DNA of 64,000 bases, from NCBI GenBank assembly GCA_028285755.1, contig JANQOQ010000006.1, forward strand, positions 868,001 to 932,000, read 5' to 3'. Made by a program: the position numbers and the translations under genes. The notes beneath the pieces were generated by a model that saw only the letters and a list, made by a program, of their open reading frames with translations, was not told the DNA's origin and searched no databases. The stretch comes from Puniceicoccaceae bacterium. GTDB taxonomy: Bacteria; Verrucomicrobiota; Verrucomicrobiia; Opitutales; JAFGAQ01. Positions 1-64,000 of this stretch are shown piece by piece (position 1 is the stretch's first letter; the number at the start of each line of letters is the position of its first letter).

Positions 1-2
1 TA

Positions 3-665
3 AAACCCAAGAAACCCAGAAAAGTTGCCAGACATAAACTCAGGGATAAAATGGTTAATATGATCGTAGACGGGAAGATTACCCCGGGAGAACGACTGGT
101 ACAATCTAACCTTGCGAAGAAGTTTAAAGTTTCACAAAGCCTCATCCGGGAGACCTTATTGGACTTGCAAGTCTACGGACTGGTAGAGACTATTGATAAT
201 CGGGGCATCTTTGTCAGGAAATTTGATGCCAAAACATTGCTTGAAATGATAGATGTGCGTGAGTTGCTGGAAGGTCAGGCCGCACGCCAGGCTTGTGAAT
301 TCATCCAGGATGCTGACATTGAAGAGCTTAATGGGTTTTTAGATGCCATGTATCAGGCAGCTGACGAAGGAGACCATGTGAAAAGGGCAGAAATCGATCG
401 TCAGTTTCATGACCGCATCAATTTTCTCTCCGGCAACTATACGATACACTCACTCGCTCAGCAGTTTCGCCTATTTAGCAAAGTGATCTGGACAGATACC
501 CCATCGGATGTGCTTCGCTCTCACCATGAGCCGATTATGAATGCCCTGAGGCAAAGAGATCCGAACGCTGCTGAAACGGCAGCTCGCAATGCCGTGAAGA
601 GTTTAAAAAAGCGTGTGCAGGTAAAGCTCGCCGAAGGCGGAGAAGGTATTTATTGGCTTAGGTAG
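3..665 (+). CDS. GntR-family transcriptional regulator (FCD subfamily), 5' end cut by window
   Basis: Transcriptional regulator of the GntR family, FadR/FCD subfamily, expected to bind operator DNA as a dimer and to respond to a small sugar-acid ligand. The frame is open to the window edge without a stop, so the true start lies upstream. A winged helix-turn-helix is visible (GKITPGERLVQ, then SQSLIRETLLDL), followed by a helical FCD ligand domain with the usual Asp/His pattern in AEIDRQFHDR and RSHHEPI. The 3' end overlaps the convergent aldolase gene by 16 bases. The three palindromes at 1584, 6757 and 9133 are candidate binding sites; that link is inference. Confidence 0.85.
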   Translation, partial: KPKKPRKVARHKLRDKMVNMIVDGKITPGERLVQSNLAKKFKVSQSLIRETLLDLQVYGLVETIDNRGIFVRKFDAKTLLEMIDVRELLEGQAARQACEFIQDADIEELNGFLDAMYQAADEGDHVKRAEIDRQFHDRINFLSGNYTIHSLAQQFRLFSKVIWTDTPSDVLRSHHEPIMNALRQRDPNAAETAARNAVKSLKKRVQVKLAEGGEGIYWLR

Positions 666-1573
666 TCCATAGCCCCAGTTTCGTACAACTGCTTTTCCAA
701 CTCAATTTCCTCATTTCGTGAAAGCGCACGTATTGGCAGGCGTACGGGCCCGAAATCTTTTCCAATCATTTTCATCACAGCTTTCTTGGCGGCAAGCGGA
801 GGCCATTTACCGCATCCATAAATGTCAAACATGGCAATTGCGATATCTGTAAAAAACAGCGCCTGCTGCTGGTCATGATTCTTAAATGCCAAGATCAATT
901 TGCTGAATAAAGGTGCAAACGCATTATACGAACTACCTACCGCAGCCGTCGCACCAAAAACTAGTCCTGAATGGAGAATTTCATCCCTGCCGAACAGTAT
1001 ATTAAGATGGCCTTCGCTCACATTCAAAAGGCATCTGAATGTAGCAATATTTGCGTCCGTAAATTTAATTCCTGCAAAATTGGGGATGCTTTCACGTGCT
1101 AGTCGCACAAACTCAACTGGCGAAAAATCAACCCCGGTGAGCAGCGGAAAATGATAATAGTAAAAGTGTAAATCTGGGGCGCTATCTGCAATATCATGGC
1201 AAATGGTCATGAGCTCTTGAATAGACGATGGTTTAAAAAAACTGGGAGCGCAGGCGGCAATTGCCCACGCACCATTTTTCCTCGCATGGCGCGCGAGCTC
1301 TTTCGCTGCTTCCAATGAATTATGCCCCACATGTACAAAGACCTTAAAACCTTGCGGACAAAGCGCGCACCATTTTTCAGCAATCCATTTGCGCTCCCGG
1401 ACACTCAATGAAGCTCCCTCCCCTGTTGTGCCACAAACAAATGCTCCATTAACCCCATTTCGAATTAAACGCTCGGCCTCCCCCTCGATCATAGTTAAAT
1501 TCAGGGTGTAATCTTGTTTAAAAGGAGTAAACGGCGCAGCTATGAGCCCTTCAATGACGTGATGTTTCAACAT
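650..1573 (-). CDS. nanA: N-acetylneuraminate lyase-like aldolase (DapA/NAL family)
   Basis: Class I aldolase of the dihydrodipicolinate synthase/N-acetylneuraminate lyase superfamily, 307 residues, the normal length. The carbonyl-binding GTTGEG motif is at about 48-53, the catalytic Tyr in FYYYHFP at about 140 and the Schiff-base Lys in FAGIKFTD at 170; FGRDE and VGSSYN are also typical of the sialic-acid lyase branch. The enzyme would split sialic acid (or a related 2-keto sugar acid) into pyruvate and an aldehyde in the cytoplasm. The divergent neighbour is a sialidase-like lipoprotein, which fits a sialic-acid or related acidic-sugar pathway. A 2-keto-3-deoxy acid aldolase role cannot be excluded. 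Confidence 0.75.
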   Translation of the reverse strand: MLKHHVIEGLIAAPFTPFKQDYTLNLTMIEGEAERLIRNGVNGAFVCGTTGEGASLSVRERKWIAEKWCALCPQGFKVFVHVGHNSLEAAKELARHARKNGAWAIAACAPSFFKPSSIQELMTICHDIADSAPDLHFYYYHFPLLTGVDFSPVEFVRLARESIPNFAGIKFTDANIATFRCLLNVSEGHLNILFGRDEILHSGLVFGATAAVGSSYNAFAPLFSKLILAFKNHDQQQALFFTDIAIAMFDIYGCGKWPPLAAKKAVMKMIGKDFGPVRLPIRALSRNEEIELEKQLYETGAMDYLSQ

Positions 1574-1583
1574 TTTTAACTTG

Positions 1584-1612
1584 TTTATCGTTAATATTAT
1601 ATTATCGATAAA
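1584..1612. promoter_or_regulatory. Palindromic operator between divergent aldolase and sialidase-like genes
   Basis: A TTATCGATAA palindrome (1602-1611) lies 9 bases from a related TTATCGTTAA site (1584-1593), within 40 bases of both divergent start codons. The same arrangement recurs at 6757-6795 and 9133-9164, suggesting one regulator, probably the GntR protein at the left edge. Confidence 0.6.
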
Positions 1613-1641
1613 TTATAAACATCAATATCAAAAATTTAACC

Positions 1642-2841
1642 GTGATTAGACCATCTACTGTATTCTTTATCATTATGCTAGTAGCCGCCTGTAAGGGGGG
1701 TGAATTAAACTACCGTCTCGAACTTACGGTGCCCATTCAGGGCGCGGCAATTGATTCCGGCCATGCCTGGACGCATGTGCGGGTCGCACCTATTCCACAA
1801 CCCGACGAGGTACCCACATTGTTTATGACCATGAGTAAATACAGCGTTGGAGGTATGGACGTCTATTTCGACCCACACTTATCCAAAAGTCTCGATTTTG
1901 GCAAGTGCTGGTCTGCTCCCTCAATAATCGAGAATATAAAGACCCAAAAGGTCAACGATCAGACATTCAAGACTCTCGGGGATATGACTCCTAAATGGCA
2001 CCATGCATCCAATACCCTGTTGGTTACAGGTAAGACCTTCTTTTATATCGATACCGAAAGCTCTGCTAATTACTGGGAGCGTGAAATCGGCTATGCAGTT
2101 TACGATCCTGCCTCCGGTGACTGGAGCAAACTCAAATATCTAGAGCTTCCCGAAAAAGATCATTCCGGAGCACCATTTTTGGGTGAAAATGCGGGTAACA
2201 CTCAGCGGGTCGATCTGCCCAGTGGTGACATTCTGCTGCCCATTTACTATACGCGAGTGAAAGGAAGCCCAAAGCATAACCGGATCGCAACGGTAATACT
2301 CTGCTCATTTGACGGGCGGGAGCTCAAATATAAGGAGCATGGCTCCGAACTCACCCTCAATCTGGGCAGAGGTCTCTTCGAGCCTTCACTGGCATATTTC
2401 CAAGGCGAGTATTTCTTAACCATTCGCAATGACAAAAGAGGTTTCATAACCCGCAGCAAAGACGGGCTTCATTTTGAGCCGGTTAAGCCCTGGACCTGGC
2501 AGAACGGAGAAGAAATAGGCAATGCTAATACGCAACAACACTGGATAACTCATAAGGAGAAACTATACTTGGTATACACGCGTAAAGGCGCAAACAATGA
2601 GCACATATTTCGCAACCGGGCTCCCCTATTTATGTCCGAAGTAGATACACAAAATCTAAATTTGATTCAAGAGACAGAAAGAATTGTAGTTCCAGAGCGT
2701 GGGGCAGCCATCGGCAATTTCGGAATAACCCGGATAAACGAAGACGAAACCTGGATCGTCGCTGCCCAATCTCAACAAAACGACCCGGGAGCCATGAACT
2801 GGATCAATATTTCCAAGATTATCTGGAGTGCGCCCAACTAA
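1642..2841 (+). CDS. Sialidase-like (BNR/Asp-box) lipoprotein
   Basis: Predicted exported beta-propeller protein of the sialidase superfamily. The N-terminus is a lipoprotein signal ending in LVAAC (Cys17), so the protein should be membrane anchored. A good Asp box is visible (SLDFGKCW, about residues 87-94) with a weaker one at SKDGLHF near 275; at 399 residues it is long enough for a six-bladed propeller. The GTG start at 1642 is the only one that keeps the whole signal sequence. Its divergent partner is a sialic-acid-lyase-like aldolase, and the two share an operator region, so a glycan-processing role is likely. Substrate is not proven; many propellers of this type in this phylum have no assigned activity. 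It converges on the sulfatase gene with a 20-base gap. Confidence 0.65.
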   Translation: MIRPSTVFFIIMLVAACKGGELNYRLELTVPIQGAAIDSGHAWTHVRVAPIPQPDEVPTLFMTMSKYSVGGMDVYFDPHLSKSLDFGKCWSAPSIIENIKTQKVNDQTFKTLGDMTPKWHHASNTLLVTGKTFFYIDTESSANYWEREIGYAVYDPASGDWSKLKYLELPEKDHSGAPFLGENAGNTQRVDLPSGDILLPIYYTRVKGSPKHNRIATVILCSFDGRELKYKEHGSELTLNLGRGLFEPSLAYFQGEYFLTIRNDKRGFITRSKDGLHFEPVKPWTWQNGEEIGNANTQQHWITHKEKLYLVYTRKGANNEHIFRNRAPLFMSEVDTQNLNLIQETERIVVPERGAAIGNFGITRINEDETWIVAAQSQQNDPGAMNWINISKIIWSAPN

Positions 2842-2861
2842 TAAATAAGAACTTTCTGGCC

Positions 2862-4271
2862 CTATTTGTAGGTATCATAAAGTTCCATACTATGGGATCT
2901 CCATTGCATGCCGGTGTTAAACAATGGCTCCTGATTTTGGGTCTCCCAGGTAAAGAGCTTTTTATAGAGTTCCCGCACTTTTTCAGGATATCGGTCAGCA
3001 AGGTTCTTAGATTCCGAGGTATCCTCTGCAATATTATAGAGCTCAGCGGGGCGATCCATGAGCCTTAACAGCTTCCAATCCCCATCCCGAATCGCTGCAC
3101 GCTGATAACTATACACCCAATACAGCGTTTGGTGGGGTCTTGTCACTTTTTCTCCTGTAAGGTAAGGAATTAAATCTACCCCATCCAACTGCGGCAACTC
3201 ATCCAAGTTCCCACCGCCTGCTTTGATAAAGGTAGGTAATAAATCGAGCGTGGATACCGGCATTTCATATTTAACACCCTTGGGCAGACGATTCGGCCAT
3301 CGTACAAGAAAAGGCACACGTATACCTCCCTCAAGTTCAGTGCCCTTAACTCCGCGCAGGGGATAATTGCTGCTCGCATTGGAATGAGTAGGTCCCCCGT
3401 TATCGTTGGTAAATACTACAATCGTGTTATTGGCCAGATTGGCTTCGCCCAAAGCAGCCAACACTCTGCCAACAGCCCTATCCATTGCCAAAGTCATCGC
3501 TGCCAAAATGCTTCGCTTGCCGGTCAATTCAGGAAAAACGTTGATGTCTTCTTCCCTCGCATCCATAGGGGTGTGAACCGCATTGAAAGATAAATAAAGA
3601 AAAAAGGGGCTATCGGAATGACCCTCAATGAAATTGACGGCTTCGTCCGCAAAACGGTCTGTAAGATATCCTCCATGTTCTCTGAATTGTTTAAAATTAC
3701 GCTCCAATCGCTTATAGGGTTCTTCCTCCGGCTTATCATATGCCCAATAACTTCGTGCGCCTTCACGCATACCGTAGAAATAGTCAAATCCGCGCTGCAA
3801 TGGGTGAAATCGATCTGCATTGCCCATGTGCCATTTGCCAATGATTGCGGTAACATAACCTAAGTCTTTCAAATAATCCGCAATGGTATTTTGATCCAGC
3901 GGCAGTCCGAGGTCTTCAAGTTCCAAATGCCTGGTAGCATTCGCAGAGCTGGAAGTATTATTCCCATAAAAACCAAAGCGCGCCTGATTGATCCCCGTTA
4001 ATAAGCCGGCTCTTGAGGGACCACAAACGGATGCCGAAACATAGGCTTGAGTAGCGATCACAGACTGCGAAGCCAATACATCGATATGGGGTGTCTTAAA
4101 ATATTTACTGCCCTGAAAACCAAAATCAGCAAACCCCGCATCGTCCGCAAAGATCAAGATAATGTTAGGCTTATTACCTGCCGGTAGTAAGCAGCATTGA
4201 AAAACCAGTGTTGCTATAACAATCAACCCCTTTTTCAGGGACAGAAATAGGAAATGCCGGGAGTGCCGCAT
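2862..4271 (-). CDS. Sulfatase (formylglycine type), exported
   Basis: Type I sulfatase that hydrolyses sulfate esters on a glycan, probably in the periplasm. A signal peptide spans about residues 1-31. The metal-binding start of the domain is NIILIFADDAGFADFG (Asp43, Asp44), and the sulfatase signature is SVCGPSRAGLLTG with Cys83, the residue that must be oxidised to formylglycine. Further family motifs are IGKWHMG, NDNGGP and the GGIRVPF loop. The 469-residue length is normal. No formylglycine-generating enzyme is present in this window. The gene lies behind the terminator of the TonB receptor gene, so it depends on read-through or its own weak promoter; no operator palindrome is seen directly upstream. 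Confidence 0.92.
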   Translation of the reverse strand: MRHSRHFLFLSLKKGLIVIATLVFQCCLLPAGNKPNIILIFADDAGFADFGFQGSKYFKTPHIDVLASQSVIATQAYVSASVCGPSRAGLLTGINQARFGFYGNNTSSSANATRHLELEDLGLPLDQNTIADYLKDLGYVTAIIGKWHMGNADRFHPLQRGFDYFYGMREGARSYWAYDKPEEEPYKRLERNFKQFREHGGYLTDRFADEAVNFIEGHSDSPFFLYLSFNAVHTPMDAREEDINVFPELTGKRSILAAMTLAMDRAVGRVLAALGEANLANNTIVVFTNDNGGPTHSNASSNYPLRGVKGTELEGGIRVPFLVRWPNRLPKGVKYEMPVSTLDLLPTFIKAGGGNLDELPQLDGVDLIPYLTGEKVTRPHQTLYWVYSYQRAAIRDGDWKLLRLMDRPAELYNIAEDTSESKNLADRYPEKVRELYKKLFTWETQNQEPLFNTGMQWRSHSMELYDTYK

Positions 4272-4293
4272 AATGAGCTATAAGGGAATTTAT

Positions 4294-4335
4294 AAAAAAA
4301 TCTCATACAGCGGAAAAACCGTCCGCCGTATGAGA
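4294..4335 (-). terminator. Intrinsic terminator of the TonB receptor gene
   Basis: A stem of 13 pairs with one mismatch (4301-4313 with 4323-4335, outer part TCTCATAC/GTATGAGA) is followed on the minus strand by a run of seven T. It lies 25 bases past the receptor stop codon and just before the sulfatase start, so it should partly uncouple the two genes. Confidence 0.8.
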
Positions 4336-4359
4336 AATGAAACAGTAAATTCAATTCTA

Positions 4360-6708
4360 CTAAAATGCCAAGCGCACACTGCCGAAGACAACACGCCCTC
4401 TTTGGTAAGTACTTTGACTTCTGAGCGCATCATCTTCGTCGAATATATTTTGAATATCCAGGCGAATGGTCGCATCCACCTTCTCATCAAAGAGCTGCAA
4501 ATCCTTCGATACGAAAAAATTAACGACTGTATGCTCAGTAGTATGCCTGAATCGACGTACATATCTGCTTTCTGTCAGACCCTCGGCACGCCACCACCCA
4601 TTAATTCCGAACGATACGTCGCTCAAATTTCCCTCAAGGAAGGTGTAACGAGTTCCGAAGGTCATGGCGTCAGGAATCGTATCTTCCATAGGCTGGCCGA
4701 CCAATCGAGGATCGTCATCATTGCTTACAATTTTCGGGTCTGAGAAAGAACCCTGGAAATTAATATTCCAATTGGGAGTTGGATTATAATCCAGGGAAAT
4801 TTCCCAACCCTTATTTTCTTCCTGACCTGATAGAATGAAGAAACTGGTAGCCTCATCCTCGGGTGTAGTGGGATCATCGGCTACATTAAAGCGTCTGGGT
4901 ATGTTACTGCGTTCTACTACGAAATATGCAACTGATCCGTTCAGTTTCCCTTCCATCAGGTTAAAACGTAAACCGAAGTCAATGCCGTCACCGTCAGTAG
5001 TTGCTTGCTGTAAGCCAAACTCACCCTGAAATTCTACCGGATTAAAGTCAGTGCTATAATTTATAAATGGGTGTATGCCTTCAAATGCTTCAAATATAGT
5101 CCCAATCTGATAAGCATAGTCCGCATCAAAATGCGTATTTGGATCCTTGATGTAGGAGATACCACCCAATAAGTGCGCACGCCCATTTAAGAATGTGATG
5201 TGATCTGTAAGGCTGATATCTGTCCTGAAATCATTCTTATCAACCAGATTTGCGGTCTGGTTACTGCGTATGCTCGCATCCACGATTTCGCGCCCATCGA
5301 TGGTATATCGATCCGAGGATGGGAAGCTCCTCGCCAACGTATTCAATTCGGTTATACCCTCTAAAGGCCCGAATAATACATCAAGCAGCTGATCCGGAAC
5401 AGTGTAATAACCACGATCTACGTCTTCTTGCGTTCTTCTGATTCGGATACGACGGCGTGTCCATTCCTCAGCCTTACCCGAGTTTCTGACGCCGCGCCAG
5501 CTCGCCACAATCTTGTGCTGCATGCCAAGAAATTCAGGCTCCCACAAGGCATCGAATCGAAAAGCCTGCTGGCCACGACCTCGAAGATCGCCATTTACGT
5601 TTGCATTACCCGGAATTGACGAGCGCGGTTGTGTATTAAACTCTTCTTCAGCCACAAATAGGATGACACTGGACAGGCCCAGTTGGCGAAGCTCGGAAAC
5701 GAAATCGGTAAATCCTGCACGGAATGTCAGCTGATCATTTGCCTTAAATACAGCTTCCGCCTGAAAGTAATCCAAATCATAATCCAAAAATTCTTGAGGA
5801 CCTGCATTTGAAGTACCGGCACCTAATCCATACTTATCTGTTACATATTGGGAGGAATCACTATCCGGGAATACTGGAAAACGACCTTGAGGGTCTGCTA
5901 AAGCATTGGTAGGCAATCCGGTGCGTTGATTATTATCACTGGATTCAAACCGCCCATAGGTCAAATCAAGCACTACCTTTTTATCCCAGAATGTACCTCT
6001 TACAGATGTGTAAATGCTGATATCCTGATCAAAATCATCCTGAATCTGTGAGCCGATCTCCCGAAAATGACCGATAAAGCGATAAGCCCAGGCACCATCC
6101 TGTCCATCGAGTGGACCCGTAGAGTCAATGTAGGTGCGAAAATACTGATTATCCCCTACTCCCATAAAAACTTTTGTAAGAGGATCATATTTGGCCTTCT
6201 TCAATACCTGATTAACGACTCCTCCCGTAGCACCGGAGCCATAAAGTACCGCAGCAGGTCCCTTCGCTACTTCTGTGCGTTCTACCCAAAACGCATCAAA
6301 GCGAGGCATCACGTTATAACCATCCGTATAGGTAGGTGAATTGAAGCCCCGGAGGCGAATCCCTCTGTCTTCACCTTCTGGCAGTGATGAATTTGAGGCG
6401 CCCGGTACAACAATACCAAAATCGTCCGTAGTAAAAACACCAAGATCTTGAAGCAAGTCTTCGGTGAATATATTCATGGATATAGGAATTTCATCCATGG
6501 ATAACTCTGCGATATGAGCTGAGATAGCTGAAGTTGCCTGATACTCTCCCTCGCTTTGGGTGTTAATCTCAAAAGGCGATAGGATGAGTATATCACCGCT
6601 CATTTGCTCGTTTTGGGCTGCTATTTTTAAGGCAGTTCCAAGCAAACACCAAAGAACAGCTATCAGGGCAGATATTTTGAGTACAGTATTTTTTTGTATC
6701 ATAATCAT
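4360..6708 (-). CDS. TonB-dependent outer-membrane receptor
   Basis: Outer-membrane beta-barrel transporter that would import a siderophore or, given the neighbours, a glycan oligomer with TonB energy. It has a signal peptide (about 1-31), then ILSPFEI, a motif common after the signal in verrucomicrobial receptors. The plug domain follows (VVPGASNSS, RGIRLRGFN, VERTEVAKGPAAVLYGSG at about 145-165), then a long barrel that ends in a terminal Phe (VRLAF), as expected for BAM insertion. There is no STN domain, so it is not of the sigma-signalling type. At 782 residues the length is normal. Two in-frame ATG codons (6708 and 6702) are possible starts. A palindromic operator lies about 50 bases upstream. 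Confidence 0.9.
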   Translation of the reverse strand: MIMIQKNTVLKISALIAVLWCLLGTALKIAAQNEQMSGDILILSPFEINTQSEGEYQATSAISAHIAELSMDEIPISMNIFTEDLLQDLGVFTTDDFGIVVPGASNSSLPEGEDRGIRLRGFNSPTYTDGYNVMPRFDAFWVERTEVAKGPAAVLYGSGATGGVVNQVLKKAKYDPLTKVFMGVGDNQYFRTYIDSTGPLDGQDGAWAYRFIGHFREIGSQIQDDFDQDISIYTSVRGTFWDKKVVLDLTYGRFESSDNNQRTGLPTNALADPQGRFPVFPDSDSSQYVTDKYGLGAGTSNAGPQEFLDYDLDYFQAEAVFKANDQLTFRAGFTDFVSELRQLGLSSVILFVAEEEFNTQPRSSIPGNANVNGDLRGRGQQAFRFDALWEPEFLGMQHKIVASWRGVRNSGKAEEWTRRRIRIRRTQEDVDRGYYTVPDQLLDVLFGPLEGITELNTLARSFPSSDRYTIDGREIVDASIRSNQTANLVDKNDFRTDISLTDHITFLNGRAHLLGGISYIKDPNTHFDADYAYQIGTIFEAFEGIHPFINYSTDFNPVEFQGEFGLQQATTDGDGIDFGLRFNLMEGKLNGSVAYFVVERSNIPRRFNVADDPTTPEDEATSFFILSGQEENKGWEISLDYNPTPNWNINFQGSFSDPKIVSNDDDPRLVGQPMEDTIPDAMTFGTRYTFLEGNLSDVSFGINGWWRAEGLTESRYVRRFRHTTEHTVVNFFVSKDLQLFDEKVDATIRLDIQNIFDEDDALRSQSTYQRGRVVFGSVRLAF

Positions 6709-6756
6709 TGTTTTGGGTTAAGGACACTAAGATGAAAATTCATTGATATATATGTC

Positions 6757-6795
6757 AATTAAATTATCGATAATTTAATTTTAACGTTATTAACC
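6757..6795. promoter_or_regulatory. Perfect 24-bp palindromic operator plus degenerate half-sites
   Basis: Positions 6757-6780 form a perfect palindrome centred on TTATCGATAA. Directly after it come TTAACGTTATTAA-type sites. It lies upstream of the TonB receptor gene and matches the elements at 1584-1612 and 9133-9164. Confidence 0.65.
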
Positions 6796-6880
6796 AAACC
6801 TAAATCATAATTAACCTTATTAGCTTCACATTTAACCAGATTTAGCGATGCGCTACCGGGAACGTTTATTCCTCCAAATT

Positions 6881-6927
6881 AAAAAAGCGCCCTTTGCCCA
6901 GTTCATACAACCAGGTCATCAGGGCGC
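6881..6927 (-). terminator. Intrinsic terminator of the BNR/CBM protein gene
   Basis: On the minus strand a GCGCCCT/AGGGCGC stem (6887-6893 with 6921-6927) with a long loop is followed by six T. It lies about 60 bases beyond the stop codon of the gene that ends at 6986. Confidence 0.7.
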
Positions 6928-6985
6928 CACAATAGACGTTTACTAATTGAGTATTAGAGATTTATCATGCTTTTTGCACTTAGGC

Positions 6986-9037
6986 CTATTCAAGTATGAT
7001 CTTATCGATCCTGAGATCAAAATCCGAAGAAGATGCATTCTTTCCGGTGCAATCAAAACGGAATTGGATGTTGCCCCCAGAAAAGGTCCGACTACCCATG
7101 TCAACCGTCACATAGGTGGTGGTCGATGAATATCCGTCGATATTGCTCCCCTGGGAAACGCCGCCGATTTCCATATCCCATTGGCCGCCACTATTGGATT
7201 TGCGCACGACGACTTTTACATCATAAGTGCCTGCAGTAATGTTCTTAGTATAATGACCCCAATCCCCGGAGCTATTGGCCTGTACTTTAACATAATCAGA
7301 GATATCCGTAGCACCATCCGAGCTTGTCCAACTCTGGTCTTCACCCTCCATCGTTATGGCACTCGGTGGCGGAGAGCTACCAGCTTCAAGAATAATTTTG
7401 TCGATTCTAAGATCAAAATCGCTCGCAGAGGCATTCTTGCCAGTACAATCAAAGCGAAACTGTACATTACCTCCTGAAAACGTGTAGCTACCCATATCCA
7501 TAGTTACGTATGTGGTCGTTGATGAGTAACCGTCAATACTGCCCATATTGGTGCCGCCAAGATCAAAATCCCATTGGCCACCGCTATTAGACTTTCTGAC
7601 GACTACCTTTACCGTATATGTACCAGCAGCGATATTACTAGTGAAATGACCCCAGTCTCCTGAGCTATTGGCTTCCACTTTCACATAATCCGAAATATTA
7701 CTGACTCCATCCGAACTCGTCCAGGTCTGCGATTCGCCCTCCAAAGTTACAGAGGATGGACCCCCACCGCCACCTGAACCATCGGGATCAATCTTATAAA
7801 CAATCCCCCCGCGGCCGGATGCGATATAATCGTAACCATTGACGTGTACACCATTAGCTCTGGAAGTGAAATCATAAGGAGTGGTAATATCTTCACTGCT
7901 CCAACTAACTCCATTGTTCGTAGAACGCCAGAATTTCTTAGTATTTTCAGGGAGTTCACCAATGAGACGCAATTCACCATCTGCGTAGTAGAATTCTGCG
8001 GTTTTATTTTGATTATGGTCACCTCCGGTATATACATCGGTAAGCACCCAGCTCGATCCATTCCAACGCCCCATGCGCACATTACGATCATCCAATACTG
8101 CTAAATCAGTGGGAACATTAAACAGCACGCAGGGCTGCCCTGATCCATTAATGGTTACTTCAAGCGCGCGGGCACCATAAGTCGCGCTGGACCAGACTTC
8201 ACCTGGCAACAAACCCTGAACCGTATCCTGGCTCGAACGCGTAATAGGCAGAGAGTATTCTGTGCCGTCTGCCTTGTAATACTTATTATTCGTTGAATCA
8301 TATCGTGCATATCCGACTGTATGGCGAATAGCCGAAGCCCCCCCAACAGACCAACTGAATGCATAATGCACGTTATTGCCTTCAGCATAAGAATCAAATA
8401 TGTAAGGCACATAGCCGTTCTCCTGAAGCCACATGCTTTTTTCATACCATGTGTTGGCAGAATCGTCCCAATGATACGTACGATAACCACGGTTTGTACT
8501 ACCGAAGGGGCCGACCCGAATTGACATATATATATCACCATTTGAGACTTTTCCCAGGTAGGGATAAGTCGCTTTGCTACTGTCTCCCGTAAATGGAAAA
8601 TCAGCAGTAAAACCACTCGTTATACTCCAGGGAGCATTGGAACGTTTGTATTTATTCTGCAGGTTGCTGTTGTGTAGATCGTAGAATATATGCAGGTAAC
8701 CATCACCATCTGCAATCAGAGAGGGTTCCGTGTGCCCTGAATCATATTCACCGTCATCTATTTTGGTCGTAGTCCAAACGCCGGAACTATTGCGATGTCC
8801 AATTTTATAGTCTGTATCGTCACCGTTGCTCGTTCCACCCGTACTATAGGCAACAAAAACCTCTCCATTATGTTCTACAACATGATCATAGAGAGGTTTC
8901 ATACCAGTGCCACCTGTATCTTCAGCTCTGCCGGACCACACTGTGCCGACACCATAAGTATTCGTTACTATTATCGCTTGTATGGATAACAAGGCAGCAC
9001 AGGTCATAAGACCACGCTTAATATTTTGTGTATTCAT
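6986..9037 (-). CDS. Secreted BNR-repeat (BNR_4-like) protein with two C-terminal carbohydrate-binding modules
   Basis: Predicted secreted carbohydrate-active protein. The start at 9037 is chosen because it gives a proper signal peptide (MNTQNIKRGLMTCAALL...); an upstream in-frame start at 9103 would bury it. The N-terminal 400 residues resemble the BNR_4 propeller family (YDHVVEHNGEVFVAYSTGG, DSGHTEPSLIADGDGYLHIF), a fold shared with some ulvan-type polysaccharide lyases and with non-catalytic propellers. A glycine linker (GSGGGGGPSS) leads to two nearly identical modules of about 120 residues, each starting EGE(S/D)Q(T/S)WTSSDG and ending DLRIDKIILE, resembling CBM6/CBM35 modules. The gene has its own operator palindromes upstream and terminator downstream. 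Enzymatic activity is not established. Confidence 0.7.
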   Translation of the reverse strand: MNTQNIKRGLMTCAALLSIQAIIVTNTYGVGTVWSGRAEDTGGTGMKPLYDHVVEHNGEVFVAYSTGGTSNGDDTDYKIGHRNSSGVWTTTKIDDGEYDSGHTEPSLIADGDGYLHIFYDLHNSNLQNKYKRSNAPWSITSGFTADFPFTGDSSKATYPYLGKVSNGDIYMSIRVGPFGSTNRGYRTYHWDDSANTWYEKSMWLQENGYVPYIFDSYAEGNNVHYAFSWSVGGASAIRHTVGYARYDSTNNKYYKADGTEYSLPITRSSQDTVQGLLPGEVWSSATYGARALEVTINGSGQPCVLFNVPTDLAVLDDRNVRMGRWNGSSWVLTDVYTGGDHNQNKTAEFYYADGELRLIGELPENTKKFWRSTNNGVSWSSEDITTPYDFTSRANGVHVNGYDYIASGRGGIVYKIDPDGSGGGGGPSSVTLEGESQTWTSSDGVSNISDYVKVEANSSGDWGHFTSNIAAGTYTVKVVVRKSNSGGQWDFDLGGTNMGSIDGYSSTTTYVTMDMGSYTFSGGNVQFRFDCTGKNASASDFDLRIDKIILEAGSSPPPSAITMEGEDQSWTSSDGATDISDYVKVQANSSGDWGHYTKNITAGTYDVKVVVRKSNSGGQWDMEIGGVSQGSNIDGYSSTTTYVTVDMGSRTFSGGNIQFRFDCTGKNASSSDFDLRIDKIILE
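6989..7749. repeat. Tandem duplication of a carbohydrate-binding module
   Basis: Two copies of about 360 bases (about 6989-7358 and 7385-7749) encode near-identical modules. Shared protein strings include GDWGH, AGTY, VVVRKSNSGGQWD, DGYSSTTTYVT and FRFDCTGKNAS, indicating a recent internal duplication. Confidence 0.85.
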
Positions 9038-9132
9038 CTTTTTATCTACTACTAGGGTTATTATTGGAGTAATTTCAGGGAGGTTATTTGTAACGAAACG
9101 CATGTATAAGAAGAAAAATTCATAGAGTCAAT

Positions 9133-9164
9133 AATTATCGATAATTTTAATTTATCGTTATTAA
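9133..9164. promoter_or_regulatory. Palindromic operator upstream of the BNR/CBM gene
   Basis: AATTATCGATAATT (9133-9146) is a perfect palindrome, followed by TTTATCGTTATTAA (9151-9164) and TTAACGAT further on. This is the third copy of the operator seen at 1584 and 6757. Confidence 0.6.
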
Positions 9165-9423
9165 TTTTTAACGATTTTTTATAATTGACATTCGCACTCG
9201 CGAGAAAAGTAATTACTTAAACAAAACAGCAACCCACTCAAAAATTTCCATGCTTACCCCAAGACAATTTGTTAAACACATTGTATTAACCCTGAGCTTG
9301 ATACCCGCTTTTAACCTAATTAGCCCACAAGCCCCAGAATCAAGGAGTGGAACGAGCTAATGTTCACCTACCAATCTCCTCCTCCCAGAGCCAAAGAAGG
9401 GCAAATCTGGGCAACCATGGATC

Positions 9424-10017
9424 TTGTATTTAGCTTTGAAAAGTCGATCACAAAAGCATAACCTTGAAGTGAAAAACAGCTTTGAAAGCGTTTTTAACCA
9501 AATAGTAGCTCATGAGTCAGAATTGAAAGCTTATGTATCGCATCGCCTTCCTGTAAACATAGATGTTGATGATGTTATACAAGAAGTTTACCTCAGAATA
9601 CTAAGAAATTATAGTAAAATAAGTATACGATCCCCGAAGGCATACTTTTTTCGTTCGGCAAGAAATCTGTTATACGATAAGTATAGAATTAAAGAAAATT
9701 CACCTATAATTGATGTAGACTCAATACTGATAGAAAACTTGGAAAGACCTGATTCATTGAATACAATCTCTTACCTCGAGGGATACGAACTTTATCAGCT
9801 CCTTAATGATGCAGTCGAACAACTCCCACCTCGATGCAAGTATATATTTAAACTATATTACCACGAAAAGTTGAGCTATCGCGATATTAGTAAATTACTC
9901 AATCTTTCTCATGCTACTATCCAAAAGCAGCTGTATATTGGATTAAAAAGATGCCGTTCATATTGTAATCCAAAAGGTGTCGATAAAAAGCGACAGGCCG
10001 AATTACTTTCTGCTTAA
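9424..10017 (+). CDS. ECF-type RNA polymerase sigma factor, orphan
   Basis: Sigma-70 family factor of the extracytoplasmic-function class. Region 2 is visible (VDDVIQEVYLRILRNY, then SPKAYFFRSARNLLYDKYR), as is region 4 (LPPRCKYIFKLYYHEKLSYRDISKLLNLSHATIQKQL). It is about 180 residues, the normal size. The frame has only TTG (9424, 9436) or GTG (9469) starts before region 2 and no clear ribosome-binding site, so the start is uncertain. Unlike the two other sigma genes in this window it has no FecR partner; what follows is a degraded region. It is visibly more A/T-rich than its neighbours. It may be the survivor of a broken FecI/FecR/TonB locus. Confidence 0.75.
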   Translation: MYLALKSRSQKHNLEVKNSFESVFNQIVAHESELKAYVSHRLPVNIDVDDVIQEVYLRILRNYSKISIRSPKAYFFRSARNLLYDKYRIKENSPIIDVDSILIENLERPDSLNTISYLEGYELYQLLNDAVEQLPPRCKYIFKLYYHEKLSYRDISKLLNLSHATIQKQLYIGLKRCRSYCNPKGVDKKRQAELLSA

Positions 10018-10128
10018 TCTTAGGTATTCTCGGGTTCACTTAATATAGCCAAGATCAAGGTTAGTATTTCAGTTCATAATAAGGAAGGATGATTGTTGGC
10101 TGCCAACGAGATCAAAGCAATGAATTCA

Positions 10129-10479
10129 TTAACATTTTATCTCTTCCAGCGCTTTTTGAAGGTGCTCGAATGCCGGGCTTAACAAGTTCTCCGCTTTAGC
10201 AAAATAGGTTGCTCTTTTAACGAGACGTTCGATTACCGCAATATGTTCGTCGTAGTAGAAGCCGATGCCGGTAAGGAGTTTGATGACGCGTTCATCCTTA
10301 CCCTTGTAGAGATGTTTCACAATGGCTTTGATGTCTTTCTCGTTGAGTTTTGCCGGAAGCATTTTTTTGAGACCGATTCGACCTTTGATCTGTTGGGAAT
10401 TCCAACCGATAGATTCTGCTGAGGCGATGCGTTGATCCCACTGGGGAGTGCTGATTAAGGCGATAGGATCTCCACCATA
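10129..10479 (-). pseudogene. Truncated AAA-type ATPase-like fragment, possibly transposition-related
   Basis: The minus-strand frame is open from a stop at 10480-10482 to 10129 and has no good start at its beginning; the first ATG is at 10362. The peptide (GDPIALISTPQW, IGWNSQQIKGRIG, LNEKDIKAIVKHLYKG, IERLVKRATYFAKAENLL) looks like the C-terminal end of a small ATPase of the MuB/TnsC kind, with no Walker motifs left. It overlaps the start of the opposite frame at 10448. I read it as a remnant of a larger gene cut at about 10480. The family assignment is tentative. Confidence 0.4.
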
Positions 10480-10813
10480 CTACGGCTATATACAGGTTAC
10501 TGATTCAATCCTACAACAAGTTCCTAAGAAAGCATTTTTTAGCGATGCTGTAACCAAGTATCTAAACAAACATATTTTAAAAAGATTAGAATCAGATTTT
10601 AAGAGTAGGAATTTTGACCTTAAAGATTCAAAACATATATCCTCGCACGTTCCTGTGGGAATTTCAAATAAAGATACCCTGCTAAAACAGTATATTAAAT
10701 TAATTGAATATTCCTATCAAGCATTGCCAGAAGAACTGCGCCAAAGTTATCTTGATGATATAGGTATCTCCACAGAGCACTTTTGGCATTCTAATTTGGA
10801 TAAAATAAAATGA
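10448..10813 (+). CDS. Hypothetical protein, possibly a 3' gene fragment
   Basis: No family is recognised. The frame encodes up to 121 residues with a plausible soluble, helical composition (QYIKLIEYSYQALPEELRQSYLDDIG). The first nine codons overlap the opposite ATPase fragment, and the GTG start has no ribosome-binding site, so the real coding sequence may begin upstream of a deletion joint near 10475. It lies in a degraded stretch between the orphan sigma gene and transposon-end-like repeats. It is best treated as a fragment. Confidence 0.3.
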   Translation: MLIKAIGSPPYYGYIQVTDSILQQVPKKAFFSDAVTKYLNKHILKRLESDFKSRNFDLKDSKHISSHVPVGISNKDTLLKQYIKLIEYSYQALPEELRQSYLDDIGISTEHFWHSNLDKIK

Positions 10814-10852
10814 TTGCTTAGCCTGTTGCCTGCTACCTATTTATTTCAATCA

Positions 10853-11091
10853 AGTTGTCGCAACGTTTGCGCAAGATTGGTAGTAGCTTCTACATCATAT
10901 TACTGAAAAAGAAACACTTACGCAAATCTTGCTTGGACAAATCAGGTAGGACACTTCGTTGCTCATTTTGGACAAATGGAAAATCGCTACGACATTTCGG
11001 TTGAAAAATGTCCAATTCAAAAGCGATCAAATATAGCTCCTAAAACCCCGATTTGTAAGGGTATTTCAGGGATAACGGCTTTGCGACAACT
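10853..11091. mobile_element. Transposon-end-like inverted repeat with internal CGCAA/GGACA repeats
   Basis: An 11-base inverted repeat AGTTGTCGCAA lies at 10853-10863 and, inverted, at 11081-11091. Between them are more CGCAA/TTGCG copies (near 10866, 10922) and three GGACA copies (about 10935-10980). Clusters of short repeats behind a TGTCGCAA terminus resemble the ends of transposons that use multi-site transposases. No transposase is present. With the ATPase fragment next door this may be a deleted element. Confidence 0.4.
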
Positions 11092-11514
11092 CGCTGGCGA
11101 AGGTGTATTACCCTTCAATAACTCATCGTGACAGGGGGGGATTCGAACTCAATACGCATAAATCTTTACCTATTGATAACCAATTATTTAACGATAATAA
11201 CCCAACTAATAGGACACTGAATCGGACTCACGCTTCAGGCCCAGATTGTCCCATACTGGCACTGGTGAACAAGAAGTGGAATTCACTTACTCCAGATACT
11301 AAAAAAGCTATATGGGTGCTTGTCGGATTGCAGCCTGATTGAATATTGCATGTATGATAAAAGGAAATGCCTTTCTCTGATCCAATCTGTATTCTCCTAA
11401 GATACACTCCTACAAGCATGAGCCTCCGCAAAGCTTCTATGCGTAGTATTCAAATGCTTGAGATCAATAATGGGGTTTGGATCTTGGTGCCACGATGAAG
11501 CTCAACGACCCAGA
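11092..11514. other. Intergenic stretch without a convincing gene
   Basis: No supported gene is seen. A GGGGGATTCGAACTC string at about 11137-11151 looks like a tRNA T-arm on the minus strand, but neither the T-stem nor an acceptor stem closes, so it is at most a scar. Confidence 0.5.
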
Positions 11515-11522
11515 AAAGTACT

Positions 11523-11559
11523 CCCTCAGGCAGCACAATACTTTGGGGCTGCCTGAGGG
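11523..11559 (-). terminator. Intrinsic terminator of the STN-TonB receptor gene
   Basis: A perfect 12-base stem (CCCTCAGGCAGC, 11523-11534, with 11548-11559) lies just beyond the receptor stop codon. On the minus strand it is followed by AGTACTTTT. Confidence 0.75.
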
Positions 11560-11587
11560 ATATTAGTAAACTCTGCACAATCGTTCG

Positions 11588-14500
11588 TTAGAACGTAAAT
11601 GTATTGGTTAGTAGTATTATGCGTTCCGGTGAGGTGCGGTAAACATCCACATCGCCGAGTGGGTTCGCATAGACCGGAATCAGATCATCCGGATCACCGC
11701 CCACGAGATTTCGGACATTAAGCTGAACTTTCCAATCCACTTTCCCGTCCAGGATCGGTCGCACATAAGACACCCATACATCCATATTAAACTCCGAATC
11801 ACCAAAGTATGGGTTACTTACATCGTTCACGAAGTTACCTGATTCATCCAGAATAGTGGGGAATCCTATCGCCACTTTGTCTTGCCATCGACCCACCGCT
11901 CCTACGGTTGCTCCACTCAGTGGGCCTTCATCAAAGCTGTAACTGGAAATCAAATTCCAGCGCCATTTGCGCTGCTCAGATGAGCGTTGACCATCCTTGG
12001 CACGTTCATTGCGGACAGTGCGGATTTCTGTTTCCAGAGTGTCGCCAAAGGTCGCAGTCTCACCCAGAGCGGGAGCTTGAGCAACGTTAGTGAGTCCGGC
12101 AGCATCAAGATTGTCTCTGAGTTCCAACTGCCATTCGAGAACACCGGGAAGCGTATTTGACTGAACGGTTTCCTGTTTTGAAACATTCAGCCAGACATTC
12201 CAGTTATCGGTAATGGCTCCGGAAATTTCAAACTCTATACCCTCAGCGACAAAATCAAAGGTCGAATTCAGGCCCTCGATTGGCGTCTGGGTAATCTCGC
12301 CTGTATCCCGGTTAAACTGTGTATCGACCAATGCAGCATAGGCCGCAGGGGTTACTCCGATGATCGCGTCGTAATATTGTTCCCAGGTGGTAAATCCGGC
12401 TTCAGCCGCACCGGGGATTTCGGTGACTTCTCCACCGGAGTTTTCCCAATCCCATGCCCTAGCCAGCCAGCTGATGCTGCTCGTGCCCACCAGGTTGGTA
12501 CCGGGAACGCCACGACCCCATCGAGTTGCGTTATTACCAGTCTCAAACCAATTCACTGTCATTGATAGTCTACGATTAAACATATCCAGGGAGAAACCAT
12601 ATTCCTCAGTGTTTCCGTTTGGATTACTCAGAACACTGGCATTGATGTCACGCGCGATACCCGAAGGCTGGAAAGTCTCTGACTCGAAGTAATGCACTCG
12701 GAAATCTGAATCAAACGGCAACTCGAAGAGATATTTCTCCGGGAATTTAAGAACAAAGCTCTTGGTAAACGTCGAACCCTTCTGTGAGAATGAAGGTTCA
12801 TCCTGGAGAACTCGCAAAGACAGATCATAGGAACCATCCGGACGCCGTCCTGCATTACCCCGTCCTTCAGGAATAATCTCAAAATTACTCACTTCATCAT
12901 CTCTCCAGGCGAACAATGTTACAAAATGCTCGTCCAGCCAATAACTCTGCCAGATGAAAGCTTCGGAGTCGACCTCCTGACGACTAATGCCGGAATTATG
13001 ATGAGGAACCCATGTGGGAGTCGCATCATTCGCCACTTTTATACCGCTATCGCCTACATCCGTGCGGCGGCCGGTATCGTAATATACCAAGTCGTATGGC
13101 TGACCGACCACTGGTAATACGGCACGCGTAAGCGGAAAATCCAATCGGACATCCTGTGGGCCTGACGCATTTAAGACAGAGTCACCCACGTAAACCCAGC
13201 TGGCCACCTTGTGGCGGAAATCATTCAGCACATCATTGTAGATATCGAAATCGCCAAGATTGACCGACTGGCTAACCCAGTTGAGCGCTTCCTCACGACG
13301 GAGAAAAGTGTTCTCGTAGTTCTGGAAAAGACCACTCACAATGTGGCGCCCTACCCACTTGCCCCATTTTTCACCGAGAGACTCACGGAAATCATGCTGA
13401 AAAAATGCAGTCGCACGCAAGACCTCTTGCTCCTGTTCGACCCAGCTTTGATGGTACTCGATTTGCCGCAAGGCGGGTCGGCCTATATTCGGATTGGAGC
13501 GAAGGGGTGCAGTGATATCTCCGCTGGGGCTGGGAACCTCCTCAGTAATCGGTACCAGCTCAGAAATATCGATAGCCACCGCACGGGCCGTCACCCGTAC
13601 CCCCGCCTCATCAGAGTACGGGTTATAGCGGTAGGACTCCATCTCCTGCTTGTTGTAACTTAATTCCACACCGAGGTCACCGCCCAGGAATTCCTGCTCG
13701 AGGGTAAACTCCATGACATCAAAATCGTCTGTCATAGTATCTGTATCGCCACTGTAGAGATGCTCCACGTAGTCAAACACATTACGGTCGGTTAAAGTGG
13801 GGTTACGAAATCCGTTTAAACCATTACCCCATGTTGAGGTAGTCCAAAGGCTGTCCTGAGTACGCCTGGGTGCTGCCCAGCGCACTCGGGGTGTGACTCC
13901 ATCAAATCCGTAAAGATTGGTATCAGCATTTACGTCAGGATACACCAAGTGGCCATAAAGAAATCCGGGAGCACTGGTTTCGACAATTCTTGTCGAACTA
14001 TCCAGATTATCGATAGTGGCTCTTGGCTCCCAGGTACCTCCTTGCGATGTGGGGATATACTTCGCCAACCCGCCATTATTGAAGGCCAGCAAATCCTCCA
14101 TGCTGTTGATTCCCGGATAATTTCCTATCAGCTTCTGAACTTCCGATACATCCCAATAGAATCTATAATTGAGAACAGGTGGAATGATGTCAGGCGGGTT
14201 TTTGTCGATTTCACCGGTTTCAAAATGGCCCCGAAAAGTGGTATCGCCCAGGAACGCATCCTGATCCGCATCCCGGAGTTTGGCAGACCATGTAATAAAC
14301 GCTCTCTGGTCTTCTTCAAAAGCCTCTTCCTGGCGATATTGGGTATCTTCATTTAGCAAAGCCACGCGCAGGCCAAGGCGATTATCAAAAAACTGGCGAT
14401 TCACATTAAGAACTTGTCGATGACCCCCAAAATTATCGAAACGTAGCTGCAACTCGCTAACGTTTTTATATCCCGGCTGAAGGATAGAACTCTCGATTAC

Positions 14501-15508
14501 TCCGCCCGGAGAACCTAACCCGAACAAAACGGAATTAGGTCCCCGGTTAACCGTTACCTGGGACACATTGTAAGTGTCAAATGGGATAATGGTCTGAAAA
14601 TAGTTACGTGTCAGCTGAGCATTAACGAGGCCGCGCACACGCTGAGTCGCAGTCGTGCTTTCCCGGGTGCTGGAAACATTTGCATGATTGTCCGAGCCGA
14701 CATTCACGTCAGAGGCTGCAGAAAAATTACCAAACGCACCGGACACTTCCACATTGCCCACTATATTGAGAAGTGTTTCCGCATCCGTTCCCCCAACATC
14801 CGTAATTAATTGATTCGTTAAGATGGAAATTGGAGCCCCTACATCGGCGACATCCGTTCGGATACGGGTTCCTGCTAACGTAGAAGTGGCGACGTAGGTG
14901 TTTTCTGATGTCTCCACTACAAAGGGTGAAAGCAGCAATATATCTTCATCTTCCATGTCATCTTGAGCGGGTGATATTATCGCCGTTCCTAAAATCCCCA
15001 TCACCGCTAATGTGCGGCTCAGGAATGATCTTCGATCTGTATTTATAGACTGTGAATTTTGTTTCATTTCAGGGTTTTGATTACTGTTGGGTTGGTCAAT
15101 TTTAACGGTATCATCCGTTGAGTTGACTGATAGATCACCCTCTGAAACGACAATGGCATAAGTTCCCGAATTAGAGTCCTCGTACAGTGCTAACCCGGTA
15201 TTGAGTAATAGCACTTTGAAAGCCTCCTCTATGTTGTAAGCACCCTGAAGGTTTGCTGTCTGAATATTTTTTACGACTTGCGAACTGTATAACAGGTCGA
15301 TTTCGCATTGTTCTGCAGCAAGTTTCAGAGTTACCAACGCCTCTCCAGCCGGCACGGAAAATCGAAATAGTTCTTTTGATTCCGTCGCCGCAGCCATTGA
15401 TGTTAGTACCCATAAATGCCCCAGCAATAAGAATAATCGAAAGGACTTCGACTGCCTCAACACAGATAGAACAAATGGGGTATAACATGTTTCAGGTGAT
15501 ATTTTCAT
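11588..15508 (-). CDS. TonB-dependent receptor with N-terminal STN signalling domain
   Basis: Large outer-membrane transporter of the FecA type: it would import a ligand and signal through FecR to the ECF sigma encoded at 18382. Counting from the longest frame (15538), it has a hydrophobic export signal at about 33-51, an STN domain at about 57-135 (AGEALVTLKLAAEQ, GTYAIVV), the LLLSPFVVET motif at 201-210, a plug (VNRGPNSVLFGLGSPGGVI) and a barrel ending NTFTF. Between STN and plug is a second signal-like stretch, RRSFLSR followed by a hydrophobic run (169-190). The start is placed at 15508 because an upstream start would lie inside the promoter; since transcription should begin near 15507, a GTG/TTG start about 45 bases further in is also possible. 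Confidence 0.88.
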   Translation of the reverse strand: MKISPETCYTPFVLSVLRQSKSFRLFLLLGHLWVLTSMAAATESKELFRFSVPAGEALVTLKLAAEQCEIDLLYSSQVVKNIQTANLQGAYNIEEAFKVLLLNTGLALYEDSNSGTYAIVVSEGDLSVNSTDDTVKIDQPNSNQNPEMKQNSQSINTDRRSFLSRTLAVMGILGTAIISPAQDDMEDEDILLLSPFVVETSENTYVATSTLAGTRIRTDVADVGAPISILTNQLITDVGGTDAETLLNIVGNVEVSGAFGNFSAASDVNVGSDNHANVSSTRESTTATQRVRGLVNAQLTRNYFQTIIPFDTYNVSQVTVNRGPNSVLFGLGSPGGVIESSILQPGYKNVSELQLRFDNFGGHRQVLNVNRQFFDNRLGLRVALLNEDTQYRQEEAFEEDQRAFITWSAKLRDADQDAFLGDTTFRGHFETGEIDKNPPDIIPPVLNYRFYWDVSEVQKLIGNYPGINSMEDLLAFNNGGLAKYIPTSQGGTWEPRATIDNLDSSTRIVETSAPGFLYGHLVYPDVNADTNLYGFDGVTPRVRWAAPRRTQDSLWTTSTWGNGLNGFRNPTLTDRNVFDYVEHLYSGDTDTMTDDFDVMEFTLEQEFLGGDLGVELSYNKQEMESYRYNPYSDEAGVRVTARAVAIDISELVPITEEVPSPSGDITAPLRSNPNIGRPALRQIEYHQSWVEQEQEVLRATAFFQHDFRESLGEKWGKWVGRHIVSGLFQNYENTFLRREEALNWVSQSVNLGDFDIYNDVLNDFRHKVASWVYVGDSVLNASGPQDVRLDFPLTRAVLPVVGQPYDLVYYDTGRRTDVGDSGIKVANDATPTWVPHHNSGISRQEVDSEAFIWQSYWLDEHFVTLFAWRDDEVSNFEIIPEGRGNAGRRPDGSYDLSLRVLQDEPSFSQKGSTFTKSFVLKFPEKYLFELPFDSDFRVHYFESETFQPSGIARDINASVLSNPNGNTEEYGFSLDMFNRRLSMTVNWFETGNNATRWGRGVPGTNLVGTSSISWLARAWDWENSGGEVTEIPGAAEAGFTTWEQYYDAIIGVTPAAYAALVDTQFNRDTGEITQTPIEGLNSTFDFVAEGIEFEISGAITDNWNVWLNVSKQETVQSNTLPGVLEWQLELRDNLDAAGLTNVAQAPALGETATFGDTLETEIRTVRNERAKDGQRSSEQRKWRWNLISSYSFDEGPLSGATVGAVGRWQDKVAIGFPTILDESGNFVNDVSNPYFGDSEFNMDVWVSYVRPILDGKVDWKVQLNVRNLVGGDPDDLIPVYANPLGDVDVYRTSPERIILLTNTFTF

Positions 15509-15514
15509 TAGTAC

Positions 15515-15541
15515 GACCCTGAAATATCTAAAACTCACTAG
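15515..15541 (-). promoter_or_regulatory. ECF sigma promoter of the TonB receptor gene
   Basis: On the minus strand CTAGTGAGT (15541-15533) is followed after 15 bases by GTC (15517-15515). The same motif with identical spacing occurs at 17113, 19014 and 20657. The surrounding 50 bases (15491-15541) are almost identical to 17088-17139, extending past the promoter into the transcribed part. Confidence 0.7.
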
Positions 15542-15741
15542 TCCCTACCAAAAAAGCACAAATCACTTATTAGAAAAAGCATAAAAACGGCAGAATACCT
15601 CTATGCAGAGTCGGAGCAATCCTAGATGCGAGCGTGTCAGATGATTTCCAGGCAACTGGATGTAAGTAGAGAGGAACATGCTGCCGCAGCATCGTCAATA
15701 ACAGCAAATACATTTTTAAACCCAATAGGTTTGTAAACAAA

Positions 15742-15774
15742 AAGCCCGCGAAATCACTAAGGACTTGCGGACTT
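15742..15774 (-). terminator. Intrinsic terminator of the lyase-like gene
   Basis: AAGCCCGC (15742-15749) pairs with GCGGACTT (15767-15774) with one mismatch. On the minus strand the stem is followed by TTTTTGTTT. It lies about 30 bases after the stop codon at 15805. Confidence 0.65.
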
Positions 15775-15804
15775 CTAGGGCTGAATTGTATTGCCTGTCA
15801 GAAC

Positions 15805-16980
15805 TTAATTACCGATACATTCAAACTCTCTTATCTCCACTCTTCCACCCCCTGGAGGAGTCATAAAGAGTCTGATCTTAGAGGTCGTTCTGTCCGTAAA
15901 ATTCACCTCATTCCAACCGGCATTGTTTGAATTGGTGTAATTAAAGGCATCTGCCCAGGCACTTCCGGTCCAGTATTGAATCTTCCACTGAGCAATGTGC
16001 CAGCTGCCCGCATTGTCCTCATTGACGCGCGCACTTTTTATGGTCTTGTTGGCTCCGAAATCATACTCCAACCAGGCGGGGTTTGCGGTTGAATTCGCTG
16101 CTCCGGAAGTCGTGGAACCGTCATGCACGCGTGCAATGTTGCTCCAGCCGCCACTGTTCGCGTTGAAATTGCCAGCATTGATTAGATTAACATCACCACC
16201 GCCGCCAACATTTTGACCCGGATCTACCTCTGCGAAGCTAGATGCGGCGTCGCCAATACGGATTTCATCATAGTAAATGACTCTGGGGCTCCCGTCGGGG
16301 TCCGGTAATACATCTTTCTGATACCAGCTGGTCATGTATAACCCTAGATCAAATCTCAGGTTTTTAGTTTGACCATCGAAGTAGTTCTTTCCGGTTTGAT
16401 CGAGTTCCTTGTTTCCATTGATCCATATTTCTGATTTACCGGTATTGTCGTCGTCAAAATGGAATTTCATCACAACCTCATACCACTGCCCCTTCGCGAG
16501 ATTCGTGATCAGATTCGTTTCCACTTTTGTTCGGTTATTCAAGGGGCCGAATTGACGGGTGAAGGTTAATTTTTGATCATTAATCTTCATCCATGTATTT
16601 GGCGTAAACCCGGCAGACCCTCCATAATTTGCAATCGTCTGATAAAGCCACATAGATTCCGGCAAAAAATCGTGGTTCAGGGGTATGTAGAATGCAAAAC
16701 CAAACCAGCGAGTGGACCCGTTCCCGCCGATGTTACTCTTGGTTTTCATAGCATGGTAGCGTCCATTGTAATTGCCGTTAAACGTAGCTTTGGTCCATAA
16801 TGAAGTGGTGCCGACATATTGCTGTCCGTCCCGGGTATCCACCTCACAATTATTATTGATATTATTGCCTGACCAGGCGGTGGTGTCGTTTCCGGGGTTG
16901 TAGAAGATAATTCCTGCGTGTGCAGAAGAAGCGGTAATAAACACCGCTGATATGAGTGTGATTTTCTTTAGTATATTCAC
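15805..16980 (-). CDS. Secreted polysaccharide-lyase-like protein with C-terminal F5/8-type (CBM32) domain
   Basis: Predicted secreted glycan-active protein. A signal peptide ends at ASSAHA (about residue 22). Residues 25-255 resemble the heparin-lyase-I-like jelly-roll family (WFGFAFYIPLNHDF, TPNTWMKINDQKLTFTRQFG, KGQWYEVVMKFHF, YYDEIRIGDAASSFAEVDPG). A glycine-rich linker (NVGGGGDV) leads to a discoidin/CBM32-like domain (ANPAWLEYDFGANKTIKSARV, KIRLFM). It sits between the TonB receptor and the FecR/sigma pair and has its own copy of the ECF promoter, so it should be induced together with the receptor. Catalytic residues were not assigned, and a pure binding role is possible. Confidence 0.65.
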   Translation of the reverse strand: MNILKKITLISAVFITASSAHAGIIFYNPGNDTTAWSGNNINNNCEVDTRDGQQYVGTTSLWTKATFNGNYNGRYHAMKTKSNIGGNGSTRWFGFAFYIPLNHDFLPESMWLYQTIANYGGSAGFTPNTWMKINDQKLTFTRQFGPLNNRTKVETNLITNLAKGQWYEVVMKFHFDDDNTGKSEIWINGNKELDQTGKNYFDGQTKNLRFDLGLYMTSWYQKDVLPDPDGSPRVIYYDEIRIGDAASSFAEVDPGQNVGGGGDVNLINAGNFNANSGGWSNIARVHDGSTTSGAANSTANPAWLEYDFGANKTIKSARVNEDNAGSWHIAQWKIQYWTGSAWADAFNYTNSNNAGWNEVNFTDRTTSKIRLFMTPPGGGRVEIREFECIGN

Positions 16981-17112
16981 TTTTTGTAGGGTTTATTTTG
17001 AGTAAGAAAGTGAGGCAAATAGAAGTGATAAGTGTTTAAATCTAGCAGCAGCCAGTTAACCAAGTATTGAGCACTTGGGTATTGCGTATTCAGGTGATAT
17101 TTACATCAGTAC

Positions 17113-17139
17113 GACCCTGAAATATCTAAAACTCACTAG
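17113..17139 (-). promoter_or_regulatory. ECF sigma promoter of the lyase-like gene
   Basis: CTAGTGAGT, 15 bases, GTC on the minus strand. The flanking 50 bases (17088-17139) duplicate 15491-15541. The predicted leader is about 125 bases long. Confidence 0.7.
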
Positions 17140-17327
17140 TCTTTAGTCAAAAAACTTAAAATGCTCCCTTCAGCGCACACTAAAAGGTTTAACTGATTGA
17201 TTATCAGTCAGTTACCAAGAATAAAATGAACCGCATTTAACAGAATCGAGGCAGGAAAATCAGCTTCACCAGCCCTTACACTTTTAGCGCAAGTTGATTG
17301 ACCATCATGCCACCTAAGAGGACAAAA

Positions 17328-18380
17328 TCACAGATAGCCAGCTCCTCTCAAAAGAATGGCCTCCCCTGTATATTCTGCCTCGATGCCAAAAGTAGCCGAA
17401 AGTAAACTCACAAACCCATCGACTTTGTTCGAACGAAAAGTTGCAACAATTTCAATGGATGCAATCTGCGGATCAGCAATGATGAGCTGAATCTTATTAT
17501 AACGATTAAAGGCTTCAACAGCATCGGCAAGTTGAACAGAATCAAATTTAAGGGTTATGGGTTTCCAGGAAAGGGATTCAGAGATATCAGCCTGACTAAT
17601 CTCGCTGACCATAAATCCATCTTCGCTATTTGAGTTTCGATGAACAATCGCTTTCTGGTTGCTCACCAACAACTGCGGGGGTGCTGAATCATTACTCACG
17701 CCCTCTATATTAGCTGAATTCCCCAAAGGGGTTACAGACATTTGAACTGATCCTTCAGTGATCAATACTTCCACGGAATTCGCTGCATACTTGACGTTGA
17801 ACTCAGTGCCTAATGCCCGTAAACGAGTACCGCCTGCATAAACATCAAAGGGTCGCTCGTAATCTTTTTCTACCGTGAAATAAACCTCTCCCGACCTTAC
17901 CCAGAATTTTCTGTATTCTGCAGTGTATGCAAAATCTATGACTGTATTTTCGTTTAATTCAACGGTTGAACCATCCTCCAGAGTAAATAAGTCGGAATCC
18001 TCATAGATCAGCGAACGCATCTGCGATTCGGTAGATGGTATGTCAGGAGTGTTATTGAGAAAGATGCCCGCAAAGCTCAAAGCGAACAATGCCGCTAAAC
18101 CGGCACCCCAAGCGAATCGGGAGAATACCTTTGGAGACTCGGAGCGTGCGGAGTTGTTTTCACTGAATACAGGATCTTCCGACTCAAAGTTCTGCTTTGT
18201 TAGGATTCCGAAACGCTTCCAGCCGTTTTTGTAGCGTGCAAGTGCTTCTTGACTGCCGGGTTGCTTTAGCCATTGCTCTAGCTCGGTCTTTGAATTTGAG
18301 TTTAAACCATCCTCAAGTCGGATAACCCATTCAGCTGCCTGATCATCAAGATCGTATGATGGTGGTAAGTTCTTTTTCAT
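17328..18380 (-). CDS. FecR-family anti-sigma factor
   Basis: Inner-membrane anti-sigma/signal relay protein: it holds the ECF sigma encoded just upstream and passes the receptor signal to it. The cytoplasmic N-terminal domain is typical (AAEWVIRLEDG, about 15-25; LEQWLKQPGSQEALARYKNGWK). One membrane segment spans about 91-108. The periplasmic FecR domain follows (FTLEDGSTVELNENTVIDF, VRSGEVYFTV, RALGTEFNVKY, ITEGSVQM), then a C-terminal STN-like region (DSVQLADAVEAFNRYN) that would contact the receptor. The start codon is one base from the sigma stop codon, so the pair is co-translated. Confidence 0.93.
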   Translation of the reverse strand: MKKNLPPSYDLDDQAAEWVIRLEDGLNSNSKTELEQWLKQPGSQEALARYKNGWKRFGILTKQNFESEDPVFSENNSARSESPKVFSRFAWGAGLAALFALSFAGIFLNNTPDIPSTESQMRSLIYEDSDLFTLEDGSTVELNENTVIDFAYTAEYRKFWVRSGEVYFTVEKDYERPFDVYAGGTRLRALGTEFNVKYAANSVEVLITEGSVQMSVTPLGNSANIEGVSNDSAPPQLLVSNQKAIVHRNSNSEDGFMVSEISQADISESLSWKPITLKFDSVQLADAVEAFNRYNKIQLIIADPQIASIEIVATFRSNKVDGFVSLLSATFGIEAEYTGEAILLRGAGYL

Positions 18381-18381
18381 T

Positions 18382-18927
18382 TTAGTGCTCTCCGGTTGGC
18401 TCGCTTACGGCGTTTTCGATGTGTTGCATACATTTCTTCAATCCTGCTGTCAAATGAGCGGAGACCGTATGGGTGGATATGCCTAGTTTTTTTGCGATTT
18501 GCGCACTTGGCATACCGTAAACTCGCCTCATAATAAAAATCTCCCTACACCTTTCCGGCAAGGCGTTAATTGCTGCCTTTAATAATTCTACCTCTTGTTG
18601 ATATTGTAAGATTTCCTTTGCGTTTCGTTGGCTGTGTAGGTGAACGATCTTAGAATCATCTTCAAGGGGTTCTCCATTGTGCTTGTTCATTTCCCGAAGG
18701 AGATCAACCGCGACATTTCTAGCTGTCCTGAAAAGGTAAGCCCTTGGAGTATGAATCTTCCTTTTTTCCTTGGCCTTAAGTATGGAAATATAAGATTCCT
18801 GCACAACATCATCGATCATGCTTTCCAACCCAAATCGACTCCTAAGCCAGGCACGCAATGAGGTTTCATGGGGTTCTATCTGTTCTTCAAACCACTTGTC
18901 TTTATTAAGGTTTTCTTCTGAACTCAT
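18382..18927 (-). CDS. ECF sigma factor (FecI-like)
   Basis: Extracytoplasmic-function sigma factor, 181 residues. Region 2 is seen at IDDVVQESYISILKAK and TPRAYLFRTARNVAVDLLRE, region 4 at LPERCREIFIMRRVYGMPSAQIAKKLGISTHTVSAHL (in two parts). It is followed at once by fecR and is autoregulated if the motif at 19014-19040 is its own promoter. Its targets are predicted to be itself, the lyase-like gene, the TonB receptor and the sulfatase, since all four have the CTAGTGAGT-N15-GTC element upstream. Confidence 0.92.
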   Translation of the reverse strand: MSSEENLNKDKWFEEQIEPHETSLRAWLRSRFGLESMIDDVVQESYISILKAKEKRKIHTPRAYLFRTARNVAVDLLREMNKHNGEPLEDDSKIVHLHSQRNAKEILQYQQEVELLKAAINALPERCREIFIMRRVYGMPSAQIAKKLGISTHTVSAHLTAGLKKCMQHIENAVSEPTGEH

Positions 18928-19013
18928 GCGGAGTATTATATTTTTTTATTATACGGCAGACATTGCACAGACAAACTACATTTTCACTTAAACAACTAGC
19001 TGTACTAATAGTT

Positions 19014-19040
19014 GACCCCAAAATCAGCATTACTCACTAG
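19014..19040 (-). promoter_or_regulatory. ECF sigma promoter of the sigma/fecR operon
   Basis: CTAGTGAGT (19040-19032) and GTC (19016-19014) are separated by 15 bases on the minus strand, as at three other genes. The spacer sequence differs from the 15515 and 17113 copies, so the conservation is limited to the two boxes and supports a real sigma site. Confidence 0.7.
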
Positions 19041-19185
19041 TCAAACTCCCAAAAAAGCTATAATTGAACTGCCCCCGCTGTGATACAAAAAATATCATGA
19101 GCACACCCAATAGTATGCTCCTAGGCTAAATGCGTATGTCCGCGGCAATGCCTCACAGAAAACCCGCTCAAAAAGTTATCTGACC

Positions 19186-20583
19186 CTACTTCCAGCTGAG
19201 TCGGGGTTCATTAAGAAATTGCTCTACGTAATTCTTTAATCGGGAAGCGATCTCAGGATGCTCTTCCAAAAGATTTTTCACCTCACGGGGATCGTTTTCA
19301 AGATGGAACAACTCGACAGGTTCAGTTTCGTTAAGCAGCAGCTTCCACAGTCCGTCATACGCAACCGTAGTTGCGTAGGGCTTGGGCTTGGGATAATGCC
19401 GCTGCATCTGCCTGTATAGATCCAGTTGCCAGAGCAAGACGCCTCGCTCGATCCATTCCTGATTGACTAAATTGGGCAACAAGCTGATTCCGTCCAACTC
19501 AAGGCTTTCGTAAGAAATCCCAACAGCTTCACAGAGTGTCGGTAACAAGTCAGTATGGTGTCCGGTCTGGAAAGAGACCTCCGCTTCGGGAATATGGCCC
19601 GGCCAGACTGCAAAAAACGGAACCCTTATGCCTCCCTCGTGCAGATCCGTTTTACCTCCCTTGAATGGACCCACCTCCGGTTCCCAGGCAGCTCCGTTAT
19701 CAGACGTAAAAATGATTAATGTATTTTCATACAACCCCAGTTTCTTAAGTGCTTTTATCATACGCCCTACATTTTCATCCAGATGCGAAACCATGGAGCG
19801 AAAGTATAGCTGGTCCCCGGTAGCGCCCATTTTCGCGTACTTGCTGAGATGGGGTTCAGGTGCGGGTTCATAGGGAGTGTGTGGTACATCAAACCACAAA
19901 TTCAGATAAAACGGCGTGTCTTCTGCCTTCCATTTTTTGAAAAGTCGAATGGATTCATCCACTTTGATATCAGTCCAATGCCGAGGGTCTTCGGGAGCAC
20001 GCCTATCATTGCGCACCATGTATTTGCCCCCTTCACGGTAAAGCTTGCGCTCCTGAATGATCGATGCACGCGGGGGATCACCCTCAATACTCGTTAGCGA
20101 ATGCTCGAAACCATGTTGCAATGGCCCGGGGTTGGCTTCCTTGCCAGTGCTTCGTGCTTCAAAGTCCTTTATGCGCATACCGCCCAGGTGCCATTTACCG
20201 ATATGAGCGGTTGCATACCCTTTCTCTTTGAGTAATTCAGGAAGAGTCACCGAGTCTGGATGTAAATATTCGTCGCGGTCTGAAAAGTGTCGCGTAATCC
20301 CAAAACGTAGAGGATAGCGCCCCGTAAGAATGGCAGCCCTGCTCGGAGTACAAACCGCAGATGCTGAATAAAATCGAGTGAAGCGCGTGCCTTGATGGGC
20401 AAGAGCATCGATATTTGGTGTGTGCACCGCATGGCCCCCATAACACGTTAGGTCTCCATAGCCCATATCATCCGTAAGCATCAAAATGATGTTTGGAGGT
20501 CGGTTCTCAGCATTAGCCGAGAACACGCTTACAAATATGACACAAGTAAATATAAGACTATTTTTCCGAAGCTTCTCTTTCAT
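19186..20583 (-). CDS. Sulfatase (formylglycine type), exported
   Basis: Type I sulfatase, 465 residues, with a signal peptide to about residue 25 (FSANA). The metal site begins NIILMLTDDMGYGD (Asp38, Asp39). The modification motif is SAVCTPSRAAILTGRYP with Cys78; IGKWHLGG, TSDNGA and EGGIRVPFFAVWPG also match. It should remove sulfate esters from the glycan handled by the neighbouring receptor. It is transcribed on the minus strand towards the sigma gene, from its own ECF-type promoter at 20657-20683, leaving a leader of about 70 bases. The maturase for formylglycine is not encoded here. Confidence 0.93.
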   Translation of the reverse strand: MKEKLRKNSLIFTCVIFVSVFSANAENRPPNIILMLTDDMGYGDLTCYGGHAVHTPNIDALAHQGTRFTRFYSASAVCTPSRAAILTGRYPLRFGITRHFSDRDEYLHPDSVTLPELLKEKGYATAHIGKWHLGGMRIKDFEARSTGKEANPGPLQHGFEHSLTSIEGDPPRASIIQERKLYREGGKYMVRNDRRAPEDPRHWTDIKVDESIRLFKKWKAEDTPFYLNLWFDVPHTPYEPAPEPHLSKYAKMGATGDQLYFRSMVSHLDENVGRMIKALKKLGLYENTLIIFTSDNGAAWEPEVGPFKGGKTDLHEGGIRVPFFAVWPGHIPEAEVSFQTGHHTDLLPTLCEAVGISYESLELDGISLLPNLVNQEWIERGVLLWQLDLYRQMQRHYPKPKPYATTVAYDGLWKLLLNETEPVELFHLENDPREVKNLLEEHPEIASRLKNYVEQFLNEPRLSWK

Positions 20584-20656
20584 TTTTTTAATATGGGGCG
20601 AACCTTACACAAGCATACTGTATTTAACTTTGAGCGCTTACCCATGTTATTATACA

Positions 20657-20683
20657 GACCTCAAAACTTAGTTTACTCACTAG
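20657..20683 (-). promoter_or_regulatory. ECF sigma promoter of the sulfatase gene
   Basis: CTAGTGAGT (20683-20675), 15 bases, GTC (20659-20657) on the minus strand. This is the fourth member of the set and is not part of the 50-base duplication. Confidence 0.68.
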
Positions 20684-20699
20684 AGACCATTTTGATAAA

Positions 20700-21463
20700 T
20701 ATTACAAAGGGGTAGAGCTTACCTAAATTCCAAGCATAGCTGGCATGCTTCCGGGTGATGAGCTGACACAAATAATAGAGGGTATCTCATAAATACGAAG
20801 TGGACATGCTGCGTGTTTTCACCCTTTTTGCCGCATCCCTTTGGGACAAAGCACTTTACGGATAGGGGGAATTCATCCTACCTACTAAGCTACGCTAATA
20901 CTTGTTTGTGAATATGTTGTATCATTTTCAAATTCACATGGACAGATAAAGGGACACAGTCAACCCCAGCAGTTTAGCACTTTAAGTAGAGTATCTTAGA
21001 TTATGATTTCAAAAAACTAGAGCTGTATCTGCCACATTTTGTCCCTTGTTAATCGTAAGTTGTTGATTATCAGGCACCCACTATTTGAACCCGACTGTGC
21101 AAGGTCATAATAGTACATATTTCTTAAGCAGCTTATTATCAACGGCTTTTAAATTATGCCTGATTTTTACAATTGCCGTAAAATACCGTAAAATAGTCTA
21201 AAATAACGAGATTTTGTCCCTTTTTTGTCCCCTATAGTAGGCCTCAAAACAAGTTGGGAAGTCCTTTAAGGTTCAGTTACTATATTGAGCCCAGTATCGC
21301 GAGGGTCATTTCCGTTCTCTTTTTAAACGTCGTGCGAAATACTGTGGATGCTCGAATCCAAAACCGTAGGCAAAAGTTACTACAATCGCATCGGATTGTC
21401 GTTTAAATTACATACTTCTCTTTGACCCGTATTCAGGACGGGGCCAAAACTCCCGCAAATTCA
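20700..21463. other. Intergenic stretch with recombination-site-like repeats, no gene
   Basis: No supported gene is seen. It contains one arm of a long direct repeat (21036-21104, partner at 29073-29139) and three short tandem copies of (CC)GTAAAATA/GTCTAAAATA at about 21178-21203, followed by two TTTTGTCCC strings. This has the look of an old integrase attachment region. Confidence 0.45.
21036..21104. repeat. Left copy of imperfect direct repeat flanking the second sigma/TonB cluster
   Basis: Shares TTTTGTC, AATCGTAAGT, TTGATTATCAGGC, CCC and CTATTTGAACCC in the same order with 29073-29139. The TTGAACCC part resembles a tRNA T-loop, as often found at integrase cores. Confidence 0.6.
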
Positions 21464-22999
21464 TTAATTGCTGCGAAAATACTTGGATGGATCATAATCT
21501 GGATTTGCTTTGAGCGGAAACGGCGCACCTGTGAGAGCCCGTTTCTTTTCCAGTTCTTTATAAAGCAATTTCACGATTTCGGGCTGCTCAGTCGCGATAT
21601 TGCGGGTTTCTCCGATGTCTATGGATAGATCATAGAGTTCCAGCTCATCTCTCTCAAAAAACTCGATCAACTTGTAATTACCACGCCTCACGGCATTCAC
21701 GGGAGTGGTTCTCCAGGCAGGAAAAAGGTTGCTTGGATGAGGCTCGACGGCTCGCTGTTGTTTGATTTCACCGTCAGCAGTTAAATGTAGTTTATGGGTG
21801 ATGCCATCGCGCTCATATCTTTGCCAGTTATAGCTGTCCAAATAGACCGGTACATACCAAAAGAGCGTGCGATTGATGAGTGAAGGGTCAGTCCCCTTTA
21901 ACAATAGATCTTTTAAGCTTCGACCATCGCTGGTGTAAGCTTGCAAATCTGCTCCCGCGATATCCAGAAAAGTCGGATAGATGTCCGTACCGTTAACCGG
22001 TATATCATAAGTGGCGGGCTGCTTGATTTTAGCAGGCCACTGCAAAAAAAGGGGCACTCGGATACCGCCTTCATAGATCGTTCCCTTACTTGCTCGCAAC
22101 GGCTCGTTTGTTGTCGCCAGTGCATAGCCGCCGTTATCTGAATAAAAAAGAATAAGGGTATTCTCACGAAGATCGTTCTGTTCCAAGGACTCCAATATCC
22201 TCCCAAAACTCTCATCGAGACTATGCATCATTGCTGCATATGTCTCATCATAACCCCCCCGGGGATTGTGTTTGCTTTTATAATAATCAACGAGCTCAGG
22301 CTTTGCCTCAATGGGTGTATGGGGCGCAAAATGGGATAAATACAGAAAGAAGGGTTCATCCTTGTAGTCTACAATAAACTCTATAGCTTCATCAGTGAGG
22401 CGATCCGTTAAATATTCTCCTTTGGGTCCATCTTCGATATCCGGATTGTTGTAAGGGCTAAAGAATGAGGGTGGTTTAGATATACGATTACCCCCTACAT
22501 TAACATCAAAACCATGCGCCAGTGGGCCGTCTTCGTCGCGCCCAAGATGCCATTTACCGATATGTGCGGCTCTATAGCCCAATGTTTTTAATACTTCAGG
22601 AAATGTGTTCACACTAGGATTCAGCACACGCTTTTGTTCGGGGGGGATCAACTTTCGTGACCAATCCGGTCCTCGGGCTGCCGAAGCGGGGATGTAAATC
22701 TGGTGCCGGGGCGCATAATGCCCGGTCATTAGGCTTGCACGGCTTGGACTGCAGAAGGGTGCATTCGCATAAGCACTGGTAAAGACAACCCCCTCGCGTG
22801 CAAATCGATCAATATGGGGAGTTTCATAGAATGGATTCCCATGATACCCGACATCCATCCAGCCCAGGTCATCACAGTAAAAAAGTATGATATTGGGTGG
22901 AGCATTGTCGGCTTGTGTTTGAAAGGTAAAGCCGCACCAAATACCTACAAAGCAAAGTAGATTTATCAAAGGCTTAATGATAATTTTAAAATGAAACAT
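21464..22999 (-). CDS. Sulfatase (formylglycine type), exported
   Basis: Type I sulfatase of about 511 residues. The start at 22999 gives a normal signal peptide (MFHFKIIIKPLINLLCFVG); a GTG at 23032 lies inside a hairpin and is less likely. The metal site is NIILFYCDDLGWMDVG, the modification motif FCSPSRASLMTGHYAPRH, and IGKWHLGRDEDGP, YSDNGGYA and EGGIRVPLFLQWP complete the family pattern. It is the last gene of the second sigma, FecR, STN, TonB cluster and should act on the ligand of that receptor, probably a sulfated polysaccharide. A 12-base hairpin between receptor and sulfatase may set their expression ratio. Confidence 0.93.
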   Translation of the reverse strand: MFHFKIIIKPLINLLCFVGIWCGFTFQTQADNAPPNIILFYCDDLGWMDVGYHGNPFYETPHIDRFAREGVVFTSAYANAPFCSPSRASLMTGHYAPRHQIYIPASAARGPDWSRKLIPPEQKRVLNPSVNTFPEVLKTLGYRAAHIGKWHLGRDEDGPLAHGFDVNVGGNRISKPPSFFSPYNNPDIEDGPKGEYLTDRLTDEAIEFIVDYKDEPFFLYLSHFAPHTPIEAKPELVDYYKSKHNPRGGYDETYAAMMHSLDESFGRILESLEQNDLRENTLILFYSDNGGYALATTNEPLRASKGTIYEGGIRVPLFLQWPAKIKQPATYDIPVNGTDIYPTFLDIAGADLQAYTSDGRSLKDLLLKGTDPSLINRTLFWYVPVYLDSYNWQRYERDGITHKLHLTADGEIKQQRAVEPHPSNLFPAWRTTPVNAVRRGNYKLIEFFERDELELYDLSIDIGETRNIATEQPEIVKLLYKELEKKRALTGAPFPLKANPDYDPSKYFRSN

Positions 23000-23022
23000 A
23001 TCTTTTGATCTATAATAGATGC

Positions 23023-23051
23023 GCAGGAGCACGCGCTAAGCGTGCTCCTGC
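23023..23051 (-). promoter_or_regulatory. Perfect hairpin between TonB receptor and sulfatase genes
   Basis: GCAGGAGCACGC (23023-23034) pairs perfectly with 23040-23051 around a five-base loop. No T-run follows, so it is not a classical terminator; it could be an RNA-processing or stability element within the operon. Confidence 0.5.
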
Positions 23052-23087
23052 CATCTTGTTTACTCGTTTAAGTAGAAGGAAAACGCA

Positions 23088-26000
23088 TTAGAAAGTGAAA
23101 GAACTGCGAAGCTCCCAAGTGAGCGGATTAACGATACGCGCCGCATATACCGCTCCATTGGGGTTAGCAGCGACGGGGATCAAATCATCATCATCCAACA
23201 GGTTGCGAATGTTCAGCTGAATTTTCCAGTTCACCTTTTCATCCATAATCGGACGGGTATAGCCTACCCACACATCAATGTTGTCTTCGGTTGGTCCAAA
23301 GAAAGGGGCATTGATATCGGGTATCAGAGTACCGTCTGCAGCTTCCTTGAACTCATAGCCGATTGCAGCTTTGTCCTGCCAACGATAAGCGCCGCCGACG
23401 TTTATGCCTGCCAAGCTTCCTTCATCAAACTTGTAGTTGGTAATGAAGTTATACCGCCACTCCCGCAACTCCTGCGCGAGTTGACCATCAAGCTCGGTAA
23501 TGGCTGAGAAATTTGCCAATGCACGGTCTGCCTGTGCAGCCGCGAGTGCAGCTTCTCCGGGGGCATCAAACTGCGGGAAGGCCGCATTGGGTCCACCCGT
23601 CGCGAATAACTCAATAATGCCAAACTCCTGACCATTTACGTTTACAGTTGTTTCCTCGAAGTACCGCTGTAACGTCTGAGCCGAATTATTATTCGTGGCT
23701 TCCTGTCTTGCGGCATTAAATGCAATTGTCCAATTAGGCGTAGGATTGTAGACTGCTTCCAGCTCAAATCCTTCAGCTACCCGATCAAACGTCCTCACAA
23801 AGCCCGGCAGACCTGTAGCCACATTGCCGACCGGATCATAGTTAACGAGATCCAAATATTCTTGAGGAAGTGGAATCAGTTCCTGATCTCCTACCCCATC
23901 ACCATTGGTATCGATTTCCGGTAAACCATCCCCATCTTCATCAAACGAGCGAATACCAATCATGCTGCGAGCATTAATCAGCAAAGATGCCGGAGTCGTC
24001 AGCCCAGGACCTGAATCAAAGGTCAGAAAGTTCTGGGAAGACTCATACCAATTGGCTTTAAGATACAATTTATTATCAAAGAGTGTAAGCGAAAAGCCGT
24101 AGTCTTTGGTTTCTCCCTTGGGAGCCGGCACGCTTTCGCCAAATGCATTTACGCGTCCGGCACCCAGTGTGAAATTCTCGGACTCATTATAGTGGAATCG
24201 TAAATCATCCACATAGGGCACCTTCTCCATCCATCCAAAAGGAACAGCGGCTACGAGACCGTAGGAGAAAATGGAACTTTCCTCAATATCAGCCTCAGTG
24301 GCATAGTCCACTGAGAAGTGCTCTTCCTGCCAAAGCAAGAGGTCTAAATCCGTACGAAAAGGGGAATTACCCCCACCCAGTTCAGGGCTTTGAACAGCTC
24401 GCAATGTGGATATTTCATCCTCACGCCAGGCAAAGGTGCCGATCAAGTTACGATTGAGCAAGAAACTCTGTAATACCAATACAGCTGACTCAATTTCGAT
24501 AAGATCCTTATTGGCAGACCTCCATATCTCCTCATCAACCGTTACGGTCTCAACATGGAACCCATCGTCACGATCTCCATCTTGGGAGACTAAAAACCTT
24601 CCCGATCCACGGGTAGCCGCATTAGGCACCTGCAGTGCTTGTATACCAGGGATATTCGCACCCGCTGCAACACTCTGATTTTCGAGTGAACCTCCGAGAT
24701 AGTGCATTTTACTAAATGCATTGCGGTGGTTATCAGTTCTACGAACAGGCGGAACACTACGACCCCATGTATAATCAATTCCCGTGGAGAATGGCCGACC
24801 TCCACGCTGTTCTGAATATTGTTCGGTATCCGAATAACTGAAAGTGATCAAATGATCCCCAAGCCATTTTACTAAACCGTCTCTCTCGGAGAATTTAAGA
24901 TCGTAGAATGCAGTAAGCCTATAAACCTCATCCTCATCTCTACTGTATCCGATATAACCCTCGTCCGCGATAAAGGGGCGACCAAAGTTGGCATTGGGGG
25001 TGCCATCCATGAGGACAGTATTGACATCTATGGACAATTTAAGGTTAAAGCCGCTGCCAAGCATACCCCAGTTTTCTGATTCCCTTAATTGGTTATCATA
25101 AGCAAACTCAATGCCTGCATTTCCATTCAGAAACAACTGTTCAACGGTGAAATTAAATGCCTCAAAATCAAGTCCCTCGCCCTTATTGGGCCCGTCTATC
25201 AAAACATTATTGAAGTCAAATATAGAAGGATCCATTACCACCGGGGACTGATACAAATTATGTATGGCAGTGGGTACTCCCAAGCCATTCAGGGTATGGC
25301 GTAGGTTTGCCGTAGTCCAGTGGACACCTGTGCCCAGGCGCTGCTCAGCCTGGCTGAATATCTTATTACTCAAAGTGTTTTGCCTGCCAATAATGTTTTC
25401 TCCGTAGCGGGATGAAGAAACATCACCCGGCACGGAGGAGTTATGGTCAGGAAAGATAATATGCACTCCACGGCCTGTAGCCTGCGTGGGTCGCAGAGTT
25501 GCCCGTGAGATCGCATCGAGCCCACCCCAATCCCGGGTGTTGGTTACAGAAGCATCCACCCGGATTGCCTGCGGGCCGGGATGGACAAAACCCGCCTCTT
25601 CATAGAACTGGCTATAGTCATCCGTCCATCCGACAAACCAAGGGGTAACTTTGTCTGTGGGGGGGAGTATACGAGGATTGTTCGATGAGATGCTCCCATA
25701 CTCAAAATTCACACGAACGGTCGTGGCGTCCAGAAAATCGGAATCTTCGAAAAACTCGGTCGTATAGGTTGTGGTTGCAAAAATGCGTTTATCTCTGCGA
25801 AAAGCCGGGTCTTGCCTGTATTTATTATCGTCGTATAATCCAATGGCACGAATTGCCAATTTATCTTCGATAATTTGCCGGTTGACATCCAACACAGATC
25901 GCTTCGAGCCAAAACTCCCGATTGCCCCGGATATAACCGTTTCATCGTTAAAATTGGCAACTTTTAATGTGTTATTGATAATTCCAGCCGGACTACCAAG

Positions 26001-26933
26001 CCCGAACAGGGCCGCATTTGCCCCTCGGTTAATTTCAACCCTTTGGGTATTATAAGAATCAAACGGGATACCGGTTTCAAAAAAGTTGCGGGTTAGATCA
26101 GCAGGAGCCAGACCTCGTAGGCGTTGCTGAGAATTAACACTGCGAACCGCACGTTGGTCACTGGCTTCATCATTGCCGGTAAGGTCAGAAAGGGACACAT
26201 TGCCCCCCAGGCCGGCCACCTCAGTGTTGGTTGTGTACACCAATAATTCTGCGACATTGTCAGAACCTGTATCCTCTAAAAACTCTTCGGTAATCACGGA
26301 AATAGATGTAGCAATATCCGATAGGTTCGTTTTTATGCGTGTGCCCGCCAAAGTAGATGTGGCAAGGTAACCGATATCTTCTTCGGTTTCGATGACAAAG
26401 GGACTCAAGAGATAGATATCTTCATCCTCAGTCAAGTTCTGAGCGTTCACTGCTGTGGGTGCCACAACAGTAAAGGCGCTCGCCAGGCCTGCTAGCCACT
26501 TGACTAGCCTGCTTTCATTTGTTTTTCTATTCATTAGTTTTTTTTCACTAGGGTTTGTGTTTGCGGTTACCGGGTTGCCCCCCGATAGTCCGCTAGAAAG
26601 ATTTGAAGTTACCGCTTCAGGATCGAGGACGACCGCAAACGCACCCGTCTCCTCATCCTCCTTAATCACAAGATTTGTGTCTTTCAAAAGTTGCTCCAAT
26701 GCCTCTCGGGAGCTAAAATTGCCAAAAACCGGATTGGTTTTAATATCTTTAAGGTCCTCAAAATGGTATATGAGGCCCTTTTGTGATTGCTTGCCAAATT
26801 CCTTAATCGTTTCTGATGCAATCCCTGCTTCAATTGAGAATTCAATAGCATAAGCACTCAAACCGACGAATAGGCATTGAATAAATGCTATTCGTCGACT
26901 GATATTTTTGAAGCTATTTAGATGAGGGTGCAC
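23088..26933 (-). CDS. TonB-dependent receptor with STN domain (second system)
   Basis: Outer-membrane importer of the signalling type, 1281 residues. A signal peptide (about 13-29, LFVGLSAYA) precedes an STN domain at 30-103 (FSIEAGIASETIKEFGKQS, TGAFAVVL). A second signal-like segment follows at about 134-164 (MNRK, WLAGLASAFTVVAPTAVNA). The YLLSPFVIET motif is at 174-183, then the plug (IKTNLSDIATSISVITEEFLEDTG in parts, INRGANAALFGLGSPAGII) and a barrel ending RSSFTF. The ATG overlaps the stop of the small STN protein gene, so translation is coupled. It belongs to one minus-strand operon running from the sigma gene to the sulfatase. Confidence 0.9.
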   Translation of the reverse strand: MHPHLNSFKNISRRIAFIQCLFVGLSAYAIEFSIEAGIASETIKEFGKQSQKGLIYHFEDLKDIKTNPVFGNFSSREALEQLLKDTNLVIKEDEETGAFAVVLDPEAVTSNLSSGLSGGNPVTANTNPSEKKLMNRKTNESRLVKWLAGLASAFTVVAPTAVNAQNLTEDEDIYLLSPFVIETEEDIGYLATSTLAGTRIKTNLSDIATSISVITEEFLEDTGSDNVAELLVYTTNTEVAGLGGNVSLSDLTGNDEASDQRAVRSVNSQQRLRGLAPADLTRNFFETGIPFDSYNTQRVEINRGANAALFGLGSPAGIINNTLKVANFNDETVISGAIGSFGSKRSVLDVNRQIIEDKLAIRAIGLYDDNKYRQDPAFRRDKRIFATTTYTTEFFEDSDFLDATTVRVNFEYGSISSNNPRILPPTDKVTPWFVGWTDDYSQFYEEAGFVHPGPQAIRVDASVTNTRDWGGLDAISRATLRPTQATGRGVHIIFPDHNSSVPGDVSSSRYGENIIGRQNTLSNKIFSQAEQRLGTGVHWTTANLRHTLNGLGVPTAIHNLYQSPVVMDPSIFDFNNVLIDGPNKGEGLDFEAFNFTVEQLFLNGNAGIEFAYDNQLRESENWGMLGSGFNLKLSIDVNTVLMDGTPNANFGRPFIADEGYIGYSRDEDEVYRLTAFYDLKFSERDGLVKWLGDHLITFSYSDTEQYSEQRGGRPFSTGIDYTWGRSVPPVRRTDNHRNAFSKMHYLGGSLENQSVAAGANIPGIQALQVPNAATRGSGRFLVSQDGDRDDGFHVETVTVDEEIWRSANKDLIEIESAVLVLQSFLLNRNLIGTFAWREDEISTLRAVQSPELGGGNSPFRTDLDLLLWQEEHFSVDYATEADIEESSIFSYGLVAAVPFGWMEKVPYVDDLRFHYNESENFTLGAGRVNAFGESVPAPKGETKDYGFSLTLFDNKLYLKANWYESSQNFLTFDSGPGLTTPASLLINARSMIGIRSFDEDGDGLPEIDTNGDGVGDQELIPLPQEYLDLVNYDPVGNVATGLPGFVRTFDRVAEGFELEAVYNPTPNWTIAFNAARQEATNNNSAQTLQRYFEETTVNVNGQEFGIIELFATGGPNAAFPQFDAPGEAALAAAQADRALANFSAITELDGQLAQELREWRYNFITNYKFDEGSLAGINVGGAYRWQDKAAIGYEFKEAADGTLIPDINAPFFGPTEDNIDVWVGYTRPIMDEKVNWKIQLNIRNLLDDDDLIPVAANPNGAVYAARIVNPLTWELRSSFTF

Positions 26934-27256
26934 TAAATTTTAGAATCGGGGTAATAAACGGCTATAGCATTTGTTTCTCTATCATGGATAAAAACCAGGC
27001 CAGTACCTGAGATCATTTTTTTGAGAGCTGTCAGGCTTGGCATAGTTCCATGTACACTATTGGTTATAATTTTTTTAAGATCCTTCTCATTAATCAAAAT
27101 TTCTACACGTGCTTGATCGGCAAACTGCTTGAGCGTTTCGCTCGCCTCTCCTGCCCTAATATCAAATGCGTAATGTTCTTTCTTTGAACAAGATACGTAA
27201 CTTAAAATGACTAAAATACATATGAGCTTAACCCATTTATGGATTACAGAATTCAT
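26933..27256 (-). CDS. Stand-alone STN-domain protein
   Basis: Short exported protein (107 residues) made of a signal sequence (about 8-23, LICILVILSYVSC) and one STN/secretin-N domain (YAFDIRAGEASETLKQFADQA, then LTALKKMISGTGL and NAIAVYY). In signalling receptors this domain sits on the receptor and touches FecR; here a free copy lies between fecR and a receptor that already has its own STN domain. The Cys at the end of the hydrophobic run is not in a good lipobox. A decoy or extra sensor role is inference; it could also be a remnant of a duplicated receptor gene. Confidence 0.7.
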   Translation of the reverse strand: MNSVIHKWVKLICILVILSYVSCSKKEHYAFDIRAGEASETLKQFADQARVEILINEKDLKKIITNSVHGTMPSLTALKKMISGTGLVFIHDRETNAIAVYYPDSKI

Positions 27257-27259
27257 TGT

Positions 27260-28324
27260 CTACTTTGAATGAATTCTGTTATTTTCAAAAAGATAGATCG
27301 TCCCATCTTCGCCCCACTCCGCGTGTATATTCAGACTCGATTGCAGGAGTCGTATAAATCCATTTACATTGTCAGACCAGAACATGGTAGACAGGCGTTC
27401 TGTCCGAATGGATTCATCAATGATGCGCATTTTCACCGAATTGCGACGATTGAATTCGTCAATGATATCCCCTAAATATACATCTTCGAACTCGATAAAT
27501 TTGGGTTGCCAAATAAGCGCTTCTTCGACCTTTACAGGATCTAGCTTCTCCACAACTGCGATTGATGCAGAGCTTGCTAGGTCATAGGTTGCCATGTGGT
27601 TTTCTTCAACCAATGTCTCATTGGAAGTCTCTTCAAATTCATGGCCTAAGTCGGACTGCAAGGCTACCGTACCTTCAGAAACGATCACCTCTATTTGCTC
27701 GCTTCCTGTGCGTATATTAAACACGGTTCCAACAGCCCGAACGCGAATACCAGAAACTTCAACAACGAACGGAAGTTGGTCGTTACGGGCTACTATGAAA
27801 TTTGCTTCACCACTAAGCAATTTTACTAGTCTGATTTCATCCGAATATTCAACACTTACAAGTGAGCCACGATTAAGCTGGATTTGACTGCCATCTTCAA
27901 GATCCAGGGAATCTATGCGCTCTACCAGAATATTGTCCGTATTGCGCACGTATCTCACTTCACTTTTAGTGAGCTGCTGAAATAATATAACGCTAAACGA
28001 TAACAGGAGCAATGCTGCCATTGCACTCAAAACCCGCCAATGATTCCAAATGGATGCGCCGCTCGGCTTCGATTGATCGTGAACTAATAAGCTGGGATCT
28101 TCTTTCGAACTGTATACAACATGAAATCCTGCCAGGCGATCTAAGTCATCCCAATTTTGTTGAAACTCATTAAATACAGCCTGGTGTTTAGGAGATTCCT
28201 CTAACCACCGCTTGAGCTCTTCCTTCCCAGCATCAGATAGCCCGCGATCCAATCTCGCAATCCATTCAGATGCAGCAACATCAATTTCGGACGGCTCATG
28301 ATTTCTATTCTCTTTCTTGGTCAT
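27260..28324 (-). CDS. FecR-family anti-sigma factor (second system)
   Basis: Inner-membrane anti-sigma protein, 354 residues. Its N-terminal domain (ASEWIARLDRGLSDAGKEELKRWLEE) binds the sigma factor. A membrane segment spans about 90-112 (WRVLSAMAALLLLSFSVILF). The periplasmic FecR domain follows (DLEDGSQIQLNRGSLVSVEY, LLSGEANFIV, RAVGTVFNIR, VSEGTVAL), then a C-terminal STN-like part (DVYLGDIIDEFNRRNS). The ATG overlaps the sigma stop by four bases, giving tight coupling. Confidence 0.93.
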   Translation of the reverse strand: MTKKENRNHEPSEIDVAASEWIARLDRGLSDAGKEELKRWLEESPKHQAVFNEFQQNWDDLDRLAGFHVVYSSKEDPSLLVHDQSKPSGASIWNHWRVLSAMAALLLLSFSVILFQQLTKSEVRYVRNTDNILVERIDSLDLEDGSQIQLNRGSLVSVEYSDEIRLVKLLSGEANFIVARNDQLPFVVEVSGIRVRAVGTVFNIRTGSEQIEVIVSEGTVALQSDLGHEFEETSNETLVEENHMATYDLASSASIAVVEKLDPVKVEEALIWQPKFIEFEDVYLGDIIDEFNRRNSVKMRIIDESIRTERLSTMFWSDNVNGFIRLLQSSLNIHAEWGEDGTIYLFENNRIHSK

Positions 28325-28863
28325 TGCTTATGCACCTTTCTATATCCCATTTTCCTAAAATATTCTCCCACTTTTCTAACACCTAAAGCCGTTTGGTTCT
28401 GCACCGTATTCACTGAAATACCGAGTTTCCTGGAAACCTCGAGCTGTGAAAATCCATAGATTTTCCTCATAGTGATCACTTGGCAGCACCTCTCAGGTAA
28501 CTGTTCGATTGCTTCCACAAGATGACTCACTTCATCATTGCTGATCGTCTCTTCGAGAGGCGACTTCATCTCTGAGACGATATCCATATTAGCAACTGGG
28601 GCGTTTTCATTCGGTTTCTCATAGCGTTGATGCCGAAACCTGCTCATAACCAAATTTTTAGCGGTAACGAACAGATAAGCTCTTGGATTCACAAGAGGTC
28701 CTGTGTTATATGCTCTCAGTAGTTTAAAGAAAGTTTCTTGTATAACATCATCGATATCCGAAAGCGTTGGGTAACGTCTGGATAACCAATTTCGAAGATC
28801 TGTTTCGTGGGGTAAAATATCCTCTGAAAACCAATCGGCTTCTCTCTTTTTCTTATTGGGCAT
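28321..28863 (-). CDS. ECF sigma factor (FecI-like, second system)
   Basis: ECF sigma factor of 180 residues. Region 2 is DIDDVIQETFFKLLRAY and NPRAYLFVTAKNLVMSRFRHQ; region 4 is LPERCCQVITMRKIYGFS and LEVSRKLGISVNTVQNQ. It heads the operon sigma, fecR, STN protein, receptor, sulfatase. The CTAGTGAGT-N15-GTC promoter of the first system is not present upstream, so its specificity should differ. A TATAAT-like box in the 70 bases upstream (GGGTATATAATAAC) suggests housekeeping transcription of the operon. Confidence 0.92.
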   Translation of the reverse strand: MPNKKKREADWFSEDILPHETDLRNWLSRRYPTLSDIDDVIQETFFKLLRAYNTGPLVNPRAYLFVTAKNLVMSRFRHQRYEKPNENAPVANMDIVSEMKSPLEETISNDEVSHLVEAIEQLPERCCQVITMRKIYGFSQLEVSRKLGISVNTVQNQTALGVRKVGEYFRKMGYRKVHKQ

Positions 28864-28934
28864 GTAACTTGGGGTAAGTTATTATATACCCTTACTACGC
28901 GCAGAAAAGAAAAACCTACCATAGGAAAATGCAA

Positions 28935-29390
28935 AAAAATCTATCTAGGCTCTATAAGCGTATCTATCACTAGATACTGTATACTATGTACATCATATGC
29001 GTGATTTTACCAATTGAATATTGTAATTGCTACATTTCATCAATTACCAATATCCGATTAAATGGGAGGTATTTTTTGTCTCCTGAAATCGTAAGTCTTT
29101 GATTATCAGGCCCCGCTATTTGAACCCCATACCTCAAGGCAATTGTTACAGGACTAATGCAACTCGTTAGAATTTATCCCGTAAAGCTGGATCTGTATCG
29201 CTTAGATTTAGTTCACGCAGATTTAACTGCTTTGATAGAGTAGGAATTCATCCTAATTTGAATGGATGTTTATCGGTTGATTAAGAGGCAGTTATTGATA
29301 GCAAGTACTCAATAGGACTCTGATGTGGACACACGTTTTATACTGTGATAACCTCATTTCGTTTTGAGCATGATAGAAGGATTTCTTACG
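28935..29390. other. Intergenic stretch between the second TonB cluster and the mobile element
   Basis: No gene is seen apart from the repeat at 29073-29139. The left end of the conjugative element is expected in or just after this stretch, but no copy of the tRNA-Val 3' end could be found in it. Confidence 0.4.
29073..29139. repeat. Right copy of imperfect direct repeat flanking the second sigma/TonB cluster
   Basis: Partner of 21036-21104, in the same orientation and about 8 kb away. The match covers TTTTGTC, AATCGTAAGT, TTGATTATCAGGC and GCTATTTGAACCC/ACTATTTGAACCC with one gap. Confidence 0.6.
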
Positions 29391-29552
29391 ATGTTTCAGG
29401 TGTCGATTTGCACCCAAAGTGTTTTGGAGCAGCTTGAGTTTTATGAATACAATGGGGTCGAATTCGGTATGGATTACATTTCTGGTAAGGAAGAAACATA
29501 CATATTTGAGATAAATCCGAATATGCAGAATAAGCTGGAACAAATAGCATGA
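29391..29552 (+). CDS. Small hypothetical protein (53 aa)
   Basis: No family is recognised. The ATG is preceded by AGAAGGA at a good distance, and the stop overlaps the next small frame by ATGA, which argues for real translation. The product is acidic and soluble (VLEQLEFYEYNGVEFGMDY). Confidence 0.35.
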   Translation: MFQVSICTQSVLEQLEFYEYNGVEFGMDYISGKEETYIFEINPNMQNKLEQIA

Positions 29553-29695
29553 GAATGCAGATCTTGATGCACTATCCTTACTTGAAGAAAGGAACGCTTC
29601 AGTTTACGACACATCAGGCAGTGTTGTGCTTGAATGCGCACAATGACAATAAGTCCTCAAGAACCAATATATTCCAAAGAGGTCGCAAGAGTTGA
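29549..29695 (+). CDS. Small hypothetical protein (48 aa)
   Basis: A short basic product (MRMQILMHYPYLKKGTLQ...) whose ATG overlaps the preceding stop codon. It ends 50 bases before a strong terminator, so the two small frames could form one transcript. No function is known. Confidence 0.3.
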   Translation: MRMQILMHYPYLKKGTLQFTTHQAVLCLNAHNDNKSSRTNIFQRGRKS

Positions 29696-29744
29696 TCAGC
29701 AAGCTGATTAACCCACACGATCCGAAACCCCACGTCACTTATAA

Positions 29745-29781
29745 GGCAGACCTTGTTTTACCAAGGACTGCCTTTCTTTTT
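29745..29781 (+). terminator. Intrinsic terminator
   Basis: GGCAG-A-CCTTG (29745-29755) pairs with CAAGG-A-CTGCC (29762-29772), with only the A opposite A unpaired, and is followed by TTTCTTTTT. It ends the transcript of the two small frames upstream. Confidence 0.8.
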
Positions 29782-29803
29782 GAAGGGGCGCTGCCCCTCG
29801 CTC

Positions 29804-29941
29804 ACTCAAGGGTGTCCCCCATCTTCGCTCGTACACTCACTGCAGACCGGGTGATCCCCCTCCCTTGAGTTCCCTACCCCCGTTCTCGGCGAAGGCCAGG
29901 GTTTCAGCAGCAAGCAGTAGGCTTGCGCACCACTGAAACCC
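29804..29941 (+). promoter_or_regulatory. Highly structured leader upstream of ardA (possible single-strand promoter)
   Basis: Two nested structures: ACTCAAGGG (29804-29812) with CCCTTGAGT (29862-29870), and GGGTTTCAG (29899-29907) with CTGAAACCC (29933-29941), the latter enclosing GCAAGC/GCTTGC (29910-29915, 29921-29926). Known plasmids place folded single-stranded promoters in front of anti-restriction genes; that reading here is inference. Confidence 0.45.
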
Positions 29942-29954
29942 ATTAACCAAAGGA

Positions 29955-30482
29955 ATGATGATTATGAGCACCTTAGATACACCGAGAATATATGTCGCTT
30001 GTCTGGCCAGTTACAACAATGGCATTTTGCACGGCGAGTGGATCGACGCGACTTTAAGCGTCGACGAAATCCATGAGCACATCAGAGCGATGCTTAAGGC
30101 TTCACCTATGGCTGATGCAGAAGAGCATGCGATTCACGATATCGACGGTTTTGGCAAAATCCCCATATCCGAATACGAGAGTATTTTTTATGTGAATTGC
30201 CTAGCGATATTTATCCAAGAGCACGGAGGTCAAGGTCTTGCTCTGCTTGAACACTTTTTGGGAGATATCGAAGATGCTGAGCGTGCTTTGGAAAACTATG
30301 CGGGCCGTTATGAAGGTTTGAGCGCTTATGCCCAGCAGTTGACCGAGGATACAACGGAAATCCCTGAAAACCTGAGCTTCTACATCGATTACGAGAAGAT
30401 AGCCAGCGACATGAAAATGAGCGGCGACGTCTTCACCATCGAGTTCAGTCACAACGAAGTAGACGTTTACTATTCCCATTAA
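29955..30482 (+). CDS. ardA: Antirestriction protein ArdA
   Basis: DNA-mimic protein that blocks type I restriction enzymes, protecting the element when it enters a new host. About 172-175 residues, the usual length, strongly acidic, with the family motifs PRIYVACLASYNNGILHGEWIDA, EEHAIHDIDGF (split here), ENYAGRYEGLSAYAQQL and LSFYIDYEKIASDMKMSGD. AAAGGA lies 10 bases before the third in-frame ATG (29964), so that is a likely true start. It is the first gene of the leading region, on the strand that could be transcribed from the incoming single strand, and it follows a folded leader. Confidence 0.93.
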   Translation: MMIMSTLDTPRIYVACLASYNNGILHGEWIDATLSVDEIHEHIRAMLKASPMADAEEHAIHDIDGFGKIPISEYESIFYVNCLAIFIQEHGGQGLALLEHFLGDIEDAERALENYAGRYEGLSAYAQQLTEDTTEIPENLSFYIDYEKIASDMKMSGDVFTIEFSHNEVDVYYSH

Positions 30483-30541
30483 TCCAAATGCAGGCCCGAT
30501 TGACCGGGCCTGCTTCGATCCACCTTAAAGAAAGTTATCCC

Positions 30542-30730
30542 ATGTCAGAAAATCCAAAGAATACCATACCTCAATGCAGCTCATGCGGCAGTGAAAATGT
30601 CTTATTTGACGCTTACGTTGCCTGGGATGAAACCACACAAACCTATGAAATCGTGAACGTCTTCGACAAAGGCCATTACTGCCAGGACTGCGACGGCGAA
30701 TGCTCGATCGATTGGGAGGAATCCGACTGA
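30542..30730 (+). CDS. Small zinc-ribbon protein
   Basis: A 62-residue protein with two CxxC pairs (CSSCGSENV and CQDCDGEC), the pattern of a zinc ribbon. The ATG at 30542 follows AAAGAAAG and is preferred to upstream non-ATG starts. It lies 60 bases behind ardA with no terminator between, so it is probably co-transcribed. Such small proteins are common in leading regions of conjugative elements; role unknown. Confidence 0.65.
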   Translation: MSENPKNTIPQCSSCGSENVLFDAYVAWDETTQTYEIVNVFDKGHYCQDCDGECSIDWEESD

Positions 30731-30776
30731 ATTTCGCATACTTTATTTGGACAGATTATTAACTTAAGCTAATCAA

Positions 30777-31199
30777 ATGGAAGAAACAGATAAACATCTA
30801 CTGATATTGCTCAAAGATTGGGTCAGTGAGGTCTCCAAAAATACGTCTACTGAAGCCCTGGAGTCATTCTATGGGCATAATTGGTGGCAAATCACCGCTG
30901 AAGAAATGCATGTCTTCGATCTTAGCCTTGACGATGCTAATCGGATATTCCCGGTTTACCTTATTTACGAAGCTATCGCTACAGAAACGGAAAACGATTT
31001 TGCAGCTGAGCAGCCCCAACTTTATAAAAAAGCCAAACAGTCATTTAAATGGATATCCCGTGGGATCATTAATGATATTGAATTTCGGAAGCTGTCTAAA
31101 CATTTTGGGATCAGTAATCAAAAAGCCTACTGTTACTTTCAATTGCATGAAATGAAGCTAGTCAGAGAGGGAATCATTCAGTTCGAAAAACCGTCTTAA
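30777..31199 (+). CDS. Hypothetical protein (140 aa) of the leading region
   Basis: No family is recognised. A soluble, acidic, helical protein (FYGHNWWQITAEEMHVFDLSL; LYKKAKQSFKWISRGIIND in parts), ending with a winged-helix-like stretch (EFRKLSKHFGISNQKAYCYF). It follows the zinc-ribbon gene on the same strand. Confidence 0.6.
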   Translation: MEETDKHLLILLKDWVSEVSKNTSTEALESFYGHNWWQITAEEMHVFDLSLDDANRIFPVYLIYEAIATETENDFAAEQPQLYKKAKQSFKWISRGIINDIEFRKLSKHFGISNQKAYCYFQLHEMKLVREGIIQFEKPS

Positions 31200-31452
31200 T
31201 TTCCTTTGCCTCTTCCTGAAATAACCGCCCTTATCCAAGCATCATCGCTCGATAGATGTATTGGATGGTCTTGGCATCTGGGTGCCTGGATTGCTAAACC
31301 GCCAAATTTTCTTAGGCAACCCCTCATCTTTGTTGGTTATTGCCGCCTAAGTGCATCACTGTCAGTGAGCAGGTACTCAATTTCTTAGGGCTGCGTAATC
31401 AGTCATACCTTTCATTGGGTCATGTTCACCTGAATTTCGCATAATCCCGTTA

Positions 31453-31610
31453 TACCGAACATCCATTGCGTAACGATACGAATGGCGTTGACCCGGCAAG
31501 TCGAAAAACAAGGTTTACCTAAAGGCAGCCTTCCTGGTTTTTGACGTTGAACCGTGGCCTGCGGCCTCAACTGCTTCCATTCGCTTTAATCCGATCCGCA
31601 ACGTTCGGTA
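31453..31610 (+). promoter_or_regulatory. Long imperfect hairpin upstream of the 73-residue gene (possible single-strand promoter)
   Basis: Three nested stems are visible: TACCGAAC (31453) with GTTCGGTA (31603), CGAATGG (31479) with CCATTCG (31577), and GTCGAAAAAC (31500) with GTTTTTGAC (31537). The whole 160 bases between the 140-residue and 73-residue genes could fold as one strand. No gene is seen in 31200-31640. Confidence 0.45.
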
Positions 31611-31658
31611 ATGGAATTCGCCAAATCCGAACACAACCTAAAATGAAAGGATTAAAAA

Positions 31659-31880
31659 ATGACTACTAAAAAAGCAGCTTCTAAGAAAGAAACTCGCGTT
31701 CCTACCCACGCCGTCAAGGTGAAGCACGAAAACGGCAGCAGCGCCAACTACGAACAAATCGGAGTTGCCTGGGAAAATGAAAATGGCGGTCTCTTCGTCA
31801 AATTCTACGGCACCCAGGTCATTGCCAAGCCGGTATCCATCTTCCCGATCAATCGAGAAGGAGCGGATGCCAAGGAGTAA
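31659..31880 (+). CDS. Small hypothetical protein of the leading region
   Basis: A 73-residue protein with a lysine-rich start (TTKKAASKKETR) and a compact beta-type remainder (VAWENENGGLFVKFYGTQVIAKPVSIFPI). No family name is known to me; similar small proteins occur in conjugative elements. It has AAAGGA before the ATG and its own terminator. Confidence 0.65.
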   Translation: MTTKKAASKKETRVPTHAVKVKHENGSSANYEQIGVAWENENGGLFVKFYGTQVIAKPVSIFPINREGADAKE

Positions 31881-31903
31881 AACCAACCGGTTATTTCAGG
31901 AAA

Positions 31904-31934
31904 GAAGGCTTCGAGCAATCGAAGCCTTCTTCAT
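31904..31934 (+). terminator. Intrinsic terminator, possibly bidirectional
   Basis: GAAGGCTTCGA (31904-31914) pairs perfectly with TCGAAGCCTTC (31919-31929), followed by TTCATTT. It lies between convergent genes. Confidence 0.75.
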
Positions 31935-32815
31935 TTACTGGTTGTTTCTACAACAAATTCGTCATTTGAAATACATCTAGCTCCCAAAGGAAAACCTTCA
32001 AATTTTTGATGATATGCATTCTTACTAGATTTAAAGGCAGCAATTGTGTCCTTATCATTTGTAACCAAGGTATATGGCTGATTGATATCCAAATATGATA
32101 TGATCAATCCATCTTCAAAGTCATTTCTATCAGTACTAACACACTCAGGCTTACCCCCAGATTTTTCTAATGCGCTTCTAATTCTTGCATACCAATATCC
32201 AGAGTAAAAGAATCTTGATTGGCCTAGTTTCCCAACGAGCTCTGGTTTTTCTAATAGACCATGTTCAACACAAGAGCTTTTCAAATCGCTCAATATGAAT
32301 TGTGCTAATAATTCATCGCTTATAGAATCTAAGTTGTTTGCTGTAAGATAACTACTCAACTCTTGGGCTGCCTGAGCAAACTCTGATAAGTAGGACTCTT
32401 CAGATTCATTTAATACCACTCGCGTCATTTCGGCAATATTGTCACATGTTTTAACTTCCCCATTAGATAGTAAAACATGGCTCTTCTCAAAATCATGCAG
32501 AGATTCGCAATTTTCAAGATTTGCCAAGATCTGAGTGATGATTTCAGGATCTTCAAATCTGCTGGGGTCAATTCTATCAGCTATTCCGATTTGCTTTGCA
32601 TGGTGCGCTATGGGGTCATCTAAGATAGACATCAGTTTGCACTTCAGAACATTCCCCCTTTGTCTTAGGAAGCTATTTGTAGCTGTTCCTTCATCCAAAT
32701 GACTTAATAATTCCCACACTGATATGGTCGAAATCCGAAGATCGTGATTCTCTTTAGTTAATCGTAAGATTTCTCCAGAAATGCCCTTTATTGCACTAGT
32801 GTCTAGAACATACAT
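31931..32815 (-). CDS. PIN-domain protein, large form (294 aa)
   Basis: Predicted metal-dependent ribonuclease of the PIN fold. The first acidic residue is in MYVLDTSA (Asp5), a second site is STISVWELLSHL, and the C-terminal acidic cluster is RNDFEDGLIISYLD with LVTNDKD. At 294 residues it is about twice the size of a VapC toxin, with a helical insert at about 100-200. No antitoxin-like gene stands directly beside it. It lies back to back with the small recombinase gene. It may be a stand-alone nuclease with a defensive or stress role; that is inference. Confidence 0.6.
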   Translation of the reverse strand: MYVLDTSAIKGISGEILRLTKENHDLRISTISVWELLSHLDEGTATNSFLRQRGNVLKCKLMSILDDPIAHHAKQIGIADRIDPSRFEDPEIITQILANLENCESLHDFEKSHVLLSNGEVKTCDNIAEMTRVVLNESEESYLSEFAQAAQELSSYLTANNLDSISDELLAQFILSDLKSSCVEHGLLEKPELVGKLGQSRFFYSGYWYARIRSALEKSGGKPECVSTDRNDFEDGLIISYLDINQPYTLVTNDKDTIAAFKSSKNAYHQKFEGFPLGARCISNDEFVVETTSK

Positions 32816-32865
32816 ATACTACTTCAGTTTTAAGTATTATTACAGTTTTTTCAATTGACGACCGA

Positions 32866-33489
32866 TTAAAGGAATAGCCGTGAAACAGTTTCTACAAACT
32901 GTTTCATGTCAAGCAAAGCCTTATCCAGCCTGGATTTTTTTGGCCATATACTTTTCGCATAAGCGATTTCCTCTTCGCTTACAAAATCCATGTAAACAAC
33001 AGTGCTCGACAAGTGCCTGTGTCCCAACCACTTTTGAATAAGGTTGACCGGAGTGGTTTTGCTCACATGAGCGACCGCATATGAATGCCGAAGCCCTTTC
33101 GGCGTCGCCCGACTGCCCTCCAGTTCGACTTGTTTCATGATCTCCTTGATGACACGCCAGCCGGTTGTCCGTGAAAAATCAAAGACCCGTTCATGGGTTT
33201 TCTTGCCCATCGTTATATAGCGTAAAAGCGCTAAAACCTCAGGCGGCATAATGATAAAACGGTAGTTGGTTTTGCTTCTTTGCTTAAGTGATCTAATGAC
33301 AATCCCTTCTACATCGTAGTCAATCCGTCCCACCAATAGAGCCAGAATTTCCGAAATCCGTGCACCCGAATAATACATGACCAGGGCGAAAGCCCGTTTC
33401 TTGGAGTCTTTGAAACCGATGGCAGCCCGAAGGAATGCTTCGCGCTCCGGCTCACTGAGATATTTACGTATTCCCTGGGTGTAAAGCAT
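32866..33489 (-). CDS. Small tyrosine recombinase (catalytic domain only)
   Basis: Site-specific tyrosine recombinase with the catalytic set Arg (YSGARISEIL), Lys (RSKTNYRF), HxxR-like GLRHSYAVAH, HR in WLGHRHLSSTVVY and the nucleophile Tyr in VVYMDF. At about 207 residues it has only a short N-terminal part instead of a full core-binding domain. The ATG at 33489 is preferred; the frame extends to 33576 but then includes the second recombination-site copy. The last residues (MKQFVETVS) are encoded within a 26-base palindromic site, and an inverted copy lies just upstream of the gene. The gene could therefore act on its own flanks. Confidence 0.8.
   Translation of the reverse strand: MLYTQGIRKYLSEPEREAFLRAAIGFKDSKKRAFALVMYYSGARISEILALLVGRIDYDVEGIVIRSLKQRSKTNYRFIIMPPEVLALLRYITMGKKTHERVFDFSRTTGWRVIKEIMKQVELEGSRATPKGLRHSYAVAHVSKTTPVNLIQKWLGHRHLSSTVVYMDFVSEEEIAYAKSIWPKKSRLDKALLDMKQFVETVSRLFL
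32881..32906. repeat. Palindromic recombinase-type site 1
   Basis: Perfect 11-base arms, TGAAACAGTTT and AAACTGTTTCA, around CTAC. It lies inside the 3' end of the recombinase gene. It is inverted relative to site 2, as judged from the centre CTAC against GTAG. Confidence 0.65.
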
Positions 33490-33509
33490 GACGGCGTTAA
33501 TCAAAAGAA

Positions 33510-33535
33510 TGAAACAGTTTGTAGATAGTGTTTCA
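33510..33535. repeat. Palindromic recombinase-type site 2 (inverted copy)
   Basis: TGAAACAGTTT, GTAG, ATAGTGTTTCA; the first 16 bases match the reverse complement of site 1 exactly and the right arm is degenerate. It lies 20 bases upstream of the recombinase ATG, in the shared region with the divergent gene. Confidence 0.6.
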
Positions 33536-33641
33536 GAGTATGAAAACACGCTCCCATCATGCCACAAGTCGCCCAAATGACCAAATATTGCGTTTCAGCA
33601 CCAGGAATGTTATAAAAGGAGTAAGGAAAAGGAGATCGCTT

Positions 33642-34091
33642 ATGGCCTCAGGCCTGAGATCAAAACTGAAAGCTGCGGCTGCCGGATTCACCGCAGGGGC
33701 AATGACATTGCTGCCTACTGTTAGCTTTTCTAAATCGGCTAAATCTGATGAGGCTACTGGCATCCAAGCTTCTCTCGACACATCTTCTATTCCATCCGTA
33801 GAGCGTAAGATTGCCTATCGTGCCTCGACTGATCAAGTTGTGCTCCACTACGGTGAAGGCATCCCAGATGTAGCCATGATCGCTTTCGAAAATGTCGCTG
33901 AAGAGAAGAATTATCCTGTGGATGTATTCGCCGGAGGCGAACCTGGTATGGTGGAAATGTTCATTCATCGCAAGCCGGTCGGCAAATACACCCGTGGACA
34001 ACTGGCAGACGGAACCGTCGCCGGTCACATGCAGTATTTTTATGAAAAAGTTGTGGGCTCACGGCCTGATCTTAGAACCGCTTCACTCTAG
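33642..34091 (+). CDS. Exported hypothetical protein (149 aa)
   Basis: The ATG at 33642 is chosen because AAGGAAAAGGAGA lies just before it. The N-terminus has a short basic part and a hydrophobic run (KLKAAAAGFTAGAMTLLPTVSFS), an export signal or anchor. The remainder (VVLHYGEGIPDVAMIAFEN, EEKNYPVDVFAGG, GMVEMFIHRKPVG) has no known family. It is divergent from the recombinase gene, and its stop overlaps the stop of the next gene by four bases, tail to tail. Confidence 0.6.
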   Translation: MASGLRSKLKAAAAGFTAGAMTLLPTVSFSKSAKSDEATGIQASLDTSSIPSVERKIAYRASTDQVVLHYGEGIPDVAMIAFENVAEEKNYPVDVFAGGEPGMVEMFIHRKPVGKYTRGQLADGTVAGHMQYFYEKVVGSRPDLRTASL

Positions 34092-35098
34092 GAATTCCCA
34101 ACATTCAACGTCGTAGCCGGATTGCTTTGTAGATTGGTTTCAGGCTGAGCGTCTAACTGACCCTCGAGTAGCTTGAAATAGTCCTCGTCAAACAAGTGCT
34201 CAGTATCTTCTTCCATGGATAAAAGCTCCCTAGCAGCTTCCGAGGCACTATCAATGAGCATCTTTTCTTGCCGCATGCGTTCGATGGGATCTTCCAATTT
34301 TTGAAGCCTTGCGAAGTCTTTCATAAATTGCTCGATTTCCACATCAGAGATTTCAACCAGGCTATTATCTAAATCGTCACGCAATTCTAGCTGCGTATCT
34401 GGCAGCACACTCTTCTTTTCAATTTCAATCTGTGAGCTATTGGATTGCCAGCCTTGCTGGAAGAGGGTTTCGTATGCCGCTACCCCCTCTTCCGCCGAGA
34501 TTTTGCCTACTTCCAGATCATTCTCGATATCAAGGTCTTTTTGCTCGAGAACCGCCGTATACTGTCGATGCCATTCGCCTAATTGCTCGAGCACATCTGG
34601 ATCATCCCGATCAAATTCCTTACCGGTAATGCGCTCATATTCCTTAATCGCATTTTCGATTTCTTCGTTCAGGTATTTGCCATCCGGCCCCTGAATGGTT
34701 TTACCCAACTTCATGTCTGCCAAGGCCTGTTCAATGGCATCCGCATAGCGATTATGGTTTTTGATGGCATCTCGAATCTGTGATTGTAGGCTATTCAGGC
34801 GCAACATAATGTCGCCAAGGCTATCTTTTTTCTTTTCCTTGGCGTTTGAATGTAGAAACTGAGCATCCTTAAATCGATCCGTTCCCCTCAGAGAACTTTC
34901 CTCCAAAGCGCCAATCGTGACCTTAGCGGTTATTTGCTCATGCTCTTTTCGCTCACCCTCAAGCACATCCGCACGGAGTTCATCGGGCGTTTTTACTGCG
35001 TCGTCGTAGATATCGGGAAGAATGCCCTGATTCCACCTAGCACCATACATTTCCTGCGCACTAAGCGCTTTAGCCCCTTGATCACTCATATGTCCCAC
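34088..35098 (-). CDS. Coiled-coil hypothetical protein (336 aa)
   Basis: No family is recognised. A highly charged, soluble, mostly helical protein with long heptad-like stretches (IMLRLNSLQSQIRDAIKNH; DVEIEQFMKDFARLQKLEDPIERMRQEKM in parts). ATG codons at 35098 and 35089 are both possible. It is part of the leading region between recombinase and integrase. Transfer-linked structural or regulatory proteins of this look are frequent but undefined. Confidence 0.55.
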   Translation of the reverse strand: MGHMSDQGAKALSAQEMYGARWNQGILPDIYDDAVKTPDELRADVLEGERKEHEQITAKVTIGALEESSLRGTDRFKDAQFLHSNAKEKKKDSLGDIMLRLNSLQSQIRDAIKNHNRYADAIEQALADMKLGKTIQGPDGKYLNEEIENAIKEYERITGKEFDRDDPDVLEQLGEWHRQYTAVLEQKDLDIENDLEVGKISAEEGVAAYETLFQQGWQSNSSQIEIEKKSVLPDTQLELRDDLDNSLVEISDVEIEQFMKDFARLQKLEDPIERMRQEKMLIDSASEAARELLSMEEDTEHLFDEDYFKLLEGQLDAQPETNLQSNPATTLNVGNS

Positions 35099-35262
35099 CT
35101 AATAGTTGTGTATCCCCGAATGCGCCTTAAATGGCACATCTCATTTAAGGTCATTTTGACATATTTTCCTTAATACCGGATTAAATATATCTTGGGTTTT
35201 ATCTATTGGTAAGAGACACGAATTTTAGATCAGTGCCGTTGATTTTATTTCCCGTATCGCGC

Positions 35263-35288
35263 AAAAAAAACGGGCCGGAGGAGCCCGT
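35263..35288 (-). terminator. Intrinsic terminator on the minus strand, no gene in front of it
   Basis: ACGGGC/GCCCGT stem (35270-35275 with 35283-35288) followed on the minus strand by eight T. Confidence 0.7.
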
Positions 35289-35424
35289 GTTGAAGTTGGG
35301 TTCATGCTCTACGCCCATTCGAAGAACATGAGGGGAAAATGCAATTTTTCCTGTTTGGTAAAAACTACATTTACGATCCTGACACAACCTTCTTAACAAA
35401 TCCTTAATTGCTCTCGACATCCAT

Positions 35425-35456
35425 AAAAAAAGCCGGGCAACCCTCGTAGCCCGGCT
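35425..35456 (-). terminator. Second intrinsic terminator on the minus strand, no gene in front of it
   Basis: AGCCGGGC (35431-35438) pairs with GCCCGGCT (35449-35456), followed on the minus strand by seven T. A third hairpin without a T-run (GGAAGCCC, 35598-35605, with 35616-35623) lies further up. The stretch 35099-35978 has no convincing protein gene. Confidence 0.7.
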
Positions 35457-35978
35457 CTTCAAAATGGGCTCAGATTGGCAACGGGTTAATGGTGACGCTC
35501 TGAGCCTGTGTTCAAGGATAATTCAATGGGGAATTACCATGTTTGATTATAATGCCAGAATTTCCTAAAGATGTAGTTAACAACCTTCAGGTGATAAGGA
35601 AGCCCCCGCAAGCGAGGGCTTCCCGTTTCATCACTTCAGGCTAACCCAAAGGGTGATGCATAATTTGAAGAATTTGAAAATACGCATTGTTTTTCCTCCT
35701 TATTGTTAGAGCCGAACCATTTCGGCGCTTTCTGGCTAAACCCCGCAATTTCACAAACTGAATTTTCATGCCTAACACGGCTGATGCAATCAGGAGGTGC
35801 GGGCAAGGCATTGAAAATCCAGTTGAAATAGCGATAAGCCTCTTTGAAAGCGACCTATGGTTCGGGCAAATATAGGAGGCAAAACCGTATTTGGGGGTCT
35901 TCAATTAACCCTTTCTTAAAGCATTTTGTGATGAACTTAAGATTGCATTATGTAAAATAATACACGCGGGGGCATATT

Positions 35979-36263
35979 ATGGATCAGCAGTTGCGCGAAA
36001 TCTTCGCCGGTAAATCCGACTACGAAATTTCCGTTATCATTGATAGGGTCGCGGAGCGATTGGAAATCTTTAATGATCGCATGATTGATAAGTTTGAGGT
36101 GGCAGAACGAGCCGGGATGACGGTATCCTGGCTCGACAATAGTCGCAGCAAAAAGGCAATGAAGTTAAGAAGTTTAGGGGTGCGCTATGGCAAGAGCCAA
36201 ACTTCACCGGTTCGCTACCCGCTCATTGCAGTGGTTCGGGCTTGTCGGATGGATGAGAGCTAA
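35979..36263 (+). CDS. Small DNA-binding-like protein (94 aa)
   Basis: A 94-residue protein with a MerR/HTH-17-like stretch (IDKFEVAERAGMTVSWLDNSRS) that could recognise DNA, probably as an integrase accessory or regulator. It has an A/T-rich promoter-like region upstream. Its stop overlaps the start of the next small gene, which precedes the integrase, so the three form one unit. Confidence 0.6.
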   Translation: MDQQLREIFAGKSDYEISVIIDRVAERLEIFNDRMIDKFEVAERAGMTVSWLDNSRSKKAMKLRSLGVRYGKSQTSPVRYPLIAVVRACRMDES

Positions 36264-36516
36264 AGACATGCAGATACCTCCAATCATCTATTCCAAAAAT
36301 TTACATGAATATGTGGGCGTAAAAGCCACCAAGTGGCGTGAGCTGCGTAAACTCGGTATCGCCCCGGAGCCGAAATATCGCTCAAAACATGGGGATGTTT
36401 ACCATGGATCAGACATTGAGGTATTCCTAGGAATCAGACCACCTGCTAGAGTGAAGGATTCAGTGATTAACCCATTTGCAGAAGGATTAAAGAAACTTGA
36501 CCAACTTAAACATTAA
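36253..36516 (+). CDS. Excisionase-like small protein
   Basis: About 83-87 residues; ATG at 36253 or 36268. The sequence YSKNLHEYVGVKATKWRELRKLG followed by GDVYHGSDIEVFLGI fits a winged-helix DNA-binding fold of excisionase size. It overlaps the integrase start by 20 bases, the usual position for a recombination directionality factor. Confidence 0.55.
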   Translation: MRAKDMQIPPIIYSKNLHEYVGVKATKWRELRKLGIAPEPKYRSKHGDVYHGSDIEVFLGIRPPARVKDSVINPFAEGLKKLDQLKH

Positions 36517-37606
36517 ACTGGCTCCTCACTGTAAGGTTCGCGCCAGAAAAGATCACTATGTTATATACTTTATACCGCCTAAGCACATGCGACCGAAGAA
36601 CTGGCCACCGAGCCTGGAGGTCGGTAAAACCAATAAGCATAGCGCTCAAGAGCTGAAAGCACGTAGTCATGAGCTATACGATGATTTTGTGTTGGCCCGA
36701 ACGGGTCATAAACCGGATACGCGCGTCAAGAAAGGATCTTTGAGCTATATCATTGCCCGATACAAAAAGTCGGAACATTGGTTAAATCTGAGTCCTCATA
36801 CCCAAAGAGGCTATGAGCCGATGCTTAAAGTCATAGCTGACTGGTGCAAGGCATCGGGCCACCCACACATCAAACACATGGGAACCAAGGAAATTGTGGG
36901 TTTTCTTAATCGTTGGCAGGACACACCCAGAACGAGGAAAAACTATAAGTCCGTTCTATCTAAATTGTTTCAGGTAGCCATTGAAGAAAATCTCGTTAGT
37001 GACAATTTGGTTCGCAAGATTACCCTACCAAAATCACACAAGCGCAAAGACACTTTTAAGGTTTGGACACTGGCTGATATCGAGCGTTTCATTAAAGTAG
37101 CCGATCAAATCGGCAAACCCAATGTGGGCACTGCGGTTGCCATCGCTTGGGAAGGATTTAGGCAAACCGATGTTTTTAATCTTCAAGAACCCAGAGACTA
37201 CACGAATGGGTTCTTCCGTTTCAAAACCAGTAAGACAGGCGAAATCATCAAAGTTGAGGTCTCACGCTATGACACCATAAAGCGATTATCCCGCAGGCCT
37301 AAATCTCAATTACTTTTAACGGTTAATGACTCCACCCAAATGCAATGGGGTAAATTGTCCTTTTATCATATGTTCAAGGAGGTAAGAGAGGCCGCTGACA
37401 TGCACGAATACGTTTTTAGGCATATCCGCAACAGCGCAGCCATTTATGCTCTCAAAGCTGGCCTAAACGATGCTGAATTCAAACAACGCTTTGGCTGGTC
37501 TAAAGACCAAGTTCAAGATATGGTCGATTATTACACCGATATCGACCAGGAAATCATCGATTCGGGGGCGGCAAAGTTGAGAGACTTTGCCGAAAAATCC
37601 CGATGA
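36497..37606 (+). CDS. Tyrosine integrase (tRNA-Leu site type)
   Basis: Site-specific integrase, 369 residues. There is an N-terminal arm-binding region (about 10-60), a SAM-like core-binding domain (SPHTQRGYEPMLKVIADWC, about 100-170) and the catalytic domain with Arg in WEGFRQTDVF, Lys in KTSKTGE, FRHIRNSA, FGWSKD (Trp in the usual second His position) and the nucleophile in VDYYTDID. The frame begins with TTG, 20 bases inside the preceding gene. Its 3' end faces a tRNA-Leu(CAA) 3' half only 70 bases away, which should be its attachment core. Confidence 0.9.
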   Translation: MTNLNIKLAPHCKVRARKDHYVIYFIPPKHMRPKNWPPSLEVGKTNKHSAQELKARSHELYDDFVLARTGHKPDTRVKKGSLSYIIARYKKSEHWLNLSPHTQRGYEPMLKVIADWCKASGHPHIKHMGTKEIVGFLNRWQDTPRTRKNYKSVLSKLFQVAIEENLVSDNLVRKITLPKSHKRKDTFKVWTLADIERFIKVADQIGKPNVGTAVAIAWEGFRQTDVFNLQEPRDYTNGFFRFKTSKTGEIIKVEVSRYDTIKRLSRRPKSQLLLTVNDSTQMQWGKLSFYHMFKEVREAADMHEYVFRHIRNSAAIYALKAGLNDAEFKQRFGWSKDQVQDMVDYYTDIDQEIIDSGAAKLRDFAEKSR

Positions 37607-37607
37607 G

Positions 37608-37830
37608 ATGGGAACACTTTTCAAATTTTAAAATGGGAAAGCTTTTTCCTCTACTCGCTGTAAGCGTTGAAAATGCTGGTGCCTCCGGAAAGACTCGAAC
37701 TCTCACTCTGTTGCCAGAACCGGATTTTGAATCCGTTCTAAATCCAATAAAATCAATGCTCTTGTTCCTGTTTTCCTGTTTTGTTCACTTGTGTGGAATC
37801 AACGACTTAGCGGGACATGGGAACGCTTTT
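37608..37830. other. attP-like region with flanking direct repeats
   Basis: ATGGGAACACTTTT (37608-37621) and ATGGGAACGCTTTT (37817-37830) flank the tRNA-Leu half on both sides and may be integrase arm sites. CCTGTTTT occurs twice near 37766-37782. Having both arms suggests an attP that is not split by integration. Confidence 0.5.
37677..37737 (-). tRNA. 3' half of tRNA-Leu (anticodon CAA), attachment core, not a functional gene
   Basis: On the minus strand the sequence runs from the anticodon stem (ACGGA, loop TTCAAAA with anticodon CAA, TCCGG), through a long class II variable arm and a T-arm (GAGAG TTCGAGT CTTTC), to the acceptor strand CGGAGGC, A73 and an encoded CCA. The 5' half (D-arm and acceptor partner GCCTCCG) is absent. 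Crossing over in an anticodon loop is a known integrase preference. Confidence 0.8.
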
Positions 37831-37949
37831 TTATGAGAGTTAGATATATGGATGAATGTAGAAAAGCAACCCAGCGGATAGAACATTTCAGCAGAGATAT
37901 ATGAATATGGAAAACCTAAAGGATATACACGTAAGTGTAAGAGAATAAA

Positions 37950-37990
37950 CAGGATAGCAAGATGTGTTTCGCCTACGCGAAACCATCTTG
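37950..37990 (-). other. Origin of transfer (MOBP type) with nic site
   Basis: A 14-base inverted repeat with one bulge (CAAGATGTGTTTCGC, 37958-37972, with GCGAAACCATCTTG, 37977-37990) is followed on the minus strand by CTATCCTG. TATCCTG is the RP4/R64-type nic sequence, with cleavage expected after the G at 37950. MobC and a MOBP relaxase follow at once. The nicked strand leads leftward, towards ardA. Confidence 0.75.
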
Positions 37991-38076
37991 GCAGGTGGGA
38001 AGGTCCCCCCGTGCATCCCCCCTTGATGCCCGCCCGGATTGGATAAGTTAAACGCAACCCATGTACGGAGGTAGCT

Positions 38077-38424
38077 ATGGCGAGGCCGCGTTTACCTATA
38101 TCCAGGCGTAAGTCCAAACAAGTTTCATTCTATGTGACTGAGGCAGTCTACCAGAAACTTGCGGATGACGCCGGGCGGGTGAGCATGAGTCCGAATGAGC
38201 TGGCCAGAGAGCTTATGCTTTCAGGTCATAACCGTCTGGTGCTCAAGACTCATGCTTTCAGTGACCCTGCTCTACTCAAGCGTGTCGAACACATTGCGTG
38301 TATCCTACAGCCGCTCGTAAAGCAATGCTACACCTTTAAGGAAATAGATCCAGAACTCACACAGCTCTGTAAAAGTCTCCAGAAGCTTATCGATAAAAAC
38401 CTGGAGAGTATTTCCCAAAGATGA
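38077..38424 (+). CDS. MobC-like relaxosome accessory protein
   Basis: DNA-binding accessory protein of the mobilisation system, 115 residues. The N-terminal half is a ribbon-helix-helix motif (KQVSFYVTEAVYQKLADDAGR, then MSPNELARELML); the C-terminal half (HIACILQPLVKQ) matches MobC-type proteins. It would open oriT and load the relaxase. It lies just behind oriT and overlaps the relaxase gene by four bases. Confidence 0.75.
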   Translation: MARPRLPISRRKSKQVSFYVTEAVYQKLADDAGRVSMSPNELARELMLSGHNRLVLKTHAFSDPALLKRVEHIACILQPLVKQCYTFKEIDPELTQLCKSLQKLIDKNLESISQR

Positions 38425-39662
38425 ACCCGAAAGAAGCCAAGAAAGGTCGATCTCCCCATGGAGCCTGGCTCTACCATGCTCATGATCACCGATCACTAAC
38501 CCGTGATCGTATCGGCTTCTTTCATACCGTGAATATCCCCACTGAGGATATAGATAAGGTTTGGAAATTCCAGGCGTATACGTTAATGAACCGTAATCGG
38601 TTACTGATTGCTGCTGGGCAAAAGCCTAGCAATAAGAAATTGGAAGCTGCTATCTTCCCTATTTCCTGGAATTTCCATCCCGATCATCCACCCACCGAAG
38701 AGCTGATGATCAATATTGGCCTGCAAACCCTACAAGTTCTAGGCTTGCAGGAACACGAGGCATATTTTGTGGAGCATACCGACACGCCTCATAGGCATTT
38801 TCATATTATCGTGAATCGGGTTCATCCGATTACTGGAATTCTTGGAAAGGACTCCCATAGTAAACGCAAGCTCTCAGAGCTTGCGCTCAAGCTATGCCGA
38901 GAGCATGGTCTTGAGCATTTAGCCCCACAACGGGTAGAAAATGCTCAAAAACGGGAACTGGGAGAAACTACCAAGTATCATGATCCTCGCATTGCTCAAG
39001 CTTGGGAAAACAGCTCATACGGGCAGGATTTCATATCTGCTTTGGTTGAAAATCAGCTCTATCTGGCTCAAGGCCGCAAACGTCTTGTTTTGGTCGATGC
39101 TCGCGGTAAAACCCAAAATCCGCTACGGCAAATAAAGGGTGTAAGAACCAGGGAATTTCGGGAAAAACTAAGCAAGGGTTTTAACCTATCAACCTTGCCT
39201 GACGCTGAGCAAGTCATTGCTACCTTAAAATCGGGCAAGTCTCCCAAGGGCTTATACCCCGATTTTGTGGATAAACCTCAAGCAACTGATACTTTAAAGC
39301 AGCAGTTCAAAGCTCATCTTGAGGCACTCAAGCAGCGTTACCAGTTACCTCAAAAACAAGCAGTCATCCGACGTTTACACCAAGAGATCAAGCACCTTCC
39401 CTGGTGGAAAAAGCTGCTAGGATTTGGAATCTGGAAATCGCGTAAATTAAGAAAATGTATCCAAGATTATTCAGTTTCCAAGCAAACCACCATCGCAGAA
39501 TTTCAGCAGTGGAAGGCTAACAATCAGAGACAATCATCTAATGTAAATTCTGGTAATCGTTTGTATAAATCACTCAAATATCCGCACAAAGGCAATTATC
39601 CTAGACCTCCAAATGTACGAAGCAGAATATCGAATCCAGGACCAACTATATCGCCAGAATAA
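38421..39662 (+). CDS. mobA: MOBP-type relaxase (mobilisation nuclease)
   Basis: Relaxase that nicks oriT and stays bound to the 5' end of the transferred strand. The three-histidine signature HTDTPHRHFHIIVNRVHP (His119, His126, His128, Asn132) is intact; a candidate nucleophile is Tyr18 in GAWLYHAHDH. The domain covers about 1-170, and the remainder is a basic helical tail. At 413 residues there is no primase or helicase part. It is translationally coupled to MobC and lies downstream of a matching TATCCTG oriT. Confidence 0.88.
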   Translation: MNPKEAKKGRSPHGAWLYHAHDHRSLTRDRIGFFHTVNIPTEDIDKVWKFQAYTLMNRNRLLIAAGQKPSNKKLEAAIFPISWNFHPDHPPTEELMINIGLQTLQVLGLQEHEAYFVEHTDTPHRHFHIIVNRVHPITGILGKDSHSKRKLSELALKLCREHGLEHLAPQRVENAQKRELGETTKYHDPRIAQAWENSSYGQDFISALVENQLYLAQGRKRLVLVDARGKTQNPLRQIKGVRTREFREKLSKGFNLSTLPDAEQVIATLKSGKSPKGLYPDFVDKPQATDTLKQQFKAHLEALKQRYQLPQKQAVIRRLHQEIKHLPWWKKLLGFGIWKSRKLRKCIQDYSVSKQTTIAEFQQWKANNQRQSSNVNSGNRLYKSLKYPHKGNYPRPPNVRSRISNPGPTISPE

Positions 39663-39716
39663 ACACCTTTAAATCCCAAAAGTTCTATTTTGTAATGTAA
39701 TATCAGATCTTAGAGC

Positions 39717-40130
39717 TCAATTTTTCCATGGGTTGATCAAATGAATACCTGTATTCTGAAAGTCCTTTGTGTTGCGGGTTACTACACTCAAAGAATATAC
39801 ATCAGCGGTTGCGGCTATCAAAGAGTCCTCTACAGCTAATATTCGACCCGCAAGCCTTTCATTGGCTCGCATGATAGCCGCATTTTCTGCAATTTCCAGG
39901 TTTACAGGAATCACTTTTCCTGAGTGCTTGGATCTAAGCTGGGTAATCCAGCCCAGCAGCTTTTCTTGCCTGGCGCTGTCGTTTACAGCGTGTGCGCCAT
40001 AGTATAGCTCGTGCATTGTAACAACTGACAAATAGGCTTGCTCAACTGAGCCACAGTAAGCCAATATAGTAGGATTAGGCTGAGGCCTAGCCAATTCTGA
40101 CACGACATTGGTATCAAACAAAACAGACAT
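39717..40130 (-). CDS. vapC: VapC-type PIN-domain toxin
   Basis: Ribonuclease toxin, 137 residues. The PIN acidic set is intact: Asp6 in LFDTNVVSEL, Glu in TMHELYYGA, Asp in AVEDSLIAATA and the RNTKDF end motif. Toxins of this kind cut tRNA or rRNA when freed from their antitoxin. It follows the antitoxin gene by eight bases, so the pair is an addiction module of the element. Confidence 0.9.
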   Translation of the reverse strand: MSVLFDTNVVSELARPQPNPTILAYCGSVEQAYLSVVTMHELYYGAHAVNDSARQEKLLGWITQLRSKHSGKVIPVNLEIAENAAIMRANERLAGRILAVEDSLIAATADVYSLSVVTRNTKDFQNTGIHLINPWKN

Positions 40131-40138
40131 CAGGCTAA

Positions 40139-40405
40139 CTAGTCTACGAAGGGAATTTGACGAGCATTCCCTTCGCCTCTTACTGGCAATTCGATATCAA
40201 TTCCCGGGGAATTCTGTATCAACCAGGCTGCGAGTGATTCATTCGCTCCCGTGCGATTATCCCACTCTTCCTTCGAAACTACGACACAGGGAGCTTGACG
40301 GCCTATCATTTGAGGACCGTCCTTGCGGGCTTTTCTTAAAATTTCAGATAATTTTTTCTTAGCATCCTGAACCGTCCAGGATGTATCATTGATAAGTTCA
40401 GTCAT
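40139..40405 (-). CDS. Phd/YefM-type antitoxin
   Basis: Antitoxin of 88 residues with the typical start (SWTVQDAKKKLSEILRKAR, then GPQMIGRQAPCVVVSKEEWD). The N-terminal part should bind DNA and the C-terminal tail neutralise the PIN toxin. Two TAGACCAT repeats just upstream are a likely autoregulatory operator. Confidence 0.88.
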   Translation of the reverse strand: MTELINDTSWTVQDAKKKLSEILRKARKDGPQMIGRQAPCVVVSKEEWDNRTGANESLAAWLIQNSPGIDIELPVRGEGNARQIPFVD

Positions 40406-40428
40406 ACTATTCTCCTTTTTACTTTATA

Positions 40429-40446
40429 TAGACCATTGTAGACCAT
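40429..40446. promoter_or_regulatory. Operator of the toxin-antitoxin operon
   Basis: TAGACCAT occurs twice (40429-40436, 40439-40446), spaced by exactly one helical turn, directly in front of the antitoxin start codon. Confidence 0.5.
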
Positions 40447-40468
40447 ATCTTAAATCTAGTCAAGCTTG

Positions 40469-41755
40469 TCAGCGTCGATACCTGACTGATTTTCGCAGAG
40501 CATGAGCGATCAAACCGGCAGGGTGACCCTGCAATGCGCGATAAACCTCAGCTCCTCGCCTCATCCTTCGTAGTAGTTCTTTCTGATTGATTGAATTGTT
40601 GCGACTAGTTTTTTGCGCATATTTGGGAAGCTCCGCCTTTATTTCACGCCTCATACGCGGCCCAATTTCAGGATCTAATGCCGAATCCAAATCGTTAACG
40701 ATCACATTCTCATGAGATACTTGCTGATCAGGCTCGTGAGATAGTATCTGATTCAATTGGGCTTCACCAACCACTTGATAGAGCTGACTAAGCTGCTCGG
40801 AATTCAATACCTTCAATTGTCGATCCAAAACTAACTTACGGTTACTATGTGCCATCTTGCTCGTTCGCCAATCTTTCACAAAATCCTGTATCAATTGCGT
40901 AGACGGTTGCTTCAAAAATGCATCCTGGTATTCCGCTTGAAAGCGTTTAATCGCGTCACCTCTACTGTCTTTAATGAAGTATTCGATGCGTTTCTTAGTG
41001 GGTATTACGTCAAACATAGCCTCATATCGCTTTTCAAAAGCTTTTCGCTGTTGAGTCCTTACTGAAAACGCTTCTTCCATACTCCGGTCTATCCCGGATA
41101 AGCGAAAGCTTTCACCCTGCCATTCAACACCATAACCGAGTTGCTGGCAGGCTTCAGCCAAGTCCTGATAAAACAGATGGCGTATACTCTCCTTGCTTGC
41201 CTCGAGCATTTCACGCGGCTGAAGCGCTTTCCAGCCCTCCCCTTCGACCCAGGTATGATTTGAAAAAACCAGATGCGCATGAAGCTGCGGCTCCAATAGA
41301 CGACTGGTATCGTGATGATATATTGCTGCTACCGCGTTGCCGGTTCTTATCGTATTTTCACTTTGGTTAGCATTTCCCTTGCGGTCTCTCGCAGAAGCAT
41401 ATGCTTCTAATCGCCTAAATGTCCTCTGAACTACTTGCTCAAAAGCTTCGACAACTCGCTCATCTTCGCCGACCATCGCGACAATGCTAACAGACTTCGG
41501 AGCTGATATCACCACATCATGAAAAGCGACCTTGGAAGTGCGCGGCCTCAGCCTTTCACCAGTTACCGGATGTAAATTACCTCTTAAAGATTCAAAGGTT
41601 TCTGGTGACACCGTATGGCTTTCGATTCCAAGTATCTCAGCAGCCCTTCCTCGCCAATAACCAACTACGGCTTCCCCCTCAGAATAATAATCATTGGCAT
41701 TTAAATGCCGTGCCATATATTGCCGCCCTCTTCTGATTTGGTTTGCCGTGATCAC
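40469..41755 (-). CDS. MOBF-type relaxase (TrwC/TraI relaxase domain without helicase)
   Basis: Second relaxase of the element, of the other major class. The catalytic tyrosines lie in RQYMARHL (Tyr13) and NDYYSEGE (Tyr23, Tyr24), followed by GYWRGRAAEILG; FHDVVISAPKSVSIVA and the metal site HHDTSRLLEPQLHAHLVFSN complete the TrwC pattern. TrwC and TraI carry a large helicase behind this domain; here the protein stops at 428 residues after a basic helical tail. It could nick its own oriT but would need a helicase from elsewhere. A hairpin with a TrwC-like nic string lies at 44076-44140. Confidence 0.88.
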   Translation of the reverse strand: MITANQIRRGRQYMARHLNANDYYSEGEAVVGYWRGRAAEILGIESHTVSPETFESLRGNLHPVTGERLRPRTSKVAFHDVVISAPKSVSIVAMVGEDERVVEAFEQVVQRTFRRLEAYASARDRKGNANQSENTIRTGNAVAAIYHHDTSRLLEPQLHAHLVFSNHTWVEGEGWKALQPREMLEASKESIRHLFYQDLAEACQQLGYGVEWQGESFRLSGIDRSMEEAFSVRTQQRKAFEKRYEAMFDVIPTKKRIEYFIKDSRGDAIKRFQAEYQDAFLKQPSTQLIQDFVKDWRTSKMAHSNRKLVLDRQLKVLNSEQLSQLYQVVGEAQLNQILSHEPDQQVSHENVIVNDLDSALDPEIGPRMRREIKAELPKYAQKTSRNNSINQKELLRRMRRGAEVYRALQGHPAGLIAHALRKSVRYRR

Positions 41756-41884
41756 TACACGGAATCATGCGGCAGACTATGGTTGATTTCTCACGGAATA
41801 CTATTTGTAAGTGAAATTCATAAAAATGCGCCCGAAATAAGTGTTTTTCACGAATTGTAAGCAATTTTCATAGAAATTCGATTA

Positions 41885-43051
41885 TCAATCCCACTCGATT
41901 TCTTTCATCAACGGAAACTTATATGGTTTCGCAACCTCCAGAAATTCAGGCAGAGTGTCTTTCCCTAGAAGCTGCTTTTGCCGGTATGCACGATCCAGGT
42001 AGAAATCCTTTGATCCAGCCACCAATCGAACAGCAGCCGTTTCGGTCATATGAGGTATGGCTTTTTCAAATATGTCCAGGGCCTCATTCGAATTATGAGC
42101 AATGTTGCTATGCCCTATCCTCTCACCGAAATTTGCATCATACAAGCTGGTCATAAGCAGTGCAATTCTGTCTGTGGACATTGGGTGCTTCTTATCCCAG
42201 GCTCGATTCATATCAATGCCTGAAAGTTGGTTTTTGTACAGGCTAAAACCGCTATGCTCAAACGCCTCCACAAACCAGTGCGAATAGAGCATATACAAGG
42301 AGGCTAATACGCAGGGCATCTTTGCCTGATAAAATTCACCTCTTAATTCAAAGGGAGTTTTATCACTAACGGTGAGTAAGCGCTGAAGTGATACAAAATC
42401 AGCTGAAATTTCAGCTACTAGGCTCCACTTATCCGGTTTGATCACTCCTTCACTTTGAGTTTCTCCCAGGAACCCAATCGAATCACCAGAGCTTTGGCCT
42501 AATAATACGCTATGCCCATTAACCGCATGAGTAAATTCATGTGATAGAACAAAGATGAGGATGAGATTTGTGAGCACATTCGCAAAATCGGTGTATTCAG
42601 TACCCAGTTTTAAATCCTTTACCAGCGTTTTGATTTTTGCGGTATCGTATCCTTTGAGAGATCCAACCCCTCTCCACTCTTTTTGCGCAAACAAATGGAA
42701 GTAATCTCCGACATAGAATTTCTCAAAGCTCCTGAATTTTGCGGTAATACACATCAGAACGATCTCATCAATCAGGCGCATTAGGCCTTCATCATAAAGG
42801 ATCAGAAGTCGTCGGTTATACTTAGTGAACACCGCATTCCTCAATGAAGACGCAGAAATCTGAGCATGCGCTGTAAATTTTTCTCCAACTTCATTCTCCG
42901 AACCTTCATAGCAATCTGCCAAAACATCCAGATATTCATGAGCTAGGTTCCTATCCGGAGAGGGTGGAGATTGATAGTTAGTCGGAAAGCCACCTCTGAT
43001 GATTGAGAAGCGTCTAAGCTCCTCAGGAGGATTTTTGAATATGGAGTGCAT
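41885..43051 (-). CDS. Predicted zinc metallopeptidase (HExxH), 388 aa
   Basis: Protein of unknown family with a zincin signature: LSHEFTHAVNGHS at about 170-182, and VAEISADFVSLQRLL about 45 residues later, which supplies a third ligand (Glu/Asp). No signal peptide is visible, so it is probably cytoplasmic, although FANVLTNLILIFVLSHEF is hydrophobic. It is the gene upstream of the MOBF relaxase with a 130-base gap. The second zincin of the element (56919) has the same layout HEFxHxxNxH plus SExxADxxA. Substrate and role are unknown. Confidence 0.65.
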   Translation of the reverse strand: MHSIFKNPPEELRRFSIIRGGFPTNYQSPPSPDRNLAHEYLDVLADCYEGSENEVGEKFTAHAQISASSLRNAVFTKYNRRLLILYDEGLMRLIDEIVLMCITAKFRSFEKFYVGDYFHLFAQKEWRGVGSLKGYDTAKIKTLVKDLKLGTEYTDFANVLTNLILIFVLSHEFTHAVNGHSVLLGQSSGDSIGFLGETQSEGVIKPDKWSLVAEISADFVSLQRLLTVSDKTPFELRGEFYQAKMPCVLASLYMLYSHWFVEAFEHSGFSLYKNQLSGIDMNRAWDKKHPMSTDRIALLMTSLYDANFGERIGHSNIAHNSNEALDIFEKAIPHMTETAAVRLVAGSKDFYLDRAYRQKQLLGKDTLPEFLEVAKPYKFPLMKEIEWD

Positions 43052-43175
43052 AAGTCTTTTTGAGGTTGGAAGGTAAACAACTCTTAGAGTCTATGATGAC
43101 GATCAATTACTTTCTCGCCATAAAAAAAGGGCAACTTCATACAGTCGCCCTTCTCTCTAGGTAGTATCTACAAAA

Positions 43176-43373
43176 CTACCCAATATATTTCCACCACGCA
43201 CCTTTATTTGATGAACGTATAGGTGGAAAGGTTTCTCCATTGCTTAGAGGAATGATTCTCTCTTCGAATGTAGGAGCAGGTGTTGAGCTTCCATCAAGAT
43301 AACCATCAAACTGATATTTACCTGTTTTTGTACATGTTTGCCCCGTCCTGAATCTATCGCCATATTTAACCAT
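43176..43373 (-). CDS. Small YjzC-like protein
   Basis: A 65-residue protein of the pattern RFRTGQTCTKTGKYQFDGYLDG, then ERIIPLSNGETFPPI and GAWWKY, like the YjzC family of small single-domain proteins of unknown function. It lies with two other small conserved genes on the same strand. Confidence 0.55.
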   Translation of the reverse strand: MVKYGDRFRTGQTCTKTGKYQFDGYLDGSSTPAPTFEERIIPLSNGETFPPIRSSNKGAWWKYIG

Positions 43374-43393
43374 AGTCTTCCTTTGGTCGGTAG

Positions 43394-43627
43394 TTAGTAT
43401 TTTGTATCCTTAATTGAGCTAGGATCATTTCCGTAACTGTCTTTGTCCCTGATACGACCATCAGGAATTTGGATAACAACTTCTGAGAGATTTCGTTTTG
43501 CGATTTCTCTGGCCGTTTCAATAGCACCCTTTTGTTTAGGATGAAAGGAAGTAACCCTAGTGTTACCATCCCCAAGCACAGCCCAACCCATTTCTCGTTT
43601 TAATACATGTTGATTCTTACTTCTCAT
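43394..43627 (-). CDS. DUF2188-family small protein
   Basis: A 77-residue protein resembling DUF2188: HVLKREMGWAVLGDGNTRVTS, then AIETAREIAKRNLSE and IRDKDSYGNDP. Function unknown; frequent on mobile elements. It is the middle gene of a three-gene small cluster and is separated from the next by 20 bases. Confidence 0.75.
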   Translation of the reverse strand: MRSKNQHVLKREMGWAVLGDGNTRVTSFHPKQKGAIETAREIAKRNLSEVVIQIPDGRIRDKDSYGNDPSSIKDTKY

Positions 43628-43662
43628 TTAGTGTAGTTCATCATGTATAATGGGTTCACAGC

Positions 43663-43836
43663 TCAATCTTCTTTTCTGACTCCTTTAAAAGGCTGAGAAT
43701 CAGCTTTTTGGTCCATGAACTGTCCAGTTTGTGCATCTCTTTTGGTCCATCTGTCATTAGATGGATTATAAGTTTGCGACCGGCTTCTTACTGCTCCTCG
43801 GCGAGCACCGTCTCCATATGGTTTATTTTTAGCCAT
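43663..43836 (-). CDS. Small conserved basic protein (57 aa)
   Basis: MAKNKPYGDGARRGAV at the start and FMDQKADSQPFKGVRKE at the end: a short, basic, probably disordered protein that I associate with DUF2188 partners. The ATG at 43836 is preferred over an upstream one at 43854. Confidence 0.55.
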   Translation of the reverse strand: MAKNKPYGDGARRGAVRSRSQTYNPSNDRWTKRDAQTGQFMDQKADSQPFKGVRKED

Positions 43837-44075
43837 AACACTAAAGCTTCGCATTTTCCGTACCTAAAAGTAGGCTTTTCATAAGCCAGAGTACCACAAT
43901 AACTTACGCAATGGTCAAAAGGTTCAAAACAAAATATTTGGGACATAAAGTCACAAAATACTATATATTGTGCCAATAACAGCCTCAGACACAATATGTA
44001 GTGTGATTACATCAGATAAGCCTATATTTATTGCCGTAGGCTGAATTAGTTTATGGTAATCACTTAGCTTGTCTC

Positions 44076-44140
44076 GTATTGTCCACAAGTTCGTTCGGCC
44101 TGGCTGCTTGGGGGCCGCCTACCGAACTTGTGGACAATAC
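44076..44140. repeat. 18-bp perfect inverted repeat with TrwC-like nic strings, possible second oriT
   Basis: GTATTGTCCACAAGTTCG (44076-44093) and its exact complement (44123-44140) enclose a small GGCC/GGCC stem. GTATTGTC is shared with the TrwC nic region of plasmid R388 (GTATTGTCT, cut after the T). It stands in a 480-base gene-free gap directly before the TraK-like gene, the place of oriT in RP4. It could also be a protein-binding cruciform. Confidence 0.5.
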
Positions 44141-44337
44141 TCCTAAGCAAAGTCTTATGGTAAAAGCGAGGAGACACAATACCCGAAGACCTGGCGGCCT
44201 TCGGAAAAAGGCTAATCAGCTCAGAATTTGACAACCTCGTAGCAACTCTTTGGCAACATCGCGCCAACCAGTTGGCCACTCTGAAAACAACGTGCTGGCA
44301 ACGGTAATTTTGTTCACTTTTACGCATAATATGATCG

Positions 44338-44706
44338 ATGAGTGAGCAAATTGAAGAGCATGTCTATCCAAGAACCAGCCGACTGGAAGCTTGGCGTAAT
44401 GAAATCGAGATCAGGCGATCCAAGAACTGGCCATACCGTAAAATCGCTGATTGGCTAAGGGAGCAGAAAGGGTTAGTAATCAGCAAAGAAGCGATCCGCA
44501 AATTTTGCTTGGTTAGAAAAATATCGAAAGGAGCTAGTAAGCCCAAAACCGTCACAACCACTCCCACCCTTTCGCTCAAGCGAAGCAAGCGACCATACTA
44601 TCCGAAGCCCAGGCAACCGATTAAGCGCATCTTTGAATACGATGACAGCGAACCCATCGATATTCATAATAAGAAATCGGGAATTTCACGGAGCTCCTCC
44701 GCATAA
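44338..44706 (+). CDS. TraK-like oriT/DNA-binding protein
   Basis: A 122-residue basic protein with a helix-turn-helix-like stretch (WPYRKIADWLREQKGLVISKE, then AIRKFCLVRK). It heads an operon whose next genes are TraL-like and TraM-like, the same order as traK, traL, traM of plasmid RP4. RP4 TraK binds and bends oriT. The assignment rests on position, size and charge more than on sequence. Confidence 0.5.
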   Translation: MSEQIEEHVYPRTSRLEAWRNEIEIRRSKNWPYRKIADWLREQKGLVISKEAIRKFCLVRKISKGASKPKTVTTTPTLSLKRSKRPYYPKPRQPIKRIFEYDDSEPIDIHNKKSGISRSSSA

Positions 44707-45461
44707 TGAATTATTACCGATTTATTATGAAACTAACCAAACGTATCATCTTTACGCAGGGAGGCAAAGGCGGTGTTGGCAAAACTGAGGTCGTTCTTTC
44801 ACTGATTCCCTGGTTCCGATCAAAAGGCATTGAGCCTTCGCTACTCGATTTTGATATCGAAAACAGCAAGAAGTCCGGGCTCCAGAATTTCTACCCAGAA
44901 GCCCAGAAACTCGATGTGCATGCAGAAGGCGCTCTAGACCGTTTTCTGGATATCTGCGATGACGACAAAACACAGATCATTATTGCAGACCTTGGCTCGG
45001 GTGCAGGTATCGCAACTTATCATTGGTTTGATGATATCTACGATGATGCACACGAGCTTGGAATCCAGTTTACCTCTATTGGGGTAACGACCGATGATGC
45101 GGGAGCCGTACAGTCCAATCTGAAATGGGCGACTCACTTACAGGACCGTGTCGAGTATCTGATTGTCCTGAATGAATTCAGGCAGTCGGGGTGCAATTTC
45201 GAATACTGGCATGGAGTGCCTGCTGTTGAGGAATTTATCGAAAAGCTCAATCCCACCGTCATTACCATGAAGTCTCGTCTTCAGGAACTGCAGGCCGAAA
45301 TGCGAAACCACAGCACAACGCTTCAGCAGATTATCAATCGTGAAGCAGAAATCCCCTACTTTAACAAGACTCGCAACCGGGTGCGAGCCACAGCCTATCA
45401 GCGAGACCTCTTCGCAGGTTTTGAGAAAGCCAGCAACATTTTGCTACCAACGATAAAATGA
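44706..45461 (+). CDS. ParA/TraL-type ATPase
   Basis: P-loop ATPase of the ParA/MinD group with deviant Walker A GGKGGVGKTE (about residues 16-25), SLLDFDIENS as the switch region and IIIADLGSGAG as Walker B. It starts at 44706 in a TAATG overlap with the preceding gene, or at a second ATG at 44727. Position between TraK-like and TraM-like genes and length (about 245) match TraL of RP4; a role in relaxosome or element positioning is inferred. Confidence 0.78.
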   Translation: MNYYRFIMKLTKRIIFTQGGKGGVGKTEVVLSLIPWFRSKGIEPSLLDFDIENSKKSGLQNFYPEAQKLDVHAEGALDRFLDICDDDKTQIIIADLGSGAGIATYHWFDDIYDDAHELGIQFTSIGVTTDDAGAVQSNLKWATHLQDRVEYLIVLNEFRQSGCNFEYWHGVPAVEEFIEKLNPTVITMKSRLQELQAEMRNHSTTLQQIINREAEIPYFNKTRNRVRATAYQRDLFAGFEKASNILLPTIK

Positions 45462-45919
45462 GCGCAATAGATACACTTGAAAAGATCGCAGCTCTTCTCC
45501 CTGAAAAGCAGAAACAACGGTTTCTGCTTTTGAGTTCCCGGTTTCGGAATGTTCCTGAAGACGACGAATACCTTCAGATACTCGAAGCGATTGGGTTCAT
45601 GACGTTACTCTGGAATGAGGTGCCGAACGAAATCGATACATTGCTTAAGAAAGCATCACCGGTTGACACGACCCAGCAGCAGCTCAAAACAATGATTACA
45701 GACACCGTAAAATCGGCAGTTCCCTCTTACGAAGACTTACGTGTGGTTTGTGAACGACTGGAACAGCATGAGCTTGTTCTGAAAAGGATTACCTCAGACA
45801 AACGCGGCACAAAACCCAGGGTTTCTTGGTTTTCATGGCTTCTCCTATTTGGAGGAGGTCTGCTTGCGGGTCATTTTCTGCCAGCAATAATCGCAAACTT
45901 ATCCGCTTTCATGTCATGA
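45458..45919 (+). CDS. TraM-like protein with C-terminal membrane anchor
   Basis: A 153-residue protein, mostly helical and cytoplasmic, with one C-terminal membrane segment (FSWLLLFGGGLLAGHFLPAII). Size, topology and position match TraM of RP4, the third gene of the traKLM set. It overlaps the TraL-like gene by four bases and the coupling-protein gene by four bases. Confidence 0.55.
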   Translation: MSAIDTLEKIAALLPEKQKQRFLLLSSRFRNVPEDDEYLQILEAIGFMTLLWNEVPNEIDTLLKKASPVDTTQQQLKTMITDTVKSAVPSYEDLRVVCERLEQHELVLKRITSDKRGTKPRVSWFSWLLLFGGGLLAGHFLPAIIANLSAFMS

Positions 45920-47373
45920 GGATAATCTATGCTACCCTCATCATCGGAGTCGGGGTTATAATATCGAGATATTTAGTCTTCCCCTACTCGGTCCTGCCCC
46001 TCGCAATATCCGGCGTAGCCGGGTTTTGTGTTTTATGGCGAAAAACCAGAAAGACCATTCTCAAATTTGGGTCGCTTACCTGGACACGCGAGGAACTATG
46101 CCGACATATCCTAATCACAGGAGATACCGGTACGGGCAAAACGACAAGCGGCTTTCAGCCGATCCTGCATCAACTCACTCGGAAAGTCCCTGACTGGGGT
46201 GGTCTTGTGCTCGGGGTGAAGGGAGATGAATCTCAATTTGTCCAGGAGCTTTTTGATCACCATGGTAGAGCAACTGATGTTATTAATATTCAAATCCGAC
46301 CTAGTGACGCATCCAGCAACTGGACTCCACCGCATCGCTACAACTTGTTAAGCAATCGCCAGATACCCTTCACGACGCACGCAAAGTTCATTGTGGATAT
46401 TGCCGCTAGCATGACCACCGGCCAGCAACATGCGTTTTTCCGACCGATGGCTCAAATTGCCCTAGCGAACACCTCTGAATTACTGGATGAGCTTAAATTA
46501 CCTGTAACTATCACCCGAGCCTACGAGGTGCTTACATCGACTGAAACCCTGAAGGGCTACATTGAGCCCTTTTCAAAGGAGGCAGCTACTATCAAACAAC
46601 AAAAGCTCGCACAGTTCTTTCAAACAACGTTCATTAATGCACAAGCCTATGAGCAGCGAGAGGCCATTGAAGGCACGGTTAAGACCTTCCTAGGCTTTTT
46701 GATTCATCCAGATTTAGCCGCTGTATTTTGCAGTGACGAGCCCAATACGTTATCGATGTCCGAAGTTGCTAAAGGGGCTGTCATCACCATCAGCATTCCC
46801 CAGACATTTGCTACAGAGAGGCGATATATTCAGACATACCTCAAACTCCTGTTTTATCACCTATGCCTGAGGCGATACGATCAACCCGAGCACCTACGGA
46901 AGGATGAAAACCTACTCGTGTTAGCTGCTGACGAATTCCAGAATATCGTGACTGCGAGCGAGGACGGATTCTCAGATCACAAGGTTATTGATCGTATAAG
47001 GGGAGCCAATGCAGTCATCATCGCGGGTATGCAGTCCCAGATATCCGCAGACCCAGCTGTTGGTATTCGTCGCAGAGAGGTGCTTACCTTAAATATGCGG
47101 TCGCGCTTCGTATTTCGTTCCGCAGATGAAAAGTGTGCGAACGCAAGCGCAGGATTTATTGGCAAACGGACACGTTGGAAAACCTCCAAGACAAGCAAAC
47201 CCATGGGTATGTCCACGCGAACCAAGCACCAGGCCGAGGAATTCTTTATCAAACCTACGAAGTTACTTAGGCAAAAGGATCATAAGGCGGTCATTATCCA
47301 CCCATCGAAACGCTTCACCAGAAAGAAGATCGTACCCATTGATGGCAAAGGACAAGTGTATGATTGGTATTAA
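45916..47373 (+). CDS. Type IV coupling protein (TraD/TraG-like ATPase)
   Basis: Inner-membrane ATPase that hands the relaxosome to the secretion channel. The ATG at 45916 (ATGA overlap) gives two N-terminal membrane segments (IIYATLIIGVGVIISRYLV, VLPLAISGVAGFCVLW), a Walker A at ITGDTGTGKTTSGF and a Walker B at LLVLAADEFQNIV. The C-terminal part carries the TraM-recognition type domain. It ends six bases from the convergent stop of the VirB10-like gene, where the tra operon meets the T4SS operon. Confidence 0.85.
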   Translation: MRIIYATLIIGVGVIISRYLVFPYSVLPLAISGVAGFCVLWRKTRKTILKFGSLTWTREELCRHILITGDTGTGKTTSGFQPILHQLTRKVPDWGGLVLGVKGDESQFVQELFDHHGRATDVINIQIRPSDASSNWTPPHRYNLLSNRQIPFTTHAKFIVDIAASMTTGQQHAFFRPMAQIALANTSELLDELKLPVTITRAYEVLTSTETLKGYIEPFSKEAATIKQQKLAQFFQTTFINAQAYEQREAIEGTVKTFLGFLIHPDLAAVFCSDEPNTLSMSEVAKGAVITISIPQTFATERRYIQTYLKLLFYHLCLRRYDQPEHLRKDENLLVLAADEFQNIVTASEDGFSDHKVIDRIRGANAVIIAGMQSQISADPAVGIRRREVLTLNMRSRFVFRSADEKCANASAGFIGKRTRWKTSKTSKPMGMSTRTKHQAEEFFIKPTKLLRQKDHKAVIIHPSKRFTRKKIVPIDGKGQVYDWY

Positions 47374-47379
47374 TACGGA

Positions 47380-48330
47380 TTACTCCGCCCAGAGATAAAA
47401 TTCTGTGGCAACCGGAATAAAGTATTGGACATCGGGCGATCCGTCGATTTCGACCGTTACGCCTTTGTCCTCTCCCGGATAGGGCCAGCGGTGAAAGTCA
47501 GGAAGTTCCGGATAATCCATTTCATAGCGACCCCATCGCACAATGTCCCTCAAAAGCTCCTCAGCAAAATCCAGATACTTCTGGAATTCCGGTTCAAACT
47601 CGAGGGAAACCGGTAGCATGCGAAGGCCTGGAGCCCCGTCAGCAAAGCCATATCGACGCGCTTGAGCATTATAATCCTGCTCTTGCAGCATTGCGCGAAG
47701 GCTGAGTGTTTCCCCATTACGCAAATAGAACTGCCATTCATTCTCAAAACGAGCATGCCCATCCTGAAATCGACGAACACTACCCGTAAAGCGTGTATCT
47801 CGTTCCAGTATGGTTTTTCCGTCCAACAGTAGGGCTTGGGTCAATTCTCCGTAGACGCGAAGATAGCTTTCATCATTGCCGGAATAGATAGGTATGATCA
47901 AACGCGCATACAGCAGCGTGCCTAAGGGTAACTCCAATGTGCTTTGCGCATTGTCCTGTTCAGTTACAGAAATATCCTGCTTTCGCTCGAATTTAATGAT
48001 GGAAGGTACGACATCATCCGGCATTGATAAGTTTTCAGGCTCTGGTTTTAGATGATCGTATATGGGGGCTTCCTCAAATTCTATGGGCGCTTTCAGTGGC
48101 TCAAAATCCTCTCGTTTGGATATCCCATAAAATTCTTTAGGGTCAATAGTTTGCTCAGGCTGTAATGGCTCTTGATCACCATCGCTGCCTAGCTGCCTCC
48201 AAGCCTTTGGTTTATCCTCAGGATTCTCCTGAACTCGCTGAAAATCCATATAGATCAGAATGCCAATCAAGATTATAAAGCCAAACGAGATCACCACTTT
48301 GCCTTGTTTTGAACGTATCCAATAAATCAT
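47380..48330 (-). CDS. VirB10/TrbI-like T4SS core protein
   Basis: Cell-envelope-spanning core component. One N-terminal membrane helix (VVISFGFIILIGILIYM, about 11-28), a Pro/Glu-rich linker (about 33-120), then a C-terminal VirB10-like domain (LPLGTLLYARLIIPIYSGND, LLLDGKTILERDTRFTGSV). The 316-residue length is short for the family. It is the last gene of the T4SS operon, six bases after the VirB9-like gene. Confidence 0.7.
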   Translation of the reverse strand: MIYWIRSKQGKVVISFGFIILIGILIYMDFQRVQENPEDKPKAWRQLGSDGDQEPLQPEQTIDPKEFYGISKREDFEPLKAPIEFEEAPIYDHLKPEPENLSMPDDVVPSIIKFERKQDISVTEQDNAQSTLELPLGTLLYARLIIPIYSGNDESYLRVYGELTQALLLDGKTILERDTRFTGSVRRFQDGHARFENEWQFYLRNGETLSLRAMLQEQDYNAQARRYGFADGAPGLRMLPVSLEFEPEFQKYLDFAEELLRDIVRWGRYEMDYPELPDFHRWPYPGEDKGVTVEIDGSPDVQYFIPVATEFYLWAE

Positions 48331-48336
48331 AATTGC

Positions 48337-49194
48337 TTACTTCTTAAGATATAGCCTGAACGTATTATCCAGGCTGTAATAACCAGGTTCGCCCTTACCA
48401 TTACCGATCAGTAAACCTGTAAAATGAACGGACTTATCCGCATTCAACAGCGCAGAGCGAGGACGGATATTTGTAAAAGCCACATTACGATATCCCCCGA
48501 TTCTCAGGCCGATCTTCTCCAGCGAAAATTCAGTTTCCAGATCCTTGCTGCTCAATACATATCCACTAACCAATAGTGCATCATCGTCAGCGAACCTCCC
48601 AACGTGACTGATAAAGAATTTAAAGTGCTTTTGCACAAACTCTTTCATCACGATTTCGCTTTCATAATTTTGATAGAGCTCAGGCAGTTTGGGGCGTAAG
48701 AACCGTTCCTCCTTAAACAATCGCATCAGCTCTTCCTGGCGTGAATACATAGGCTCAGACACTAACTCCTTAGCCATCTCAGGTGTGATTAGCGTCGCAT
48801 TGCCCATTGATAAGGGTTCTTCCAGTGTATGCGTCATGCGAATGACCGTTGCAGGAGTATTACTCGGCTTTAATCGGTAAACATATACTCCCTCGTCGAT
48901 CATCACATTCATCAGCACATCGAAAGCCTCTTCTAGCGGACGCAAGTGAAGCACATTGGGCACTTCACCCATTTGATACAGGACACTGCCCTCTACACTC
49001 CCATCCGTTAGCCCCAGTCCAGACAATAAGCGTATGTCTTCAGGAAAAACCAAGAGCGTTTCTACTCGTAGATTCAGCTCAAGTGACATTATCTGATCGT
49101 CTTCTAAATGCAGCGAATAAGGCGATTGTGGAACCGTCCCCAGTGCAACTTGCAGCATGGTCAACATACAACTGAGTGATATTACTTTTCTCAT
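48337..49194 (-). CDS. VirB9/TrbG-like T4SS core protein
   Basis: Periplasmic/outer-membrane core component. The start at 49194 gives a signal peptide (MRKVISLSCMLTMLQVALG). The early region RVETLLVFPEDIRLLSG and HLRPLEEAFDVLMNVMIDEGVYVYRL follow the VirB9/CagX pattern. The C-terminal domain (GLRIGGYRNVAFTNI) would meet VirB10 and the lipoprotein. Sequence similarity is weak, position and order support the call. Confidence 0.6.
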   Translation of the reverse strand: MRKVISLSCMLTMLQVALGTVPQSPYSLHLEDDQIMSLELNLRVETLLVFPEDIRLLSGLGLTDGSVEGSVLYQMGEVPNVLHLRPLEEAFDVLMNVMIDEGVYVYRLKPSNTPATVIRMTHTLEEPLSMGNATLITPEMAKELVSEPMYSRQEELMRLFKEERFLRPKLPELYQNYESEIVMKEFVQKHFKFFISHVGRFADDDALLVSGYVLSSKDLETEFSLEKIGLRIGGYRNVAFTNIRPRSALLNADKSVHFTGLLIGNGKGEPGYYSLDNTFRLYLKK

Positions 49195-49198
49195 CGTA

Positions 49199-49789
49199 TT
49201 AGCTCGGCTTGGTAAAAATCTCAAAATGGTATACCAGGGTCGGATATCTACCGTTACTGACCATATTCTTATTCAGCATAAAGTGACTCCAAAACTCGAA
49301 ATCCAGAGTCTCAACGATGGTCTTTCCTTCAAAAACCCCGACGCGGATGAGCTGACCAATCACTAAGACCTGGACGCTTTGGTCACTCATTTTCTGAATC
49401 CTGCTCTCAGAAATCTCAACCTTCTGACGCATTGACTTGAGTTCAAAGATAGGCGTCTCCTTTTCGATCAGATCGACGGCTTTCCTATAAGCATTTGGAT
49501 GAAAAAGCGCCTGTAATCGCTTTTTGGAATCCACGCCCCTGGGATGGCGATTGAATAACGTCTGGCAGGCAAGTTCTGCTTGCTCATAATGCAGTTCATG
49601 TGCCTCACGAAACTCCAGTTTCCGTGGATAATAGAAGGTCTCATCATCGATAACGAGTATGCGATAACCCTCTTCTATGGCATTTGCCAAGTGCCAGCGA
49701 TCGATACAAAAACCTATCACTGTTAGGGTGAATACAATGCACCAGAATGCAGGTGATTTCACAAAGGATGGATATGTTTGTTTGGTCAT
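49199..49789 (-). CDS. VirB8/TraE-like T4SS assembly protein
   Basis: Bitopic inner-membrane protein: a short cytoplasmic tail, one membrane helix (FWCIVFTLTVIGFCID, about 15-30) and a periplasmic NTF2-like domain, as in VirB8 and TraE. Total 196 residues, the normal size. The start overlaps the stop of the VirB6-like gene, so the genes are coupled. Confidence 0.6.
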   Translation of the reverse strand: MTKQTYPSFVKSPAFWCIVFTLTVIGFCIDRWHLANAIEEGYRILVIDDETFYYPRKLEFREAHELHYEQAELACQTLFNRHPRGVDSKKRLQALFHPNAYRKAVDLIEKETPIFELKSMRQKVEISESRIQKMSDQSVQVLVIGQLIRVGVFEGKTIVETLDFEFWSHFMLNKNMVSNGRYPTLVYHFEIFTKPS

Positions 49790-50832
49790 GACTTGGATGG
49801 TTGAAAGAGTTCTCGAGCACGTTCAGAGTAGCTTTTATTATTTTGCGACGGGCTTGTAAGAGCTCCCATGGTTAGACCAATACCAGTAGGCATCAGGATG
49901 TTCGAAGCTCCCGCTGATCCCGTAACCGTACCCGCTGCACCCGCTAGCGTTGAGCTTGCTGCTATTCCGCCACGGCTCCCGCCCATGAGTTGTGTTGTTA
50001 CACCGGCACCGACCGCGTCCGTTGCGCCCTGCATCATGGCTCCGCCAAAGCCAGCAAAGAGTGCTGCACCTGCGTTGACCCCTCTTGTAAGCAGCATCGA
50101 GATTAAGAGAGGAGCTTTGATCGTGCTAAAAAGAATCCAAAGCGTTAGGATGATCAAAAAGAAGAACGACTGACTATGCCCCCAAATACTGTCATCTGTA
50201 CCGACTGTCATATCGACAAGTGACTGGGTCATCAGATTGGCAATTGCCCATCCCAGTGGCCATAGCGATATACTCACCAGTCCTAAAATGAATTTGCCCG
50301 CCACATCTTTAAGGCTTTCCAGCATGTAGAAGGAGAGGAATATAGGCGTCAGTGCAATAGCATAGACCAATAGAGCCTGCTGGAGTATGAAATACAGCCA
50401 CATGACTGCCAGAGCGAGATGAGAAGCCAAAAATATTAACGCATAGGCAACCGCTTCACCCATGCCCACATCATCTGACCAGATAATATTCCAGAAACTG
50501 AGGTCTTCAGTCGTTTGGTTTTCATCGCTCAACAGCAGCCGGGCAAATCTTTCATGGGTTTCTGAGGGATCGGATTCCATATCGCCGGACAGGTCAAAAA
50601 CGACCACCTGGAGTTGATTGATCCAATCCGGCATTTGGTAAATAACCAGAGCGATTATACCCGCACTGAGGATACCTTTTAGCAGCATGCTGATATCTCC
50701 CATGCTGGCTTTCCACGCCATCAATGAGAATCCAATAAAAACGATCAGAAAAGCAATCGGCATAAAGTCGCTATGCAACGCGAGCGCATTCTGGTAAAGC
50801 TCTGGAAACTGACTCTGTAAATCACCGCTCAT
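49786..50832 (-). CDS. VirB6/TrbL-like polytopic membrane protein
   Basis: Channel component in the inner membrane with at least six hydrophobic segments (for example FMPIAFLIVFIGFSLMAW, LKGILSAGIIALVIY, ALIFLASHLALAVMWLYFIL) and a Gly/Ala-rich tail (GGSRGGIAASSTLAGAAG) as in TrbL proteins. 348 residues. It overlaps both neighbours by four bases. Confidence 0.8.
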   Translation of the reverse strand: MSGDLQSQFPELYQNALALHSDFMPIAFLIVFIGFSLMAWKASMGDISMLLKGILSAGIIALVIYQMPDWINQLQVVVFDLSGDMESDPSETHERFARLLLSDENQTTEDLSFWNIIWSDDVGMGEAVAYALIFLASHLALAVMWLYFILQQALLVYAIALTPIFLSFYMLESLKDVAGKFILGLVSISLWPLGWAIANLMTQSLVDMTVGTDDSIWGHSQSFFFLIILTLWILFSTIKAPLLISMLLTRGVNAGAALFAGFGGAMMQGATDAVGAGVTTQLMGGSRGGIAASSTLAGAAGTVTGSAGASNILMPTGIGLTMGALTSPSQNNKSYSERARELFQPSKS

Positions 50833-51626
50833 CGGTCAAATTGCACGGGTCTCGTTGGCAAGCGAAAGGTGCCTATATTATCGAGAAGTGCACGCTGGTG
50901 AGCCGCCCGTTGGCTCTCGAAGTGAGCTTGCCCTTGGATTTCACGCTCTACCTGATTCTGGAAATAGCGCATATTCGCTTCCATTGCGGCCAGATCGACT
51001 TCACGACTGGCTTCGCTATACTGGACATTGAGGGTCTCTATCAGTGCATTGAGCTTCTGCACTTCACTGTCTGAGGTAGCTCGTTCCAACTGAGCCATAG
51101 CTACCTTGAGCTCCCGCCCGATTTGCTGACGACGCTGCATACTCTCCGCTCTAACGCGCCGATACTCCTCAATGGTTTTGCGGGCTACTAATTCGGGTTG
51201 ATAGGCACTCGTGTCCCGATACCCCAGAAACTCCTCCCCAATGAAAATCTCCCGTTTTACCGTTTCGTAGAAAGGCTGATCAATAAAGAGGTAGTTTTCA
51301 TTGATCTGACGTGCGATGTCCTTCGCTGATTGAGAGAGTGGCAATTCACGGATAAGACCATAAATTCCTCTCAGCGCATCGATATCCACGCCTCCAGGAT
51401 CGCCCAATCGTTCCAAATAGGTATCAATCTGATGGATTTGGCGGGCCATCTGTGAAATCTGCATGCGCTGATTAGCTTCCTGCAAAATTTGCTCCACCAG
51501 GTCCTTCTGCGCAGTTTTCAGATGGGTTGATATTGCCGTATAGTCTATCACCGGCATCGCAGCATCCGAGATGATACTCACAAATGCGCATGCGACTAGC
51601 TTTAGAGTTTTCAGTAATGTCTTCAT
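50829..51626 (-). CDS. TrbJ/VirB5-like periplasmic protein
   Basis: Exported helical protein with a signal peptide (about 1-22), then long coiled-coil stretches (ILQEANQRMQISQMARQIHQI, SMQRRQQIGRELKVAMAQ). Size (265) and position next to TrbL fit TrbJ/VirB5, which helps pilus assembly and entry exclusion. Confidence 0.7.
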   Translation of the reverse strand: MKTLLKTLKLVACAFVSIISDAAMPVIDYTAISTHLKTAQKDLVEQILQEANQRMQISQMARQIHQIDTYLERLGDPGGVDIDALRGIYGLIRELPLSQSAKDIARQINENYLFIDQPFYETVKREIFIGEEFLGYRDTSAYQPELVARKTIEEYRRVRAESMQRRQQIGRELKVAMAQLERATSDSEVQKLNALIETLNVQYSEASREVDLAAMEANMRYFQNQVEREIQGQAHFESQRAAHQRALLDNIGTFRLPTRPVQFDR

Positions 51627-51628
51627 AG

Positions 51629-51925
51629 TTATTCGGTAATCACTCGGATGGGCACGTAATGCTCCTCGATCTTAATCCCTGCTTCGTTCGTATGTTCAGG
51701 AACGAGAACCTTGTAGTAGCGTTCCTTGATCTGTTTACGTGCCAGGTCTTGCTGGCGTTGATGCTCGGAATGCCGGATCTCATTCGCCCGGCCTTCCGCA
51801 AAGCCCATTTGCCGGACTTTACCCTTAATTTCCTCGACCTGCCTTGCTGTATATAGACAGCCCACTTGTAGTTGGCTAAGAGCAAGCAATACGAGTAATG
51901 GAATAGCTTGTTTGTAATTCATAAC
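51629..51925 (-). CDS. Small T4SS lipoprotein (VirB7/TrbH-like)
   Basis: A 98-residue protein with a lipoprotein signal (LALSQLQVGC) when started at the ATG 51925, then a charged helical part and a conserved end (HYVPIRVI). In VirB-type systems VirB7 stabilises VirB9 in the outer membrane. Position within the operon supports this role. Confidence 0.6.
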   Translation of the reverse strand, partial: VMNYKQAIPLLVLLALSQLQVGCLYTARQVEEIKGKVRQMGFAEGRANEIRHSEHQRQQDLARKQIKERYYKVLVPEHTNEAGIKIEEHYVPIRVITE

Positions 51926-51971
51926 TTGGATCTCCTCATCCAAGTTATGCGCAAGCGCAGGATAGTTTTCC

Positions 51972-54395
51972 TTAAACGCTTGGCGCAGCCAGTTGTTTTT
52001 GACGCTTATCGAAGTGCTCTCCGGACGAAGAACTCAGGTATAGCATCTCAGGGCTGGGAACATTCCATAGAATGTCTGAATGATTTTGCTGGTCTTCCGT
52101 ATACCAGTGCAAAAAGGGTGCCCCGTGCTCAACGCTCGGCTCCATGAAACGCATGATATTTTGAACGGCTGCTTCGGATAACTTAAAGTGCTTCTGCATG
52201 ATGCGAACGTCAGCCTCAAATGCCTGTCCAAAGATAAATGCCTGACGGCTATTGCCCAATATCGAAGTAGCGAGGTCTTCAGGCAGCAAGGAAAGCTGCT
52301 GGATAACGGAAACAACCCAGCAGTTGTATTTGCGAGAACGCTCATAGAAATCCCTGACCAGTTCCTTGCCCCCGGGAACATTCAGGAATGCACCTAACTC
52401 CTCGAATACCACGCGTTTACGGATGCCTCTGGGAGCATTGATGATCTCCTTGCGTATCCTGTTCAGAATAACCTCAGTGGTAATTCGCAATAATTGAGGT
52501 TGGCTGGTATCCAGCTTACTAAGCTCGAGACACACCATATCACCGCCTAAATCCACATTCCCTTCTCCATCGAAAAGCGTGTAAACCCCACGATCTCTTC
52601 TCCACACCTGGAGGAAGACTAAGATCAATCGAATATCACCCCCATACGCGTGTCTTGGATCTTCAAGAAGGCTTTCCAGCCAATTGCATAGGTCGGAATG
52701 CGTCGGTTGTTTACTTTCCTCAATGTTTTGATAAGCAAACTTCCAATCCACCTCGGGAGCATCTAGCCACTGCTGGTAAAACGCACTCAGGAGGTCAATT
52801 ATGAGGGGCGACCAATGGGGATTATTCTTCATGCCATCCCCGATCATGTGTTCCAGCACTTTCGCCGCGCTGGCTATTTGCTCTTGGTTCACGGCTCGTC
52901 CTTGAGTGCTGAGATAATTCAAAACGTGCTCGCCACTATGCTCAATAACCAGGATATTCGCATTCTCATAGGTCTCAGCATAAGATGCATAGGAAAATCC
53001 CTGATCGACTACGATAGTCTTCTCAAAATAGGGACCTGTTTGGGTTAAAAGTTCCATGAGCCCACAGCTCTTTCCTGATCCCGTTCTACCCATAACCACA
53101 GCATGCGCTGGATATCGATTACCCTTTTCTCCCCAGAATGTATTGATACCTTTTAGGGAGCCATTGCAGCCAGGATACAGGCTCTCATACCGGGTCGATT
53201 TCGGTTTGGGTTCGCCACCAATAGGGAGAAGGTGAGATAGATTCGTGTCTTCGATGTAATGCAGGTAACTCGCTTCCCGGAATTCACTGCCGGGGATACC
53301 ACCCAGAAACAGGTTACAACCGGTCGTGGGTAAATTTACGGTTTCGCTACGAGCTCCTAATGACCGAGCGATCAATACCTGAATCTCTCGAACCTTTGCT
53401 TGCAGTGCGATTGGGTCTTCATCCCAGAGATTGACCACCCACTGCATTTCTAACGGCTGCAAATCCCCTACAGACAATCGTCGCACCTTTTCCTGTTTCA
53501 TCTCAATCGTGCTGTCCAGGCTAACCCGTTTGCTCGACATTCGTGCTCGGTTCAATTTCTTAATCGCAGTGTCCTCCTGCTCAATTAAGGAAAGTGCGTT
53601 GAGTGGCTTGGCTCGCAGCTGCATTGAATAACCGTGAATATTCAAAGAGGTTAAGCCGTGCATCATACCCGTTATTGTGAGCTGAGGCAGATCGCTTAAT
53701 ATTAAGTATGCGTGATAATACTTATGATTCTTAAGGCAGATATCTTCCATCTCTACGGGTTCGAGCGGCACTTTTAAGAAATGGTCTATCGCTGGTTTGT
53801 TTAGATCGTAAGCACGGGAATCTGACACGTCGCATTGGTAGTGTTTCTCCTGTGCATTAATCAGATCATCTCGCCGCAAAATGCTTGCCTGACCTCCTAG
53901 TCTTTCAAAGGCCTTCCCCCATTCTTTTAAGTGGCTTTCAAGTTCTCCAGATTTTTGCTCAATGAGTAGTTGCTCGTTATTTGAATCAGCTGCTAGCTGT
54001 TCGATCAAATAAATCTGCGTAGTGGAATGTCGTATTTGACCCAACTTACGAAGCTCTTCAAATCGAAGGCAGTTAAAGGATCGTTGCTCCCTGCTCCATT
54101 CCGTTGCCGGTAAATTTTCGGTTTCTTCAAAGTAGTTCTGGATAAGCTCTTGGCAATCGCTGCCTTGCTGCCAGATCACTTGCAGTTGTTGAGTCGATTT
54201 AAGCGAGCGCAGCAAGGTTTTCATTTCGTTCTGGTAATCCAGGAGTGTTTGATTGGAAGCCGTTAGCCACCCGCCCAATGACACTTCGATTCCACGACTG
54301 ACAGACTTCGCATATCCGGCCTCACTGGAAATGACCGCATCGCCGTGGATATAGATATCCTGTTTCCTCTGCTTACTCTTCATCTTCGGTTTCAA
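51972..54395 (-). CDS. VirB4/TrbE-type T4SS ATPase
   Basis: Main secretion ATPase, 807 residues. Walker A is VVMGRTGSGKSCGLMELL (about 435-452), the Walker B region is RKRVVFEELGAFLNVPG (about 655-670), followed by VSVIQQLSLLPEDLA. An N-terminal CagE/TrbE-like domain precedes it. Its start overlaps the VirB3-like gene by 23 bases. This is the most reliable marker of the transfer apparatus. Confidence 0.93.
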   Translation of the reverse strand: MKPKMKSKQRKQDIYIHGDAVISSEAGYAKSVSRGIEVSLGGWLTASNQTLLDYQNEMKTLLRSLKSTQQLQVIWQQGSDCQELIQNYFEETENLPATEWSREQRSFNCLRFEELRKLGQIRHSTTQIYLIEQLAADSNNEQLLIEQKSGELESHLKEWGKAFERLGGQASILRRDDLINAQEKHYQCDVSDSRAYDLNKPAIDHFLKVPLEPVEMEDICLKNHKYYHAYLILSDLPQLTITGMMHGLTSLNIHGYSMQLRAKPLNALSLIEQEDTAIKKLNRARMSSKRVSLDSTIEMKQEKVRRLSVGDLQPLEMQWVVNLWDEDPIALQAKVREIQVLIARSLGARSETVNLPTTGCNLFLGGIPGSEFREASYLHYIEDTNLSHLLPIGGEPKPKSTRYESLYPGCNGSLKGINTFWGEKGNRYPAHAVVMGRTGSGKSCGLMELLTQTGPYFEKTIVVDQGFSYASYAETYENANILVIEHSGEHVLNYLSTQGRAVNQEQIASAAKVLEHMIGDGMKNNPHWSPLIIDLLSAFYQQWLDAPEVDWKFAYQNIEESKQPTHSDLCNWLESLLEDPRHAYGGDIRLILVFLQVWRRDRGVYTLFDGEGNVDLGGDMVCLELSKLDTSQPQLLRITTEVILNRIRKEIINAPRGIRKRVVFEELGAFLNVPGGKELVRDFYERSRKYNCWVVSVIQQLSLLPEDLATSILGNSRQAFIFGQAFEADVRIMQKHFKLSEAAVQNIMRFMEPSVEHGAPFLHWYTEDQQNHSDILWNVPSPEMLYLSSSSGEHFDKRQKQLAAPSV

Positions 54396-54705
54396 GGGGT
54401 TCCATCAATGGTTGCTGGGTTAGCTTCAAATACTTCCACTTCAAGTAATCACGCAAATAGGTCTTCGGCTTTCCAACCACCCATTTTAACAACACCACAG
54501 CAGTTGATACTGGGATAACGGATGCTAACAACAGGCTTGTCATCAGAGGCCAAGCGGCTTTACCGATCAATGCGGTAACCACCAAGAAGCCGAATATAAT
54601 TGAAGCAGTCATGATATAGACTTCCAGCCCCGTAAATCGCCAGACGCTCACGCCTTTTTCTTTCACTGCATTTACAGGGCTGAAACCTATTTTGGGCTCT
54701 TCCAT
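54373..54705 (-). CDS. VirB3/TrbD-like membrane protein
   Basis: A 110-residue protein with two adjacent membrane helices (IMTASIIFGFLVVTALIG, MTSLLLASVIPVSTAVVLL) and a basic C-terminus, the VirB3/TrbD layout, directly before the VirB4-like ATPase gene as in most T4SS loci. Confidence 0.75.
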   Translation of the reverse strand: MEEPKIGFSPVNAVKEKGVSVWRFTGLEVYIMTASIIFGFLVVTALIGKAAWPLMTSLLLASVIPVSTAVVLLKWVVGKPKTYLRDYLKWKYLKLTQQPLMEPLETEDEE

Positions 54706-54709
54706 AGGT

Positions 54710-55015
54710 CTAAAAGTTGATCACAGGGATATCCGTGCCAGCTACCTCGAAGAGCTCATACACGATCACTCCCGAAAGCGCGACGATACCGCTGCCGATA
54801 ATGCCATAACCCGCCGCAGCTACGTCACCCTGGCTGAATCGAATGCCTGAGTAGACAACTCCAATCACCGCAAGCATGAAGGCAATCAGGCGAAAAATGC
54901 CGATTACCTGACTAACGACTCCCGGAAGGCTGGCCTGTCCCAACAGAACAAAGCTTCCTGCGGTCGCTTCGAAGGAACCCAGCGCGATAAACATTTCTAG
55001 AATTTGTGTTATCAT
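54710..55015 (-). CDS. VirB2/TrbC-like pilin
   Basis: A 101-residue protein with two or three hydrophobic helices (SFVLLGQASLPGVV, IAFMLAVIGVVYSGIRF, YGIIGSGIVALSGVIVY), the pattern of a conjugative pilin. It is the first structural gene, four bases before the VirB3-like gene. The leader cleavage site is unclear. Confidence 0.72.
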   Translation of the reverse strand: MITQILEMFIALGSFEATAGSFVLLGQASLPGVVSQVIGIFRLIAFMLAVIGVVYSGIRFSQGDVAAAGYGIIGSGIVALSGVIVYELFEVAGTDIPVINF

Positions 55016-55038
55016 AATAGTCTTTGTTTATAAATAGT

Positions 55039-55060
55039 GGGAGCGGAGTATTCCGCTCCC
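55039..55060 (-). promoter_or_regulatory. Hairpin between the regulator gene and the T4SS operon
   Basis: GGGAGCGGA (55039-55047) pairs perfectly with TCCGCTCCC (55052-55060). Only a weak T-rich tail follows (CACTATTTAT), so it may attenuate transcription rather than end it. Confidence 0.5.
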
Positions 55061-55081
55061 ATCTATTCATGCGCTGAAGTC

Positions 55082-55738
55082 TTAGAGATTTCCTTCGAGA
55101 TAGCCCGTTCCTCGGAAATATGACTGGATTTCAGCTAGTCGCTTTGCCATGTTTTTTAGAATGCTTATGCGTAACTTTTTGTTGATACGTTTTGCTCTAT
55201 TTGCCTCCGACAGAAATCTCCTTCTCTGCGTATCTGTGAGATGAGGATATATTTCTACGGGCTTCATGGATTTTGTCTTCTGTATCATGCCCAATAAAAG
55301 TAGATGATCGCCTTCCAGGTCCCTACCCGCTTTCTGAAATAGCACATCCAGGTCTTTCTTAGCATCAATAGCCCGGCGTGCACTTCCACTTTGAGCAAAG
55401 CCGGATGAATACTCATCCACACTCAGGCTCAAATGTTCCAATTTCCCACCTCGTCTTTGGGCATATTTTCGCCGCCGGTAATCCTCTTTTTGTCTATTGA
55501 GGTGGCAGAAGAGCGATTGCTCATTAATCTGACCGAGCACTTTCTCAGCCCCGTTTTTCCGGATTTTGTGCATCAGGTCTGAAAAGACCTCCTCGCAGTC
55601 TTCATACGTGAAATCACTGCACTTGTTCTTGACGATACGGATGCAATTATCACGGTTACTCATCAGCCAATCATTGACTGATTCAGCGTTAATGTTGTTG
55701 TTTGATACGGTGTCATGCGGTTGCATGACGCCATACAA
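55082..55738 (-). CDS. Sigma-70-like DNA-binding regulator at the head of the T4SS operon
   Basis: A 218-residue protein whose first half follows a sigma region 2 layout (WLMSNRDNCIRIVKNKCSDF, YEDCEEVFSDLMHKIRK, LNRQKEDYRRRKYAQRRGGK, LSLSVDE). The second half is helical and very basic without a clear region 4. It precedes the pilin gene on the same strand with a hairpin between, so it is a candidate activator of transfer. The family assignment is tentative; ATG codons at 55738 and 55726 are possible. Confidence 0.45.
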   Translation of the reverse strand: MYGVMQPHDTVSNNNINAESVNDWLMSNRDNCIRIVKNKCSDFTYEDCEEVFSDLMHKIRKNGAEKVLGQINEQSLFCHLNRQKEDYRRRKYAQRRGGKLEHLSLSVDEYSSGFAQSGSARRAIDAKKDLDVLFQKAGRDLEGDHLLLLGMIQKTKSMKPVEIYPHLTDTQRRRFLSEANRAKRINKKLRISILKNMAKRLAEIQSYFRGTGYLEGNL

Positions 55739-55829
55739 AACCTTTTAAAATTCGTCAAAAATTCTGGGTAGATTCATCTCCTGACATATCTCCTAACGAA
55801 AGTTATCACCTTCTCACATAAGTTCTCAA

Positions 55830-56906
55830 ATGGCTCATTTACCTGACCTAAAACCTTACAATCAGAAGATCCTCGCTTTCGGAATCCAACTATCGGATAA
55901 GAACGAATTTTTGAATATCCGCACTTTGATAAAGGGACCTGCAGATGCTGGAGAAACTGCATTTTGGCCCACAATTCCGCAAAAGCTGGGTAAAGGAAAT
56001 TACAATGCAGGTCTTGCTGCTTTTGTCCTAGCATTAATCTACGCAAAAATTCTCCAATTAGACGGCAGATATACTGATGGTCACCGATTAACGATCTTCG
56101 ACGATGCAAGCCCCTCACCGGCAGAAACTTTATTGCCCATATTTGACATTAATCGCCACGAAACCGGATGGATCAAAAGTATTCTGGGTTTACCGGAAGA
56201 TATCGACCTCGCTGATCGACAGGGTTGGATCCATTTACTTTTCGACAAAAGTCGAGGTGATAAAGACCGAAATCACTACTTGGCGATTAAGCTGCCTTTC
56301 CCTGACATTCAGATTTACAAGCAAGCATATAGTCGAGCTGAAGTTACACGTCATCGACGGTTTTGCGCTACTGAAGTGGGTCTGAAATCCATTAAGGAAG
56401 CTGCCAAATATCTGGTAAATACCAAAGCGTATTGGGAGGGCTACGAAGTGCCTCGAAGTATCCTTTCCGCTGTAGATAACTCTCAACCATCAACAGAGTC
56501 TCGTAAAGATGATGAAAATCAAATTGATTCGAAAAGGGTTAGGATAAATCGGGCGATGCAAGAAATCAAAGAGTGTCTGATCGATAGTGGCCAATCATCT
56601 TCAGTTTTTCTGGATAAAAACAAATTCGAATTCCAGGTTAAAAACGGCAATATAACCACCACTCATTCTATTGAGTACGAGAATGCTGATGACTTGCAGA
56701 AATTCATCCTCAAGCATTCAGCCTTCGAATTCAAAACTCTCTATGCATTCGAGCGACCTTTGTACTCAGACTTCATTCCAATTTCTATCGTAAACTTCAT
56801 AGCCTTATGTGAAAGGTATCAGATTTTGCCTACGGAGCTACTTTCTGAAACTGATAATCATTGGGCTGACATAAAATCAATTGAAGTCCAGCATCTCGGT
56901 AGCTAA
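55830..56906 (+). CDS. Hypothetical cargo protein (358 aa), first gene of a two-gene unit
   Basis: No family is recognised. A soluble protein with no signal or membrane segment. Recognisable stretches are TAFWPTIPQKLGKGNYNAG, GWIHLLFDKSRGDKDRNHY and EFKTLYAFERPLYSDFIPIS. It is divergent from the regulator gene and followed after 12 bases by a predicted metallopeptidase gene. Its place at the element end beside excisionase and integrase is the usual location for accessory cargo. Confidence 0.55.
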   Translation: MAHLPDLKPYNQKILAFGIQLSDKNEFLNIRTLIKGPADAGETAFWPTIPQKLGKGNYNAGLAAFVLALIYAKILQLDGRYTDGHRLTIFDDASPSPAETLLPIFDINRHETGWIKSILGLPEDIDLADRQGWIHLLFDKSRGDKDRNHYLAIKLPFPDIQIYKQAYSRAEVTRHRRFCATEVGLKSIKEAAKYLVNTKAYWEGYEVPRSILSAVDNSQPSTESRKDDENQIDSKRVRINRAMQEIKECLIDSGQSSSVFLDKNKFEFQVKNGNITTTHSIEYENADDLQKFILKHSAFEFKTLYAFERPLYSDFIPISIVNFIALCERYQILPTELLSETDNHWADIKSIEVQHLGS

Positions 56907-56918
56907 CGCTTCAGTCTT

Positions 56919-58298
56919 GTGAATTCTCCGAAGTCAGCTCCGAACAACTTCTGCGAATCTGTCAGAGATCTTGTCAGCAAATACCAGAAGGATAGCTATG
57001 CGCTCTATGGCAAAGATGCTAAAGATATTCAGGAAGAATCCATAAAGCATTATCAAAAGTACCTGCAAAATAATCAGCTACCAGATTTCTACTCACTACC
57101 AGCTATAGAGAGTCTGACAGAAGGTTTCTCCATCACAGACTATCAGGATATCACCATCATCGGTGAAATTGCCCAACACTGGTCATCTGTTGTTGAAATT
57201 GCTCAAAAGCTTTTTCCTGATCGATTTGATGAAAGACCCGATATCTTACTCGCATCCGTTCCACAACGCTTTCTCAACGGTCAGGCATTCAGGGATCAAG
57301 AAGGCCAGTATGCTGTAGTCCTCTATGAAGGCTTGCGATACCTGCCAGGTTTTATTGCCGAGCAGACCTTAAAATTCTTTTTCTATTTCGATAAGGATGG
57401 TGACCTCAAGCAGCACGAATCTTTTGCTGAAATTGCCAATGAGGTAAATATTTCATCGAAACTAAGATTGGGTGGAAGCCTGCTTGAGGTGATTCATTAT
57501 CACCTGACTTCACCCTACATTCTGCATCAGACAGAATCATACGGCATCGAAGCCATTGAGCACAAAAAGTCTTTATTCAAACTAGGCTTCAAGTTCTTCA
57601 TCAACGCCCATGAATTCAGTCACTGCATGAATGATCATTGCAACCCAGCGAGTACGAAGCAGAGGTTACACGAAGATCTTAATCACGCAATGGAAACAGT
57701 AAAGAGTGCCTTACCTGATACCAATATTACCGAAGAGCAAATCGAGCATTTCCGCACGAGGCAATATTCGGAATCCATTGCGGACTGCGAAGCCCTGCTC
57801 ATGCTCATGACTTTCGCCAAGCTAGGTTTCGAGAAATCAGAGTGGGACTTTTTGATTATGGGAGGATTAGCATTTTTCTGGTATGTCGAACTTCACGAAC
57901 GCATTGCCCGCACTTTGAAATTTGGACTTAGCTGGCAGGACGAGCCTCCATACAAAATGGATTTCAGCATCCAAAATTTGCTCTTCCGAAAATCTCACCC
58001 AGCTCCGCTATCCAGATTTATTGAGGCCAAAAAGGTATCCAATCTTATCCTCTCCGAGGACACCCCCGCGAAATTCTATATACTGGATGATGACTGGAAG
58101 AAGGCTTCAGACGTGTGGAAGGGCCTAAGCAAAATTTACGAAACGATTTGGTCAGCAGATCACGAATACCTAAATTCTTTACGAAAAACCCAAGAAATCG
58201 ATAAAAGCTGGAGACCCACCCTCGATATCAAAACATCTCACGCATTATCAGATGACCTAGATACTTGTTTCTATAATAATGCGGAGATCTATCAGTAG
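56919..58298 (+). CDS. Predicted zinc metallopeptidase (HExxH) cargo protein, 459 aa
   Basis: Zincin-like protein of unknown family: INAHEFSHCMNDHCNPA at about 222-238, and YSESIADCEALLML about 50 residues later with the third ligand. No signal peptide. The GTG start at 56919 lies 12 bases behind the preceding stop. The motif layout is shared with the protein at 41885 (HEFTHAVNGH, EISADF), although the two are otherwise clearly different. It is probably co-expressed with the 358-residue protein. Confidence 0.65.
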   Translation: MNSPKSAPNNFCESVRDLVSKYQKDSYALYGKDAKDIQEESIKHYQKYLQNNQLPDFYSLPAIESLTEGFSITDYQDITIIGEIAQHWSSVVEIAQKLFPDRFDERPDILLASVPQRFLNGQAFRDQEGQYAVVLYEGLRYLPGFIAEQTLKFFFYFDKDGDLKQHESFAEIANEVNISSKLRLGGSLLEVIHYHLTSPYILHQTESYGIEAIEHKKSLFKLGFKFFINAHEFSHCMNDHCNPASTKQRLHEDLNHAMETVKSALPDTNITEEQIEHFRTRQYSESIADCEALLMLMTFAKLGFEKSEWDFLIMGGLAFFWYVELHERIARTLKFGLSWQDEPPYKMDFSIQNLLFRKSHPAPLSRFIEAKKVSNLILSEDTPAKFYILDDDWKKASDVWKGLSKIYETIWSADHEYLNSLRKTQEIDKSWRPTLDIKTSHALSDDLDTCFYNNAEIYQ

Positions 58299-58366
58299 AA
58301 TCATAGCAAACACACACAGAATCCCCTAATTCAGCTGCGCATAATGAAAGTAATTACTTATTCATT

Positions 58367-58540
58367 ATGAAGCAAACAAGACTTATGACCAAGAAGGAAC
58401 TCGCTGATTATTTAGCGGTTTCGGAGCGAACCATTGATCGCCTGGTTGCATCTAACCAAATCCAGAAAATCAAAGTTTTAGGGGCAACCCGCTTCCGTTT
58501 AAAGGACGTAGAAAATTTCATAGAAGCGCAGTCAAATTGA
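58367..58540 (+). CDS. xis: Excisionase (HTH-17 type), 57 aa
   Basis: A short DNA-binding protein with the classic excisionase pattern: MTKKELADYLAVSERTIDRL, then IKVLGATRFRLKDVENFI. It would direct excision together with the integrase 38 bases downstream. An inverted repeat (CATAATGAA/TTCATTATG) overlaps the start codon and may be autoregulatory. Confidence 0.8.
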   Translation: MKQTRLMTKKELADYLAVSERTIDRLVASNQIQKIKVLGATRFRLKDVENFIEAQSN

Positions 58541-58577
58541 CTTTACGTAAGACTATAAAAATATACATTTGTTTACT

Positions 58578-59891
58578 ATGAGGGTTTTTAAAAGAAAACG
58601 AAAAGTTAAAGGTAAAACAATTCCATCAGCTGATTACCACGGTGCGTATAAGCTTCACTGGATGCCCTCAGAAAAGTCTGTAAAACTCAAGACTTCTGAT
58701 AAGACTATTGCCTTCAAAAGATTGAAAGAATATTGCCGCGTCAAAGAACTTGAAAGAGAAGGATTACCAATACCAGAGACCTTGTATGGAGCTCCCTCCT
58801 TACAGCTTCTAAGTATACTGGAAGACTATGAAAAGTCTCTTGCAGGTGGTAAGGCATCCGAGCAGCACTGTAACGATACCGTATTTAGGATTAAGCGAAT
58901 ATTGAATGACTGTAATTGGAACGCGGTAACCGATATTAACCCCTTTGAGTTTGAGAAGTGGCGCGCGGCCAACCCAAAGTCGCAAAAATCTGGCAAACCC
59001 ATGTCAGTAAAAACCATTAATGAGTATCTCAATTCTATGCGGGCGTTCATCAATTGGATGATCAAAATGGGCATTATGACCTCCAACCCTCTTCAATACG
59101 TTGACAGACTGGATACGCGAGGAAAAGAAACGAAAAAGCGAAGGGCTTGGACTGATGAGGAGCTGAGGAAATTTCTACAAAGTGATATCTACTACAAGGA
59201 TGCTATTTTCATTCTAGCAAGAACCGGACTCAGAAAGAATGAACTCCAAAAGCTGACCAAAGGGGACATACGGTTCTTTGATGAAAACTGCTTTATTACA
59301 ATCCGCTCTGTAACGACAAAAAATAAGACAGAGGTTGAATTGCCAGTGCTTCCTGAGGTAGCGAAAATCATACAAGTTTTATATATTCAAGCTCAACACG
59401 CGGATGATCCTATTTTGCCCTACAGGCTCCCTAAAGCGTCAAAGCTTGCAAAGGATTTAGAATCATTGGGAATTGAATATCACAACAATCACGGTGATTT
59501 GGATTTCCATTCATTGAGGCATACCTTTGCTACCTATCTCACAGTCAACGGTGTCCACTCAAAAGTTGTCCAAGACTTGATTCGACATAGCGATGCAAAT
59601 TTGACTGCAAAGAGATACACCGACGCTTCCAAGATTCAATACACCAGTATACTCAAAGAATTGCCTGAAACCAATTTGACCGAAAATTTGACTGATTTGA
59701 CTGACTTTTCGGGTCTTGAGGAGTCTTTTGCTGACGGAAAGTTCTTGAGAATACCACTTCCGCAAAGCGTTGATGGTAAGAAAGATAGCCTCGATCAGTC
59801 GGAGCCTGACGTGGTGGGGGTCATTGTGCGGGATGGTGGGAGATACTGGAATCGAACCAGTGACCTCATGCGTGTCATGCATGCGCTCTAA
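58578..59891 (+). CDS. int: Tyrosine integrase of the tRNA-Val site
   Basis: Site-specific integrase of about 437 residues; the ATG at 58578 is preferred to a TTG nine bases earlier. It has a core-binding domain (about 70-165) and a catalytic domain with Arg in RTGLRKNEL, Lys in TTKNKTEV, HSLRHTFATYL, RHSDANLTAKRYTDA with the nucleophilic Tyr. The last 17 codons (WNRTSDLMRVMHAL at the end) run through the tRNA-Val gene on the opposite strand, a known feature of integrases whose attachment site lies at their 3' end. It marks the right end of the element. Confidence 0.92.
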   Translation: MRVFKRKRKVKGKTIPSADYHGAYKLHWMPSEKSVKLKTSDKTIAFKRLKEYCRVKELEREGLPIPETLYGAPSLQLLSILEDYEKSLAGGKASEQHCNDTVFRIKRILNDCNWNAVTDINPFEFEKWRAANPKSQKSGKPMSVKTINEYLNSMRAFINWMIKMGIMTSNPLQYVDRLDTRGKETKKRRAWTDEELRKFLQSDIYYKDAIFILARTGLRKNELQKLTKGDIRFFDENCFITIRSVTTKNKTEVELPVLPEVAKIIQVLYIQAQHADDPILPYRLPKASKLAKDLESLGIEYHNNHGDLDFHSLRHTFATYLTVNGVHSKVVQDLIRHSDANLTAKRYTDASKIQYTSILKELPETNLTENLTDLTDFSGLEESFADGKFLRIPLPQSVDGKKDSLDQSEPDVVGVIVRDGGRYWNRTSDLMRVMHAL

Positions 59892-59910
59892 CCAACTGAG
59901 CTAATCCCCC
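59834..59910 (-). tRNA. tRNA-Val (anticodon GAC), intact, with encoded CCA
   Basis: A 77-base cloverleaf on the minus strand: acceptor GGGGGAT/ATCTCCC (one G-T pair), D-arm GCTC/GAGC, anticodon stem CATGC/GCATG with loop ATGACAC (GAC), T-arm ACTGG TTCGATT CCAGT, A73 and CCA. The 3' end points into the element, so it is the right attachment site. Confidence 0.93.
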
Positions 59911-59998
59911 ATACATGGAGAATTGATTACCATGAGTAATTCACCACTTCAGGTCAAGCGATTTGCTGTGTTCCTGAGCAGCTTCTATCTGAAGCCTG

Positions 59999-62248
59999 TT
60001 AGTTAAAGCTACTCGGTATCAGTTCGCTTTCCTCACGGCTAATATTGGTTTCCACATCCAGGAAGCGCCTTGGATTTTGCGTCCCTGCAACATGACGATA
60101 CCGGGTGCCACTGTTAAGCTCTATCAGTGTAGGATAGAGGGTATCGGATGTTTCAAACCAAAGATCACTTTCGGAGAAATTGATGTAGAACTTGGAATAA
60201 TTCAGGCCCATAATAAACACTTCGCCCAGTTCGTCATGGGTTATCGTACCACTGGCTTCGCTGGGGGATGTAAATGTACCGAACCAGGGTAATGTCTTTT
60301 GACCGTCTGCAGCTCCCGTGTATCCCTGCCAAAATGTAGGGTTGCGCTCAAATGTTGCTGCTACGGTGTAATCCCCGATAGTCGCATCATCGGTTCCCTT
60401 TATGCGCACATAATAAGTCCCGTTGTCTAAGAGCTGAGAGATACTGAAATTCTCACCTTCACCCGAATTTTGGTCATCTGCTATCGGCACGAAGTCTTCA
60501 TTGTATAAGACAGCGTATGTATCTGTAGTTCCCGAACTGGCAATCGTTACAATGCCGGGAGAACCGACCGTTATGCGACGGATATCAATTTCTCCACCGC
60601 TGTCGATCGCCTCATTATAAACCTTATTATAGCGTGTAAAGTCCGCCAATTTAAAGAAGTCATCAACATTGAGATTTTCGACGACAGGTCCAAGCAAATC
60701 AGGAATAAACCAGTTTTGTAACTCGTAATTGCCCACGGCAACCCCCTCGCTTCCTATTAACTCGATATAATAGGTACCGGCTGGTAAATCCGCTTCCAGA
60801 AAAGGATTAAATCCCGCCCCCGAATCATCATCAAAGTCTATGAGGAACTGTATTGCATCCTGAGCCAACGGAAACGTAGCCCCCTCATTAGGTACGAGCA
60901 ATCGCGCAAAAAGATCAAATTCGCTACGAAATCGGGCAAAAAAGCGACCGGGCTCTGTGACCACAAAACGGAAGTAATCCGCAGCCACATCACGCGACAA
61001 ACTCGCAGTCACTGTAGTATTGAGGTTTAAATCAATAGGTACGAATACCCCCAGGCCAAAATCGGCATCACCACTGAGATCCCTGGATCTGTCGAGCAAT
61101 GAGAGGGTGTAACCGTCTGCAGTCTGTCCGGATGTATTGGAGATACGCGCATAAAAAGTACCGGGTAAACTAAAATCAACATTGGCGATCTGCCCGTTTT
61201 CGACAGACAAATCCAGTAGAACCTCTCCACTGGTGCTAAGCATTTCCAGATACAAGGCGACCCCGGTTCTATTGAGAAAATACAGAGTATTTTGGTTATT
61301 CCCCGTAGCTATATCTACCCGATAATAATCAATATCCCCGGATGGAAAAATTGAACCAATCTCTGATCGTTCTGGGCTGACTGTCTCAGCATCAATCAGA
61401 GTGCGGTTCACATCATCAATACTTGCATTATAGATGCTGTTGGCTTTTACGGTTGAAGGGCCCTCAGTGGTTCCATTTATCATGGCGGCGACAATATCAT
61501 CGATCCCGACTGCCGTAGCATTGCCGAATAGCCCCAAACCTCCTACCAGGATTCCAATCTGTTGCCACTTGTTATCAATAAAACCAAATATGGGACCTCC
61601 ACTGTTGCCTCCGGCTGTCTTTAGATTATTCCCTGCATAAGCGCGTAGCGGCTGCTGTGCTTCACCCTGAACTTGCTCCAGCGAAAAGAGCCGGTTTGCA
61701 GGTTCTCCCCTGCCGGTGGCATGCATTCGATTAATTCTGTAGTCATAAAAATCATAAAGAGCAGCAGGATAGCCGACTACCATTTTGTAGCTCTCCGCTC
61801 CCATCTGATTAACAGCAACCGTTGCAGCTGACCCAGTGATGATGTCTGCCAGAAATTGAAGAATGTAGACATCTTTATCAAAGGCTTCTAAAGAGGATCT
61901 ACCTGATGACTGATCATCTACGAGGCTGGCATAATCCTCGAAAAAGACGAAACTTCGTGCCTCATTTCCGGGTTGAGTAGTCGTGCGTGGATTGCGCTTC
62001 CACGACCATGTATAGGGTTGTGTGGTCCAGCGTGAGAAATCAGCATCATAAAATACATGGGCTGCGGTTAACACCGTGCGCGGGCCTACCGCACTTCCGC
62101 TGCCTCGCCAACCATCCGAATTTTCAACCACCCCTACCGTACTGTAGGGATATTTATTGTAAGCACTATCCGGAAGTGGTTTGGTTTCACGCGCTTGCAA
62201 CGATAAAGCAAACGCTGATATAATGAGGGAGAGGAAGATTTTGTTCAT
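59999..62248 (-). CDS. Secreted S1-like serine protease with C-terminal PPC-type domains
   Basis: Exported trypsin-like protease, 749 residues. Signal peptide to about residue 19 (FALSLQA). Catalytic triad candidates: His in VLTAAHVF, Asp in FDKDVYILQF, Ser in TAGGNSGGPIFGF. Behind the protease domain are repeated beta-type modules of the bacterial pre-peptidase C-terminal kind (GDIDYYRVDIATGN, DYFRFVVTEPGRFFARF, AGTYYIELIGS, NGTYYVRIKGTDD), and a final domain with WQGYTGAADGQKTLPWFGTF. It lies outside the conjugative element. It follows a close paralogue by eight bases. Confidence 0.82.
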   Translation of the reverse strand: MNKIFLSLIISAFALSLQARETKPLPDSAYNKYPYSTVGVVENSDGWRGSGSAVGPRTVLTAAHVFYDADFSRWTTQPYTWSWKRNPRTTTQPGNEARSFVFFEDYASLVDDQSSGRSSLEAFDKDVYILQFLADIITGSAATVAVNQMGAESYKMVVGYPAALYDFYDYRINRMHATGRGEPANRLFSLEQVQGEAQQPLRAYAGNNLKTAGGNSGGPIFGFIDNKWQQIGILVGGLGLFGNATAVGIDDIVAAMINGTTEGPSTVKANSIYNASIDDVNRTLIDAETVSPERSEIGSIFPSGDIDYYRVDIATGNNQNTLYFLNRTGVALYLEMLSTSGEVLLDLSVENGQIANVDFSLPGTFYARISNTSGQTADGYTLSLLDRSRDLSGDADFGLGVFVPIDLNLNTTVTASLSRDVAADYFRFVVTEPGRFFARFRSEFDLFARLLVPNEGATFPLAQDAIQFLIDFDDDSGAGFNPFLEADLPAGTYYIELIGSEGVAVGNYELQNWFIPDLLGPVVENLNVDDFFKLADFTRYNKVYNEAIDSGGEIDIRRITVGSPGIVTIASSGTTDTYAVLYNEDFVPIADDQNSGEGENFSISQLLDNGTYYVRIKGTDDATIGDYTVAATFERNPTFWQGYTGAADGQKTLPWFGTFTSPSEASGTITHDELGEVFIMGLNYSKFYINFSESDLWFETSDTLYPTLIELNSGTRYRHVAGTQNPRRFLDVETNISREESELIPSSFN

Positions 62249-62256
62249 ACTATCTA

Positions 62257-63999
62257 CTAATTAAAGCTCTCAGGGATTAATTCATCTGCATTGAAGATAA
62301 CTACATCAGATACCCGCTCAAATTGCATGGGATCTGTGGTTCCGGCAACATGCCGATACTGCACACCCCCTGCTTTCGTTGTCAATATAGGGTAAGCCGT
62401 TGAGGAAGTATTAAACCACAAACCGGTAGAGGGTATCCAGATATCAAAGTCCTCTACACTTACTCCGGTTATGTAGACTTCACCCAACTGCTCATGGGTT
62501 ATCCATCCGATCGTAGTGCTATCCGACGTGAATGTTCCAAACCAGGGGAGTGTCTTTTCTCCAAATGGTAAACCTGTAAATCCCTGCCAGAAGTCAGGCA
62601 TGGGTTCCTGGGTAAAGAGGACTTCATAGTTGCCGGTCGCTTCAGCACTTACATTTTGAATTTTCACGAAGTATTCGCCCCGTTCCACAAAATGATTGAT
62701 TCGGAAATTATTATTATTCCCCGTATTATCGTCACTCACGAGCGCATTATAGTTTGAATTATAGAGTACCCCAAACGTATCGCTTTCACCCGTAGTCTCA
62801 ATCGTGAGAAGCCCAGGATCGGTCATAAATATGCGCCGGAAATCAATATCGCCTCCTTTATAGAAGCTGTGGAAATAAGTTCGGTTAAAAAATGTATTAT
62901 TCGCATTACGGAAGCTATCATTATCTTCACTATCTCCCCCCGGTGTGCCCAGTAAATCCGGAGTAGCTACGATTTGAAAATTATAGACACCGGTACCGGA
63001 AAAGTCCCTCGAAAATACCTGCAGGTAATAAGTGCCTGGTTCAAGTGTCTCCTCTATCAGGAAGTTGAGATATCTGCTGGAGTCAGCATCGACATCTATG
63101 TAATTAGCTTCATCCCCAGAGATCGGAAAAGTAGCACCGTCATTAATTGTAAAGATTGCACCATCCAAATCCAAAGCTGCGCTGGAATTAATGAGGACTT
63201 TCGAGAGTTCCGTAATTTCAAATTGATAATAATCTGTAGATAAAGGGAGTCTAAGCGTAGCTTTGTATGCTTGGTTAATTGCAATCGGTATTGGAGAATA
63301 ATCGCTTTGAGCGGCATCTACGAGTGTTGCTGGGTCAAGCTGGGTATTGAATAATTCTACCTTGTATTCACCGGTGTCCTCAGGATTCACGGCAGAGATC
63401 CTGAGATATAAATCCAGGGCAACATTATATGTAATCGTAAGCCGTGTAGAACTATCAATTGTACTACTATATAGAAGATCCGTTTCATTTTCAAAGATCT
63501 CCACTCTAAGTGGAATATCATCAGCCACTACCTGTATGCTGTGGGATCCACTATCCGTGCTAAAGAATTGAAAGTAATCTACATCCCCAGCCGGAAAAAC
63601 ACTCGCACTGTGAGAACGTAAATCCCCCATAAATTCACCATCACTGGGGGCCAAGTTCACGTCATCCTGAGAATGGTCGTATACCTGAGCAGCGCCTTGG
63701 GAAGGCTCTGCCGGGGTTTCTTCAGTTGATGCAGCAGTAATCATATCATTGACGACTGAGTCAATAGCCATCGCAAACGCTGCACCCTCCGAAAGATTGG
63801 ATGCTACATCCATACCCACCACTTTCCATCCATTTTCCAAAAAAGCAAAAACAGGACTACCATGATTACCATATGAGGTTTTAAGACCTCTCGTTTTCAT
63901 AAACCGATAAGGCACTGTTTCAGATTCACTTTCAGGGTATACGTAGTAATCGATCAATTGCGGTTCAGCACGACCCGTAGCATGCATACGGTTGCGTTC
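62257..63999 (-). CDS. S1-protease paralogue with altered active site, 5' end cut by window
   Basis: Paralogue of the following protease; the frame is open to the right window edge (NRMHATGRAEP, matching NRMHATGRGEP in the neighbour). Only the end of the protease domain is present. The serine motif reads KTSYGNHGSPVFAF where the neighbour has KTAGGNSGGPIFGF, so the catalytic Ser is replaced by His. PPC-like modules (GDVDYFQFFSTDSGS, DYYQFEITELS, PGTYYLQVFSRDFSG, RGEYFVKIQNV) and the same C-terminal domain (FWQGFTGLPFGEKTLPWFGTF) follow. Probably a non-catalytic binder or pseudo-enzyme. Confidence 0.78.
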   Translation of the reverse strand, partial: ERNRMHATGRAEPQLIDYYVYPESESETVPYRFMKTRGLKTSYGNHGSPVFAFLENGWKVVGMDVASNLSEGAAFAMAIDSVVNDMITAASTEETPAEPSQGAAQVYDHSQDDVNLAPSDGEFMGDLRSHSASVFPAGDVDYFQFFSTDSGSHSIQVVADDIPLRVEIFENETDLLYSSTIDSSTRLTITYNVALDLYLRISAVNPEDTGEYKVELFNTQLDPATLVDAAQSDYSPIPIAINQAYKATLRLPLSTDYYQFEITELSKVLINSSAALDLDGAIFTINDGATFPISGDEANYIDVDADSSRYLNFLIEETLEPGTYYLQVFSRDFSGTGVYNFQIVATPDLLGTPGGDSEDNDSFRNANNTFFNRTYFHSFYKGGDIDFRRIFMTDPGLLTIETTGESDTFGVLYNSNYNALVSDDNTGNNNNFRINHFVERGEYFVKIQNVSAEATGNYEVLFTQEPMPDFWQGFTGLPFGEKTLPWFGTFTSDSTTIGWITHEQLGEVYITGVSVEDFDIWIPSTGLWFNTSSTAYPILTTKAGGVQYRHVAGTTDPMQFERVSDVVIFNADELIPESFN

Positions 64000-64000
64000 C

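Follow-up and report, generated by a model that had tools for sequence, protein, structure and literature searches.

The window, by which we mean the whole 64-kb stretch of DNA analysed here, contains a small tyrosine recombinase gene lying between two 26-bp palindromic sites in inverted order, and matched pairs of such sites accompany related recombinases in several bacterial phyla. We think it rather probable that these parts form an inversion switch that would disconnect the recombinase from its own promoter and that is carried by a mobilisable island.

The Recombinase and Its Two Sites

The protein encoded between the sites belongs to the tyrosine recombinase superfamily. It starts at an ATG and matches the Phage_integrase family (PF00589; Table 1), and the residues of the R-K-R-H-Y active site (R44, K69, R134, H157, and Y166) were invariant among the aligned relatives. 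The Pfam match begins at residue 11 and covers the catalytic domain only. An N-terminal core-binding (SAM-like) domain is usual in this superfamily, but it is reduced or missing in small members and is not strictly defining; Pfam detected none in the window recombinase, as in other members the size of a catalytic domain. Profile matches in the PDB were to XerA, XerD, and XerH, and the NCBIfam models for XerA and XerD matched below their cut-offs. The FimB/FimE-type invertase models (NF007370 and NF007371) gave 42 and 41 bits against cut-offs of 221 and 222, which places the protein outside the FimB/FimE-type DNA invertase family.

A previous sequence-only reading of this DNA had proposed two 26-base sites, one within the last recombinase codons and one just 5' of the start, and both were present exactly there. 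Site 1 (TGAAACAGTTT-CTAC-AAACTGTTTCA) is a perfect 11-4-11 palindrome with 11/11 matching arm positions, and site 2 (TGAAACAGTTT-GTAG-ATAGTGTTTCA), which ends 20 nt before the recombinase ATG, is palindromic at 9/11. The 4-nt centres were also as read: CTAC is the reverse complement of GTAG, which puts the two sites in inverted order. No further copy of the palindrome was found in the window and none in 100 dinucleotide shuffles of it, and the exact motif TGAAACA-N12-TGTTTCA occurs in the 4.25-Mb genome at sites 1 and 2 only. The recombinase reading frame (region 32866-32906) runs through site 1 and terminates past it, unlike that of the relatives compared, which stops before the downstream site in 13/13.

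TABLE 1. Coordinates of the recombinase, its sites and the neighbouring island features in the window.
Feature	Position	Strand	Basis or remark
Downstream neighbour of the recombinase gene, PIN-like on visual inspection only	31931..32815	-	Outside the bracketed segment
Small tyrosine recombinase, 207 aa	32866..33489	-	Pfam Phage_integrase, E = 5e-18; invariant residues
Site 1	32881..32906	.	Palindrome; shuffle and pair statistics
Site 2	33510..33535	.	Core inverted relative to site 1; shuffle and pair statistics
Putative recombinase promoter, sigma70-like and weak, GTGGCA-17-CATACT	33537..33565	-	Outside site 2, so outside the segment that could flip
Divergent small protein, signal-peptide-like N-terminus (by eye)	33642..34091	+	Recurrent neighbour type in relatives
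Coiled-coil-like protein, its gene convergent with that of the exported protein	34088..35098	-	Related islands have similar neighbours
Island-encoded tyrosine integrase, full length	36497..37606	+	Pfam Phage_int_SAM_1; weak NCBIfam XerA/XerD
MobC/NikA-like mobilisation protein	38077..38424	+	Pfam NikA-like, 2e-4, below cut-off
MobP-type relaxase of the island	38421..39662	+	NCBIfam TraI_MobP_relax, 1e-18, below cut-off; ORF

The Putative Island and Its Genes

Judging from the genes listed in Table 1, the recombinase appears to sit in an integrative mobilisable island on the chromosome. Direct repeats marking the island ends were searched for between positions 18000 and 48000, and none were found. 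Near the MobP relaxase, the minus strand encodes a VapC-like PIN protein (39717-40130) and a second relaxase-like protein, TrwC-like (40469-41755), both recognised by eye. A 61-nt direct repeat (20183-20243 and 22542-22602; 74% identical, 2.36 kb apart) probably lies in paralogous genes.

The gene downstream of the recombinase, called a PIN gene in the sequence-only reading, had no Pfam hit at a threshold as lenient as E = 0.5, leaving its name unconfirmed, and Pfam likewise returned no match for the divergent small protein. Among relatives, a divergent protein of exported or membrane type is a frequent neighbour of the recombinase. In several Opitutales loci (L065, L066, L067, L068, L074, L075, and L019) this neighbour has a PEP-CTERM-like sorting signal at its end (Pfam E = 0.0012 for that of L066), often accompanied by a conserved protein of about 70 aa and a membrane protein (DUF6082-like). 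In L066 (G128:C3), a 1098-aa type II Cas9-like protein (by eye) is encoded directly downstream of the recombinase cassette, at about 0.7 kb.

The same genome holds a second copy of the recombinase (45% identity) in a second island (L059; C2, 214000-233900), with a relaxase, a MobC-like protein, and an integrase in the same part order as in the window. The inverted sites of this copy enclose a gene for a 1019-aa SIR2 protein, the N-terminal part of which is ThsA-like (PADLOC, E = 2.5e-22), and the second site lies 3.7 kb away, past this gene.

Matched Pairs Among the Relatives

Relatives were drawn from the same order (the genomes sampled including Cerasicoccus, Pelagicoccus, and Puniceicoccaceae), class, and phylum, from GTDB genomes, and from plasmids. 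The profile search of genome contigs returned no relatives with a two-sequence alignment and 80 loci with a ten-sequence alignment. Viral contigs yielded no relatives of the recombinase, and phage records gave weak matches only.

A site pair with matched cores was recovered near the recombinase in 58 of 114 non-redundant loci; all 58 were inverted and none direct, which is the arrangement that site-specific inversion would require. With shuffled flanks, one matched pair appeared in 20 rounds (1 in 2,280). The site model behind this count was built from the arms of previously found sites, so that it favours neither matching cores nor an orientation, and the pair step demanded cores matching in either sense. 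When neither core nor orientation was constrained, a scan of 94 relatives recovered 18 pairs. Each was inverted and had spacers that were exact reverse complements, against six inverted pairs and one direct pair in a control of 926 mismatched pairings. Over the whole fetched flanks, the unconditioned scan again found inverted pairs only, including one pair with near-symmetric arms that scores equally both ways and whose core matches only when inverted. No matched pair was present in roughly half of the relatives, among them every plasmid copy examined. The sequence-only reading had named relatives devoid of the second site as evidence against it, and it withstood this comparison, the matched pair being kept in the 58 loci.

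The central 6-7 bp were identical between the two sites in 34/34 pairs. Within 3 nt of the centre, 0/224 positions differed between paired sites versus 58/670 farther out (p = 4.6e-8, a somewhat optimistic value given some close relatives among the 34 pairs). The cores themselves vary from locus to locus, with 45 distinct ones across the 58 loci, and they changed in concert between close relatives: from ACGG to AAGG in L164/L168, from CATGGG to CATGGA in L162/L163, and from GCTGGA to GCTAGT in L102/L127. Tyrosine recombinases require an identical overlap region in both crossover sites, and because of this requirement the identity and covariation of the cores fit sites that recombine together. 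With inverted half-sites and an identical overlap in the 6-8 bp range, the pairs have, as far as their sequences tell, the make-up of crossover pairs.

A Single Resident Orientation

Conserved neighbours were found upstream of the recombinase in every case (19/19, 19/19, 7/7, and 4/4), and the aligned flanks of relatives always had the same sense. Relatives with the opposite orientation, which the sequence-only reading had suggested looking for, were sought by aligning flanks and inner segments, with HMMs of the neighbours, and in close genera, and none was recovered among comparable assemblies. The two orientations by which an inversion system is recognised in nature were thus not both present in the assemblies compared. 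The suggestion that the palindromes are inversion sites holds for the pair, always inverted and matched in its cores, but the flip itself was not seen.

Since all comparable assemblies share one orientation, the flipped state must arise rarely, last briefly, or depend on particular conditions. An OFF state devoid of recombinase would be hard to leave, so that frequent and harmless inversion should have left some flipped assemblies. Either inversion is rare or conditional (on transfer, for example), or flipped copies are lost, being unable to return. Because only one orientation was seen, we infer inversion rather than assert it and keep resolution of the circular form as its main rival.

Plasmid and Chromosomal Copies

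According to this rival, the recombinase would resolve dimers of a circular form of the island through like sites, which are direct repeats in such a dimer, and the inverted partner would be incidental or would help to regulate the enzyme. The closest relatives of the window recombinase on Acetobacteraceae plasmids adjoin ParA, ParB, and Rep genes, which recalls plasmid multimer resolution of the Xer/Cre/ResD type, and the nearest plasmid-borne relatives lie in recombinase-ParA-ParB-Rep clusters. Matched pairs are missing from the clade that the plasmid copies form, and three of these copies (L026, L027, and L029) carry two sites upstream whose cores are unmatched and differ in length. Relatives occur in these Rep/Par clusters; the window copy lies in a chromosomal island with a relaxase and an integrase, and island copies have the matched inverted pair that plasmid copies lack. 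In this sample, the pair thus appears to go with chromosomal copies of the recombinase. Resolution does not predict that 58 loci, among which 45 different cores occur, should each retain a second site with an exactly inverted core, and we consider it unlikely.

Upstream palindromes about 85-110 bp apart, with unmatched cores mostly differing in length (5 and 6 nt), were observed in the Bacteroidota loci L085, L087, L113, and L115 as well as in the three plasmids; one of the two may be a crossover site and the other an operator. A solitary palindrome of the same type (TGAAACAGAATCCCGTAAACTGTTTCA; L060, G004:C62:24437-24463) lies between convergent genes, with no recombinase of the family within the 19 kb fetched.

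Two Layouts of the Bracketed Segment

The matched pairs came in two layouts. In the first, that of the window, the sites bracket the recombinase (39 loci), with centres 0.62-1.9 kb apart, and the longer segments carry cargo. In the second, found mostly in Alphaproteobacteria and also in Flavobacteriaceae, they bracket a short segment upstream of the recombinase, with a stretch of about 110 bp between them (19 loci). The segment lengths accordingly fall into two classes, of 128-148 bp and 621-1862 bp, and reach 3.8 kb in L059; on these figures, they are too variable for one fixed accessory complex.

The cargo inside some pairs, such as the ThsA-like SIR2 gene of L059 and a PIN gene in L078, would suit a minimal mobile cassette, made of the recombinase with or without cargo, with the pair as its terminal inverted repeats. 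We rejected this very improbable explanation on the second layout, in which the recombinase of 19 relatives lies outside the pair; in addition, the upstream neighbours are conserved together with the recombinase, and the window, inspected by eye, showed no flanking target duplication.

In the first layout, the best -10 box ended within -13 to +2 nt of the start of the upstream site in 16/27 comparable loci, against about 3.6 expected (p = 3e-8, a value that ignores relatedness). The recombinase promoter thus probably lies beyond the segment, which would contain the ribosome-binding region. In the second layout, promoter-like sequences were predicted inside the segment, mostly directed toward the recombinase, although this bias was slight (mean 7.5 versus 6.1).

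The abutment of the upstream site on the predicted promoter, the suitability of palindromes for dimer binding, and the single resident orientation are all features of a scheme in which the palindromes are operators only and the recombinase represses its own promoter, perhaps through looping, with no strand exchange between the sites; however, operators need neither an asymmetric core match nor a fixed orientation, and the exact, inverted match of the cores, which would not be expected of plain operators, led us to reject this scheme as highly implausible. The repressor sites that the sequence-only reading had offered as an alternative are disfavoured in their pure form by the same observation.

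A Putative Self-Silencing Switch

In the inversion switch that we favour, the recombinase would bind each 26-bp palindrome as a pair of 11-bp half-sites and exchange strands across the 6-7 bp core. As the cores are in inverted order, the 0.6-kb segment holding the recombinase gene would then invert. In the recorded orientation, the promoter predicted just outside site 2 would drive the recombinase; site 2 would belong to the 5' leader, and the segment would contain the ribosome-binding region. Inversion would thus part the gene from its promoter and silence it. In the 19 relatives of the second layout, flipping the upstream stretch would likewise silence the recombinase, since the promoter-like sequences mostly face it. 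The switch may set a neighbouring gene or a state of the island.

The self-limiting inversion switch imagined in the sequence-only reading was in this way strengthened in part, by a likely promoter beyond the upstream site and by the inverted pairs of the relatives, while its flip went unobserved. The broader possibility that island recombinases widely silence themselves by inverting their own gene or promoter, as a one-shot timer, and that some flip a defence gene too, is one we put forward tentatively, with slightly less than even confidence.

Discussion

By analogy, the window system would work most like an inversion of the Fim or Hin type, although the tests made place it in neither family. 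With the Fim-type invertases (FimB/FimE acting on fimS), it shares a small tyrosine recombinase, short inverted sites, and an adjoining exported protein, and the short segment of the second layout resembles fimS. It differs from them in that the window segment is the recombinase itself, in that the sites are 26-bp palindromes with locus-specific cores, and in its scores far below the invertase cut-offs. The Hin, Gin, and Cin systems also use 26-bp palindromic sites (hix and gix), and Hin is encoded inside the segment that it inverts, as the recombinase is here; however, these are serine recombinases assisted by an enhancer, whereas the window encodes a tyrosine recombinase whose promoter is predicted outside the segment. 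Another tyrosine recombinase, FLP of the yeast 2-micron plasmid, acts on inverted palindromic FRT sites of its own element, which is also the case proposed here. The FRT sites separate two large halves of the 2-micron plasmid and function in copy-number amplification, whereas the segment in the window is mostly the recombinase gene and the island is integrated. In the open literature, we found no account of this recombinase family or of a tyrosine recombinase inverting its own gene.

If the proposed switch is real, it would represent a natural self-limiting recombinase that has its own gene as substrate and is conserved across several phyla, its sites evolving fast and yet always forming a matched inverted pair. 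The 45 cores would then amount to many orthogonal site pairs for DNA-inversion tools, and the system would join the biology of mobile islands with phase variation.
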